A DNA stretch of 35,820 bases from Sanguibacter keddieii. GTDB lineage: Bacteria; Actinomycetota; Actinomycetes; Actinomycetales; Actinomycetaceae. The stretch is taken from positions 383-36,202 of the forward strand of contig NZ_JVOJ01000031.1 in the NCBI RefSeq assembly GCF_001064145.1, written 5' to 3'. Under the pieces are notes generated by a model that made no database searches, was not told the DNA's origin, and saw nothing but the letters and a program-made list of their open reading frames with translations. Below, piece after piece: positions 1-35,820 of the stretch. A program made the position numbers and the translations under genes. Position 1 is the first letter of the stretch; each line of letters starts with the position of its first letter.

Positions 1-53
1 GCGTGTCGTCGGCGTGTCGTACCTCTAATGACGCCATTTCCCCCGTTTGGTGA

Positions 54-629
54 CGGCCCGGCCGCGCCGAGCGCCGCAAGCACGCGAGCGCCCTCTCGGC
101 GGACTTCACCCCGGAGGGCGCGCAGGCGTTCTTTGACTACCACCAGCAGCAGAAGGAGAAGGAACATGAGCGCAGCGCTCGACAGGCTGAAGCAGCAGAA
201 CGAGCCCGAGTAGTCGCAGCAGTAGCTTGGCAGTCCGGAGACGATGGAGCTGTTGACCTCGATCCTCGCCGCCGTCGAGGCGCAGAACACGAGGATCGCC
301 ACGCTGACCGAACAGCAGAAGAAGCTCGCGGGGTTCGTGAAGGTCATGGACGAGGAGACGACGAGGCGGGCGGAGCGGATCATCGCCGCTACGGCGAAGC
401 TGGAGGTGCGACAGCTCTGGTCCGCCGCCTCCGCGATGTGCCTCGTTCTCCTGCGGGTGGCCGGGGCCGGCTACGGGATCTTCGCGTCCGTCCGCTGCGT
501 TGCGGGTCTCGTGGAGACCTGGAAGGGCCGCGGGATGCCGAAGTGGTCCCACTGGCGCAAGAGGTGATCACGCCTCACGAGGGCAAGCGCGCGCAGCGCG
601 TGCGGCAGCCCCTGCAACTGGACTATTAG
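54..629 (+). other. Open frame without a start codon, possible gene remnant
   Basis: From the stop at 51-53 this frame stays open to a TAG at 627-629 but has no ATG until 438 and no ribosome binding site. Its first part reads as a Gln/Lys/Glu-rich helical tail (residues such as FDYHQQQKEKEHE), which resembles the C-terminal tail of mobilisation or other coiled-coil proteins. The later part is Arg/Gly-rich and reads like a shadow of the overlapping ORF at 244. It could be the 3' end of a gene whose 5' part lies in another frame or was lost. I cannot assign a family. Without this remnant, 1-243 holds nothing that I can support. Confidence 0.15.
244..567 (+). CDS. Small membrane protein of unknown function
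   Basis: A 107-residue protein. GGAG at 237-240 sits 3 nt before the ATG, a short but usable spacing. Residues 1-55 form a charged, probably coiled-coil helix (EAQNTRIATLTEQQKKLAGF), followed by one hydrophobic segment at about 58-82 and a basic tail ending WRKR. The layout resembles small accessory membrane proteins of mobilisable elements, but there is no family-defining motif. It lies just upstream of the cadmium-resistance pair and is probably part of an accessory segment. The function is unknown, and the ORF could be spurious. Confidence 0.4.
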   Translation: MELLTSILAAVEAQNTRIATLTEQQKKLAGFVKVMDEETTRRAERIIAATAKLEVRQLWSAASAMCLVLLRVAGAGYGIFASVRCVAGLVETWKGRGMPKWSHWRKR

Positions 630-654
630 TCAGCTATCACTGTATAGTTCAGTG
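619..654 (+). promoter_or_regulatory. Promoter and candidate CmtR operator
   Basis: A hexamer TGGACT (619-624), an 18-bp spacer and TATAGT (643-648) make a plausible promoter whose start would fall next to the ATG at 656. An inverted repeat CACTG (638-642) / CAGTG (650-654) straddles the -10 element, where an ArsR-type repressor would block RNA polymerase. No Shine-Dalgarno sequence precedes the ATG, so the mRNA is probably leaderless. The role is inferred from position. Confidence 0.5.
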
Positions 655-655
655 C

Positions 656-1024
656 ATGCTGACCATTGCTTCGCGTCTCGACGTCATGAACCGGCTCGGC
701 CGGGCCATGGCCGACCCGACGCGTTCCCGGATCCTGATGTCCCTGCTTGACGGCCCGAGCCACCCCGCCGTGCTCTCGCGCGAGCTGGGACTGACCCGCT
801 CGAACGTGTCCAACCATCTGACCTGCCTGCGCGACTGCGGCATCGTGGTCGCTGAGCCCGAGGGTCGCCAGACTCGCTACGAGATCGCCGACCCGCACCT
901 GGCCGCGGCGCTGACGGCACTGGTCGATGTGACCCTCGCCGTGGACGAGAGCGCGCCGTGCATCGACCCGGCCTGCTCGGTGCCGGGCTGCTGCGCCGCC
1001 AGCAGTTCGGGGGGCGCCTCGTGA
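656..1024 (+). CDS. cmtR: CmtR-like ArsR/SmtB family Cd/Pb-sensing repressor
   Basis: A 122-residue winged-helix repressor. The core is LGRAMADPTRSRIL followed by the recognition helix LTRSNVSNHLTCLRDCG, closely resembling Mycobacterium CmtR. Cys57, Cys61 and Cys102 fall at the three positions known to bind Cd(II)/Pb(II) in CmtR. A further Cys-rich tail (Cys107, Cys112, Cys113) could add metal ligands. I chose the ATG at 656 over the longer frame because homology begins there and a promoter with palindrome ends just before it. The stop overlaps the GTG of the downstream ATPase (GTGA), so the two are translationally coupled. Expected role: dissociates from its own operator when Cd or Pb binds, derepressing efflux. 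Confidence 0.9.
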   Translation: MLTIASRLDVMNRLGRAMADPTRSRILMSLLDGPSHPAVLSRELGLTRSNVSNHLTCLRDCGIVVAEPEGRQTRYEIADPHLAAALTALVDVTLAVDESAPCIDPACSVPGCCAASSSGGAS

Positions 1025-2925
1025 GCGCCGCCTGCGGCTGCGACGAGCCGACGACCAGTCCCGCGGACGAGGCAGAGGAGGCAGAGCGCCCGTGGTGGCG
1101 TGATCCCGGCCTGGTCGTGCCGATCCTCTCCGGCGTCGCGTTCGGCACCGGCCTGGCGCTGGAGTGGTCGGGGCTGCACATCGCGGCGCTGGTCGCGTTC
1201 TGGGCGGGCCTGCTGCTGGGCGCGTACACGTTCGTGCCCGGTGCGATCCGGAATCTTGTTGTGAAGCGCAAGCTCGGGATCGCGCTGCTGATGACGATCA
1301 GCGCCGTGGGCGCGGTGATCCTCGGCTACGTCGAGGAGGCGGCCGCGCTGGCGTTCCTCTTCTCGATCGCCGAGGCCCTGGAGGACAAGGCGATGGACCG
1401 CGCCCGCGGTGGGCTGCGCGCGCTTCTGAAGCTCGTGCCGGAGACCGCGACCGTGCTGCGCGACGGGACCTCCGCCTCGGTCCCGGCCAGGGAGATCGCC
1501 GTCGGCGACGTGCTGCTGGTCCGCCCTGGCGAGCGGGTCGCGACCGATGGGCTGGTCCGCTCGGGCCGGTCGAGCCTGGACACTTCGGCGATCACGGGTG
1601 AATCGATCCCGGTCGAGGTCGCGCCCGGAGAAGCGGTGTCGGCGGGCGCGATCAACAGCGCCGGCGTGCTGGAGGTCGAGGCGACCGCCGCGGGCACCGA
1701 CAACTCACTGACCACGATCGTGGAGCTGGTAGAGCAGGCCCAGGCCGAGAAGGGCGACCGAGCCCGGATCGCTGACCGGATCGCCCGCCCGCTGGTGCCC
1801 GGCGTGATGATCCTCGCCGTCCTCGTCGGCGTGCTCGGGTCCCTGCTCGGTGACCCGGAGACCTGGATCACCCGCGCCCTGGTCGTCCTCGTCGCGGCCA
1901 GCCCCTGCGCGCTGGCGATCGCGGTGCCCGTCACCGTGGTCTCCGCGATCGGCGCGGCGACCAAGTTCGGCGTCGTCATCAAGAGCGGGGCCGCCTTCGA
2001 GCGCCTCGGTGGCATCCGGCACCTGGCCGTGGATAAGACCGGCACTCTGACCCGCAACCGGCCCGAGGTAACCGCCATCGTCGCCGCCCATGGGTTCGAC
2101 GATGCGCAGGTGCTTGCTTGGGCTGCCGCCGTGGAGCAGCACTCGACGCACCCACTCGCCGCCGCCATCGCCGCCGCGGGCCGGGGAACCCCCGCCGCGC
2201 AGGCCGTGGCCGAGGAGGCCGGGCACGGCATCGGTGGCCTGGTCGACGGCCGCAGGGTGGCGGTGGGCAGTCCGCGCTGGATCGACGCCGGTCCGCTCAA
2301 GGCCCGGGTCGAGGACCTGGAGGCCGAGGGGCAGACCTGCGTGCTCGTCACCGTCGACGGCCTCCTGGCCGGGGCGATCGGCGTCCGCGACGAGCTGCGC
2401 CCCGAGGTCCCCGAGGTCGTGCGGACCCTGCGCGACCAGGGCGTCGAGGTGAGCATGCTCACCGGCGACAACTCCCGCACCGCTGCTGCGCTGGCGAAGC
2501 TGGCCGGGATCGGCGACGTGCACGCCGAGCTGCGTCCCGAGGACAAGGCTCGTATCGTCGCCGGGTTCTCGGAGACGCTGCCGACCGCGATGATCGGCGA
2601 TGGCATCAACGACGCGCCCGCCCTGGCCGGGGCGACCGTGGGCATCGCGATGGGCGCGACCGGCTCCGACGCAGCGATCGAGTCCGCCGACGTCGCCTTC
2701 ACCGGCCACGACCTCGGCCTCATCCCGCAGGCTCTGCGCCACGCCCGCCGCGGCGGCAGGATCATCAACCAGAACATCGTTCTGTCCTTGGCGATCATCA
2801 CTGTGCTGCTGCCGCTGGCGATCACCGGCGTGCTCGGCCTGGCAGCGGTCGTCCTCGTGCACGAGGTCGCCGAAGTCGTCGTCATCGCCAACGGACTGCG
2901 GGCTGCGCGTGCCCGCAAGCAATAG
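1021..2925 (+). CDS. P1B-type heavy-metal efflux ATPase (CtpG/CadA-like)
   Basis: A 634-residue metal-transporting ATPase, started at the GTG overlapping the cmtR stop. It carries TGES (192-195, actuator), SPC in the membrane (294-296), DKTGT with the phosphorylated Asp338 (338-342), a Thr-His-Pro nucleotide motif and GDGIND (526-531). A last-helix His-Glu pair is at 614-615. There is no N-terminal HMA metal-binding domain, only a short CGCD stretch at residues 5-8. SPC rather than CPC is a feature of the P1B-4 group. Pairing with CmtR parallels the mycobacterial cmtR-ctpG locus and points to Cd/Pb (possibly Co/Zn) export across the plasma membrane. Family is certain; metal choice is inferred. 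Confidence 0.92.
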   Translation: MSAACGCDEPTTSPADEAEEAERPWWRDPGLVVPILSGVAFGTGLALEWSGLHIAALVAFWAGLLLGAYTFVPGAIRNLVVKRKLGIALLMTISAVGAVILGYVEEAAALAFLFSIAEALEDKAMDRARGGLRALLKLVPETATVLRDGTSASVPAREIAVGDVLLVRPGERVATDGLVRSGRSSLDTSAITGESIPVEVAPGEAVSAGAINSAGVLEVEATAAGTDNSLTTIVELVEQAQAEKGDRARIADRIARPLVPGVMILAVLVGVLGSLLGDPETWITRALVVLVAASPCALAIAVPVTVVSAIGAATKFGVVIKSGAAFERLGGIRHLAVDKTGTLTRNRPEVTAIVAAHGFDDAQVLAWAAAVEQHSTHPLAAAIAAAGRGTPAAQAVAEEAGHGIGGLVDGRRVAVGSPRWIDAGPLKARVEDLEAEGQTCVLVTVDGLLAGAIGVRDELRPEVPEVVRTLRDQGVEVSMLTGDNSRTAAALAKLAGIGDVHAELRPEDKARIVAGFSETLPTAMIGDGINDAPALAGATVGIAMGATGSDAAIESADVAFTGHDLGLIPQALRHARRGGRIINQNIVLSLAIITVLLPLAITGVLGLAAVVLVHEVAEVVVIANGLRAARARKQ

Positions 2926-2953
2926 GTGTTCCGTCCAACGCCATAACTCAGAC

Positions 2954-3242
2954 ATGCGCTACGAGAACCCCCTCTATCTCGCCGAGGAGGCCGCAGCCCT
3001 GGACCTGATCGCGCGCGTACGCGGCAGACCCCTCGACGCTCATCAAGCAGCTGAGCCAGGACCGCGCACTCGCGGAGGCCGACACCCTCCTCCTGACGAT
3101 CCCCAACCAGCTCGGATTCGAGGAAAACTGGTCGATTATCCGCAACTTCGCCGAGTATGTGGCCCCCGCGCTCGGGTGGGAGTCGGCGCGCCCAGGCGTC
3201 CTCCCGACCGGCTACGACATCGACGAGGCCGTGGCCGAGTAG
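2954..3242 (+). pseudogene. Luciferase-type monooxygenase remnant (internally deleted)
   Basis: Two pieces of what looks like one flavin-dependent luciferase-like monooxygenase are joined out of frame. The ATG at 2954 starts MRYENPLYLAEEAAALDLIA, which matches the substrate-entry region of the family. From about 3015, in a different frame, the sequence encodes a C-terminal part (DPSTLIKQLSQDRALAEADT through ENWSIIRNFAEYVAPALG) ending at TAG 3240-3242. Roughly the whole middle of a 330-residue protein is missing, so it cannot be functional. It follows the metal ATPase directly and marks a deletion junction in the accessory segment. Confidence 0.7.
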
Positions 3243-3350
3243 CCGGTCCTGTGCGGTTCGGTGACTGGGAGTAGGCGACTCGGTTGTCGCATCTTGCCGG
3301 CTGTGATCGGGAGAGAGGTGTCAAGAGTCGATCAGCGCCTCGTCATTTAG

Positions 3351-3395
3351 CCGGGGTGGGAGCGTCGGGATGCCCCACCCCGGTTTCCCTTTTTG
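3351..3395 (+). terminator. Intrinsic terminator
   Basis: Arms CCGGGGTGGG (3351-3360) and CCCCACCCCGG (3373-3383) form a strong GC stem followed by TTTCCCTTTTT. It ends the cmtR/ATPase transcript before the next gene. Confidence 0.8.
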
Positions 3396-3454
3396 TGTGT
3401 GCTGGCATACACTGGTCGAACACTATCCATGCAAGACGATGAGGTCTTCTCATA

Positions 3455-4921
3455 ATGGCTCGACGCTCCAAGGGCGCGGTGTCAATCAATCCGCGCTCCG
3501 CTCAGAATATGTCCACGCGACCGGCAGATTTTACCAAGAAAAAGCAGGCGATCAGCCCGGTCAAGGTATTCGGCACCGTTGCGGCGCTGGCGTGTATCGT
3601 GACCTGCCTGTTCGTGCAGCTACCCGGCCTGGATGTGGCCGGCACGCGCATGTTCGGCATCTTCCTGGCGGCGATTCTGCTGTGGGTGACGGAGGCGGTG
3701 CCGCTCGCGGGCACGGCGGTCCTCGTTATTTTCCTGGAGGTCCTGTTCATTTCGGATCACGCGCTGCTCAGCGTGGGTGAGGGCGCCCCGGCCTACACGA
3801 AGTTCTTTGGTGCCCTGGCCAACCCGGTCATCATCCTGTTCCTGGGCGGCTTCATGGTGGCCGACGGCGCCGCCAAGTACAAGTTGGATCGTGCCCTGTC
3901 GGCCGTCCTCCTCAAGCCCTTCATGGGCAAGCCGCGCCTGACCGTCATGGGCGTCATGCTGATCACCGCGATCATGAGTATGTTCATGTCGAACACGGCG
4001 ACCACGGCGACGATGTTCGCCGTTATGATGCCCGTCATCATGGCCCTGCCCGAGGGCAAGGCGCGCACCGGTATCGCCCTGTCGATCCCCGTCGCCGCGA
4101 ACGTCGGCGGCATGGGCACGCCGGTCGGCACGCCCCCGAACGCGATCGCGCTCGGCGCTCTGGAGAACGCGGGTGTCAAGGTGACCTTCCTGCAGTGGAT
4201 GCTCGCGGCCGTCCCGCTCATGCTGGTGCTCCTGGCCCTGTCCTGGGCCTTCATCGCGTGGCGCTACATCCCCACCGACGCCAAGTTCGACATCGACACG
4301 TCGGCGCGCTTCGAGAAGTCACGCAGCGCGATTATCTTCTACTCGGTGGCGGGTGCGACGATCCTCCTGTGGATGACGGAGTCCCTGCACCACATTTCCG
4401 CCAACGTCGTGGGCTTCCTGCCGGTCGTGGTCCTTCTGATGACGAAGGTGATGAGCGGGGATGACCTGCGTGCCCTGGACTGGCCCGTCCTGTGGCTGGT
4501 CGCGGGCGGTATCGCGCTGGGCTCGGGCGTGGCCGCTACGGGCCTCGACAAGTGGATGCTCGGCTCGATCCAGTGGGCCTCGATCCCCGGCATGCTCCTG
4601 ATCTTCGTGCTGGCCCTCGTGGGTTGGGTCACCTCGAACGTCATTTCGCACTCCGCTTCCGCGAACCTCCTGATCCCCATGGGTATGGGCCTGGCGACGA
4701 CGGTCTCGACGAGCGCCGCCGAGATCGCCATCGTCATCGCCCTGGGCTGCTCGCTCGGCATGTGCCTGCCGATTTCGACCCCGCCGAACGCGATCGCGTA
4801 CTCGACGGGCACGACTCCGACCCGCGAGATGGCGATTGTCGGCATCGTGGTGGGCGTTGTGGGCATCATCCTCCTGGCGTTCATCGCGCCGCTGACCTGG
4901 GGATTCATCGGGGTGATGTGA
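3455..4921 (+). CDS. DASS/SLC13-family anion symporter
   Basis: A 488-residue polytopic membrane protein of the divalent anion:Na+ symporter family (dicarboxylate, sulfate or related anions). It has the two family repeats: SNT at 179-181 with the TPPNA-containing loop before helix 6, and SNV at 394-396 followed by ASANLLIP, then STPPNAIAYSTG near residue 440. The second motif has Val in place of the usual Thr. About 12 hydrophobic segments are visible after a basic N-terminus. GAGG lies about 11 nt before the ATG; a second ATG at 3509 is an alternative. The stop is 1 nt before the GTG of the kinase gene, so transporter and two-component system form one apparent operon. Substrate cannot be read from sequence. 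Confidence 0.88.
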   Translation: MARRSKGAVSINPRSAQNMSTRPADFTKKKQAISPVKVFGTVAALACIVTCLFVQLPGLDVAGTRMFGIFLAAILLWVTEAVPLAGTAVLVIFLEVLFISDHALLSVGEGAPAYTKFFGALANPVIILFLGGFMVADGAAKYKLDRALSAVLLKPFMGKPRLTVMGVMLITAIMSMFMSNTATTATMFAVMMPVIMALPEGKARTGIALSIPVAANVGGMGTPVGTPPNAIALGALENAGVKVTFLQWMLAAVPLMLVLLALSWAFIAWRYIPTDAKFDIDTSARFEKSRSAIIFYSVAGATILLWMTESLHHISANVVGFLPVVVLLMTKVMSGDDLRALDWPVLWLVAGGIALGSGVAATGLDKWMLGSIQWASIPGMLLIFVLALVGWVTSNVISHSASANLLIPMGMGLATTVSTSAAEIAIVIALGCSLGMCLPISTPPNAIAYSTGTTPTREMAIVGIVVGVVGIILLAFIAPLTWGFIGVM

Positions 4922-4922
4922 C

Positions 4923-7028
4923 GTGTCCGGGGACGAGGCCATGGCCGGTTCGGGGGCGTCGCGCCCCCGGCCGGGGCTGGCCCGCGGGTGGACGCGGGGG
5001 CCCGCGGCGGAGGACGCCTCGGTGCTGGCTCGCACGGACGTGCGCAGCGGCGGTCACCGAGCCGGCTACCCGATTCACATGCTGGTCGTGGGCGATGATT
5101 CGCGCTCGATTGCCGCGCCCGTGACGAGGGACTTGGCGCACGCCTTCCCGGGCCTGTGCCTGGACCGCATTGACGGGATCGAGGACCTATCCGGCTACGA
5201 GGCCAGCCTGAAGCCGGGCGACCATGTGCTGATGGGCCTGGTGACCTCCGAGGTCGACGACATTGACGCGCTCATCGACCGCGCGAGGGCCTTCCCGGCG
5301 CTGCAGCGCATGCAGTGGGTGGTGGTGACGGATAAACCCGAGCACCGCGACCTGGCCCGGTGCATGCAGTCGTGCGCGCTCGCCTCGGTCCTCAAGTCCC
5401 CGTGGACGGTTCCCCTGCTGGCGGGTCAGGCGTATTCGACGATGGTGCGCTACCTGCGCGGATGCGGCTATTCGGACAGGCAGATCCGCTCGCTCATCGC
5501 TGATCCGCCGCCTTTCGCCGTGCAGGGTCCGCTCCTGGAGGGCCTGGACCGCGACGAGCGCGAGGTCGTCATGGAGCTCCTCGCCGGCGTCGAGCGCGTG
5601 CTCGGTCAGAGGCCTCGACTGATTGTCCCCGAGGGGACGCAGCTGGTGACCCAGGGTGAGCCGGTGGGTGCCGTCTACCTGGTGCTAGATGGCCAAGTGT
5701 CGCTGCACAGGGATTCCGTGCAGGGCGAGGTCCTGGCGCACCTGGCCTCGTCGGGTCCGCTCATTGGCCTCGTGTCGCTGGCTCGCGCGGAGGATGCGTT
5801 CTTCACGGGCGAGACGGCGACCGAGGCGACGCTCGTGCGCCTGACGACCGAGCAGCTCCAGATCGTCATCTCCGAGGACCCGTCGATCGGCGCGACGCTG
5901 ACGGCGCTCGCGATCCGCTCGCTGACGCGCCGCCTCATGCGCGCCGAGGACCTCCACCTCGAGAACGCGATGCTCGCCGAGGACCTCGAGGCCCAGAAAG
6001 AGGCCCTGGCCGCCACCCTTGAGGACCTGCGCGCCACCCGCGCCGAGCTGGTCGAACGCGCGCGTTTTGCGATGCTCGGCGAGCTGAGCGCCGGCATCGC
6101 CCACGAGCTCAACAACCCGGTGACCGCCCTCGTGCGCGCGGCCAAGCACCTGCATGAGGACGTGGATGCGGCGCTCGCGGCACCGGCCACGGCCTCGTCG
6201 AGGGAGGCGATGGCCCGCGCTCTCACCGCGCCCCCGCGCTCCACGTCGGTCGAGCGCGCTCTCATGAAGGAGCTCCTGCCCGTCGTCGGTGACCGCACGC
6301 TCGCGCGTCGCCTCGTGCGCGCGGGGATCCAGGGGGCAGACGGTGCGCGTGCGCTCGCGCAGATCCCGGGAGGCATCGACGCGTACGAGGCCGGGGCGCG
6401 CCTGGGCGGGTCCCTGCGCTCGGTGCTCGCCGCGGGTGACCGCGTCATCGAGCTGACCCAGTCTCTCAAGGGCTACGCGCGTCCGGACGCCGAGGACCTC
6501 AAGCCCGTGGACGTGCGCGAGGGTATCGATGACGTCCTGCGGCTGACCGCTCACAGGGTGCGCGGTATCCGCATCGACTGCGACTACGAGGATGTGCCGC
6601 CCGTGCGCGCGCACCCGGCGAAGCTGCAGCAGGTGTGGACGAACCTCATCGTCAACGCTGCCGAGGCCATCGAGGACGAGACCGCGGACCTGCTCGCGGC
6701 CGCCGAGGCCGCCGGCGGCGTGCCCGAGCTGCCCGCCCGCGGCGAGGCCGAGGCCCTCATCCGCATCACTGTGCGTCCCACGCCCGAGGGCGTGAGCGTC
6801 ACCATCCGCGACAACGGCCCGGGCATCGACCCGGGAATCGTCGACAAGATTATGGAGCCCCACTTCACCACCAAGGCGGGGCGCGTCCGATTCGGCCTGG
6901 GCATGGGCATGTCCATCGTCCGAAGCATCATTGCCGATCATGGGGGCACCCTCACGATCGACTCTCACCCGGGATCCACGATCATGCGGATCTCGTTGCC
7001 CGCCCAATCACACGAGGAGGAATCATGA
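4923..7028 (+). CDS. Histidine kinase with degenerate receiver and cNMP-binding-like domain
   Basis: A 701-residue protein without clear transmembrane helices. Residues about 53-190 resemble a receiver domain: VVVT and LKSPW match the Thr and Lys motifs of the neighbouring regulator, but no Asp sits at the phosphorylation site. Residues about 215-335 look like a cyclic-nucleotide-binding beta-roll (VPEGTQLVTQGEPVGAVYLV). A coiled coil (about 340-385) leads to the dimerisation helix with His394 in AHELNNP. The ATPase domain has N box Asn578, G1 DNGPGID at 630 and FGLGMGMS. Start GTG 4923 is 1 nt after the transporter stop; ATG 4941 or 5079 are alternatives. The stop overlaps the regulator ATG (ATGA). 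It probably signals an intracellular cue. Confidence 0.88.
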   Translation: MSGDEAMAGSGASRPRPGLARGWTRGPAAEDASVLARTDVRSGGHRAGYPIHMLVVGDDSRSIAAPVTRDLAHAFPGLCLDRIDGIEDLSGYEASLKPGDHVLMGLVTSEVDDIDALIDRARAFPALQRMQWVVVTDKPEHRDLARCMQSCALASVLKSPWTVPLLAGQAYSTMVRYLRGCGYSDRQIRSLIADPPPFAVQGPLLEGLDRDEREVVMELLAGVERVLGQRPRLIVPEGTQLVTQGEPVGAVYLVLDGQVSLHRDSVQGEVLAHLASSGPLIGLVSLARAEDAFFTGETATEATLVRLTTEQLQIVISEDPSIGATLTALAIRSLTRRLMRAEDLHLENAMLAEDLEAQKEALAATLEDLRATRAELVERARFAMLGELSAGIAHELNNPVTALVRAAKHLHEDVDAALAAPATASSREAMARALTAPPRSTSVERALMKELLPVVGDRTLARRLVRAGIQGADGARALAQIPGGIDAYEAGARLGGSLRSVLAAGDRVIELTQSLKGYARPDAEDLKPVDVREGIDDVLRLTAHRVRGIRIDCDYEDVPPVRAHPAKLQQVWTNLIVNAAEAIEDETADLLAAAEAAGGVPELPARGEAEALIRITVRPTPEGVSVTIRDNGPGIDPGIVDKIMEPHFTTKAGRVRFGLGMGMSIVRSIIADHGGTLTIDSHPGSTIMRISLPAQSHEEES

Positions 7029-7495
7029 CCCTGACAATCCTGTCCCTTGAGGACGAAGCAGACGTGCGCGACGCACTCGAGCGCGATCTTGAACAGTTCT
7101 GGGACAAGATCCGGCTCGAAGTCGCAGAGGACGTTGACGACGCGTGGGCCGTCATCGACGAGATCCTCGAAGACGGGGACGATCTCGCGCTGGTGCTGTC
7201 CGACCACCGCCTGCCCGGAAAGTCGGGCGTTGATTTCCTCGTGGAACTCATGAAGGATGAGCGTTTCAGCGCGACCCGCACGGTGCTGGTCACCGGCCAG
7301 GCGGACCAGTCCGACACGATCCGCGCGGTCAACCAGGCGGGCCTGGACTACTACATCGGCAAGCCCTGGAACCCCGATGAGCTGCGCGCGGTCGTGCGCG
7401 ACCAGCTCACGGAGTATGTGCTTGAGTCCGGTGTGAACCCCCTGCCCTACGTGAGCGTACTCGACGCCGTGCGCGTCATGGAGGCAATCCGCTAA
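7025..7495 (+). CDS. Single-domain response regulator
   Basis: A 156-residue receiver protein with acidic Glu/Asp residues at 9-11, phosphoacceptor Asp60 (LVLSDHRLPG), Thr90 (VLVTGQ) and Lys113 (IGKPW). After the receiver only about 35 residues remain, with no recognisable DNA-binding or enzymatic output domain. AGGAGG lies upstream and the ATG overlaps the kinase stop, so it is certainly the cognate partner. Output is presumably by protein contact, for example feedback on the kinase or its transporter neighbour; that is inference. Confidence 0.92.
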   Translation: MTLTILSLEDEADVRDALERDLEQFWDKIRLEVAEDVDDAWAVIDEILEDGDDLALVLSDHRLPGKSGVDFLVELMKDERFSATRTVLVTGQADQSDTIRAVNQAGLDYYIGKPWNPDELRAVVRDQLTEYVLESGVNPLPYVSVLDAVRVMEAIR

Positions 7496-7507
7496 ACGGT
7501 AGATACA

Positions 7508-7547
7508 GGGCCGCCGCGCTCGCCGATGAAGGCGAGCGCGGCGGCCC
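7508..7547. terminator. Strong hairpin between convergent genes
   Basis: A perfect 17-bp stem (7508-7524 with 7531-7547) and a 6-nt loop. It lacks a clear T tract on either side, but its place between convergent genes fits a bidirectional transcription end. Confidence 0.6.
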
Positions 7548-7566
7548 TCATGTCAGCGGGGGCGTC

Positions 7567-8499
7567 TCAAGTTGTCGGCTCGCACGCCCACAGGGGGAGG
7601 GATTGCCAGTTATCGGGTGTGCCCGTTGCTCGCAGGGGGACAATGTCGGTGGCGGGGAACGTTGCGAGGACTGAGGGAAGGGCAGTTCCATCTCCCAGGC
7701 CCATCGTGCGGGTGAGGTATTGGATGAGCGTGAGCTGGTCGAAACACTTGTTTTTCTTTGGTGACAACTCTCTGATTCCGAGAATTTCAGCGTCTTCTGG
7801 AAGCTTCACTTGTCGCAGTGTGCGATTAAAAAGTCGCCCCTGGTGTGCACAAATATTGCGTAGAATTCTCAGATTCTCGAGCCATGAATTGACCTGTGGG
7901 CGAGTTAAGTGCAGAGAGTCAGCGATGCTGTCTTGGCAGTGAATGGGTGCCATTTTAAATAGCATGGCAAGCTGTCCCCATTCAAGGATGTGAACCGCTA
8001 CCCATATGGGTAGTTTACTTGCGTATTCTTTTTTATAGTGTTTGATAAAATCCTCTTGTGATCGACTGAGGTTTATGTTGTAGGACTTGATCCATCTTCT
8101 GTATTCATCGGTTTCATGATTGTTTTCCTTGTCGAAACCTGAGGGTCCTAATCGAAGCGATGCAAGGTGGAGATAGGGGTGATCTTTGCCGAGCGTGTAG
8201 CCAATGAGCGCTCGTAATCCTACTTCGATCCGTGAGAGTTCTTGAAAAGTCGTCGTACGGAGTCGCTCATCGAATCGATAGAGCGCTAAGACCTGTTCGA
8301 GGTTTGTCTTAGGAGAGAATTGATCAGAGCGCGTTCGGCTCTCCTTATCGTATTGGCGAAAAGGATAAGAGTAGCCGGATAGCCTGTAGTAGCTGATTGA
8401 CTCGAGTGCTTTCTGTGCGGCTTCAATGTTGTCGATGACCATTCCGCGTGATCGCAATATATCGATCTGTTCGTCGATAGTTCGAAAAGGCTTTTCCAT
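7567..8499 (-). CDS. Abi_2/AbiF-family abortive-infection protein (HEPN-type)
   Basis: A 310-residue protein opening MEKPFRTIDEQIDILRSRGM, as Abi_2 (AbiD/AbiF) proteins do. SYYRLSGYSYPFR follows in the N-terminal third and ENLRILRNICAHQGRLFNR near residues 208-226. Arg214-His219 fits the Rx4H motif of HEPN ribonucleases. I chose the second ATG (8499) because AAGGG lies 9 nt upstream and family homology starts there; the upstream ATG at 8517 has no binding site. Base composition is clearly AT-richer than the neighbours, suggesting recent transfer. Such proteins act as single-gene phage-exclusion toxins, and AbiF relatives have been linked to partner ncRNAs and to Cas13 ancestry. The leader here carries a hairpin that is a candidate partner or attenuator. 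Confidence 0.85.
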   Translation of the reverse strand: MEKPFRTIDEQIDILRSRGMVIDNIEAAQKALESISYYRLSGYSYPFRQYDKESRTRSDQFSPKTNLEQVLALYRFDERLRTTTFQELSRIEVGLRALIGYTLGKDHPYLHLASLRLGPSGFDKENNHETDEYRRWIKSYNINLSRSQEDFIKHYKKEYASKLPIWVAVHILEWGQLAMLFKMAPIHCQDSIADSLHLTRPQVNSWLENLRILRNICAHQGRLFNRTLRQVKLPEDAEILGIRELSPKKNKCFDQLTLIQYLTRTMGLGDGTALPSVLATFPATDIVPLRATGTPDNWQSLPLWACEPTT

Positions 8500-8525
8500 G
8501 GTTATGCGCCCTTGCATAGAAGAAA

Positions 8526-8555
8526 ACCGGCCCTGGACCTTGCGGCGGAACCGGT
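8526..8555 (-). repeat. Leader hairpin of the Abi gene, diverged copy of the 8671-8713 terminator
   Basis: On the minus strand ACCGG and CCGGT enclose a GC-rich loop and are followed by TTTTCTTCT, a terminator-like pattern placed between the Abi promoter and its start codon. The sequence aligns with the nested hairpin at 8671-8713, including the flanking TCTTCT and GCAA(A)GGG, so the two are duplicates. The stem is now short and imperfect. It could attenuate the gene, encode a small RNA or simply be a leftover of the insertion. Confidence 0.5.
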
Positions 8556-8567
8556 GTTGATAACAAC

Positions 8568-8622
8568 ATTGTACTGTTTATTGGTGCCTTATGCCAATCT
8601 GGCATAGTTGTGAGGCGCCTCA
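8568..8622 (-). promoter_or_regulatory. Promoter and operator-like palindromes upstream of the Abi gene
   Basis: On the minus strand TTGGCA (8597-8592), an 18-bp spacer and TACAAT (8573-8568) form a good sigma70-type promoter. A perfect palindrome TATGCCA-ATC-TGGCATA (8590-8606) covers the -35 element, where a repressor could act. A second perfect palindrome TGAGGCGCCTCA (8611-8622) lies just upstream. Confidence 0.6.
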
Positions 8623-8672
8623 TAGTGGGGTTGAATATGGTCTCACTGCTCATGCCCTTTGCAAAAGAGAAG

Positions 8673-8709
8673 ACCGGCTCTGGATCCCCGCAGCGGGGTA
8701 AGAGCCGGT
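8673..8709 (-). terminator. Nested-stem intrinsic terminator
   Basis: Outer stem ACCGGCTCT/AGAGCCGGT (8673-8681, 8701-8709) and inner stem CCCCG/CGGGG (8686-8690, 8694-8698) are followed on the minus strand by TCTTCTCTTTT. It lies about 40 nt past the stop of the gene ending at 8748. Confidence 0.75.
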
Positions 8710-8747
8710 TCTGGTGACTCCATTATATGCGGCCCCTGTTGCGCTTG

Positions 8748-9401
8748 TCAGCCCTGGGCCTGCTCGCCCGGGTCGTTGCACATGGTGATGCCCTCGAAGC
8801 CGGCGGCGCCCAGCACCTGGAAGATCTCGTCGAGGAGGACCATCGGCTCGGCCGTGCCCACCGCGAACTCGGGGTGACGGATCTCGATGGCGGCCATCCC
8901 GCGCGGGTCCGTGACCGGCTCGGTGTCGAACTTCTCCGACAGCAGACGGTTCGCCTCCTCCAGGTCGGCGGGGGACCCGAACGCCCAGGTCACGGCCTTG
9001 TTGCCCGCGCCCGTGGGGGTGCGGTGAATGTACATGCGCGTCATGAGGATGTGGCGGCCATGACGGGGGAACATGTCGCCCACGCGGGTGAACAGGGCAA
9101 TGTCGGCCAGGTCCCCTCCGAGCGACGAATCCACGAGCGCGTAGGCGTAGGCGCCGATGCCGCGCAGGGTCAGGGCGTCCGCGAGGAGGCCCATGACCTC
9201 GTCGTCGAAGGGCTCAGGTTGGAAGTACACGCCCTCGCCGATCTCCGGTGCGTCTGGGCCAAGCAGCGTGATGTCGAAGCCGGCGTCCGCCAGTGCGTCC
9301 CGCACGAGCGCCACGTTGTGCTCCGGGAAGGGGTGCAGCGCGGCCGCGTTCGCCGCGATGCGCTCGATAAACACGTAGGTGGAAAAACCAAGCTCAGCCA
9401 T
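8748..9401 (-). CDS. Conserved-looking protein of unknown function
   Basis: A 217-residue soluble protein starting MAELGFSTYVFIERIAANAA. The frame is open further upstream, but that part is the antisense shadow of the nitroreductase gene, so the start at 9401 is preferred. The composition is ordinary, acidic and alpha/beta-like, with no signal peptide or transmembrane helix. Segments such as DDEVMGLLADALTLRGIG and GAGNKAVTWAFGSPADLEE suggest a regulatory or enzymatic fold, but I recognise no family. A terminator follows, and a palindromic element separates it from the nitroreductase upstream, so it may have its own promoter. Confidence 0.7.
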   Translation of the reverse strand: MAELGFSTYVFIERIAANAAALHPFPEHNVALVRDALADAGFDITLLGPDAPEIGEGVYFQPEPFDDEVMGLLADALTLRGIGAYAYALVDSSLGGDLADIALFTRVGDMFPRHGRHILMTRMYIHRTPTGAGNKAVTWAFGSPADLEEANRLLSEKFDTEPVTDPRGMAAIEIRHPEFAVGTAEPMVLLDEIFQVLGAAGFEGITMCNDPGEQAQG

Positions 9402-9436
9402 GCGCTCATTGTAAGCGCGGGGACACCCGGGTATGC

Positions 9437-9495
9437 GACGAGGCCGCGGCACCCCGGGTGGTCGGGTGACCACGAGGGGAGGCCACGGCCTCGTC
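9437..9495. repeat. GACGAGGCC palindromic element, probable terminator
   Basis: Arms at 9437-9450 (GACGAGGCCGCGGC) and 9482-9495 pair with one mismatch, and an inner stem GTGGTC/GACCAC (9458-9463, 9468-9473) gives a cruciform. It lies just past the nitroreductase stop. The same core recurs at 22311, 30177, 32018 and 34179. Confidence 0.65.
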
Positions 9496-9507
9496 AATGA
9501 TGGGTAA

Positions 9508-10257
9508 TCAGCGCAGGCACAGCCCCTGCTCGTGGAGGACCTCCATGATGGGGGAGACGTGCGCGCCGCCCACGCCGATGTTGGTGGCGACCAGGTGAGT
9601 GAAGGACTCGAGGCGCGAGCCCGAGCGCAGGTCGTAGTACTCGGTGACCTCGCGGTCGTAGTCGGCCAGCGTCTGCGTGTAGGACTCCACGCGCGGGTAC
9701 GTGTTCTTCGCGGTGACGACCGACAGGGGCATGCGCGGCTTCTGACCCGGCTCCTGGTCCGCATGGCCGACGAGCAGACCGAGAACCGGGAAGGTCAGCT
9801 CCGGCAGCTCCAGCGCGTCGACGACGCCGCGCGGATCGGCGAGGATTGAGCCGAGGTAGACGGTGCCCAGGCCCATTGATTCGGCGGCCACGACCACGTT
9901 CTGCGCGGCCAGCAGCGCGTCCTCGAGGGCCGTGAGGAACAGGTTGATTGACCCCAGGGCCTCCGAGGAGACGCCCTGTTCGGCGCGGATGCGGCTGTTG
10001 CGGTACAGGTCGGCGACGAAGATGAACAGGTCGCCCTTCGTGCCGCCCACGTAGGGCTGGCCGGACGCGGTGCCGATTGCCTCGCGCACCTGCGGGTCGG
10101 TGATGTGCAGGATCGTGCACGCCTGCAGGAAGGAGGAGGTGGCGGTGTGGCGCGCCACGTCCATGAGGGTCTCAACCTCGGCGTCGGTGAGAGGCTGATC
10201 CTTGTAGGCGCGGATCGTGCGGTGGGCGAGCTGGCTCGCAATCGTCTCGTTTGTCAT
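9508..10257 (-). CDS. Nitroreductase family NADPH-dependent oxidoreductase (NfsA-like)
   Basis: A 249-residue flavin (FMN) oxidoreductase. The N-terminus SQLAHRTIRAYKDQPLTDAE carries the family Arg-Thr-x-Arg-x-Tyr-Lys FMN-contact segment. ATSSFLQACTILHITD and the central AAESMGLGTVYLGSILADPR helix-loop are typical of NfsA/FRP-type proteins, as is KPRMPLSVVTAKNTYPR in the C-terminal part. It should reduce nitro compounds, quinones or flavins using NAD(P)H in the cytoplasm; the natural substrate cannot be predicted. It is divergent from the hydrolase gene at 10281, with only 23 bp between start codons. A TAGAAT hexamer 6 nt before its ATG suggests a leaderless transcript. Confidence 0.9.
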   Translation of the reverse strand: MTNETIASQLAHRTIRAYKDQPLTDAEVETLMDVARHTATSSFLQACTILHITDPQVREAIGTASGQPYVGGTKGDLFIFVADLYRNSRIRAEQGVSSEALGSINLFLTALEDALLAAQNVVVAAESMGLGTVYLGSILADPRGVVDALELPELTFPVLGLLVGHADQEPGQKPRMPLSVVTAKNTYPRVESYTQTLADYDREVTEYYDLRSGSRLESFTHLVATNIGVGGAHVSPIMEVLHEQGLCLR

Positions 10258-10263
10258 GCGTTC

Positions 10264-10273
10264 ATTCTACGAT
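10264..10273. promoter_or_regulatory. Overlapping divergent -10 elements
   Basis: TACGAT (10268-10273) reads rightward 7 nt before the GTG at 10281. TAGAAT reads leftward (10269-10264) 6 nt before the ATG at 10257. The two hexamers share 2 bp, so polymerase could occupy only one at a time. The -35 elements are not clear. Confidence 0.45.
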
Positions 10274-10280
10274 TGGGTGC

Positions 10281-11216
10281 GTGAAACAGATAGAGCCTTT
10301 CGGTCCTCTTGCGCTGGCAGCAAACGTCATTCCCGTGGCCGTCCCGTCCCCGGCCGGCGAGCTCAGCGGCCTGCTAACCGGCCCGAGCGCCGCCAGCCTC
10401 GTTGACGGAACCCCCGCGATCTCTGCAGCCTCGGCCCCGGGTGCCGTGGGGGAGAACCGCGCGCTCCTCGTCCCCGGTTACACGGGCTCCAAGGAAGACT
10501 ACGCCCCGGTCCTTCCCTTCCTCGGGGAGGCGGGCTGGGACGTGCTCGCCTACTCGCAACGAGGCCAGGGCGGGTCCGCCGCGCCTGCCGGCCTCGGCGC
10601 GTACGGGATGAGCGACTTCGTCGGTGACCTTATCGCCGTCGCCGAGGCCTGGGCCGGGACCTCGGGGCGCGTGCACCTCGTGGGCCACTCTTTCGGCGGC
10701 ATCGTCGCGCGTGCGGCCGTCGTCAAGCGCCCCGACATCTTCGCCTCCGTCACCCTGTTCTGCTCAGGTCGGGCCGTCTATGACTGGATGAACACCCTGC
10801 CCATCCTCGACCCCCTGCCCACGGGCCCCGGCGCGCGCCAGCAGGTGCTGCGCGCCTACTTCCCGGACATGAACTTTGACGAACCCGGCGTCGGATGGGC
10901 GGAATTCCAACGTATCCGCGCGCTGGACACGGCCTCGGAAAACCTGGTCGGCATCGCCCGCATCCTCTCCCAGCTGCGCCCTGACACCCCGGCGCTCGCG
11001 GCCACGGGCGTGCCCGTGCACGTCCTGTACGGGGACCAGGATGAGATCTGGCCGCCCGCGTGGTACGCCGAGGAGGCCGCAGACCTGGGTGCCCGCGAGA
11101 GCATTATTCGCGGGGGCGCGCACAGCGCGCAGCTGCAGTTCCCGCAGCAGTGGGCGGAGTTTGCCAGCTCGTACTGGGCGGATGTGGAGTCGGGGGCGCT
11201 GGTCTGGTCCATGTGA
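10281..11216 (+). CDS. Alpha/beta hydrolase
   Basis: A 311-residue cytoplasmic hydrolase. The nucleophile elbow GHSFGG places Ser137. YGDQDEIW gives Asp252/Asp254 as acid candidates, and GGAHSAQ gives His281, completing the triad. The oxyanion-loop region is VPGYTGSKEDY near residue 70. Start GTG 10281 is preferred because a -10-like hexamer ends 7 nt before it and the frame upstream overlaps the divergent promoter. There is no signal peptide. Lipase, esterase or C-C hydrolase activity is possible; the sequence does not decide. Gene orientation and the shared promoter suggest co-regulation with the nitroreductase. Confidence 0.85.
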   Translation: MKQIEPFGPLALAANVIPVAVPSPAGELSGLLTGPSAASLVDGTPAISAASAPGAVGENRALLVPGYTGSKEDYAPVLPFLGEAGWDVLAYSQRGQGGSAAPAGLGAYGMSDFVGDLIAVAEAWAGTSGRVHLVGHSFGGIVARAAVVKRPDIFASVTLFCSGRAVYDWMNTLPILDPLPTGPGARQQVLRAYFPDMNFDEPGVGWAEFQRIRALDTASENLVGIARILSQLRPDTPALAATGVPVHVLYGDQDEIWPPAWYAEEAADLGARESIIRGGAHSAQLQFPQQWAEFASSYWADVESGALVWSM

Positions 11217-11293
11217 CGCGAGATGCTGTGACATCGTCCCAAAACGGGCCTTGTGATGCGTATCTGTGAGGATGGATGCTTAGTATTGTGTTT

Positions 11294-11689
11294 ATGAACA
11301 AGCGTTCCATCCTTACTGCAGTGCTGGCGCTCGGCCTGGGCATCACCGCCCTGACCGGCTGCGCTACCGATTCCGCTCACTCCTACGTGACTCCGAAGGA
11401 CGTCAAGACGGTCGAGCGTCCCATCGCTCAGATCGACGACAGTGGCATCAAGGTCCCCGAGAAGCGCGACCTGAAGGTCAAGCTGGCCGACTCCGACAAG
11501 GCCGCCAAGTGGAAGATTGAGGTCTCTGACCCGACCGCCCTCGAGGTCGGCAAGTCCGAGAAGAACATCGTCACTCTGCACCCGCTGCGTGCGCTGGGCG
11601 AGAACGATGACCCGGTGACCGTGACCCTGACCGATCCGGACGGCATCACCACCGACTTCAAGGTGACCATCACCGAGGGTGCCAACTGA
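11294..11689 (+). CDS. Small secreted lipoprotein
   Basis: A 131-residue protein. A signal peptide with basic MNKR start and hydrophobic core ends in lipobox LTGC, giving lipidated Cys23. The mature part is Lys/Asp-rich beta-type sequence (DVKTVERPIAQIDDSGIKVP, later VTVTLTDPDG and FKVTITEG), suggesting one immunoglobulin-like or bacterial beta-sandwich domain on the outer membrane face. The start at 11294 gives a normal n-region and lies 7 nt after TAGTAT, fitting a leaderless mRNA. An in-frame ATG at 11276 with GAGG upstream is the alternative. A terminator follows directly, so it is monocistronic. Function unknown. Confidence 0.8.
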   Translation: MNKRSILTAVLALGLGITALTGCATDSAHSYVTPKDVKTVERPIAQIDDSGIKVPEKRDLKVKLADSDKAAKWKIEVSDPTALEVGKSEKNIVTLHPLRALGENDDPVTVTLTDPDGITTDFKVTITEGAN

Positions 11690-11709
11690 TTTTCTACTGA
11701 CAACGCTTC

Positions 11710-11737
11710 GGGCCCAGGATCTGCGGATCCTGGGCCC
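11710..11737 (+). terminator. Terminator hairpin after the lipoprotein gene
   Basis: A perfect 12-bp stem GGGCCCAGGATC/GATCCTGGGCCC with loop TGCG; only a weak T-rich run follows. It sits 20 bp after the lipoprotein stop and just before the convergent toxin gene. Confidence 0.7.
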
Positions 11738-11755
11738 TCCCGTATTGGTGCCCGA

Positions 11756-12283
11756 TCAGGCATCTAACAGAGCATCGATGAACTCCCGCAGTGCCCGCAG
11801 CGGTAGCATCAGGTGATTGTCAGCTCCTGGGCAGGGAACAAACTGTGAGGACTGGTGGAGGTAGAAGTCGCGCGCGTGGTTGTTGGCGCAGTGGACCAGG
11901 AGGGCAGCGAATCCCACCTCATTGCTGAGCTTGTAGGCTCGCAAGAGTGCATCTTTGAGGAGAGCTGCGCCTATGCCTCGTCCCTGCGCGCGCTGATCGA
12001 CGGCGAGTCGCGCGAGGAGGAGAACTGGGCATGGCTCCGGGCGTTGGCCAGGTTTGAGGGCATCTGGGAGTTTGCTGCGCTGCACTGCCCCCATCGATAG
12101 GGCGTAGAAACCAAGTGTCTCTGGTTCCTGCGTTGTGACGAAGACGCGAGCGTTTCCGGCTCGGTGGTTCTGCCACGCAAATCGGTGGAACCAATCGTCT
12201 ATCTCAGTGTTGCCCGATTGGAAGCGCGACCGGTCGTCCCTCCGCTCGAGAGGCCGCGGCTCTTGCAGGACTGATACGTACAT
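11756..12283 (-). CDS. GNAT-family acetyltransferase toxin (TacT-like)
   Basis: A 175-residue GNAT protein. The acetyl-CoA loop is RAQGRGIGAALLKDAL after LLLARLAVDQ, and the C-terminal half has HCANNHARDFYLHQSSQF, where the Tyr is the expected general acid. The N-terminus has the SGNTEIDDWFHRFAWQNH segment typical of toxins of this group, which acetylate aminoacyl-tRNA and stop translation. Its ATG overlaps the stop of the DUF1778 gene by one base (TAATG), giving strict coupling. Base composition is lower in GC than the flanks, consistent with a transferred toxin-antitoxin module. It could be a housekeeping N-acetyltransferase, but the partner gene makes toxin much likelier. Confidence 0.9.
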   Translation of the reverse strand: MYVSVLQEPRPLERRDDRSRFQSGNTEIDDWFHRFAWQNHRAGNARVFVTTQEPETLGFYALSMGAVQRSKLPDALKPGQRPEPCPVLLLARLAVDQRAQGRGIGAALLKDALLRAYKLSNEVGFAALLVHCANNHARDFYLHQSSQFVPCPGADNHLMLPLRALREFIDALLDA

Positions 12284-12591
12284 TAGTTTTTGGAGGTGCT
12301 CGGTGTGTTCAGGTCGATGTGAGTGCCGAAGGGCGAGGGGCGATCAAAGAGTTTGCGCAGTTTGGGATCGTCCGTCGGCGAGGCCGCAAGGATTTCTTCG
12401 AAGCGGGCGTGCTCCTCTTCGTTCAGAATGAAGAAGCGCTGATCGGCGAGACGTCGCTCTGCCTCCAATGTGGCTGCGGAGAGGACGAAATCGCTGATGC
12501 TGCGAGATGTGTATGTGGCGGCGCTGCGAATGAGAGTGTTCTGTTCCTCGGTGAGGCGTAGTTCCAGACGCTGTGTCTTTGCAATGCTCAT
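12283..12591 (-). CDS. DUF1778 ribbon-helix-helix antitoxin (TacA-like)
   Basis: A 102-residue protein. KTQRLELRLTEEQNTLIRSA is the ribbon and first helix of a DUF1778 RHH domain, followed by SISDFVLSAATLEAERRL. The C-terminal part (NEEEHARFEEILAASPTDDP) is the usual toxin-wrapping tail. AGGAG lies about 6 nt before the ATG. It precedes and overlaps the GNAT toxin gene. It should neutralise the toxin and repress the operon through the palindrome at 12610-12630, with repression depending on the toxin:antitoxin ratio as in related modules. Confidence 0.92.
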   Translation of the reverse strand: MSIAKTQRLELRLTEEQNTLIRSAATYTSRSISDFVLSAATLEAERRLADQRFFILNEEEHARFEEILAASPTDDPKLRKLFDRPSPFGTHIDLNTPSTSKN

Positions 12592-12609
12592 ATCAACTCC
12601 TCTTTCGCT

Positions 12610-12630
12610 CGTACGGACATTATCCGTACG
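12610..12630 (-). promoter_or_regulatory. Operator palindrome of the toxin-antitoxin operon
   Basis: Perfect 8-bp arms CGTACGGA/TCCGTACG around a 5-bp centre, 20 bp upstream of the antitoxin ATG. A GATAAT hexamer lies inside it on the minus strand, so binding would cover the likely -10. It is a strong candidate RHH autoregulatory site. Confidence 0.7.
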
Positions 12631-12719
12631 TATAGATACCTTAGCATCTGAGGTGCGAGTGGGCTAGCTCTTTCCCCTGAAAGGATCCCTGCGGGAATGG
12701 ACCACGTTGCGAGTGGATG

Positions 12720-12758
12720 AGAGGGGGGTGGCCAACGATGAGTTGGCCACCCCCCTCT
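12720..12758 (-). terminator. Terminator hairpin of the amino-acid ABC operon
   Basis: A perfect 17-bp stem (12720-12736 with 12742-12758) and a 5-nt loop, starting 14 nt after the ATPase stop. There is no T tract. Confidence 0.7.
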
Positions 12759-12771
12759 GGTATCCCGTGTC

Positions 12772-13551
12772 TCAGTGCAAGATGCGTGCCAGGAAGTCCC
12801 TGGTGGCCTGCTCGCGCGGGTTGTCGATGACCTGCTCGGGCGGGCCCTGCTCGACGATCTGGCCATTGCGCAGGAACACGACGCGGTCGGCCGCCTGGCG
12901 GGCGAAGCTGATCTCGTGCGTCGCCATGAGAATCGTCGAATCCTGTGCCTTGATCTCGCGCACGAGGTCGAGGACCTCGCCGACGAGCACCGGGTCCAGT
13001 GCCGCCGTGATCTCATCCAGCAGGAGAAGCTCCGGGTTCGTCGCCAGAGCGCGGGCAATCGCCACGCGCTGCTGCTGGCCACCCGACAGGCGATCCGGGT
13101 ACTCCTTCGCCTTGTCCTTCAAGCCGATGCGGTCCAACAGCTCCATGCCGCGCTCGTGTGCGCGATCCTTCTCCCAGCCGTGCACCTTGCGGGCCGCGAG
13201 CGTCACGTTGTCCAGCACCGACATGTGCGGGAACAGGTTGTAGTGCTGAAACACCACGCCGATGCGCGCGCGGATCTGATCCGCGTTCGCACGCGGGTCC
13301 GTGATGTCCTCCCCGGCCAGGAAGATCTGGCCGTCGTCCACCCGCTCCAGCAGGTTCGCGCAGCGCAGCAGCGTCGACTTACCCGAGCCCGACGCGCCCA
13401 GGAGGACCACGACCTCGTGCGCTGCGACGTCCAGGTCCAGGCCGCGCAGGACGACGTTGTCGCCGAAGCGCTTGACGACGCCGACGGCGCGCAGGACCGG
13501 GGTGTTGTTCTCCGAGGTGGGGGAGGCCTCGTTCATCGTGGGAACCGACAT
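12772..13551 (-). CDS. Polar amino-acid ABC transporter ATP-binding protein (GlnQ-like)
   Basis: A 259-residue ATPase. Walker A GASGSGKST is at residues 52-60, signature LSGGQQQRVAIARAL follows, and Walker B is LLLLDEITAALDP. The switch His lies in MATHEISFA. The length and the PQ-rich hallmark motifs fit the HisP/GlnQ subfamily that powers uptake of polar amino acids. It carries an extra 16-20-residue N-terminal tail before the domain. The ATG overlaps the permease stop (TGATG) and it is the last gene of the three-gene importer operon. Confidence 0.95.
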   Translation of the reverse strand: MSVPTMNEASPTSENNTPVLRAVGVVKRFGDNVVLRGLDLDVAAHEVVVLLGASGSGKSTLLRCANLLERVDDGQIFLAGEDITDPRANADQIRARIGVVFQHYNLFPHMSVLDNVTLAARKVHGWEKDRAHERGMELLDRIGLKDKAKEYPDRLSGGQQQRVAIARALATNPELLLLDEITAALDPVLVGEVLDLVREIKAQDSTILMATHEISFARQAADRVVFLRNGQIVEQGPPEQVIDNPREQATRDFLARILH

Positions 13552-14423
13552 CAGACGGTACCTCCCATCTGCTCGCGCTTACGCAGTCGGGCCGTGTACC
13601 AGTCCGACAGGCGGATGAAGGGGAACGACAAGATGATGAACAGCAGGCCGGCGACGACGTAGGACGTCATGTTGTAGGTCTTGGCCTGGACCATCTGTGC
13701 CGAACGGATCGCGTCGACCGCGCCCAGGACCGAGATCAGGCCGACGTCCTTCTGCATGGAAATGAAGTCATTCATGAGAGCGGGAGTGACCTTGCGGATC
13801 GCCTGCGGCACGATGATCATCCGCAGCGTCTGCCCGTGGGACAGACCCAGCGAGCGCGCCGCGTAACGCTGGGAGGGGTGCACGGAGTCCAGGCCCGCGC
13901 GCAGCACCTCGGCGACGTATGAGGAGTACGTGAGGATCAGCGCGACCGTGCCCAGGAACGCGGTTGGGATGCGCGTCGTCGGGTTGAGCGCGGGGATGCC
14001 GAAGCCGATCAGGTAGAGGACCACCAGGAAGGGGACGCCTCGGAAAACGTCCGTGTACGCGGCCGCCAGGAAGCGGATCGGGAAGAACACGGGACCGGCC
14101 AGGGTGCGCGCGGCCGCCAGCAGAGTCGCAAAGACAGCGACGCCCAGAACCGCGATCAGCAGGATCCGGATGTTGAGCCACAGGCCGGACAGGACCTGGG
14201 GGAAGGCCTCAACGAAGTATTTGCCGTTGAAGAAGGTGTTGCGGGTGGCCTCCCACCCGTCGGAGTTGACGACCACGGCGATGAGGATCCCCGCGACCAC
14301 GACCGTGGAGGCCAGGGAGATGAGAATAGACCGGACTGTCTGCTTGCGCCGATAAGCGCGGCGGCCACGCTCCACCGCCGAAACGGTGAGCGTGGCCGCC
14401 GCGTTACTCGAGTAGTCACTCAT
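13551..14423 (-). CDS. Polar amino-acid ABC transporter permease (HisM/GlnP family)
   Basis: A 290-residue membrane protein. After a basic cytoplasmic N-terminus there is a first helix (ILISLASTVVVAGILIAVVV), a periplasm-equivalent loop, and then the permease core. The EAA loop (AARSLGLSHGQTLRMIIVPQ) contacts the ATPase. About five to six helices are visible. The gene starts 12 nt after the binding-protein stop and overlaps the ATPase start. One permease gene is present, so the transporter probably works as a homodimer. Confidence 0.95.
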   Translation of the reverse strand: MSDYSSNAAATLTVSAVERGRRAYRRKQTVRSILISLASTVVVAGILIAVVVNSDGWEATRNTFFNGKYFVEAFPQVLSGLWLNIRILLIAVLGVAVFATLLAAARTLAGPVFFPIRFLAAAYTDVFRGVPFLVVLYLIGFGIPALNPTTRIPTAFLGTVALILTYSSYVAEVLRAGLDSVHPSQRYAARSLGLSHGQTLRMIIVPQAIRKVTPALMNDFISMQKDVGLISVLGAVDAIRSAQMVQAKTYNMTSYVVAGLLFIILSFPFIRLSDWYTARLRKREQMGGTV

Positions 14424-14435
14424 GAGTGTGGGGCC

Positions 14436-15299
14436 TCACTTGAGGGTGGGCACGTTCTGTGCCTCGTTCAGCCACTTTTCCTGCAGCTCGGCGAGCTTGC
14501 CGGATGAGGCCAGGCGATCGATCGCGGCGGAGACCGTGGGGGTGAGCTTGGAGCCCTTGGGCAGGACGATGCCGTACTCCTCGCCGCCCGTCGTGTCGTC
14601 AAACTGGCCGATGATGACGCCGTCATCGATCTGCGCGGAGACCATGTAGAACGCGGTCGGCAGGTCGACGACGATCGCGTCCACGCGGCCCGTCTGCAGG
14701 GCCAGGACCGTGTCGTCGGAGGAGTTGAACATCTGCAGCTTCTGGGTGAGTCCGGGCTCGAGGTTCTCGGACGCGAACTGCTGAGAGGTGGTGCCGGCCT
14801 GGACGCCGATCAGCACGTCCTTGAGGTCCGCGATGGACTTCGCGTCGGCGGCCGGGGTGCCAGCCTTGGTGATGATCGCCGAGGTCGTCGTGTAGTACGG
14901 GGACGTGAAGTCGACGGCGTTCTTGCGCTCGTCGGTGATGGAGAACTGCTGAATGTTCAGGTCCCAGTCCTTCGCGCCGGGGGTGATCGACGAATCGAAG
15001 GTGGCGCGCACCCACTGGACGTTGTCGGCGGTGTAGCCGAGTTCCTCGGCCAGGGCGTAGATGACGGCCGACTCGTAGCCTTCGCCCGAGGCCGGGTCGT
15101 TGTCCAGGATCCACGGCGAGTAGGCGGGATCGGAGGTGGCGACGGTGAGCTTGCCTTCCGTCACGGTCGGCAGCGCGCCGGGGCCGTAGGTCTGGTCGGC
15201 GTCGGCGGAAGAAGAGGAGCTCGTGCCGCCCGTGCAGGCGGCCAGGCCGAGGGCCGCGACGGCGGCAACGGCAGCGAGGGAACGGACAGAGCGGCGCAT
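14436..15299 (-). CDS. Polar amino-acid ABC transporter substrate-binding lipoprotein
   Basis: A 287-residue SBP family 3 protein. The signal peptide MRRSVRSLAAVAAVAALGLA ends with a lipobox giving lipidated Cys22. The mature start is Ser/Gly-rich, then YGPGALPTVTEGKLTVATSD and later SPYYTTTSAIITK, typical of glutamine/cystine/lysine-type binding proteins. I chose the start at 15299 because it opens directly with the signal peptide and GGGAGG lies 4 nt upstream. It captures the amino acid outside the cell and leads the operon. Substrate cannot be fixed from sequence. Confidence 0.95.
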   Translation of the reverse strand: MRRSVRSLAAVAAVAALGLAACTGGTSSSSSADADQTYGPGALPTVTEGKLTVATSDPAYSPWILDNDPASGEGYESAVIYALAEELGYTADNVQWVRATFDSSITPGAKDWDLNIQQFSITDERKNAVDFTSPYYTTTSAIITKAGTPAADAKSIADLKDVLIGVQAGTTSQQFASENLEPGLTQKLQMFNSSDDTVLALQTGRVDAIVVDLPTAFYMVSAQIDDGVIIGQFDDTTGGEEYGIVLPKGSKLTPTVSAAIDRLASSGKLAELQEKWLNEAQNVPTLK

Positions 15300-15388
15300 G
15301 GGGCCTCCCGGTGACGTGAGGAAATCCGCCGGTGAGGGCGGGTCTGACTCGTTGAGAGTATCGGTGCGCCGAAAAACGCGCTGGCGTC

Positions 15389-15405
15389 GTTTCGATGCAC
15401 GAAAC
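15389..15405 (-). promoter_or_regulatory. Candidate operator upstream of the amino-acid importer
   Basis: Inverted repeat GTTTCG (15389-15394) / CGAAAC (15400-15405) about 90 bp upstream of the binding-protein start. Otherwise 15300-15496 shows no gene and presumably holds the operon promoter. Regulator unknown. Confidence 0.4.
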
Positions 15406-15496
15406 AATGGAACGAGGCCTGGACTGGGAAAACGCTGGAATTGTTGGGATTTCGTGGGGTTGGGGGATGGGACACAGTGCTGCGCGGGCATGCGAA

Positions 15497-15523
15497 AGGG
15501 CCGGGCCACATCGGCCCGGCCCT
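15497..15523 (-). terminator. Terminator hairpin after the 50-aa gene
   Basis: A perfect 11-bp stem AGGGCCGGGCC/GGCCCGGCCCT with loop ACATC, 10 nt past the stop of the small gene. The downstream minus strand is only moderately T-rich. Confidence 0.7.
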
Positions 15524-15532
15524 CCCGTCAGA

Positions 15533-15685
15533 TCACTTCTGGAACTTGTCCTTCAGATCGGAGACGACCTCGGTCGCCTTGTCCTTGGCGGCCTCGACGG
15601 CCTTCTCGACGTTTTCTTCGCCGAAGGTTTCCTTGGCCTTCTCGATGCCATCTTCAGCCTGCTTCTTCAGATCTTCCAGACCCAT
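15533..15685 (-). CDS. Small charged helical protein, paralog of 21064-21276
   Basis: A 50-residue protein starting MGLEDLKKQAEDGIEKAKET and ending KDKFQK, rich in Lys, Glu, Asp and Ala and probably one long amphipathic helix. GGAGG lies 4-5 nt before the ATG and a terminator follows, so it is a genuine small gene. It shares the MxLEDLxKxAExGxEK start and the AAKDKA-type repeats with the 70-residue protein at 21064-21276. The helical repeats recall LEA/stress proteins and some small antitoxins, but no function can be assigned. Confidence 0.8.
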   Translation of the reverse strand: MGLEDLKKQAEDGIEKAKETFGEENVEKAVEAAKDKATEVVSDLKDKFQK

Positions 15686-15768
15686 GTTTCCTCCTTGGAA
15701 CGAGCCGCTCGTAGTGGTCGAGCGGGTGGTCTCACCCTATGTCGGAACCGTGGTGCTCGCGCGTTCAA

Positions 15769-15864
15769 GGTGCCCAGCGGCGCGGTCCACGTGCGGCGGT
15801 AGTGCCCGCCCTCGGGGTGGGGCGCGAGGCCCATGGCGTCAATCAGCGGGGACACGTCGGTCAT
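15769..15864 (-). pseudogene. Truncated cupin (DUF985-type) fragment
   Basis: From the ATG at 15864 the translation is MTDVSPLIDAMGLAPHPEGG followed by HYRRTW, the characteristic N-terminus of DUF985/cupin_5 proteins, whose HPEGG..Y motif leads the barrel. Homology stops after about 30 residues; the rest of the roughly 150-residue barrel is absent and the frame continues as Arg-rich noise into the 50-aa gene. GGAG 8 nt upstream remains. It is a 3'-deleted remnant at the end of the amidohydrolase transcript. Confidence 0.65.
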
Positions 15865-15917
15865 GCGACACTCCAAACGAAGGGAAAGGGAGGCTGAGCG
15901 AAAGGGAAACGAAGGGG

Positions 15918-17210
15918 TCAGCGCGAGGTCGAGTAGCGCACGCGCCCGGACACGACGGTTTCGACGACGCGACCGGCGCCGTGGCGGGCGACGGTGTCGA
16001 TCGTCTCCACGATCGAGGTGACGGGCACGTCGACGACGCACATGTCGGCGACTGCGCCCGACTGGAGCTGGCCGAGGCGGTCGGGGCCGGTCGCCAGGCC
16101 CATCGCGGTGGCACCGCCCAGGGTCGCGGCCTGCAGGAGGCGGCGCGCCAGGTCCTGGTCCTCGTAGCCCTGAGAACGCGCCAGGTCGAAGAGGAGGGCG
16201 ACGTCCTCGAGCAGGTCGAGGGAGGGGGAGGAGGACAGGGAGTCCGTTCCCACCGCGATCATGTTGCCCTCGTCAAGGTAGGCGCCGACGGGCGGCGCAT
16301 CCAGGCCGATCACGCGATTCGAGCGCGGGCACAGCGCAACCGCCGTCTGGCGGGCGCGCAGGCGCCTGCGGTCGTCGGCGCGCATGTACACGCCGTGCGC
16401 GACGTGGCAGTCGGGTCCGAGGACGCCCAGCTGATCGACGAACTGCGTCGAGGAGAAGCCACCTCCGCGCGAGCGCATCGCCGTGAACGATGAGGAGTGC
16501 TCGCTCTTCCACAGGTCGGCCAGGGCGGTCGTGCGCGTTTCGGACCATTCGGCCTCGGAGTGGGACTCGCCCAGGTGAATGTGGATGCGCATGCCGCGGC
16601 GCCTGGCCATGTCCGGCAGATCCAGGAGCGGCTCGGCGTCGAGGGAGTAGGGGGCGTGCGGGGAGATGCCCACGGCCGGAGGGGTCGGCATCGCGTCGAG
16701 GGATGCGGAGACCTCACGCTCACCGCGGGCCCGCCACTCCTCGTTCGACCAGCCCATGACCTCCCAGTAGGCGACGCCGTGCAGGCCCGCGTCGTGCAGC
16801 GCCGAGGCCGCGGCTGCGTCCGTCACCACGTCGGCGGCGGCGGTCGTGCCGCCCTCCAGGAGCAGGCGCGCGCCCGCGGCCGCGTCCCCTGCCCAGTCCA
16901 GACCGCTCGCGTCGTAGACCTTGTCGAAGGCGCGCGCCCAGTCGTCGAAACCCCGATACTGACCCGCGCCCACGGACGCCATGCCCGTGTATTGCAGGTG
17001 CGTGTGCGCATTGACGAGGCCGGGGAGCAGCACGCCGTCAAAGCGGCGTTCGGTGAAGGAAAGGCCGCGCTGCGTGAGCGTGTTGATGACCCAGTCGCGC
17101 GCTCCCACGTGCTCGATGCGTCCGTTGCGCACGGCGACAGCGCCGTCGAGGATCGAGGGGGCGGTGATCGGGATGACTATGCCGGCGGACCAGACGACCA
17201 CGTCGCTCAT
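15918..17210 (-). CDS. Amidohydrolase / metal-dependent deaminase family protein
   Basis: A 430-residue TIM-barrel amidohydrolase of the chlorohydrolase/deaminase group. Metal ligands include His69 and His71 (VNAHTHLQ), the His in IHIHLGES, the His in VAHGVY and the Asp in GTDSLSS. The N-terminal and C-terminal beta-sandwich strands are present (GAVAVRNGRIEHVGARD; GAVADMCVVDVPVTSIVETI). This group deaminates adenosine, SAH, 5'-deoxyadenosine, guanine or aminofutalosine-type substrates. It lies directly downstream of the adenosylhomocysteinase-like gene (83-bp gap), so an S-adenosyl compound is a reasonable guess for its substrate. GAAAGG lies 6 nt before the ATG. Confidence 0.88.
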   Translation of the reverse strand: MSDVVVWSAGIVIPITAPSILDGAVAVRNGRIEHVGARDWVINTLTQRGLSFTERRFDGVLLPGLVNAHTHLQYTGMASVGAGQYRGFDDWARAFDKVYDASGLDWAGDAAAGARLLLEGGTTAAADVVTDAAAASALHDAGLHGVAYWEVMGWSNEEWRARGEREVSASLDAMPTPPAVGISPHAPYSLDAEPLLDLPDMARRRGMRIHIHLGESHSEAEWSETRTTALADLWKSEHSSSFTAMRSRGGGFSSTQFVDQLGVLGPDCHVAHGVYMRADDRRRLRARQTAVALCPRSNRVIGLDAPPVGAYLDEGNMIAVGTDSLSSSPSLDLLEDVALLFDLARSQGYEDQDLARRLLQAATLGGATAMGLATGPDRLGQLQSGAVADMCVVDVPVTSIVETIDTVARHGAGRVVETVVSGRVRYSTSR

Positions 17211-17293
17211 GGGGGACCTTTCAGTGGGGAACGCTGACTAACAGTGTAGAAGCGGGGCGGGGGCGACAGCCCGCGGGTGGGCGTGAGCTGCGA

Positions 17294-18760
17294 CTATGAC
17301 AGGGATAGGGCGGCCAGCGCGGCCGCGGCCACCGCGTCGTCGGCCTCGCGCGGCAGGTCGTGCAGGCCGGGAGCCAGCTCGCCTTCGTGGGTGAGGAGCT
17401 CGCGTAGGGACGCCAGCTGCACGCCGAAGCTCATGTCCATGATCTCGATGGGGTTCCCTTCGCCCGCCGTGTAGTTGATGCCCTCCCCGCGCTCGAGGAT
17501 GCGCAGCATCTTGCCGGAGGGGCTGGTCAGGGTCTGCACGTGGGGATCGCCTAACTCGGCCATGACCCAGGAGGCGGCCACTGCCTCGTCGATGGACACC
17601 TCCCCGTCGACGCCGCCGGCGACCGTGACGATCGCGCCGCCCGGCGCCGCCTCCAGCGCGCTCAGCGGGATCGTTGCCCGCTCGCCCGTCGCGGAGATCA
17701 GCATGCCTGCGCTCGCAGCTGCCTCCTGAAGCGAGGCCACGGCGAACCCGTCCATCGACGCCTGTAGGGCGCGCACGGGGTCCAGCTCCACGACGGTCAC
17801 GTGGGCGCCGAGCGCCGCGCCGAAGCGCGCGCAGCCGCGGCCCACGTCGCCGTAGCCGATGACGACGACGCTCATCCCCGCCACGGGCGCGCCCACGCCG
17901 CGCAGGTCGATCAGGTCGAGGATCGTCGTCCAGCACGACTGACCCGTCCCGTAGGCGTTGTCGAACAGGGTCTTGGAACGCGCATCGTTCGAGGCCAGGA
18001 CCGGAATGCGCAGGTCGAAGGAACGCAGGGGGCGCAGCCCCGAGGTGGTCTCCTCCGCCGCGCCGACCAGCGCGTCCAGGACGCCCGGGCAGCGCTGGGT
18101 ATCGTGCGCCAGGCGGATCAGGTGGGAGCCGTCATCCAGGAGAAATTCGCTGCGCTGGGCCAAAAACTCGCGCGCGAGCTCCCACTCGCGCTCGCGGGAG
18201 GCTGCCGAGTCCGCAAACACGGGGATACCGGCGTCGCGCAGGTGGGCCGCGACGTCCTCGCGGGTCTCGGACGCCCAGCCGAAGACGCTCACGCGCGCCC
18301 CGGCCTCGGAGAGCATGAGGGCCAGGGCGGCCGTCTTCGGCTCCAGGACGAGGGAGAGCCCCACGCTTCGGCCCGCCACCAGGGGAGCCAGGGCGCGTGC
18401 CGCCGCCTCGGTGACCGGCATGTGGGCGCGCGCCCACTCGATGCGTCCCTCGTCGCCAGGGCCCGTGATGGTGCGCCCGTCGGGGGCGATGACGGCGCGG
18501 AAGACGCCGCCGGGCACCAGGACCGTGATCGCCCCGGGCCTCGGGGCGGCGTCCTCCTCGAGCGAGAAGACGACCGGGGGCGAGGCCGGGGTCCCCTCGG
18601 CGTCCGACAGCGGGCGCACGTGTGCGCCGAAGGCGCGCAGCAGGGCGGCGAGCGTCGGGTCGTCCGTCGCGAAGGATCGCCCCGCGATGAGCATGTTCGT
18701 GGCCCGCGCGTAGGCGCGTAGCAGCAGCTGGGCGGCGAGGGGATCCAGGGCGCTGTTCAT
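17294..18760 (-). CDS. Adenosylhomocysteinase-like protein with altered active site
   Basis: A 488-residue relative of S-adenosylhomocysteine hydrolase. Family signatures are the NDARSKTLFDNAYGTGQS segment (Lys263 and Asp267 equal the conserved Lys/Asp), the NAD motif GYGDVGRG (302-309) and INYTAGEGNPIEIMDMSFG near the C-terminus. By eye, residues 107 onward align with normal enzymes. The catalytic His of the LHLE segment is Val138, the Asp of STQD is Glu168, the His of the IGHF segment is Gly, and the GHP His is Asn436. The first 105 residues have no counterpart that I recognise. It may use a different substrate or have lost hydrolysis. TACGTT ends 6 nt before the ATG, so it may be leaderless. 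Confidence 0.85.
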   Translation of the reverse strand: MNSALDPLAAQLLLRAYARATNMLIAGRSFATDDPTLAALLRAFGAHVRPLSDAEGTPASPPVVFSLEEDAAPRPGAITVLVPGGVFRAVIAPDGRTITGPGDEGRIEWARAHMPVTEAAARALAPLVAGRSVGLSLVLEPKTAALALMLSEAGARVSVFGWASETREDVAAHLRDAGIPVFADSAASREREWELAREFLAQRSEFLLDDGSHLIRLAHDTQRCPGVLDALVGAAEETTSGLRPLRSFDLRIPVLASNDARSKTLFDNAYGTGQSCWTTILDLIDLRGVGAPVAGMSVVVIGYGDVGRGCARFGAALGAHVTVVELDPVRALQASMDGFAVASLQEAAASAGMLISATGERATIPLSALEAAPGGAIVTVAGGVDGEVSIDEAVAASWVMAELGDPHVQTLTSPSGKMLRILERGEGINYTAGEGNPIEIMDMSFGVQLASLRELLTHEGELAPGLHDLPREADDAVAAAALAALSLS

Positions 18761-18864
18761 GCGTCAAACGTAGCAACTGCGGCGTCGATGTCGGGGGACT
18801 CTCAGGGGGCGACCAGGGCAGCCCCTCATAGAAACGCGCGGGGCTGCGGGCCTATCGTTCACAC

Positions 18865-19590
18865 ATGACACACGACACGGCGGGTCTGGTGACCCGAGCA
18901 CTGACGAAGACATACATGCGTGGGAACACGCCCGTCCATGCGCTGGCAGGCGTCGACCTGACCCTCCCGCAGGGCACGCAGGTGGCGATCATGGGCCCCT
19001 CGGGCTCCGGTAAGACGACGCTCCTGCACTGCCTGGCGGGCGTGCTGCGCCCCAGCTCCGGGTCAATCATGCTCGACGGCGAGGAGATGACGACCATGTC
19101 GGAGCGGGTGCTCTCCGACCTGCGCCTGCGCCGCTTCGGCTTCGTGTTCCAGGACGGCCAGCTTCTGCCCGAGCTGCCCACGCAGGAGAACATCGCGATG
19201 CCCCTCATGCTCGCGGGTACGCCCAAGTCGCAGGCCCTGAGCCGCGCACGCGAGATCCTGACGAACCTCGGCCTCGACGGTGCCGGCCCCTACCGCCCCG
19301 GCCAACTCTCGGGCGGCCAAGCCCAGCGCGTCGCGATCGGGCGTGCGCTCGCCACCGATCCTTCGGTGATTTTTGCGGATGAGCCCACGGGCGCCCTCGA
19401 CCAGGCAACCGGCGGCGAGGTCATGTCCCTCCTGACGAGCGCCTGCGCCTCCACCGGCGCATCCCTCGTCCTCGTCACCCACGACCCCGCCGTCGCCGCG
19501 CGCCTGCCGCACACGATCCACGTGCGCGACGGCCGCATCTCCCTCGAGGCCCGAGGCAGTGGAACCTCCGGCCAGGGGGTGGCCCGATGA
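18865..19590 (+). CDS. ABC exporter ATP-binding protein (MacB/LolD family)
   Basis: A 241-residue ATPase with Walker A GPSGSGKTT (44-52), signature LSGGQAQRVAIGRAL, Walker B VIFADEPTGALD and switch His in VTHDPAVAAR. The FVFQDGQLLPELPTQENIAM segment is typical of the group that partners FtsX-type permeases. The ATG at 18865 lies 6 nt after TATCGT with no Shine-Dalgarno, suggesting a leaderless start. Its stop overlaps the permease ATG (ATGA). It drives mechanotransmission rather than classical uptake; substrates may be peptides, antibiotics or lipids. Confidence 0.95.
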   Translation: MTHDTAGLVTRALTKTYMRGNTPVHALAGVDLTLPQGTQVAIMGPSGSGKTTLLHCLAGVLRPSSGSIMLDGEEMTTMSERVLSDLRLRRFGFVFQDGQLLPELPTQENIAMPLMLAGTPKSQALSRAREILTNLGLDGAGPYRPGQLSGGQAQRVAIGRALATDPSVIFADEPTGALDQATGGEVMSLLTSACASTGASLVLVTHDPAVAARLPHTIHVRDGRISLEARGSGTSGQGVAR

Positions 19591-20954
19591 GCGCCGTGCG
19601 CACAGCCGCCGGAGCGCTCCTGCGGTCACGCGACCGGGCGACGAGTGTCCTCACGGTCGCTGCCTTCGCCCTGCCGCACGCGTTCCTGCTCGCGGTCACC
19701 GGCGGCGTCATGGCCTTCGGGGCGAGAGCCGCCGTGGCTGCCACGTCTGCCACGGGCGATGACCCGTCGAGCCTCGACGGGATGGCGCCCTTCTACGTGA
19801 TGCTTGCGTACTTCGCGGCCACTCTGCTCGTCGTCCCCATCATCTCGATGGGGGCAGCGGCCGCGCGCCTGGGCATGAGCAGGCGTGAGCGTGACCTCGC
19901 GGTCCTGCGCCTCGTTGGCCTCGCGCCGGGAAAAACGAAGCTCGCCTGCATCCTCGAGACCTGCGTGTTTGCGGTTGTCGGCGTCGTCGTCGGCTCGATC
20001 CTGTACGCCGTGACACTGCCCGCGTGGGGTGCGCTGTCCTTCCAGGGCCGCCCGATGGGGGCCAGCGAGATGTGGGTGGGAGTTGTGGCCCTCCTCGTCG
20101 AGGGGCTCGCCATGATCCTCCTGGCCGCCCTGTCCTCGTGGCTGGCCATGCGCAAGGTCGCGATCACGCCGCTGGGCGTCGCACGCCGCACGCAGGCGGG
20201 CCGTGTGAGCGCGGTCGGCCCCGTCCTCGGCCTGGTCCTCCTCGTCCTCTGGCTGAGCGTCGGCACCCTCGCGATGAACCTGGGGACTGCTATCGGCATG
20301 GCCGTGTTCATGGGCTTCATGGGTGCGATCTTCCTGATCGTCAACCTGGTGGGCGTCTGGTCGATCAGCCTCATGGGTCGCATCATGGCTCGGGCCTCGC
20401 GCACCCCTCAGATGATGGTGGCTGGGCGTCGCATGGCCGACGACCCGCGCGCCGTGTGGCGCTCCTTCGGGGCTGTCGCCCTCGTCGGGTTCCTCGTGGG
20501 CATCATGTATCCGGCGAGTGATTCGATCTCGATGAGCGGGGATAGCGCGGACGAGGTCGCCCGCATCGTCATCGGCGACATCAACAGGGGCATGCTGCTC
20601 ACCTTCGCGATCACCCTCGCCCTGGGCGCCGTGTCGACCGCGGTCAACCAGTCGATTCGCGTCCTCGACTCCGCCGACCAGGTACGAGCCCTGTCCTACA
20701 TGGGGTCGCCGCGCGGCTTCATGGACCGCAGCCGTCGCCTCGAGGTCGCGATTCCCGCGTTCGTCATGATCGTCGGCTCGATGCTGCTCGGCATGGTGTT
20801 CATGTCGCCGATGCTTGCGGCAGGCGGGGGAAAGGGCTTCCTCGTCGCGCTCGCCTCGGCGATTGTGGGCGTCATTCTCATCGTCGTTGCCTCCGAGGCG
20901 ACCGTGCCGCTGCGCCGACGAATCCTCGCGAGCGTGCGCGAGGGACGGGAGTAG
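19587..20954 (+). CDS. FtsX-like ABC permease
   Basis: A 455-residue membrane protein with about ten hydrophobic segments. The FtsX core is recognised at LRLVGLAPGKTKLACILETC, followed by FAVVGVVVGSILY, and a second similar module near residue 345-400 (VRALSYMGSPRGFMDRSRRL). The duplicated architecture without a large extracellular domain resembles actinobacterial and BceB-like exporters in reduced form. The start overlaps the ATPase stop. With the ATPase it should form a two-gene exporter; no sensor kinase or substrate gene is adjacent to name the cargo. Confidence 0.92.
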   Translation: MSAVRTAAGALLRSRDRATSVLTVAAFALPHAFLLAVTGGVMAFGARAAVAATSATGDDPSSLDGMAPFYVMLAYFAATLLVVPIISMGAAAARLGMSRRERDLAVLRLVGLAPGKTKLACILETCVFAVVGVVVGSILYAVTLPAWGALSFQGRPMGASEMWVGVVALLVEGLAMILLAALSSWLAMRKVAITPLGVARRTQAGRVSAVGPVLGLVLLVLWLSVGTLAMNLGTAIGMAVFMGFMGAIFLIVNLVGVWSISLMGRIMARASRTPQMMVAGRRMADDPRAVWRSFGAVALVGFLVGIMYPASDSISMSGDSADEVARIVIGDINRGMLLTFAITLALGAVSTAVNQSIRVLDSADQVRALSYMGSPRGFMDRSRRLEVAIPAFVMIVGSMLLGMVFMSPMLAAGGGKGFLVALASAIVGVILIVVASEATVPLRRRILASVREGRE

Positions 20955-21023
20955 AGCGCTCGTCGCTAGTCGCGTGGTCCGAGCTACGGGGAATGTAAAA
21001 CCGTCGGGGGCGCGAGTGCATGG

Positions 21024-21057
21024 AGAAGGGGGCGAACCTCTTGGTTCGCCCCCTTCT
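21024..21057. terminator. Bidirectional hairpin terminator
   Basis: A perfect 15-bp stem AGAAGGGGGCGAACC/GGTTCGCCCCCTTCT with loop TCTT. It sits between the convergent permease and the 70-aa gene, 7 nt from the latter's stop. There is no T tract. Confidence 0.7.
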
Positions 21058-21063
21058 GGTAGC

Positions 21064-21276
21064 TCACTTCTCGAGCTTGTCCTTGACGTCCTCTGCCTTG
21101 TCCTTGGCGTCCTCGGCGGCATCTTCGACCTTGTCCTTGGCGTCTTCTGCCTTGTCCTTGGCGTCGCCAGCGAGCTCAGCAAGCTTGTCCTTGGCTTCTT
21201 CAGCCTTCTCCTTGGTCGCGTCAACGACCTTCTCGAAGCCTTCTTCAGCCTTCTTGGCCAGATCTTCCAGACTCAT
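21064..21276 (-). CDS. LEA-like small charged helical protein
   Basis: A 70-residue protein opening MSLEDLAKKAEEGFEK and continuing with repeats of DAKDKAED/DAKDKVED to the C-terminal DKLEK. Ala, Lys, Asp and Glu make up most of it, and the spacing gives amphipathic 11- or 7-residue repeats like group-3 LEA proteins. GGAGAG lies 4 nt before the ATG. The N-terminus matches the 50-aa protein at 15533-15685, so the two are paralogs in separate loci with the same arrangement: strong ribosome site and a terminator just past the stop. A role in desiccation or osmotic stress, or as a partner-binding coiled coil, is possible but unproven. Confidence 0.8.
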   Translation of the reverse strand: MSLEDLAKKAEEGFEKVVDATKEKAEEAKDKLAELAGDAKDKAEDAKDKVEDAAEDAKDKAEDVKDKLEK

Positions 21277-21486
21277 GGTTCTCTCCTCGAAATAGGGGCG
21301 TTCAATACTCTGAGCGAACGTGACCAGTCTAACATATGGTGTGATGGGTGACTAATTTTTTACAAGGGGATGCAAGGTATCTGTCGATTCATTGCCCCGA
21401 TCGAACAGGTTGAAGTGCAAGAAGGAAAATGGGTGTGATGTGCACCTCATGGGTGCTAGGATTGCGCCATTTACACCGCAATAGTC

Positions 21487-21789
21487 GATGGAGACATCGT
21501 GTATCGCTCGCCTTCCCAGTACCCGCACGCGGAGGGGGTCGGTGGGGCCGCGCGAGGAGCGTAGGTTACCAGGCCAGCCGCGCCTCGCCGGCGCCCCGCG
21601 CCGCCCTCGTATCCGCCCGCCGTGCGCTCGAGCGTGCGCGCGCGAGCCGACCTCGACGAGGAGATCTTCTCCCTATCCGCCTCGATCCAATGCCCGCTGT
21701 CCGTGGGTACGCGGCGCTTTTCGCGCCTCGGGGCTTTCATCGCCGCCGTGCTGGCCCCTGCTGCGGCTGCGCTATGGTGGTGGTGCTGA
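21487..21789 (+). pseudogene. Possible interrupted small membrane-protein gene
   Basis: In one frame, GDIVYRSPSQYPHAEGVGG runs to a TAG at 21562-21564. The same frame then reads on as a Pro-rich stretch (RRRPAPPSYPPAV), a soluble segment (ADLDEEIFSLSASIQCPLSV) and a final hydrophobic helix (GAFIAAVLAPAAAALWWW) ending TGA at 21787-21789. This Pro-rich tail plus membrane helix looks protein-like and resembles the membrane proteins at 23327-24843 in style. A GTG at 21622 could start a 55-residue version. The evidence is compositional only. The rest of 21277-21486 holds the promoter region of the small gene and nothing else that I can see. Confidence 0.25.
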
Positions 21790-21857
21790 GACGATCTCGA
21801 CTCCCCCGAATGGAACGGAGGGTCGTGACGGCCTCGGTTCCATCATCTGGAGGTGTT

Positions 21858-22295
21858 GTGTTCCTCGTCGGATTTCTTCTGCTTGCTGCCCCCGTCCTAT
21901 TTGTTGCCTTCCTGGCGCTGGCTGTCGACGTCACGGCAGCAAAAAGTCGTGAAAGAAAGGCCGCCGATGAGGTGGCGCGGGCCAATCTAGCCGATGGATC
22001 TGCGGACAACGCGGGCGAGTTGATCCGCGAGAAACAGCGCCGGGGTTCGAGTGTGGTGCGCGTCTGCGTCATCCTGGGTTTCGTCCTCACCGGAAGTATG
22101 TTGTACCTGCCGCCGTTGGCCTGGCTCGCCAGCTTTTTTGATCCGGACGGTAACCCGCCCGCAGTCGCCATGAACTTGGCCTTCCTCTCCGCGCTGATCT
22201 TCGTCGCCCCGTTCGGCATGCTTGCGTTCCTGTGCGCCCTCCTCGTGCGCATCTTCGAAAAAGGCAAAGAGAGGGATCAGGAGCGCTCAGAGTGA
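21858..22295 (+). CDS. Three-helix membrane protein of unknown function
   Basis: A 145-residue protein. GTG 21858 is preceded by TGGAGG with a 4-nt spacer, which decides the start over longer open reading. The first helix starts at the N-terminus (VGFLLLAAPVLFVAFLALAV), then a charged cytoplasmic segment (KSRERKAADEVARANLADGS), a second helix (VCVILGFVLTGSMLYLPPLA) and a third (FLSALIFVAPFGMLAFLCAL), ending in a charged tail. No family is recognised. It precedes the HAD phosphatase gene, separated by a degenerate palindromic element at 22311-22341. Confidence 0.7.
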   Translation: MFLVGFLLLAAPVLFVAFLALAVDVTAAKSRERKAADEVARANLADGSADNAGELIREKQRRGSSVVRVCVILGFVLTGSMLYLPPLAWLASFFDPDGNPPAVAMNLAFLSALIFVAPFGMLAFLCALLVRIFEKGKERDQERSE

Positions 22296-22310
22296 CCATG
22301 TGTGTACCGC

Positions 22311-22341
22311 ACGAGGTCACGTGAGGTTGCCCCGGCCTCGT
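22311..22341. repeat. Degenerate GACGAGGCC palindromic element
   Basis: ACGAGG (22311-22316) and CCTCGT (22336-22341) are the outer arms of the same element seen at 9437, 30177, 32018 and 34179, here with shorter pairing. It lies just past a gene end. Confidence 0.4.
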
Positions 22342-22386
22342 CGCAGGTCGCGCGCACCCGGGTCCCCGGTCGGGCACAATGGACCC

Positions 22387-23256
22387 ATGACGACACCCAC
22401 CCCCACTGACCCCGCGCGTTACGCGGGCGCCGACCTGCGCCTGGCCGCCGTCGACATGGACGGCACCCTCCTGGACGACGACAAGAACTTCCCGCCCGGC
22501 ATGGACGAGCTGCTCGACCAGATGGACGCGCGTGGCGTCACCTTCGCGCCCGCGTCCGGCCGCCAGGTGTGGACCCTCATCGACATGTTCCCCGGGCGCC
22601 CCGGCATGACCGTCATCGGCGAGAACGGCGGAATCGTCATGCGCGACGGCGTCGAGGTCTCCTCCAGTCCCCTCGACGCCCCCACCATGTGCGAGGCCGT
22701 CCGCCTCGTCCGCGAGGCCACCTCGGGTCCTGACGGGATCGACGGCGGCCTGGTCATGTGCGGCAAGCAATTCGCCTACGTCGAGTGCACCGACGACCGC
22801 TTCGTTGACGGCGTCATGCCCTACTATCACCGCACGAAGCGCGTGGACGATCAGATCGCCATCATCGACGCCATCGAGGCCGGGCAGATCGATGACGCGA
22901 TCGTCAAGCTCGCCGTCTACGTCATCGGACCGGTCGAGGCGCTCGCGGAGGCCACCCTGGCCAACTTCGCCGACACCCACCAGTACGCGATTTCGGGCGC
23001 GAACTGGGCGGACCTGCAGATCCGAGGCGTCGACAAGGGGAGCGCCGTGCGCGACCTGCAGCGCTTCCTGGGGGTGGATCGTTCCCAGACTGCCGTCTTC
23101 GGCGATGCCGGTAATGACCTGTCGATGATGAGCGAGGGGGACCTGTCCTTCGCGATGGCCAACGCCTCGCAGGACGTCGTCGAGGCCGCTCGCTTCGTCG
23201 CCCCCTCGAACAACGAGGCCGGGGTCGCGCAGGTGCTGCGGGCGCTTCTGGTGTAG
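22387..23256 (+). CDS. Cof-type HAD-IIB family phosphatase
   Basis: A 289-residue hydrolase. Motif I DMDGTLL gives catalytic Asp23 and Asp25; motif II lies in FAPASGRQ; motif III includes the Lys in RGVDKGSAV; motif IV is GDAGNDLSMM. The cap between about residues 95 and 205 is of the Cof/IIB type. Such enzymes dephosphorylate sugar phosphates, pyridoxal phosphate or flavin precursors. ATG 22387 lies 6 nt after CACAAT without a Shine-Dalgarno, suggesting a leaderless mRNA. The last five codons of this gene are included in a 133-bp segment that was duplicated downstream. Confidence 0.93.
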   Translation: MTTPTPTDPARYAGADLRLAAVDMDGTLLDDDKNFPPGMDELLDQMDARGVTFAPASGRQVWTLIDMFPGRPGMTVIGENGGIVMRDGVEVSSSPLDAPTMCEAVRLVREATSGPDGIDGGLVMCGKQFAYVECTDDRFVDGVMPYYHRTKRVDDQIAIIDAIEAGQIDDAIVKLAVYVIGPVEALAEATLANFADTHQYAISGANWADLQIRGVDKGSAVRDLQRFLGVDRSQTAVFGDAGNDLSMMSEGDLSFAMANASQDVVEAARFVAPSNNEAGVAQVLRALLV

Positions 23257-23374
23257 CGCTCCGTTGCGTGGGTAGGAACTTACCGTTAATCTCAATTCTT
23301 GAAATACCCGCTGGATGGAGGACCCTGTGAGCACGCCCGGATACACGCAATATGGAGACAGGCCGCCGCAGGGA
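23242..23374 (+). repeat. 133-bp direct repeat, copy 1
   Basis: This segment recurs at 23824-23956 with one difference (T at 23353, C at 23935). It contains the last codons and stop of the HAD gene, the intergenic promoter region, GGAGG and the first 16 codons of the membrane-protein gene. The inclusion of the HAD tail shows that the direction of copying was from here to the downstream site. Confidence 0.95.
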
Positions 23375-23812
23375 GTTCCCCAGGCGGGAGCGCCCGCGCA
23401 GCCCGTGCCGCAGGGGTATTCGACGGCACCCCAGGGATTTGCGCCGGGCTATGCGCCCGTGCCCCAGGGGCCTGTGAAAGTACGGGTTAACTACTTCTCC
23501 CTCGTCTGTGGAATTTGTGTATGGGCGTTCATCGCGCTGTTAGTGCTGGACGCGTGGGTAGAGATGCGCTCACCGGACGCGTCCGCGAGCGGGAATGATA
23601 TTTTCGGCTTCTATCCTCTTTTTGCGCTGGCCCTCGGCGGTCCAGTGAACCTCATCGGTTTCATCGTCGCTTTCTCAAGAGCGAAGGAGAAGCCGGCGAA
23701 ATGGAAGCTCAACAGGCTGGGGATTATCCTCAATGTGAGTCCGTTCATCATCTTTTTCGTTTTTTTCATTATCGCGTTCGTCGCCATGGCTGTGGGGCAG
23801 ATTTTCTCGTAG
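23327..23812 (+). CDS. Pro/Gln-rich tail four-helix membrane protein, family member 1
   Basis: A 161-residue protein. GTG 23327 is chosen because GGAGG lies 5 nt upstream; the in-frame ATG at 23315 overlaps that site. Residues 1-55 are a Pro/Gln/Gly-rich cytoplasmic tail (STPGYTQYGDRPPQ, GVPQAGAPAQP, APGYAPVPQGPV). Hydrophobic segments follow near 58-80, 93-112, 130-150 and at the C-terminus, resembling DUF4190-like membrane proteins with Pro-rich tails. It is paralogous to 24379-24843 (shared APGYAPVPQGPV and helix pattern) and shares its leader and N-terminus with 23909-24376. Function unknown. Confidence 0.75.
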   Translation: MSTPGYTQYGDRPPQGVPQAGAPAQPVPQGYSTAPQGFAPGYAPVPQGPVKVRVNYFSLVCGICVWAFIALLVLDAWVEMRSPDASASGNDIFGFYPLFALALGGPVNLIGFIVAFSRAKEKPAKWKLNRLGIILNVSPFIIFFVFFIIAFVAMAVGQIFS

Positions 23813-23823
23813 GTCGTGAGCGC

Positions 23824-23956
23824 GCGCTTCTGGTGTAGCGCTCCGTTGCGTGGGTAGGAACTTACCGTTAATCTCAATTCTTGAAATACCCGCTGGATGG
23901 AGGACCCTGTGAGCACGCCCGGATACACGCAATACGGAGACAGGCCGCCGCAGGGA
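23824..23956 (+). repeat. 133-bp direct repeat, copy 2
   Basis: A near-identical copy of 23242-23374 (one substitution). It gives the second family member its own leader, ribosome site and first 16 codons. The fossil HAD gene tail here (GCGCTTCTGGTGTAG) has no coding role. Confidence 0.95.
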
Positions 23957-24376
23957 ACTGCCCCCTACCAGGGAGCCACGCCTTACCCGGTTGGTATTCC
24001 ACAGCCCTACGGCGGGGTGACTACTGAGGCAAGCAAAAAGAAGATCCCGGCTGCCTTCTTCTTCGGGATCGCGACCTGGGTGGCGATCCTCCTGATCATC
24101 GGCGTGACGGCCTTGATGATAGCGAATTCGACCGACGAGAGTACCTCCGCGGGGGGTGCGATCGCTATTATCCCGATGTTTGGGACCCCGCTTGTCGTGC
24201 TGCCCCTCACCGTCTGCGGCCTAGCCACCGGCGCGTCAGCGAAGAAACGCCTGATGACGCGCAAGCAGCTCATCATGAACAGGATCGGTTTCTGGCTGAG
24301 CGTCGCACCGTTCGTCATCTTCCCCCTGCTCTACGCCCTTGCCGTGATCGAGAATATCGTCGAGAGGGGTGTCTAG
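23909..24376 (+). CDS. Pro/Gln-rich tail membrane protein, family member 2
   Basis: A 155-residue protein started at the GTG that follows GGAGG in the duplicated leader. The first 16 residues are identical to member 1, then the tail diverges (TAPYQGATPYPVGIPQPYGG). Helices lie near 50-75, 85-110 and 125-150, separated by a basic loop (SAKKRLMTRKQLIMNRIG). The remainder is only weakly similar to members 1 and 3, so it looks like an older paralog that received a new front end by the 133-bp duplication. It ends 2 nt before the next gene. Confidence 0.72.
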   Translation: MSTPGYTQYGDRPPQGTAPYQGATPYPVGIPQPYGGVTTEASKKKIPAAFFFGIATWVAILLIIGVTALMIANSTDESTSAGGAIAIIPMFGTPLVVLPLTVCGLATGASAKKRLMTRKQLIMNRIGFWLSVAPFVIFPLLYALAVIENIVERGV

Positions 24377-24378
24377 CC

Positions 24379-24843
24379 TTGGAACAGCATCAGCAACACT
24401 CTCCCGCCTCGCCTGCGCAGGAGGTGTCGCAGCCTGTAGTTCCTGCGCAGCCTATGCAACCGGCGCAGCCTGCATATCAGGGGGTCGCGCCGGGCTATGC
24501 CCCCGTGCCCCAGGGACCTGTCGTTCAGAAGGTGAACTGGGCGTCGATCATCCTGGGTATTGTCGGGTGGGTCCTCGTTGGTCTCACGGTATTGGGTACG
24601 TGGCTGGCTATTCGTGCCATCCCGTCAGATGCTGACCCGAGCGGTGCTGACATCGTCGGCTTTTTACCTCTCCTCGGCTTGCCATTCTTTGGCTCGGTGA
24701 ACCTCGCTGGCGGCGTTATTGGGATCGTCGGGGCAGTGAGCAAGCCGAAGACGCGCAAGCTCAACTGGCTGGGAATCCTCCTCAATGCGAGCCCGTACGT
24801 CGTTTTTCTCGCCCTTATGATGGCGGCAATGTATTTCCACTAG
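24379..24843 (+). CDS. Pro/Gln-rich tail membrane protein, family member 3
   Basis: A 154-residue protein with a TTG start, 2 nt after the previous stop; GAGGGG lies about 9 nt upstream. The tail (EQHQQHSPASPAQEVSQP, then APGYAPVPQGPV) leads to four hydrophobic segments. VNWASIILGIVGWVLVGLTV and KLNWLGILLNASPYVVF are clearly homologous to the matching parts of member 1. It is in the same apparent operon as member 2. No function is known. Confidence 0.7.
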   Translation: MEQHQQHSPASPAQEVSQPVVPAQPMQPAQPAYQGVAPGYAPVPQGPVVQKVNWASIILGIVGWVLVGLTVLGTWLAIRAIPSDADPSGADIVGFLPLLGLPFFGSVNLAGGVIGIVGAVSKPKTRKLNWLGILLNASPYVVFLALMMAAMYFH

Positions 24844-24978
24844 GCTGTTGAGCTGTGGGTCGTCCCACGCATCGATGATGATTGTTGGCGCACGCCCAAC
24901 GATGGCATCTCTGTAAGGGTGTGCGGACGAGCGAACCTGCTGATATTGTCGCGACGATCAACTGATGAAGAAGCGACT

Positions 24979-25229
24979 ATGACAACACCGGATTCGCACA
25001 TCCCGAACTCGAACGCCTATCCGGGCGGAGGGAATCGGGGTGTCCAGTCGTATGTGCCCGCGCCGCAGGGGGTTCCCAGGCGGGCGTGCCCGCACAGCCC
25101 ATATATCAGGGAGTGCCAGCGAGCTATCCGATTCAGGGAGTGCAGCAGCCGCGTCGGTCGGGAATGAAGATCAGTGGCATCATCACCGCAATCGTCATTG
25201 CCGCAATGAACTCGTCCGCAAATGCTTGA
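24979..25229 (+). pseudogene. Frameshifted and truncated member 4 of the membrane-protein family
   Basis: From ATG 24979 the tail reads TTPDSHIPNSNAYPGG and later VPAPQGVP, then loses frame. Adding one base at the C run (25075-25077: CCC here, CCCC in member 1) restores QAGVPAQPIYQGVPASYPIQ and a first helix start (MKISGIITAIVIAAMN) ending TGA at 25227-25229. Everything after the first half-helix is missing. It is thus frameshifted and 3'-truncated. The region 24844-24978 before it shows no gene and presumably holds its old promoter. Confidence 0.7.
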
Positions 25230-25245
25230 TCCCCTGATCGCAAAA

Positions 25246-25289
25246 CCCCGCGTCGAACCGCCAAACGGCGGCGACGCGGGGTCTTTTCT
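25246..25289. terminator. Bidirectional intrinsic terminator
   Basis: Stem CCCCGCGTCG (25246-25255) / CGACGCGGGG (25272-25281) with an inner CGCC/GGCG stem. TCTTTTCT follows on the plus strand and a short AAAA precedes it, giving a T run on the minus strand. It serves both the pseudogene and the convergent protease gene. Confidence 0.85.
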
Positions 25290-25292
25290 GTC

Positions 25293-26501
25293 CTACTTGG
25301 CGTGGTAGCGGGGGCTGGTGCCCAGGTGGATTGGTGTGGGGATGTCCGTGTCTTTCAGGATGCTTTCGTCGAGGCCTCGGTAGGTGTAGGTGGTGTCTCC
25401 GGCGATGTTTCGGGGGTCGGCGAGGCCGGCGAGGTATTGCTGGGATTCCTCGTTGGTGGGGCCGAGGCGGTCGTTGCCCTTGTCCATGATCGGGTTCTCG
25501 TCGGGGTACTGGGACGGATCGGTGTTGACCATGGCTCCCGGGTCTGCTCCACCGTATCCGATGTACTTGTTCCACCCGCTTTGATCGGTTCGGGCCGTCT
25601 TGGTGAGGAGTTGGAGGAGTTGGTTGCTGGTGGCGTTGGGCCACTTCTGTTTGGCCAGGGCCAGGAATCCGGCGACCAGGGGTGTGGCGTTGGAGGTGCC
25701 TCTCGTGCTGATGTTGGTGCCGGTCTCGTAGTTGTGGGCAATCATGGGGCCTCCCACGGCGGCCACGGTCACGCCTTTGCCCCACGAGGAGTATTCGGCG
25801 CGCTTACCGGAGGTGTCGATGGCGCTGACGCTCACCACACCGGACCACTTGCCATAGCTGTCAATAGTATCTTCCTCGTTGTCGTTTCCGGTGCCGCTCA
25901 CCACGATGACACCCAGCGCGTTGGCGCGGGCAATCGCCCACTTCACCGCGTCACTCGTGTCATCACTTGTTGCAGAGATGCTGATGATTTGTGCGCCGTC
26001 GGTGATGGCCTGGTTGATCAGCCATTCGGGCTCGTCGAGCGTGTTGCCGTGGTGGCCTCGGCAATCGGACTCCGCCTTGTCTCCGTCCTTAGGGAAGGAG
26101 GTTCGGTAGGCAAGGAGTGTTGCGTCGGGGGCGACGCCGTACTCTTTGGAGACCAGGAGCGAGGCCATGGCCGTGCCGTGGCTCTTGGAGTTGGCCCCCG
26201 ATGTGACGGTGCACGGTGTTTTGTCGATGACGGTGGCGCCTGCCAGCTCGGGCGCGCTGGTGTCGACCTCGCCGTCGATGAGGGCGATGGTCACGCCCTT
26301 GCCGGTGTAGCCCTTCGCGCGCGCCTGATCGAGATGGTAGTAGGCGAAATGAGGCTGCTCGGCCGCCGTGATCGGGTCGGCGGCGTGCGCGGGCGCGGCG
26401 GGCAGGGCGATGGCCCCGGCCGCCAGGGCCAGGGTCATCGCACACACACCCGCGAGCCGCAGCCGCCGACGGCGACCGGACGTGTGGTTCGTGGTCACCA
26501 T
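25293..26501 (-). CDS. Secreted S8 subtilisin-like protease (mycosin-like)
   Basis: A 402-residue protease. The signal peptide runs from GRRRRLRLAGVC to cleavage after AHA (residue 40). Catalytic triad: Asp76 (ALIDGEVD), His108 (SKSHGTAMAS) and Ser270 (RGTSNATPLVAGF), with oxyanion Asn206 (SGTGNDN). The order and short spacing resemble type VII secretion mycosins, but no C-terminal transmembrane anchor is present, so it should be released. The start at 26501 is preferred because it gives a normal signal peptide and overlaps the upstream stop by 7 nt (coupled); ATG 26516 is an alternative. It probably processes proteins secreted by the adjacent genes. Confidence 0.9.
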   Translation of the reverse strand: MVTTNHTSGRRRRLRLAGVCAMTLALAAGAIALPAAPAHAADPITAAEQPHFAYYHLDQARAKGYTGKGVTIALIDGEVDTSAPELAGATVIDKTPCTVTSGANSKSHGTAMASLLVSKEYGVAPDATLLAYRTSFPKDGDKAESDCRGHHGNTLDEPEWLINQAITDGAQIISISATSDDTSDAVKWAIARANALGVIVVSGTGNDNEEDTIDSYGKWSGVVSVSAIDTSGKRAEYSSWGKGVTVAAVGGPMIAHNYETGTNISTRGTSNATPLVAGFLALAKQKWPNATSNQLLQLLTKTARTDQSGWNKYIGYGGADPGAMVNTDPSQYPDENPIMDKGNDRLGPTNEESQQYLAGLADPRNIAGDTTYTYRGLDESILKDTDIPTPIHLGTSPRYHAK

Positions 26502-28171
26502 TGGCGAGGATCCCATCCGTCGTCCTTCTGGGAGGCGGGCTTCAGGTCCTTGTCCGAGCCGTAGGTCTGCGACATCGGATTCACGTAGCCCGGGGGCAGC
26601 GCATCGTCCTCGTCGTCCTCGAACTTGAAGGCCGTGTACTTGCGCCGCTTGCCCTTCTTGTCATCCTTGCCGCCACCGGCACCCGCGCCGGCACCCATGA
26701 AGCCGCCCATGCCGGGCCGCCCGGCCGCGCCCGAACCGCCAGCGGAGCTGCCGGCGCCCGTCTTGCCTGCTGCGCCGGACATGCCGCCCGCGCCGTTCGT
26801 GCCCGTCAGGCCGGTCGTCCCGCCCGACGCGCTCGCGCTACCGGGCAGACCACCGGAGCCAAGGCCTCCGACGGAGGACGATCCCCCGCGCAGCCCGCCG
26901 AGGCCGCCCGCGCCCAGGCCACCACGACCGGAGGCTCCCAGGCCGCCCGCGCCTAGCCCGCCACGACCGGAGGCTCCAAGACCGCCCGCGCCGCCGCGAC
27001 CCAACGCGCCCAGCGAACCGGCACCCAGGCCCGACCCACCGCGCGCTGCGAGGGCAGCCGCGCCGAGAGCACCCGCACCGAGGACGCCCGCACCGAGGGC
27101 ACCCGCACCCGCCAGGCTCGTACGGCCGGAGGCGTCGAAGCGAGTGGAGGGACCCCCGTTAATGTTCCACAGAGGATGGTGGCGATCGCTTGGAGGTGCG
27201 GGGGTGTAGCCGCCGCGAGTGAGGCCGTTAGCGTAGCGCTCGCCACCGATGCGGCTGTGCAGCAGGTCAATGCCCATCAGGTCCTCGGGGTCGGTGATGG
27301 GGTTGCTGCGGCTCCCCAGCTCGCCGTCCTTGTTGAACTTGTCGGGGATGCGCTGGGACTGGAGCCTGCGTAGCTTCTCGGCGTCCGTTTCCTGTGCGTT
27401 CGGATCGTTAAAGCCGTTCGGGTAAGCACCGGAGTTCGGATCGCGCAGGTCCGATCGACCGTAGTCGGTGTCCCTGTTGCCTGGATACACGCCAGGATCG
27501 TGAGGTGAGACTCCCTTGTGACCCTGGTCGAGTTGATCGGCGACGGACGGATTGGAAGGCTGGGGGAGATCACCCGGGTCCCAAATCTTGTTGCGACTCT
27601 TCAACTCCTCCTGCATCTCCTTGATGCGCGCCGCGTTGTTCGCGAGCCCCTGCATCGAGTCGTTGAGCCGCTGGAGGATATCCGTCGAGCTGGCTTCTCG
27701 CTGGTTGTTGGCTTGGGCCGCGATCGCGTCGTAGACGGCAGCACCGGTTGAAGCGACCGCGTTATATGCCATTCCGACGAGGCCGTACTGCTTCATGACC
27801 GGGACCGTCACCTCAGCCACGTCGCGCAGTTTATCCAGCCTGGCGTCGACGAGGACGGGAGAGAGCATCTCCGCCTCTTCGCGCGCGTGCTGCATGACGC
27901 GACGCATCTCGACCTCGACCTGCGACGTGGCGAGGTACGAAGCCCTCCAGAGCCTGAGGCGGTGCTCCGCGTCCTCGAGCCACTTGTCGATGGCGTCGCC
28001 GGTTTGGCCCTGGAATCCCTGGTATTCCCGGAAATGCTGAATGTACTCTTCGGCATCCTTCATCGCCTCGAGCGTCGCCTTGTGCTTGCTGTCGTAGTCG
28101 GACAGGGATTCGTTCGCCTTCGCGTCCTCCACGAAACGCATGAGGCGCTGGTACATGGGGCTGTGAACCAC
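26495..28171 (-). CDS. Large type VII secretion-associated, Gly-rich repeat protein
   Basis: A 558-residue protein. GTG 28171 is supported by AAAGGA 7 nt upstream. Residues 1-210 are helical and charged (WLEDAEHRLRLWRASYLATS), like the helical domain of T7SS substrates. A Pro/Asn/Asp-rich linker follows (210-350), then a Gly/Ala-rich low-complexity region (about 360-500) with 13-residue GLGASGRGGLGAG repeats. The C-terminal tail is charged (KDDKKGKRRKYTAFKFEDDE) and ends in Trp. It has no signal peptide. Location between the WXG/EspC-like gene and the mycosin-like protease suggests a PPE- or Esp-type exported protein; that function is inferred. Confidence 0.75.
   Translation of the reverse strand: MVHSPMYQRLMRFVEDAKANESLSDYDSKHKATLEAMKDAEEYIQHFREYQGFQGQTGDAIDKWLEDAEHRLRLWRASYLATSQVEVEMRRVMQHAREEAEMLSPVLVDARLDKLRDVAEVTVPVMKQYGLVGMAYNAVASTGAAVYDAIAAQANNQREASSTDILQRLNDSMQGLANNAARIKEMQEELKSRNKIWDPGDLPQPSNPSVADQLDQGHKGVSPHDPGVYPGNRDTDYGRSDLRDPNSGAYPNGFNDPNAQETDAEKLRRLQSQRIPDKFNKDGELGSRSNPITDPEDLMGIDLLHSRIGGERYANGLTRGGYTPAPPSDRHHPLWNINGGPSTRFDASGRTSLAGAGALGAGVLGAGALGAAALAARGGSGLGAGSLGALGRGGAGGLGASGRGGLGAGGLGASGRGGLGAGGLGGLRGGSSSVGGLGSGGLPGSASASGGTTGLTGTNGAGGMSGAAGKTGAGSSAGGSGAAGRPGMGGFMGAGAGAGGGKDDKKGKRRKYTAFKFEDDEDDALPPGYVNPMSQTYGSDKDLKPASQKDDGWDPRQW
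26902..26979 (-). repeat. 39-bp tandem repeat in the Gly-rich region
   Basis: Two units (26902-26940, 26941-26979) with a few substitutions encode 13 residues each. Further degenerate units flank them. Slippage here could change protein length between strains. Confidence 0.75.
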
Positions 28172-28191
28172 TGGAATATCCTTTCGTGGGT

Positions 28192-28650
28192 TCAGAACTC
28201 GGAGCTACCGGCTGCGTTCGGGTCGGTATTGTCCTGGGACTCCGACGGTGATGTCTGGTATGCCGTACCGGATGAACCTGCTCCGGTACCCGCTCCCGAT
28301 CCGGCGGCGGCGACGGCAGGATCCTGGGCCATGGCTGCGTTCGTCTGCGAGAAATAACCCGCGTTCTGCTCCTCCATTCGCCTGAAAGACTCCTCGGTCT
28401 CGTCGACCTTCGTGCCGAAGTTGAGGACGTGCTCTTGCTCGCCATTGAAGCCGTCACGGAGCGTGAAGTATGACTCCTGCAGTGCGCGGCGAGCAGCGTC
28501 GACGCCGGCCTCCTCGCCCCACACGGATTCAACTTGTGCGTCTGCGAAGGTGTCGATGCCATCCGCGGCAGTCTTGAGAGACTCAGCACCCTTCGTCGCG
28601 TCCTGACGCGTCTGATCGTGCTTATTTGAGTCGAAGCTTACGTCGCTCAC
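28192..28650 (-). CDS. EspC/WXG100-like type VII secretion substrate
   Basis: A 152-residue protein. GTG 28650 is preceded by GGAGG with a 5-nt spacer, which rules out the longer frame start at 28671. The first 105 residues form two long helices joined at VESVWGEEAG, a WG turn like that of WXG100/EspC-type proteins, followed by ALQESYFTLRDGFNGEQEHV and an EETEESFRRMEEQN-type second helix. The tail is Gly/Ser/Asp-rich and disordered. No signal peptide is present, consistent with export by a type VII system. It leads the three-gene unit with the large Gly-rich protein and the protease. Assignment is by architecture. Confidence 0.7.
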   Translation of the reverse strand: MSDVSFDSNKHDQTRQDATKGAESLKTAADGIDTFADAQVESVWGEEAGVDAARRALQESYFTLRDGFNGEQEHVLNFGTKVDETEESFRRMEEQNAGYFSQTNAAMAQDPAVAAAGSGAGTGAGSSGTAYQTSPSESQDNTDPNAAGSSEF

Positions 28651-28701
28651 GAAAACCTCCAGGCGAAACAAGCGCAGGCGCGGCCTGCAGACATTAATGA
28701 G

Positions 28702-28715
28702 ATGATGCTCATCAT
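28702..28715 (-). promoter_or_regulatory. Palindrome upstream of the type VII-like unit
   Basis: ATGATG-CT-CATCAT (28702-28715), about 50 bp upstream of the GTG and within the likely promoter. A second inverted pair GCTCGCA/TGCGAGC lies just upstream, near 28730-28760. Both are candidate regulator sites; 28672-28795 holds no gene. Confidence 0.35.
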
Positions 28716-28823
28716 ATGACCAACCGGCAAGGCTCGCAAAAATGCTCGGTAACTGCGAGCTGCGTTCCGGAATAAAGTAAGACTCTCAACAAGAGAAGCG
28801 TGAAGGCGCCCGCGCGAATGGGC

Positions 28824-28878
28824 GGGGGCCGCAGCGCAGCGCGCCGCGGCCCCCGAAGCAAAAACCTCTCAAGAGGTT
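28824..28878 (-). terminator. Tandem hairpin terminator
   Basis: Reading leftward, AACCTC/GAGGTT (28863-28868, 28873-28878) is followed by TTTTTGCTTC, an intrinsic terminator for the gene ending at 28883. A stronger stem GGGGGCCGC/GCGGCCCCC (28824-28832, 28846-28854) follows it. Confidence 0.75.
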
Positions 28879-28882
28879 AGAG

Positions 28883-29485
28883 TCACTCGCCCGCCTCGAA
28901 GGTAGCCTTCTCGGCCTCGGTGTCCGGGACGAAAGAATCCGTGTCCAGATCCGCCCAGTACTCCTCCGCCCACGGATCCTCGATCGGCTGCGAACGCTTC
29001 CACAGGATGTAGCCTGCGCCAGCGACGGCACCCACCAGGGCCGTCAGGCCGAAGGCGCGCAGCGCGCGGCACTTGCGGCGCTTGCGCGTGGGGGTCGCGA
29101 GGGCGACAGCCGAAGCCTCGGAAGCGCGACGAGCGCGCTCCGACAGGGAACCGCGAGCCGACAGCGCGGCACCCGCCTGGTTGACGGCGAGGGAAGCGCG
29201 CGGCAGGTAGTCGTCCACGAGGTGCTCGCGAGCGTTCTCGATCGCCGGAACGGCCTGCGCGGCGGCAGCCTGCGCACGAGCGGCGGCGCTCTCGATCGCG
29301 GGGGTCGCGTGCTCGATCGCGGAATTCAGCGCGGCCTGGGCGCGAGGCGCGGCCCAGTCGACGCCCTGGCTAGCCAGATCGGCAGCCCGCACGGCAACCT
29401 TGCCGGCGTAAATGGCAGCGGCGTCGCGAAGCTGCTGAGACGACGCGCGCAGCTTATCTGCATCGAAAGTCGGCGAAGTAACCAT
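28883..29485 (-). CDS. Ala-rich helical membrane-anchored protein
   Basis: A 200-residue protein. ATG 29485 is chosen because GGAG lies 5-6 nt upstream; the longer frame overlaps the cyclophilin promoter. Residues 1-125 are Ala-rich amphipathic helices (ALNSAIEHATPAIESAAARA) of an apolipoprotein-like or coiled-coil character. A basic stretch (PTRKRRKCRA) precedes one transmembrane helix (GLTALVGAVAGAGYILWKR), and the C-terminal 40 residues are acidic and Trp-rich (DPWAEEYWADLDTDSFVPD). Similar layouts occur in actinobacterial hypothetical proteins near ppi genes. Function unknown; it has its own terminator. Confidence 0.75.
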   Translation of the reverse strand: MVTSPTFDADKLRASSQQLRDAAAIYAGKVAVRAADLASQGVDWAAPRAQAALNSAIEHATPAIESAAARAQAAAAQAVPAIENAREHLVDDYLPRASLAVNQAGAALSARGSLSERARRASEASAVALATPTRKRRKCRALRAFGLTALVGAVAGAGYILWKRSQPIEDPWAEEYWADLDTDSFVPDTEAEKATFEAGE

Positions 29486-29636
29486 GATGTCTCCGATTCT
29501 GTCCACAATAAACAGGGGCGCGGACGCGCCACTCACCCCTATTGTGCTACAACGGGCTGTGATCTGCAGCCCACCGGCTCGCGTGAGGTGCGTGACGGAC
29601 AGGAAACACCCAGGAAAAGATGCGACCATTACAGTC

Positions 29637-30158
29637 ATGAAAGCTATTCTTCACACCTCCGCCGGCGACATCACCGTCGAACTGTTCCCCAACCATGCCC
29701 CCAACACGGTCAACAACTTCGTGACCCTGGCCAAGGGCGAGCGCGAATGGGTCGACCCCACGACCGGCCAGAAGACCTCCCGTCCTCTCTACGACGGCAC
29801 CATCTTCCACCGCGTCATCCCCGGCTTCATGATCCAGGGCGGCGACCCCCTCGGCACCGGCACCGGCGGCCCCGGCTACCAGTTCAACGATGAGATCCAC
29901 CCCGAGCTGAACTTCAACGACCCCTACCTGCTCGCCATGGCCAACGCCGGCAAACGCATGGGTAAGGGCACCAACGGCTCCCAGTTCTTCATCACCGTGG
30001 CCCCCACCCCGTGGCTGCTCGGCAACCACACCATCTTCGGTAAGGTCGTCGACGAGGAGTCCAAGCGCGTCGTCGACGCCATCGCCACCACCCCCACGGG
30101 CGCCCAGGACCGCCCCGTGACGGAGCAGGTCATCAACTCCATCGAGATCGTCGACTGA
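29637..30158 (+). CDS. Cyclophilin-type peptidyl-prolyl cis-trans isomerase
   Basis: A 173-residue cytoplasmic cyclophilin. The catalytic Arg lies in FHRVIPGFMIQGGD, and NGSQFFITVAPTPWL with the active-site Trp and HTIFGKVVD follow, as in bacterial PpiB/Rv0009-type proteins. No signal peptide. It isomerises Xaa-Pro bonds and assists folding. It is in the position that ppi occupies in the dnaA-proximal block of many Actinobacteria. The ATG at 29637 has no clear Shine-Dalgarno. Confidence 0.95.
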   Translation: MKAILHTSAGDITVELFPNHAPNTVNNFVTLAKGEREWVDPTTGQKTSRPLYDGTIFHRVIPGFMIQGGDPLGTGTGGPGYQFNDEIHPELNFNDPYLLAMANAGKRMGKGTNGSQFFITVAPTPWLLGNHTIFGKVVDEESKRVVDAIATTPTGAQDRPVTEQVINSIEIVD

Positions 30159-30176
30159 CCCTCTCCCCTCATCATC

Positions 30177-30241
30177 GACGAGGCCGGGACCGCCCCCCGC
30201 TGCTGCGTGCAGTGACCGGGATGGTGCACCCCGGCCTCGTC
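30177..30241 (+). repeat. GACGAGGCC palindromic element, probable terminator
   Basis: Perfect 12-bp arms GACGAGGCCGGG (30177-30188) / CCCGGCCTCGTC (30230-30241) with a 41-nt loop, placed between the cyclophilin and rhomboid genes. Confidence 0.65.
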
Positions 30242-30266
30242 CCTTACCTCCGCCGAAAGGGAAGCC

Positions 30267-31145
30267 ATGAGCATGCCGAGCTACGGCCAGCGCTCTGACC
30301 CGCGCGCCGCCCCCGACTGTCCGCGCCACCCGGGCGTGCGCAGCGTCGACTACTGCAAGCGCTGCAACCGCCCCATGTGCGTGGACTGCGCGATCCCCAC
30401 CGAGGTCCGCTCGATCTGCGTGGACTGCACGTCCTCGAAGAAGCGGTGGATGGGCTCCGCCTCGCGCGCGGCCGCGGCCAGCACGCCGGTCGTCACCTAC
30501 GCGATGATGGCGATCTGCGTCCTCATGTACGCGGTGACCTCCTTCGTGCCCTCGACGAAGGTCGACCTGGCGCTCGTGCCCGCGACCCTCATGTCGCGCC
30601 CGTGGACGGTCCTCACTGGCGCGTTCCTGCACGGCGGCATCATGCACATCCTGTTCAACATGCTCTCCCTGTACTGGGTGGGGCGCGCGATCGAACCGGT
30701 CCTGGGCCGGTGGCGCTTCCTCGCGCTGTACCTGGTGAGCGCGCTGGGCGGTTCGGCCTTCATTATCGCGTGGTGCCTCATCCAGCCCTCCGAGATCTTC
30801 GTGAGCACGGTCGGCGCGTCGGGCGCGGTGTTCGGCCTGTTCGGCGCCGTGTTCGTCCTCCAGCGCCTGGGTGGGTCGGACACGACCGCGATCCTGACGC
30901 TGCTCGGCATCAACCTCGTCTACGGCTTCGTGGTCAGCGGCATCTCCTGGCAGGGGCACATCGGCGGCGCGATCGCTGGCGTGGGCGCCACGTGGGTCCT
31001 CGTGCGCATGGCCCGCCCGCGTCCGGGCGTCACGCAGGTGCACCAGAATCGGCGTGAAGCGGTCGTCGCGCTCGGCATGATCGCAGGCATGCTCGTGCTC
31101 AACGCCCTCGTGTTCCGCGTCCTGCTCGAGGTCTACGGCGCGTGA
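30267..31145 (+). CDS. Rhomboid family intramembrane serine protease with N-terminal zinc-binding segment
   Basis: A 292-residue protein. AAAGGG precedes the ATG. Residues 18-54 hold paired Cys/His motifs (DYCKRCNRPMCVDCAIPT and ICVDC), a B-box-like zinc site seen in actinobacterial rhomboids. Six or so transmembrane helices follow. Catalytic Ser185 is in GASG (183-186) and His231 in WQGH; HILFNM (127-132) supplies the oxyanion His/Asn. It cleaves single-pass membrane proteins within the bilayer. It follows the cyclophilin gene, an arrangement common in Actinobacteria. Confidence 0.95.
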   Translation: MSMPSYGQRSDPRAAPDCPRHPGVRSVDYCKRCNRPMCVDCAIPTEVRSICVDCTSSKKRWMGSASRAAAASTPVVTYAMMAICVLMYAVTSFVPSTKVDLALVPATLMSRPWTVLTGAFLHGGIMHILFNMLSLYWVGRAIEPVLGRWRFLALYLVSALGGSAFIIAWCLIQPSEIFVSTVGASGAVFGLFGAVFVLQRLGGSDTTAILTLLGINLVYGFVVSGISWQGHIGGAIAGVGATWVLVRMARPRPGVTQVHQNRREAVVALGMIAGMLVLNALVFRVLLEVYGA

Positions 31146-31193
31146 GCGGTCAACAGTCGACAGGCGCGTGGCATCTAAGGATGACCTAATATA

Positions 31194-31226
31194 GGAAGGG
31201 TCCGGCAAATAGTGCCGGGCCCTTCC
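31194..31226 (+). terminator. Hairpin between rhomboid and DUF364 genes
   Basis: A 14-bp stem with one T-G pair (31194-31207, 31213-31226) and a 5-nt loop. A TAATAT hexamer just upstream (about 31187-31192) could be a -10 for the next gene, so the hairpin is either the rhomboid terminator or part of the DUF364 leader. Confidence 0.5.
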
Positions 31227-31248
31227 TCATGCGCCCACAGGAGAAACC

Positions 31249-32010
31249 ATGACCAGCCCCTGGGACCTGTACGACCAGCTCATCGACGAGATCCCCGCCG
31301 ACATCACCGTCACCCAGATCCGCACCGACGGCAAATGGCGCCGCGTCGCCTCCAGCGAAGACGGCGTCGGCATGGCTTTCGGCATGAACGTCCAGTCCCG
31401 CCCGCGCGCCACCGAGGACCCCGCCGACCTCGTCGGCCGCCCCCTGCGAGACGTCGCCGCCCTTGCCAAGTCCTGGAACTTCGAAGACGCCGGCATCGGC
31501 ATGGCGGCCGTCAACGCCTACCACTCCCACCCCGTACGCGCCCTCGCCCACGGATTTCGACCCTGCAAGGAAAACAACTGGGCACGCACCTTCCACCCCT
31601 ACGCGCCCCTCGTCGCCGGCAAACGAGTCGCCGTCATCGGCCACTTCCCCTTCGCGGCCGCCGCCATGCCCGACGCTGCCGAGCTCACCATCCTCGAACG
31701 CAACGTCTTCGACGGCGACTACCCCGACTCCGCCTGCGAATACCTGCTCCCCGAGATGGACTACGTCTTCATCTCCGGATCCGCATTCGTCAACAAGACC
31801 ATGCCGCGCCTCCTCGCGCTTGCTTCCGACGCCCACACCGTCGTCCTCGGCCCATCCGCCCCTGCCTCACCCGCGATCCTGGCAGCCGGCGCGACGACCG
31901 TCATGTCATTCGCCAGCGCGCACCCCGCGCGCCTCGAAGACGGGCTGGCCGGACGCTCCCTCCTCGGCATGTACGACGCCGGCATGAGGGTCCAACTCAG
32001 CCGGCCGTGA
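31249..32010 (+). CDS. DUF364 (DUF4213-DUF364) family protein
   Basis: A 253-residue protein. AGGAGA precedes the ATG. The N-terminal part (DITVTQIRTDGKWRRVASSE, then GRPLRDVAALAKSWNFEDAG and GMAAVNAYHSHP) is DUF4213-like. The C-terminal part (GKRVAVIGHFPFAAAAMPDA, then DYVFISGSAFVNKTMPRLLA and VVLGPSAPASPAIL) is DUF364, described as a putative heavy-metal chelation domain. It probably binds a metal or small ligand; the biochemical role is unknown. It is an insertion relative to the usual ppi-rhomboid-crgA order. Confidence 0.85.
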   Translation: MTSPWDLYDQLIDEIPADITVTQIRTDGKWRRVASSEDGVGMAFGMNVQSRPRATEDPADLVGRPLRDVAALAKSWNFEDAGIGMAAVNAYHSHPVRALAHGFRPCKENNWARTFHPYAPLVAGKRVAVIGHFPFAAAAMPDAAELTILERNVFDGDYPDSACEYLLPEMDYVFISGSAFVNKTMPRLLALASDAHTVVLGPSAPASPAILAAGATTVMSFASAHPARLEDGLAGRSLLGMYDAGMRVQLSRP

Positions 32011-32017
32011 CCCGAGA

Positions 32018-32072
32018 ACGAGGCCGTGGCCCGCTCGCTCGGCTGAGAACCGGTAGCCAGCCACGGCCTCGT
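32018..32072. repeat. GACGAGGCC palindromic element, probable terminator
   Basis: Perfect 13-bp arms ACGAGGCCGTGGC (32018-32030) / GCCACGGCCTCGT (32060-32072), just past the DUF364 stop. Confidence 0.65.
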
Positions 32073-32083
32073 CCATAGAAAAA

Positions 32084-32117
32084 GTGGGGTGTCCCGGCCG
32101 CAGCCGGAACACCCCAC
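32084..32117 (-). terminator. Intrinsic terminator of crgA
   Basis: Stem GTGGGGTGT/ACACCCCAC with inner CCGGC/GCCGG and one mismatch; on the minus strand it is followed by TTTTTC. It lies 30 nt past the crgA stop. Confidence 0.85.
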
Positions 32118-32146
32118 ACTCACGTTTGTCGCGATACTACCCGCGT

Positions 32147-32410
32147 TCAACGCCAACGCAGCGTCATCAGGAAGCCGACCATCATCGTGCCCAGACCCAC
32201 CGCAATGTTCCACGCGCCCAGCTTCGGAACCGGGTACGTGCCCGACGAAATGTAGTAGACGACAACCCACAGCAGACCCAGAATCATCAGGGCCACAAAC
32301 GTGGGTGCCCACCAGGCGGGGCTAAGCGGAATACCGTCAGTCCAGTTCTGGATGTCGGTATCGTCCTCAACCTCGTGCCCATTCTTCTTACGCTTCTTGG
32401 ATTCGGCCAC
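32147..32410 (-). CDS. crgA: Cell division protein CrgA
   Basis: An 87-residue actinobacterial division protein. A basic cytoplasmic head (AESKKRKKNG) and PLSPAWWAP precede two transmembrane helices (FVALMILGLLWVVVYYI and WNIAVGLGTMMVGFLMTL), joined by the short extracellular SSGTYPVPKLG loop; it ends LRWR. This matches the whole length and layout of CrgA, which recruits FtsI and interacts with FtsZ/FtsQ and CwsA at the septum. It is divergent from the DUF881 gene; 32411-32533 holds their promoters. Confidence 0.95.
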   Translation of the reverse strand: MAESKKRKKNGHEVEDDTDIQNWTDGIPLSPAWWAPTFVALMILGLLWVVVYYISSGTYPVPKLGAWNIAVGLGTMMVGFLMTLRWR

Positions 32411-32533
32411 GTCGGGTCCTCTCTGCTGGCCCGCGCGGGAAGAAAACCGCCCGGCGGTGATGAATTAGTCGCAACACTAGCGTAGTCTCGGACGTGGAAA
32501 GTGCCAAAGCGCAGCGCCATACAAGGGGGAAAG

Positions 32534-33232
32534 ATGCACGCACGCAGGCTCCGCCACACCGCCGGCGTGCTCGCCGTAACCGTCGCCTCCGGCCTCCTCT
32601 TCTCCGTATCCGCGCTCAACGAACGCAAAAACCCCGCGGCAACCTCCGACCTGTCCACCCTCGTGCGCAACCGCCAGGAACAGGTCAAAGCCCTCGAAAA
32701 CGAGGTCTCCTCGCTCGACGCGCAGATCCAGAGCTACACCACCACAGTCCCCCAATCCGGCGACGAGGACGTCTTTACCGCTCGCTCCACCCAAACCGTC
32801 ACCGGCCCCGGCGTCCAAATCACTCTCAGCGACGCGCCCCCCGGAGATATTCCCGAAGGCGCAACCCCCAACGACCTCGTCATCCACCAGCAGGACATCG
32901 AAGACACGATGAACGCGCTGTGGAGCGGAGGCGCCGAAGCCATGACCGTCCAGGGCGTACGCATCACCTCGCGCACCGTCATCCGCTGCATCGGCAACGT
33001 CATCCTCGTGGACGGAACCAGCTTCTCCCCGCCCTATGTGATCCAAGCAATCGGTGATCCTGCCACCCTGCGCGCGACGGTTACCGCAAACCCACGTATG
33101 GTGAATTACCAGGCCTACGTGACAAAGTACGGCCTCGGGTGGGACATGCAGACCAAAGACTCCCTCAGCTTCGCGCCCGCCACCACCCCGCTGACCGTCA
33201 ACTACGCAACCGTGGAGGAACCGAATGGGTGA
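32534..33232 (+). CDS. DUF881 family membrane-anchored protein
   Basis: A 232-residue protein. ATG 32534 is chosen because AGGGGG lies 5 nt upstream and the signal anchor starts there (ARRLRHTAGVLAVTVASGLL). A coiled coil follows (RNRQEQVKALENEVSSLDAQ), then the DUF881 fold with GPGVQITLSDAP, HQQDIEDTMNALWSGGAEAM, GVRITSRTVIRCIGN and VNYATV. Family members sit next to crgA in many Actinobacteria and are suspected to act at the division site. The stop overlaps the sortase ATG by 8 nt. Confidence 0.9.
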   Translation: MHARRLRHTAGVLAVTVASGLLFSVSALNERKNPAATSDLSTLVRNRQEQVKALENEVSSLDAQIQSYTTTVPQSGDEDVFTARSTQTVTGPGVQITLSDAPPGDIPEGATPNDLVIHQQDIEDTMNALWSGGAEAMTVQGVRITSRTVIRCIGNVILVDGTSFSPPYVIQAIGDPATLRATVTANPRMVNYQAYVTKYGLGWDMQTKDSLSFAPATTPLTVNYATVEEPNG

Positions 33233-33986
33233 ACACGTCGCCCCGACCACGTCGGCTCAGAAAAAGCGCTCCAACATCTTCTGGAACATCGTCGGTGTCG
33301 TCGGCGAACTGCTCATCACCTTCGCCATCATCGTCGGTCTCTTCTCCGTCTGGCAGCTCTACTGGACGACTTACGAGGTTGCCGGACAGGTCTCCCAGAC
33401 CATCGCCTCGTACGAAGACAGCCACCAGCCCGCCAAGCGCACCCAGGGCGAAATCCGCACCGACGACCCGCCCGCCTTCGACCGCGAAGTCGGCGACGGC
33501 GAAGTCTACGGCATCATCCACGTGCCCACCTGGGACTGGATGAAAATCCCCCTCGCCGAAGGCACCACCTCCTACGTCCTCGACCAAGGCTGGGCCGGCC
33601 ACTACGACATGACCACCCAGCCCGGCGGCGTCGGCAACTTCTCCGTCGCCGGCCACCGCCGCACCTACGGCAACAACTTCCGCTGGATCGACCGCCTCAC
33701 CCCGGGCGACAAGGTCGTCGTGGAAGTCGACGACCGCTACCTCGTGTACTCCGTGGTCTCCTCCGAGATCATCGACGCCACCGACCCCACCCAGATGCGC
33801 GTCGTCGCCCCCGTCATCGACGACGAATCCTGGTCGGAAACCCCCACCGAGCGTTGGATGACCATGACTACCTGCCACCCCGAATACGGCAACTGGCAGC
33901 GCTACATCGTCCACCTCAAGTTCGAATCCTGGACCCCCAAGGACACGGGCGTGCCCGCCGAACTCGTCGACGAACCCACGAACTGA
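33225..33986 (+). CDS. Class E sortase
   Basis: A 253-residue sortase with an N-terminal transmembrane anchor (about 20-45). The catalytic His144 is in VAGHRRTYG, Cys217 in TTCHPEYGNW and Arg226 follows in QRYI. Tyr-type class E features (TTCHP, IIHVPTWDW) are visible. Class E enzymes attach surface proteins with LAXTG-type motifs to peptidoglycan in Actinobacteria. It is translationally coupled to DUF881 and precedes the 53-aa membrane protein, a conserved arrangement. Confidence 0.95.
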   Translation: MGEHVAPTTSAQKKRSNIFWNIVGVVGELLITFAIIVGLFSVWQLYWTTYEVAGQVSQTIASYEDSHQPAKRTQGEIRTDDPPAFDREVGDGEVYGIIHVPTWDWMKIPLAEGTTSYVLDQGWAGHYDMTTQPGGVGNFSVAGHRRTYGNNFRWIDRLTPGDKVVVEVDDRYLVYSVVSSEIIDATDPTQMRVVAPVIDDESWSETPTERWMTMTTCHPEYGNWQRYIVHLKFESWTPKDTGVPAELVDEPTN

Positions 33987-33996
33987 AGGACCCCAC

Positions 33997-34158
33997 ATGT
34001 ACGCATGGATCTTCCGCCACCTGCCCGGCCCCACCTGGTTCAAAGTCATTGAATCCCTGGCCCTCATCGGCGCGGCCGTCGCCGCTCTGTTCACCTGGGT
34101 CTACCCCTGGGTCCAGTCCTACCTGGAGCTGGGACAGTCCTCCGTCGGCGGTGCCTGA
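33997..34158 (+). CDS. Small membrane protein downstream of sortase E
   Basis: A 53-residue protein, MYAWIFRHLPGPTWFKVIES at the N-terminus, then one hydrophobic helix (LALIGAAVAALFTWVYPWV) and a short soluble tail ending GGA. AGGA lies 6 nt before the ATG and it starts 10 nt after the sortase stop, so it belongs to the same operon. Small proteins of this kind occur between sortase E and pabA in related genera. It is too short for the usual gene-finding cut-off, but the spacing and ribosome site support it. Function unknown. Confidence 0.75.
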   Translation: MYAWIFRHLPGPTWFKVIESLALIGAAVAALFTWVYPWVQSYLELGQSSVGGA

Positions 34159-34178
34159 GCCGCTCGCTTGCAGATGGG

Positions 34179-34204
34179 ACGAGGCCGGGGAGACCCGGCC
34201 TCGT
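34179..34204 (+). terminator. GACGAGGCC-type hairpin terminator
   Basis: Perfect 11-bp stem ACGAGGCCGGG/CCCGGCCTCGT with loop GAGA, the tightest copy of the dispersed element, 20 bp past the small membrane-protein stop. A degenerate copy (GGCCACGGCCTCGTA, ending 34331) lies in the pabA leader. Confidence 0.75.
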
Positions 34205-34347
34205 GCCGTATCCGCGGACGTCGGTTGGCTACCGCCGTCCGCGCCCGCGCGCCCGGAGAACGGACAGCGCCCGCGCGCCCGCTGGGGGAGCACCCTACGA
34301 TGGAGGCCGGAGAAGGGGCCACGGCCTCGTACATGAAAGGACCCGCG

Positions 34348-34986
34348 ATGGCACGAATCCTCTGCGTCGACAACTACGACTCGTTCGTCTTCACGATCGT
34401 GGGCTACCTGCGCCACCTGGGTGCGATCGTAGACGTCGTGCGCAATGACGTCGTGGATCCCGCCTGGTTCGAGGCCGGCTACGACGGCGTCCTCATCTCC
34501 CCCGGACCCGGCGACCCCAAGAGCGCCGGCGCCTCCCTGCAGACCATCGCCGACTGTGCCGAACGCGGCATCCCGATGCTGGGCGTGTGCCTGGGGCACC
34601 AGGCCCTCGGCGAGCTTTTCGGCGCGACCGTCGGGCACGCGCCCGAGCTTATGCACGGCAAAACCTCCGTCATCACGCACGACGGGCGCGGCGTCTTCGA
34701 GGGCGTGCCCTCGCCGCTGACCGTCACCCGCTACCACTCGCTGACGATCGACCCCGCGACCATGCCTGACGAGCTCGAAGTCTCCGCGACTACCGAGTCC
34801 GGCATCATCATGGGCGCGCGCCACCGCTCCCTGCCCCTCGAAGGCGTCCAGTTCCACCCCGAATCCGTCATGACCCAGTCCGGGCACCTCATGTTCGCCA
34901 ACTGGCTAGCCGCCTGCGGCGACGCTGGCGCACGCGAGCGGGCCGTGTCCCTGAAGCCCGTCGTCGCGGAGCGTTTCACGCTGTAG
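34348..34986 (+). CDS. pabA: Class I glutamine amidotransferase (PabA/TrpG)
   Basis: A 212-residue glutaminase subunit. Cys81 (GVCLGHQ), His170 and Glu172 (GVQFHPESV) form the triad; ISPGPGDP and VTRYHSL are typical of the PabA/TrpG group. AAAGGA lies 6 nt before the ATG, which decides the start. It supplies ammonia to PabB for aminodeoxychorismate (folate) or to TrpE for anthranilate; sequence alone does not separate them. Position after DUF881/sortase matches the conserved trpG/pabA next to crgA and pknB in Actinobacteria. Here pknB does not follow. Confidence 0.93.
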   Translation: MARILCVDNYDSFVFTIVGYLRHLGAIVDVVRNDVVDPAWFEAGYDGVLISPGPGDPKSAGASLQTIADCAERGIPMLGVCLGHQALGELFGATVGHAPELMHGKTSVITHDGRGVFEGVPSPLTVTRYHSLTIDPATMPDELEVSATTESGIIMGARHRSLPLEGVQFHPESVMTQSGHLMFANWLAACGDAGARERAVSLKPVVAERFTL

Positions 34987-35106
34987 GTTGCGCGGTCTGC
35001 GTGGCGGCTTTCGTGTCGCCGTGTGGCGCGTCGTGGCTACCGAATCACGTGTTGCGGCGGCGCTGTCGATCTGCTCGTCGGGAGGTGCTTCCGGACAGGG
35101 GCAAGC

Positions 35107-35192
35107 ATCCGGATAGGTTATGCGCATCCGGATAGCTTATTAACCTATCCGGATGTCGATAACCTATCCGGATGTCGATAACCTATCCAGAT
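35107..35192. repeat. Site array A: five copies of a 14-bp site at 19-bp period
   Basis: Two forward copies of ATCCGGATAGSTTA (35107, 35126) and three reverse copies TAACCTATCCRGAT (35141, 35160, 35179), the last with A in place of G. Within each orientation the period is exactly 19 bp, and the two orientations face each other over a 1-bp centre at 35140. The regular spacing suggests binding by a multimeric protein. The stretch 34987-35106 shows nothing I can support. Confidence 0.9.
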
Positions 35193-35247
35193 CGTTGGGC
35201 ACCGCAGCCCGCTCTCTTCACATTCGTGCTCGTCAACTGGGGGCAGT

Positions 35248-35323
35248 GGGGGTTTTGCACTACATGAGGTCCTGGGAGCATGCGTCGCCGGCGTGTCGGA
35301 GGCTCGTGTCGTGCAAAACCCCC
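35248..35323. repeat. Long-spaced perfect inverted repeat
   Basis: GGGGGTTTTGCAC (35248-35260) and GTGCAAAACCCCC (35311-35323) pair perfectly over 13 bp with 50 bp between. It may be a terminator-like stem or the ends of a tiny element. Confidence 0.8.
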
Positions 35324-35373
35324 CGTTTGATGCGAGTTTCTTATGGTGCGGCCGCGAAAGTTCTTGTTCCTTT

Positions 35374-35455
35374 GTGGTGTTACACCACTTAGGGAGCATG
35401 ACACCCCTTCCGAGCTGGTGCAATGCTCCCTAAATGGTGCAATGCCCCCTAATAG
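35374..35455. repeat. Palindrome and TAGGGAGCAT/GGTGCAATGC repeats
   Basis: GTGGTGT-T-ACACCAC (35374-35388) is a perfect palindrome, followed by TTAGGGAGCAT (35389-35399) which pairs with ATGCTCCCTAA (35423-35433). GGTGCAATGCYCCCTAA occurs twice at a 19-bp period (35417, 35436). No coding potential is visible. Confidence 0.85.
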
Positions 35456-35524
35456 GTGTAGCGCGTTGTGAATGCAGGTGGGCGTGTCAGCTACGGTGCC
35501 GCAGATGTGCTTGTTGGCGGGTCT

Positions 35525-35591
35525 ATCCGGATAGGTTACGAGCATCCGGATAGCTTATTAACCTATCCGGATGTCGATAACCTATCCAGAT
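35525..35591. repeat. Site array B: four copies of the 14-bp site at 19-bp period
   Basis: Forward copies at 35525 and 35544, reverse copies at 35559 and 35578 (again ending with the A variant). The layout equals array A minus one reverse unit, displaced by 418 bp. Period is 19 bp. The sequence between array B and the transposase stop (35592-35642) probably contains the insertion-sequence end. Confidence 0.9.
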
Positions 35592-35642
35592 CGGGTCAAG
35601 TCCTGTGGAGTGGTGTAATCGTTTTGTGTCCTTCGGGTTGGG

Positions 35643-35820
35643 TTATGCGCTGAGTTGGAGTGGGGGGTCCTCCTGTTGGGTGGGTTGGGGTGTGAGTCGT
35701 GATTTGGTGAGGATGTCGAGGCTGAGGTAGCGTCGGCCTTCGGCCCATTCGTCGTTTTGTTCGGCGAGGACGGCTCCGACCAGGCGGATGATGGCCTGGC
35801 GGTTGGGGAAGATCCCCACG
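35643..35820 (-). mobile_element. IS256-family transposase, C-terminal end (runs off the window)
   Basis: The reading frame on the minus strand ends at 35643 (TAA) and is open to the window edge. It encodes [35 protein letters not shown] and a Gln/Pro-rich tail ending LQLSA, which matches the C-terminal end of IS256/Mutator-type transposases (DEWxEGRRY motif). The catalytic DDE residues lie outside the window. The inverted-repeat end is expected between about 35595 and 35642, but I cannot delimit it. It interrupts the neighbourhood downstream of pabA, where pknB would be expected. Confidence 0.85.

Follow-up and report, generated by a model that had tools for sequence, protein, structure and literature searches.

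The 35,820-nucleotide stretch of DNA analysed here (the window) carries near its right end a pabA/trpG-type amidotransferase gene (34348..34986, + strand; named by eye and in an earlier note on this DNA), which served below as control locus and synteny anchor. It is followed by two arrays of a 14-bp site, hereafter family 1, neither of which was assigned a strand. Array A (35107..35192) consists of five sites in the order FF|RRR, at 35107 and 35126 (+) and at 35141, 35160 and 35179 (-), and array B (35525..35591) of four in the order FF|RR, at 35525 and 35544 (+) and at 35559 and 35578 (-); the last site of each has one mismatch, and the same variant, ATCTGGAT, closes both. Next to array B lies the C-terminus of an IS256/Mutator-family transposase (35646..35819, - strand; PF00872, E 6.1e-6), a bystander as far as the arrays are concerned. 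The layout of forward copies followed by facing reverse copies, the shared terminal variant and the location beside pabA and an IS256 element, all reported in the earlier note, were borne out by these positions. Its strict 19-bp period held for same-strand sites, which are exactly 19 bp apart, and broke down over the inward-facing centre, where the step is 15 bp, so that the period is not kept throughout. At up to three mismatches the window contains 12 matches to the site against 1.74 expected, nine of them within the two arrays, and none of 100 shuffles reached 12.

Two further repeats between A and B had been overlooked, both again without strand assignment. The first (family 3; 35248..35324) is an inverted repeat of the form GGGGGTTTTGCAC...CGGCGTGTCG...GTGCAAAACCCCCC, and the second (family 2; 35389..35452) is an array of GGTGYAATGCYCCCTAA sites with a 19-bp step, located at 35389-35405 (-, two mismatches), 35417-35433 (+) and 35436-35452 (+). 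The 485-bp stretch therefore holds repeats of all three DUF559 paralogs described below. Elsewhere in the window, inspection by eye revealed a P-type metal ATPase adjoining an ArsR-like regulator (958-2925; from ORF translations) and a subtilisin/mycosin-like serine protease with small and glycine-rich ORFs next to it, which may be related to type VII secretion (25293-28671).

Family-1 sites were found dispersed over the 2.36-Mb genome, with 134 copies at up to two mismatches (68 on one strand and 66 on the other; reversed control, 0 and 6). At least 27 arrays of three or more units occur in this Schaalia-like genome (20 stretches examined), 23 of which are purely forward-then-reverse, one reverse only and three mixed. 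Among their steps, 94 of 98 between same-strand neighbours measure 19 bp and 21 of 27 from forward to reverse measure 15 bp; a forward-to-reverse step of 34 bp, seen in five arrays, is what would be expected if one unit had decayed. Four named relatives (Actinomyces bouchesdurhonensis, Schaalia sp. ORNL0103, Actinomyces sp. HPA0247 and the Xylanimonas cellulosilytica 352_XCEL record) showed the same geometry: across 33 arrays from these, 126 of 128 same-strand steps are 19 bp and all 30 forward-to-reverse steps 15 bp. The arrays are accordingly neither unique to this strain nor variable in spacing among relatives. The core pattern of family 1 was present in 12 of the 35 genomes of the genus, the window's own included, with 1 to 44 centres each. 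None of 24 arrays overlapped an ORF picked by a crude caller by more than 20 bp. At two places in the genome, on contig 43 (L075:2964-3106) and in the window (35593-35820), a family-1 array is adjoined by the same end of an IS256-type element.

The statement in the earlier note that no gene in the region explains the arrays is correct locally and fails genome-wide. On contig 37, three family-1 arrays surround a gene encoding a 360-residue protein with weak matches to DUF559 and REase MTES_1575. A search of the genus with this protein gave 129 matches in 33 of the 35 genomes. Close relatives of the gene (F1; 60-100% identity) were restricted to nine genomes, all of them among the 12 that bear arrays, and the 23 array-less genomes had no match at 60-100% identity, just more distant ones or none (Fisher p 3e-6 for co-occurrence, related genomes being counted as independent). 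The F1 gene is single-copy (one match of at least 60% identity per genome) and occupies the same locus in all nine genomes, as befits vertical inheritance; this syntenic home locus reads sigR-rsrA-[arrays-gene-arrays]-hydrolase, the sigma factor and the hydrolase being identified by Pfam and the rsrA-like small gene, devoid of any Pfam match, by eye. At all nine loci the unit of the family-1 arrays is repeated on either side of the gene, and confinement of the gene to a single home locus speaks against its frequent copying. Estimates of dN/dS were about 0.12-0.15 in the three usable pairs. Three genomes with arrays and no F1 gene (G010, G019 and G020) carry a solo array exactly at the home locus, with both flanks preserved. 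Since G020 groups among the gene-bearing species by pabA and murB identity, recombination between the flanking arrays most likely removed the F1 gene there.

Sequence matches and conserved active-site-like residues place the protein among DUF559/Vsr-like nuclease-domain proteins of PD-(D/E)XK type. Residues E221, D252, E263, D265 and K269, which resemble an active site, are invariant across 30 aligned proteins, and Pfam matches at E up to 0.1 were obtained to DUF559 in 24 and to MTES_1575 REase in 22 of these 30, the members displayed being mostly below the curated cut-off. The N-terminal part has no credible Pfam match, and no sequence relative was found in the PDB. A low-confidence model (mean pLDDT 37) arranges the C-terminal part in the order alpha-beta-beta-beta-alpha-beta-alpha, with only middling agreement in fold comparison.

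The window's own genome (G000) has exactly three DUF559 matches, and each of the three genes is flanked by its own repeats, which are also dispersed. The second gene (contig 20) sits between arrays of GGTGYAATGCYCCCTAA units with a 19-bp step, and 33 dispersed sites of this unit were counted at up to two mismatches (reversed control, 0). The third (contig 34) is flanked by two copies of the GGGGGTTTTGCAC...CCCCC inverted repeat with its CGGCGTGTCG core. The family-3 element pattern was detected in nine of the 35 genomes, all nine with an F3 gene 73-100% identical to that of G000. Searching the 126 DUF559 stretches of the genus with the third protein revealed an F3 gene in a tenth genome, G001 (84% complete; 63% identical), which is interrupted after 193 residues by a stretch of N and is adjoined by a family-3 element missed by the pattern. 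Behind this stretch of N (L325, G001:C8:179915-183364) the sequence looks unrelated, probably as the result of a scaffold join. Family 2 is looser than families 1 and 3, its array pattern being found in eight of 35 genomes and its gene clade in just two (G000 and G021); four of the other six array-bearing genomes have a gene of the sister clade.

The association was also evaluated over all 126 genus stretches holding a DUF559 match, by recording whether a 10-mer was present at least twice on each side. Shared flank repeats were found at 49 of the 126 loci and at two of 60 control loci (murB 0/30, pabA 2/30; p 4e-8), and three or more copies on each side at 20 of 126 and none of 60 (p 3e-4), related loci being counted as independent in both comparisons. 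The remaining 77 of 126 loci had no shared flank repeat under the test, and 10 of the 36 weakest DUF559 matches passed it, some probably by chance; at most two of 140 shuffled flanks passed in each genus set. A tree was built from 66 of the first 70 proteins, the other four being short or containing stops; wherever units were found, members of a clade have them in common. These clade-specific units and their steps include GGATAGG (19 bp), GCATTGGGGCAGG (20 bp), GCGCTGCACC (19 bp), CCAGGTTTCC (31 bp) and CTGCGGTTTC (42 bp), among others. In the rest of the order, seven of 29 loci passed the two-copy test, some probably by chance. The clearest case outside the genus, and one that behaves alike, is G122, from another family of the order, in which only the nuclease part of the protein was matched. 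There, ACATGCCACA pairs occur on either side of the gene, and the pattern of pairs with a 20-bp step gave 20 hits in the genome, none in two other genomes and none with the reversed control. Several individual loci also deserve mention. Very long CTGCGGTTTC arrays, mostly with 42-bp steps, lie on either side of a DUF559 gene in G013 (L173:73-1183 and 2620-3334). In G010 (L147, G010:C2:813736-816866), a tandem duplication is suggested by two DUF559 matches of the same score that lie on one strand at a distance of about 2.1 kb. G023 has a pair of partial DUF559 genes, both located about 1.2 kb from a contig start (L162 on contig 20 and L179 on contig 27), which are either broken copies or one gene split by assembly.

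Comparison of loci among relatives pointed to turnover of arrays and of the DNA between them. At the pabA locus, G023 and G026 have the same order array - family 3 - family 2 - array as the window, and G020 combines a family-3-like element with family 2 and one array; a single array was found in G021, G001 and G006 and a decayed one in G013, G018 has no array, and G005 has other DNA directly behind the gene. A pair of HTH-nucleotidyltransferase and HEPN (HepT-like) genes was noticed between family-1 arrays at L079:11743-12758. At the murB locus, G000 and G005 have arrays on both sides of such a pair and G021 and G020 have arrays next to it (near side covered only), whereas G023, G026, G013 and G018 have a single array without the pair and G010 and G019 the pair without arrays. 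Between G005 and G006, some arrays are common and one was lost with a half-site remaining. Only G006 has a 257-bp array-bearing stretch bounded by AGCCTGYG on either side; these 8-bp edge matches fit insertion or deletion alike, and another 'empty' site is a deletion remnant. From these comparisons it follows that arrays have been gained, lost and resolved to solo copies.

The linkage between arrays and DUF559 genes is strong: the F1 gene lies between copies of its own arrays, gene and arrays co-occur among genomes, and the paralogs are paired in the same way with other repeat families. Arrays A and B probably belong to a set of 27 or more dispersed arrays that are cognate to the product of the single-copy contig-37 gene, a nuclease-domain protein with a population of recombinogenic sites of its own, comparable to RAYT/REPIN. 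Binding, cleavage and copying by the protein are inferences, and a possible scheme is as follows. The variable N-terminal part would read the 14-bp units as double-stranded DNA, and protomers would align at 19-bp steps along both arms. The two innermost protomers might then meet head to head at the TTA-N-TAA centre, pairing two C-terminal nuclease domains, which could cleave or nick this centre. As the site is repaired from, or recombines with, a second array, arrays and the intervening DNA would be copied, expanded, fused or deleted. Solo arrays, and the loss or exchange of the gene and of the toxin-antitoxin-like cassette, would be outcomes of such events. Free cutting of all arrays should be lethal, so the nuclease would have to nick, be restrained or be silenced.

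Another explanation is that the DUF559 protein is a DNA-binding regulator with the architecture of an AbiEi-like antitoxin, the arrays beside its gene being autoregulatory operators, the dispersed ones a regulon or silencer/nucleoid-organising sites, and the nuclease fold incidental. Actinobacterial DUF559 proteins often bear an AbiEi-like N-terminus. The relevant passages of PMC7319586 describe sets of 23-bp inverted repeats to which S. agalactiae AbiEi and M. tuberculosis Rv2827c each bind at the promoter of their own gene. The presence of arrays on both sides of the gene would agree with this, as would the fact that some arrays keep their place between species, at the pabA and murB loci. 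However, the gaps that hold arrays offer a poor operator layout, since only two of 20 are divergent and 10 of 20 convergent, against two convergent among 55 other gaps (crude ORF calls, home locus left out). Invariant active-site-like residues and a copy number swinging from 1 to 44 centres among the 12 array-bearing genomes also argue against a mere regulator. Furthermore, no AbiEi match was found by Pfam among the 30 members, and next to the gene lie a sigma-factor gene, a Pfam-less small gene and a hydrolase gene, for which reasons an AbiE type IV toxin-antitoxin system was rejected as well. Regulation by itself is regarded as an unlikely account of the arrays.

It is very unlikely that some other mobile element, be it IS256 or a RAYT-type Y1 transposase, accounts for the arrays as its MITE or selfish repeat, with DUF559 genes hitch-hiking and tolerating intergenic sites. 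Their dispersed, intergenic occurrence, the IS256-type end abutting array B and the contig-43 array, and the HTH-nucleotidyltransferase/HEPN pair as other cargo between arrays would suit such an origin. Nevertheless, hitch-hiking does not predict that three paralogs of one genome should each reside in a different repeat family. Y1_Tnp (PF01797) was found in none of the 35 genus genomes, while the control search was positive in five of 14 named genomes (E. coli and four others). The suggestion that the array units are ends of the nearby IS256 fits poorly too: the IS merely adjoins array B, starts past it and, as judged by eye, contains no array unit, and relatives show the same order of arrays behind pabA without an adjoining IS.

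The inverted layout and the preference for convergent gaps could also suggest hairpins, in RNA or as cruciforms, that serve for example as bidirectional terminators where genes converge, but this is highly improbable. Spacers that face each other over the centre show less complementarity than shuffled pairs do (66 of 200 positions in 40 arrays; shuffle mean 98.2, sd 6.4), as do the second units (461 of 560; mean 475.1, sd 6.0), the bases at position 11 clash (C-C or G-G) in 35 of 43 family-1 centres, and an Rfam scan of the window gave no match. Complementarity below that of shuffles favours a protein acting on duplex DNA and sets family-1 arrays apart from REP hairpins. Of the possibilities offered in the earlier note, binding sites for an oligomeric protein thus make the best reading, given the rigid spacing, the two-fold layout and the lack of any sign of hairpin pairing. 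Plasmid iterons are regular direct-repeat sites at about 19-22 bp, and the 19-bp steps are iteron-like; yet an iteron origin, that is, one array beside a rep gene, or a plasmid centromere or partition site can hardly be reconciled with at least 27 two-fold arrays dispersed over many contigs and with no rep or par protein among ten array-neighbour proteins scanned in Pfam. The ordinary readings (IS end, origin, terminator) fail.

The preferred reading, a DUF559 nuclease with its own dispersed arrays, can be set against several known systems. To our knowledge, REP/RAYT is the model for a resident nuclease linked to a dispersed repeat population. The pertinent passages of PMC2817692 and PMC8049555 describe RAYT as a single-copy gene that is passed on vertically, with inverted REPs on either side and further REPs scattered elsewhere. 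According to these passages, several gene-repeat families exist, repeats are also found in gene-less genomes, and REPs are palindromes maintained by complementary changes. To the extent of those descriptions, the DUF559-array system shares the single-copy vertical nuclease gene between cognate repeats, the many dispersed intergenic copies, the several gene-repeat families and the repeats in gene-less genomes. In contrast, the nuclease is of PD-(D/E)XK/Vsr type, RAYT being an IS200/IS605-related Y1 HUH enzyme, and the repeats are units at equal steps around one centre instead of palindromes kept by complementarity (tested for family 1). The system therefore works like RAYT/REPIN without being a member, and looks like an undescribed counterpart of REP/RAYT repeat systems. 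EDxHD (Vsr-like) homing endonucleases, exemplified by I-Bth0305I, differ in that the gene here lies between two complete arrays, not splitting one site, and in that 1-44 array centres occur per genome. No relative was confirmed in a search of viral_contigs.

Precedents for the two putative activities come from separate proteins. Caulobacter VsrA (CCNA_02930), a protein of the PD-(D/E)XK superfamily that likewise has a DUF559 domain, is held responsible for an SOS response and came to light through a solitary methyltransferase; the passage in question makes no mention of linked arrays (PMC12907096). Within what that passage covers, VsrA is the best precedent for a DUF559 protein acting on the chromosome (PMC12907096). 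For the binding half, the best precedent is the AbiEi-type binding of several inverted repeats at the protein's own promoter; AbiEi and Rv2827c, in the portion of the source referred to, bind multiple inverted repeats beside their own genes (PMC7319586). The present system differs from them in its dispersed arrays, its nuclease domain, the lack of an AbiEi Pfam match and the lack of a recognised adjacent toxin.

No description of DUF559-linked arrays was found in the literature searched. Whether the findings extend to actinobacterial DUF559 nucleases at large is evenly balanced in our judgement. These may make up a large and so far undescribed group of orthogonal nuclease-array systems, each paralog having its own specificity and one cell harbouring several. 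Every resident gene would maintain throughout the genome a population of iterated, two-fold duplex sites, at which the recombination that it provokes would spread and renew arrays and swap the cargo lying between them, a non-HUH counterpart of RAYT/REPIN. If true, a second, unrelated enzyme would share the anatomy of REP/RAYT, implying that such pairs arise repeatedly. It would also provide a likely function for DUF559, a common protein family of unknown function, and many natural protein-site pairs, the unit sequence of which differs by protein clade and which would be useful to decipher recognition. Finally, it would account for intergenic repeats in a tractable oral genus, where array gain, array loss and cargo exchange could be tested by gene deletion.
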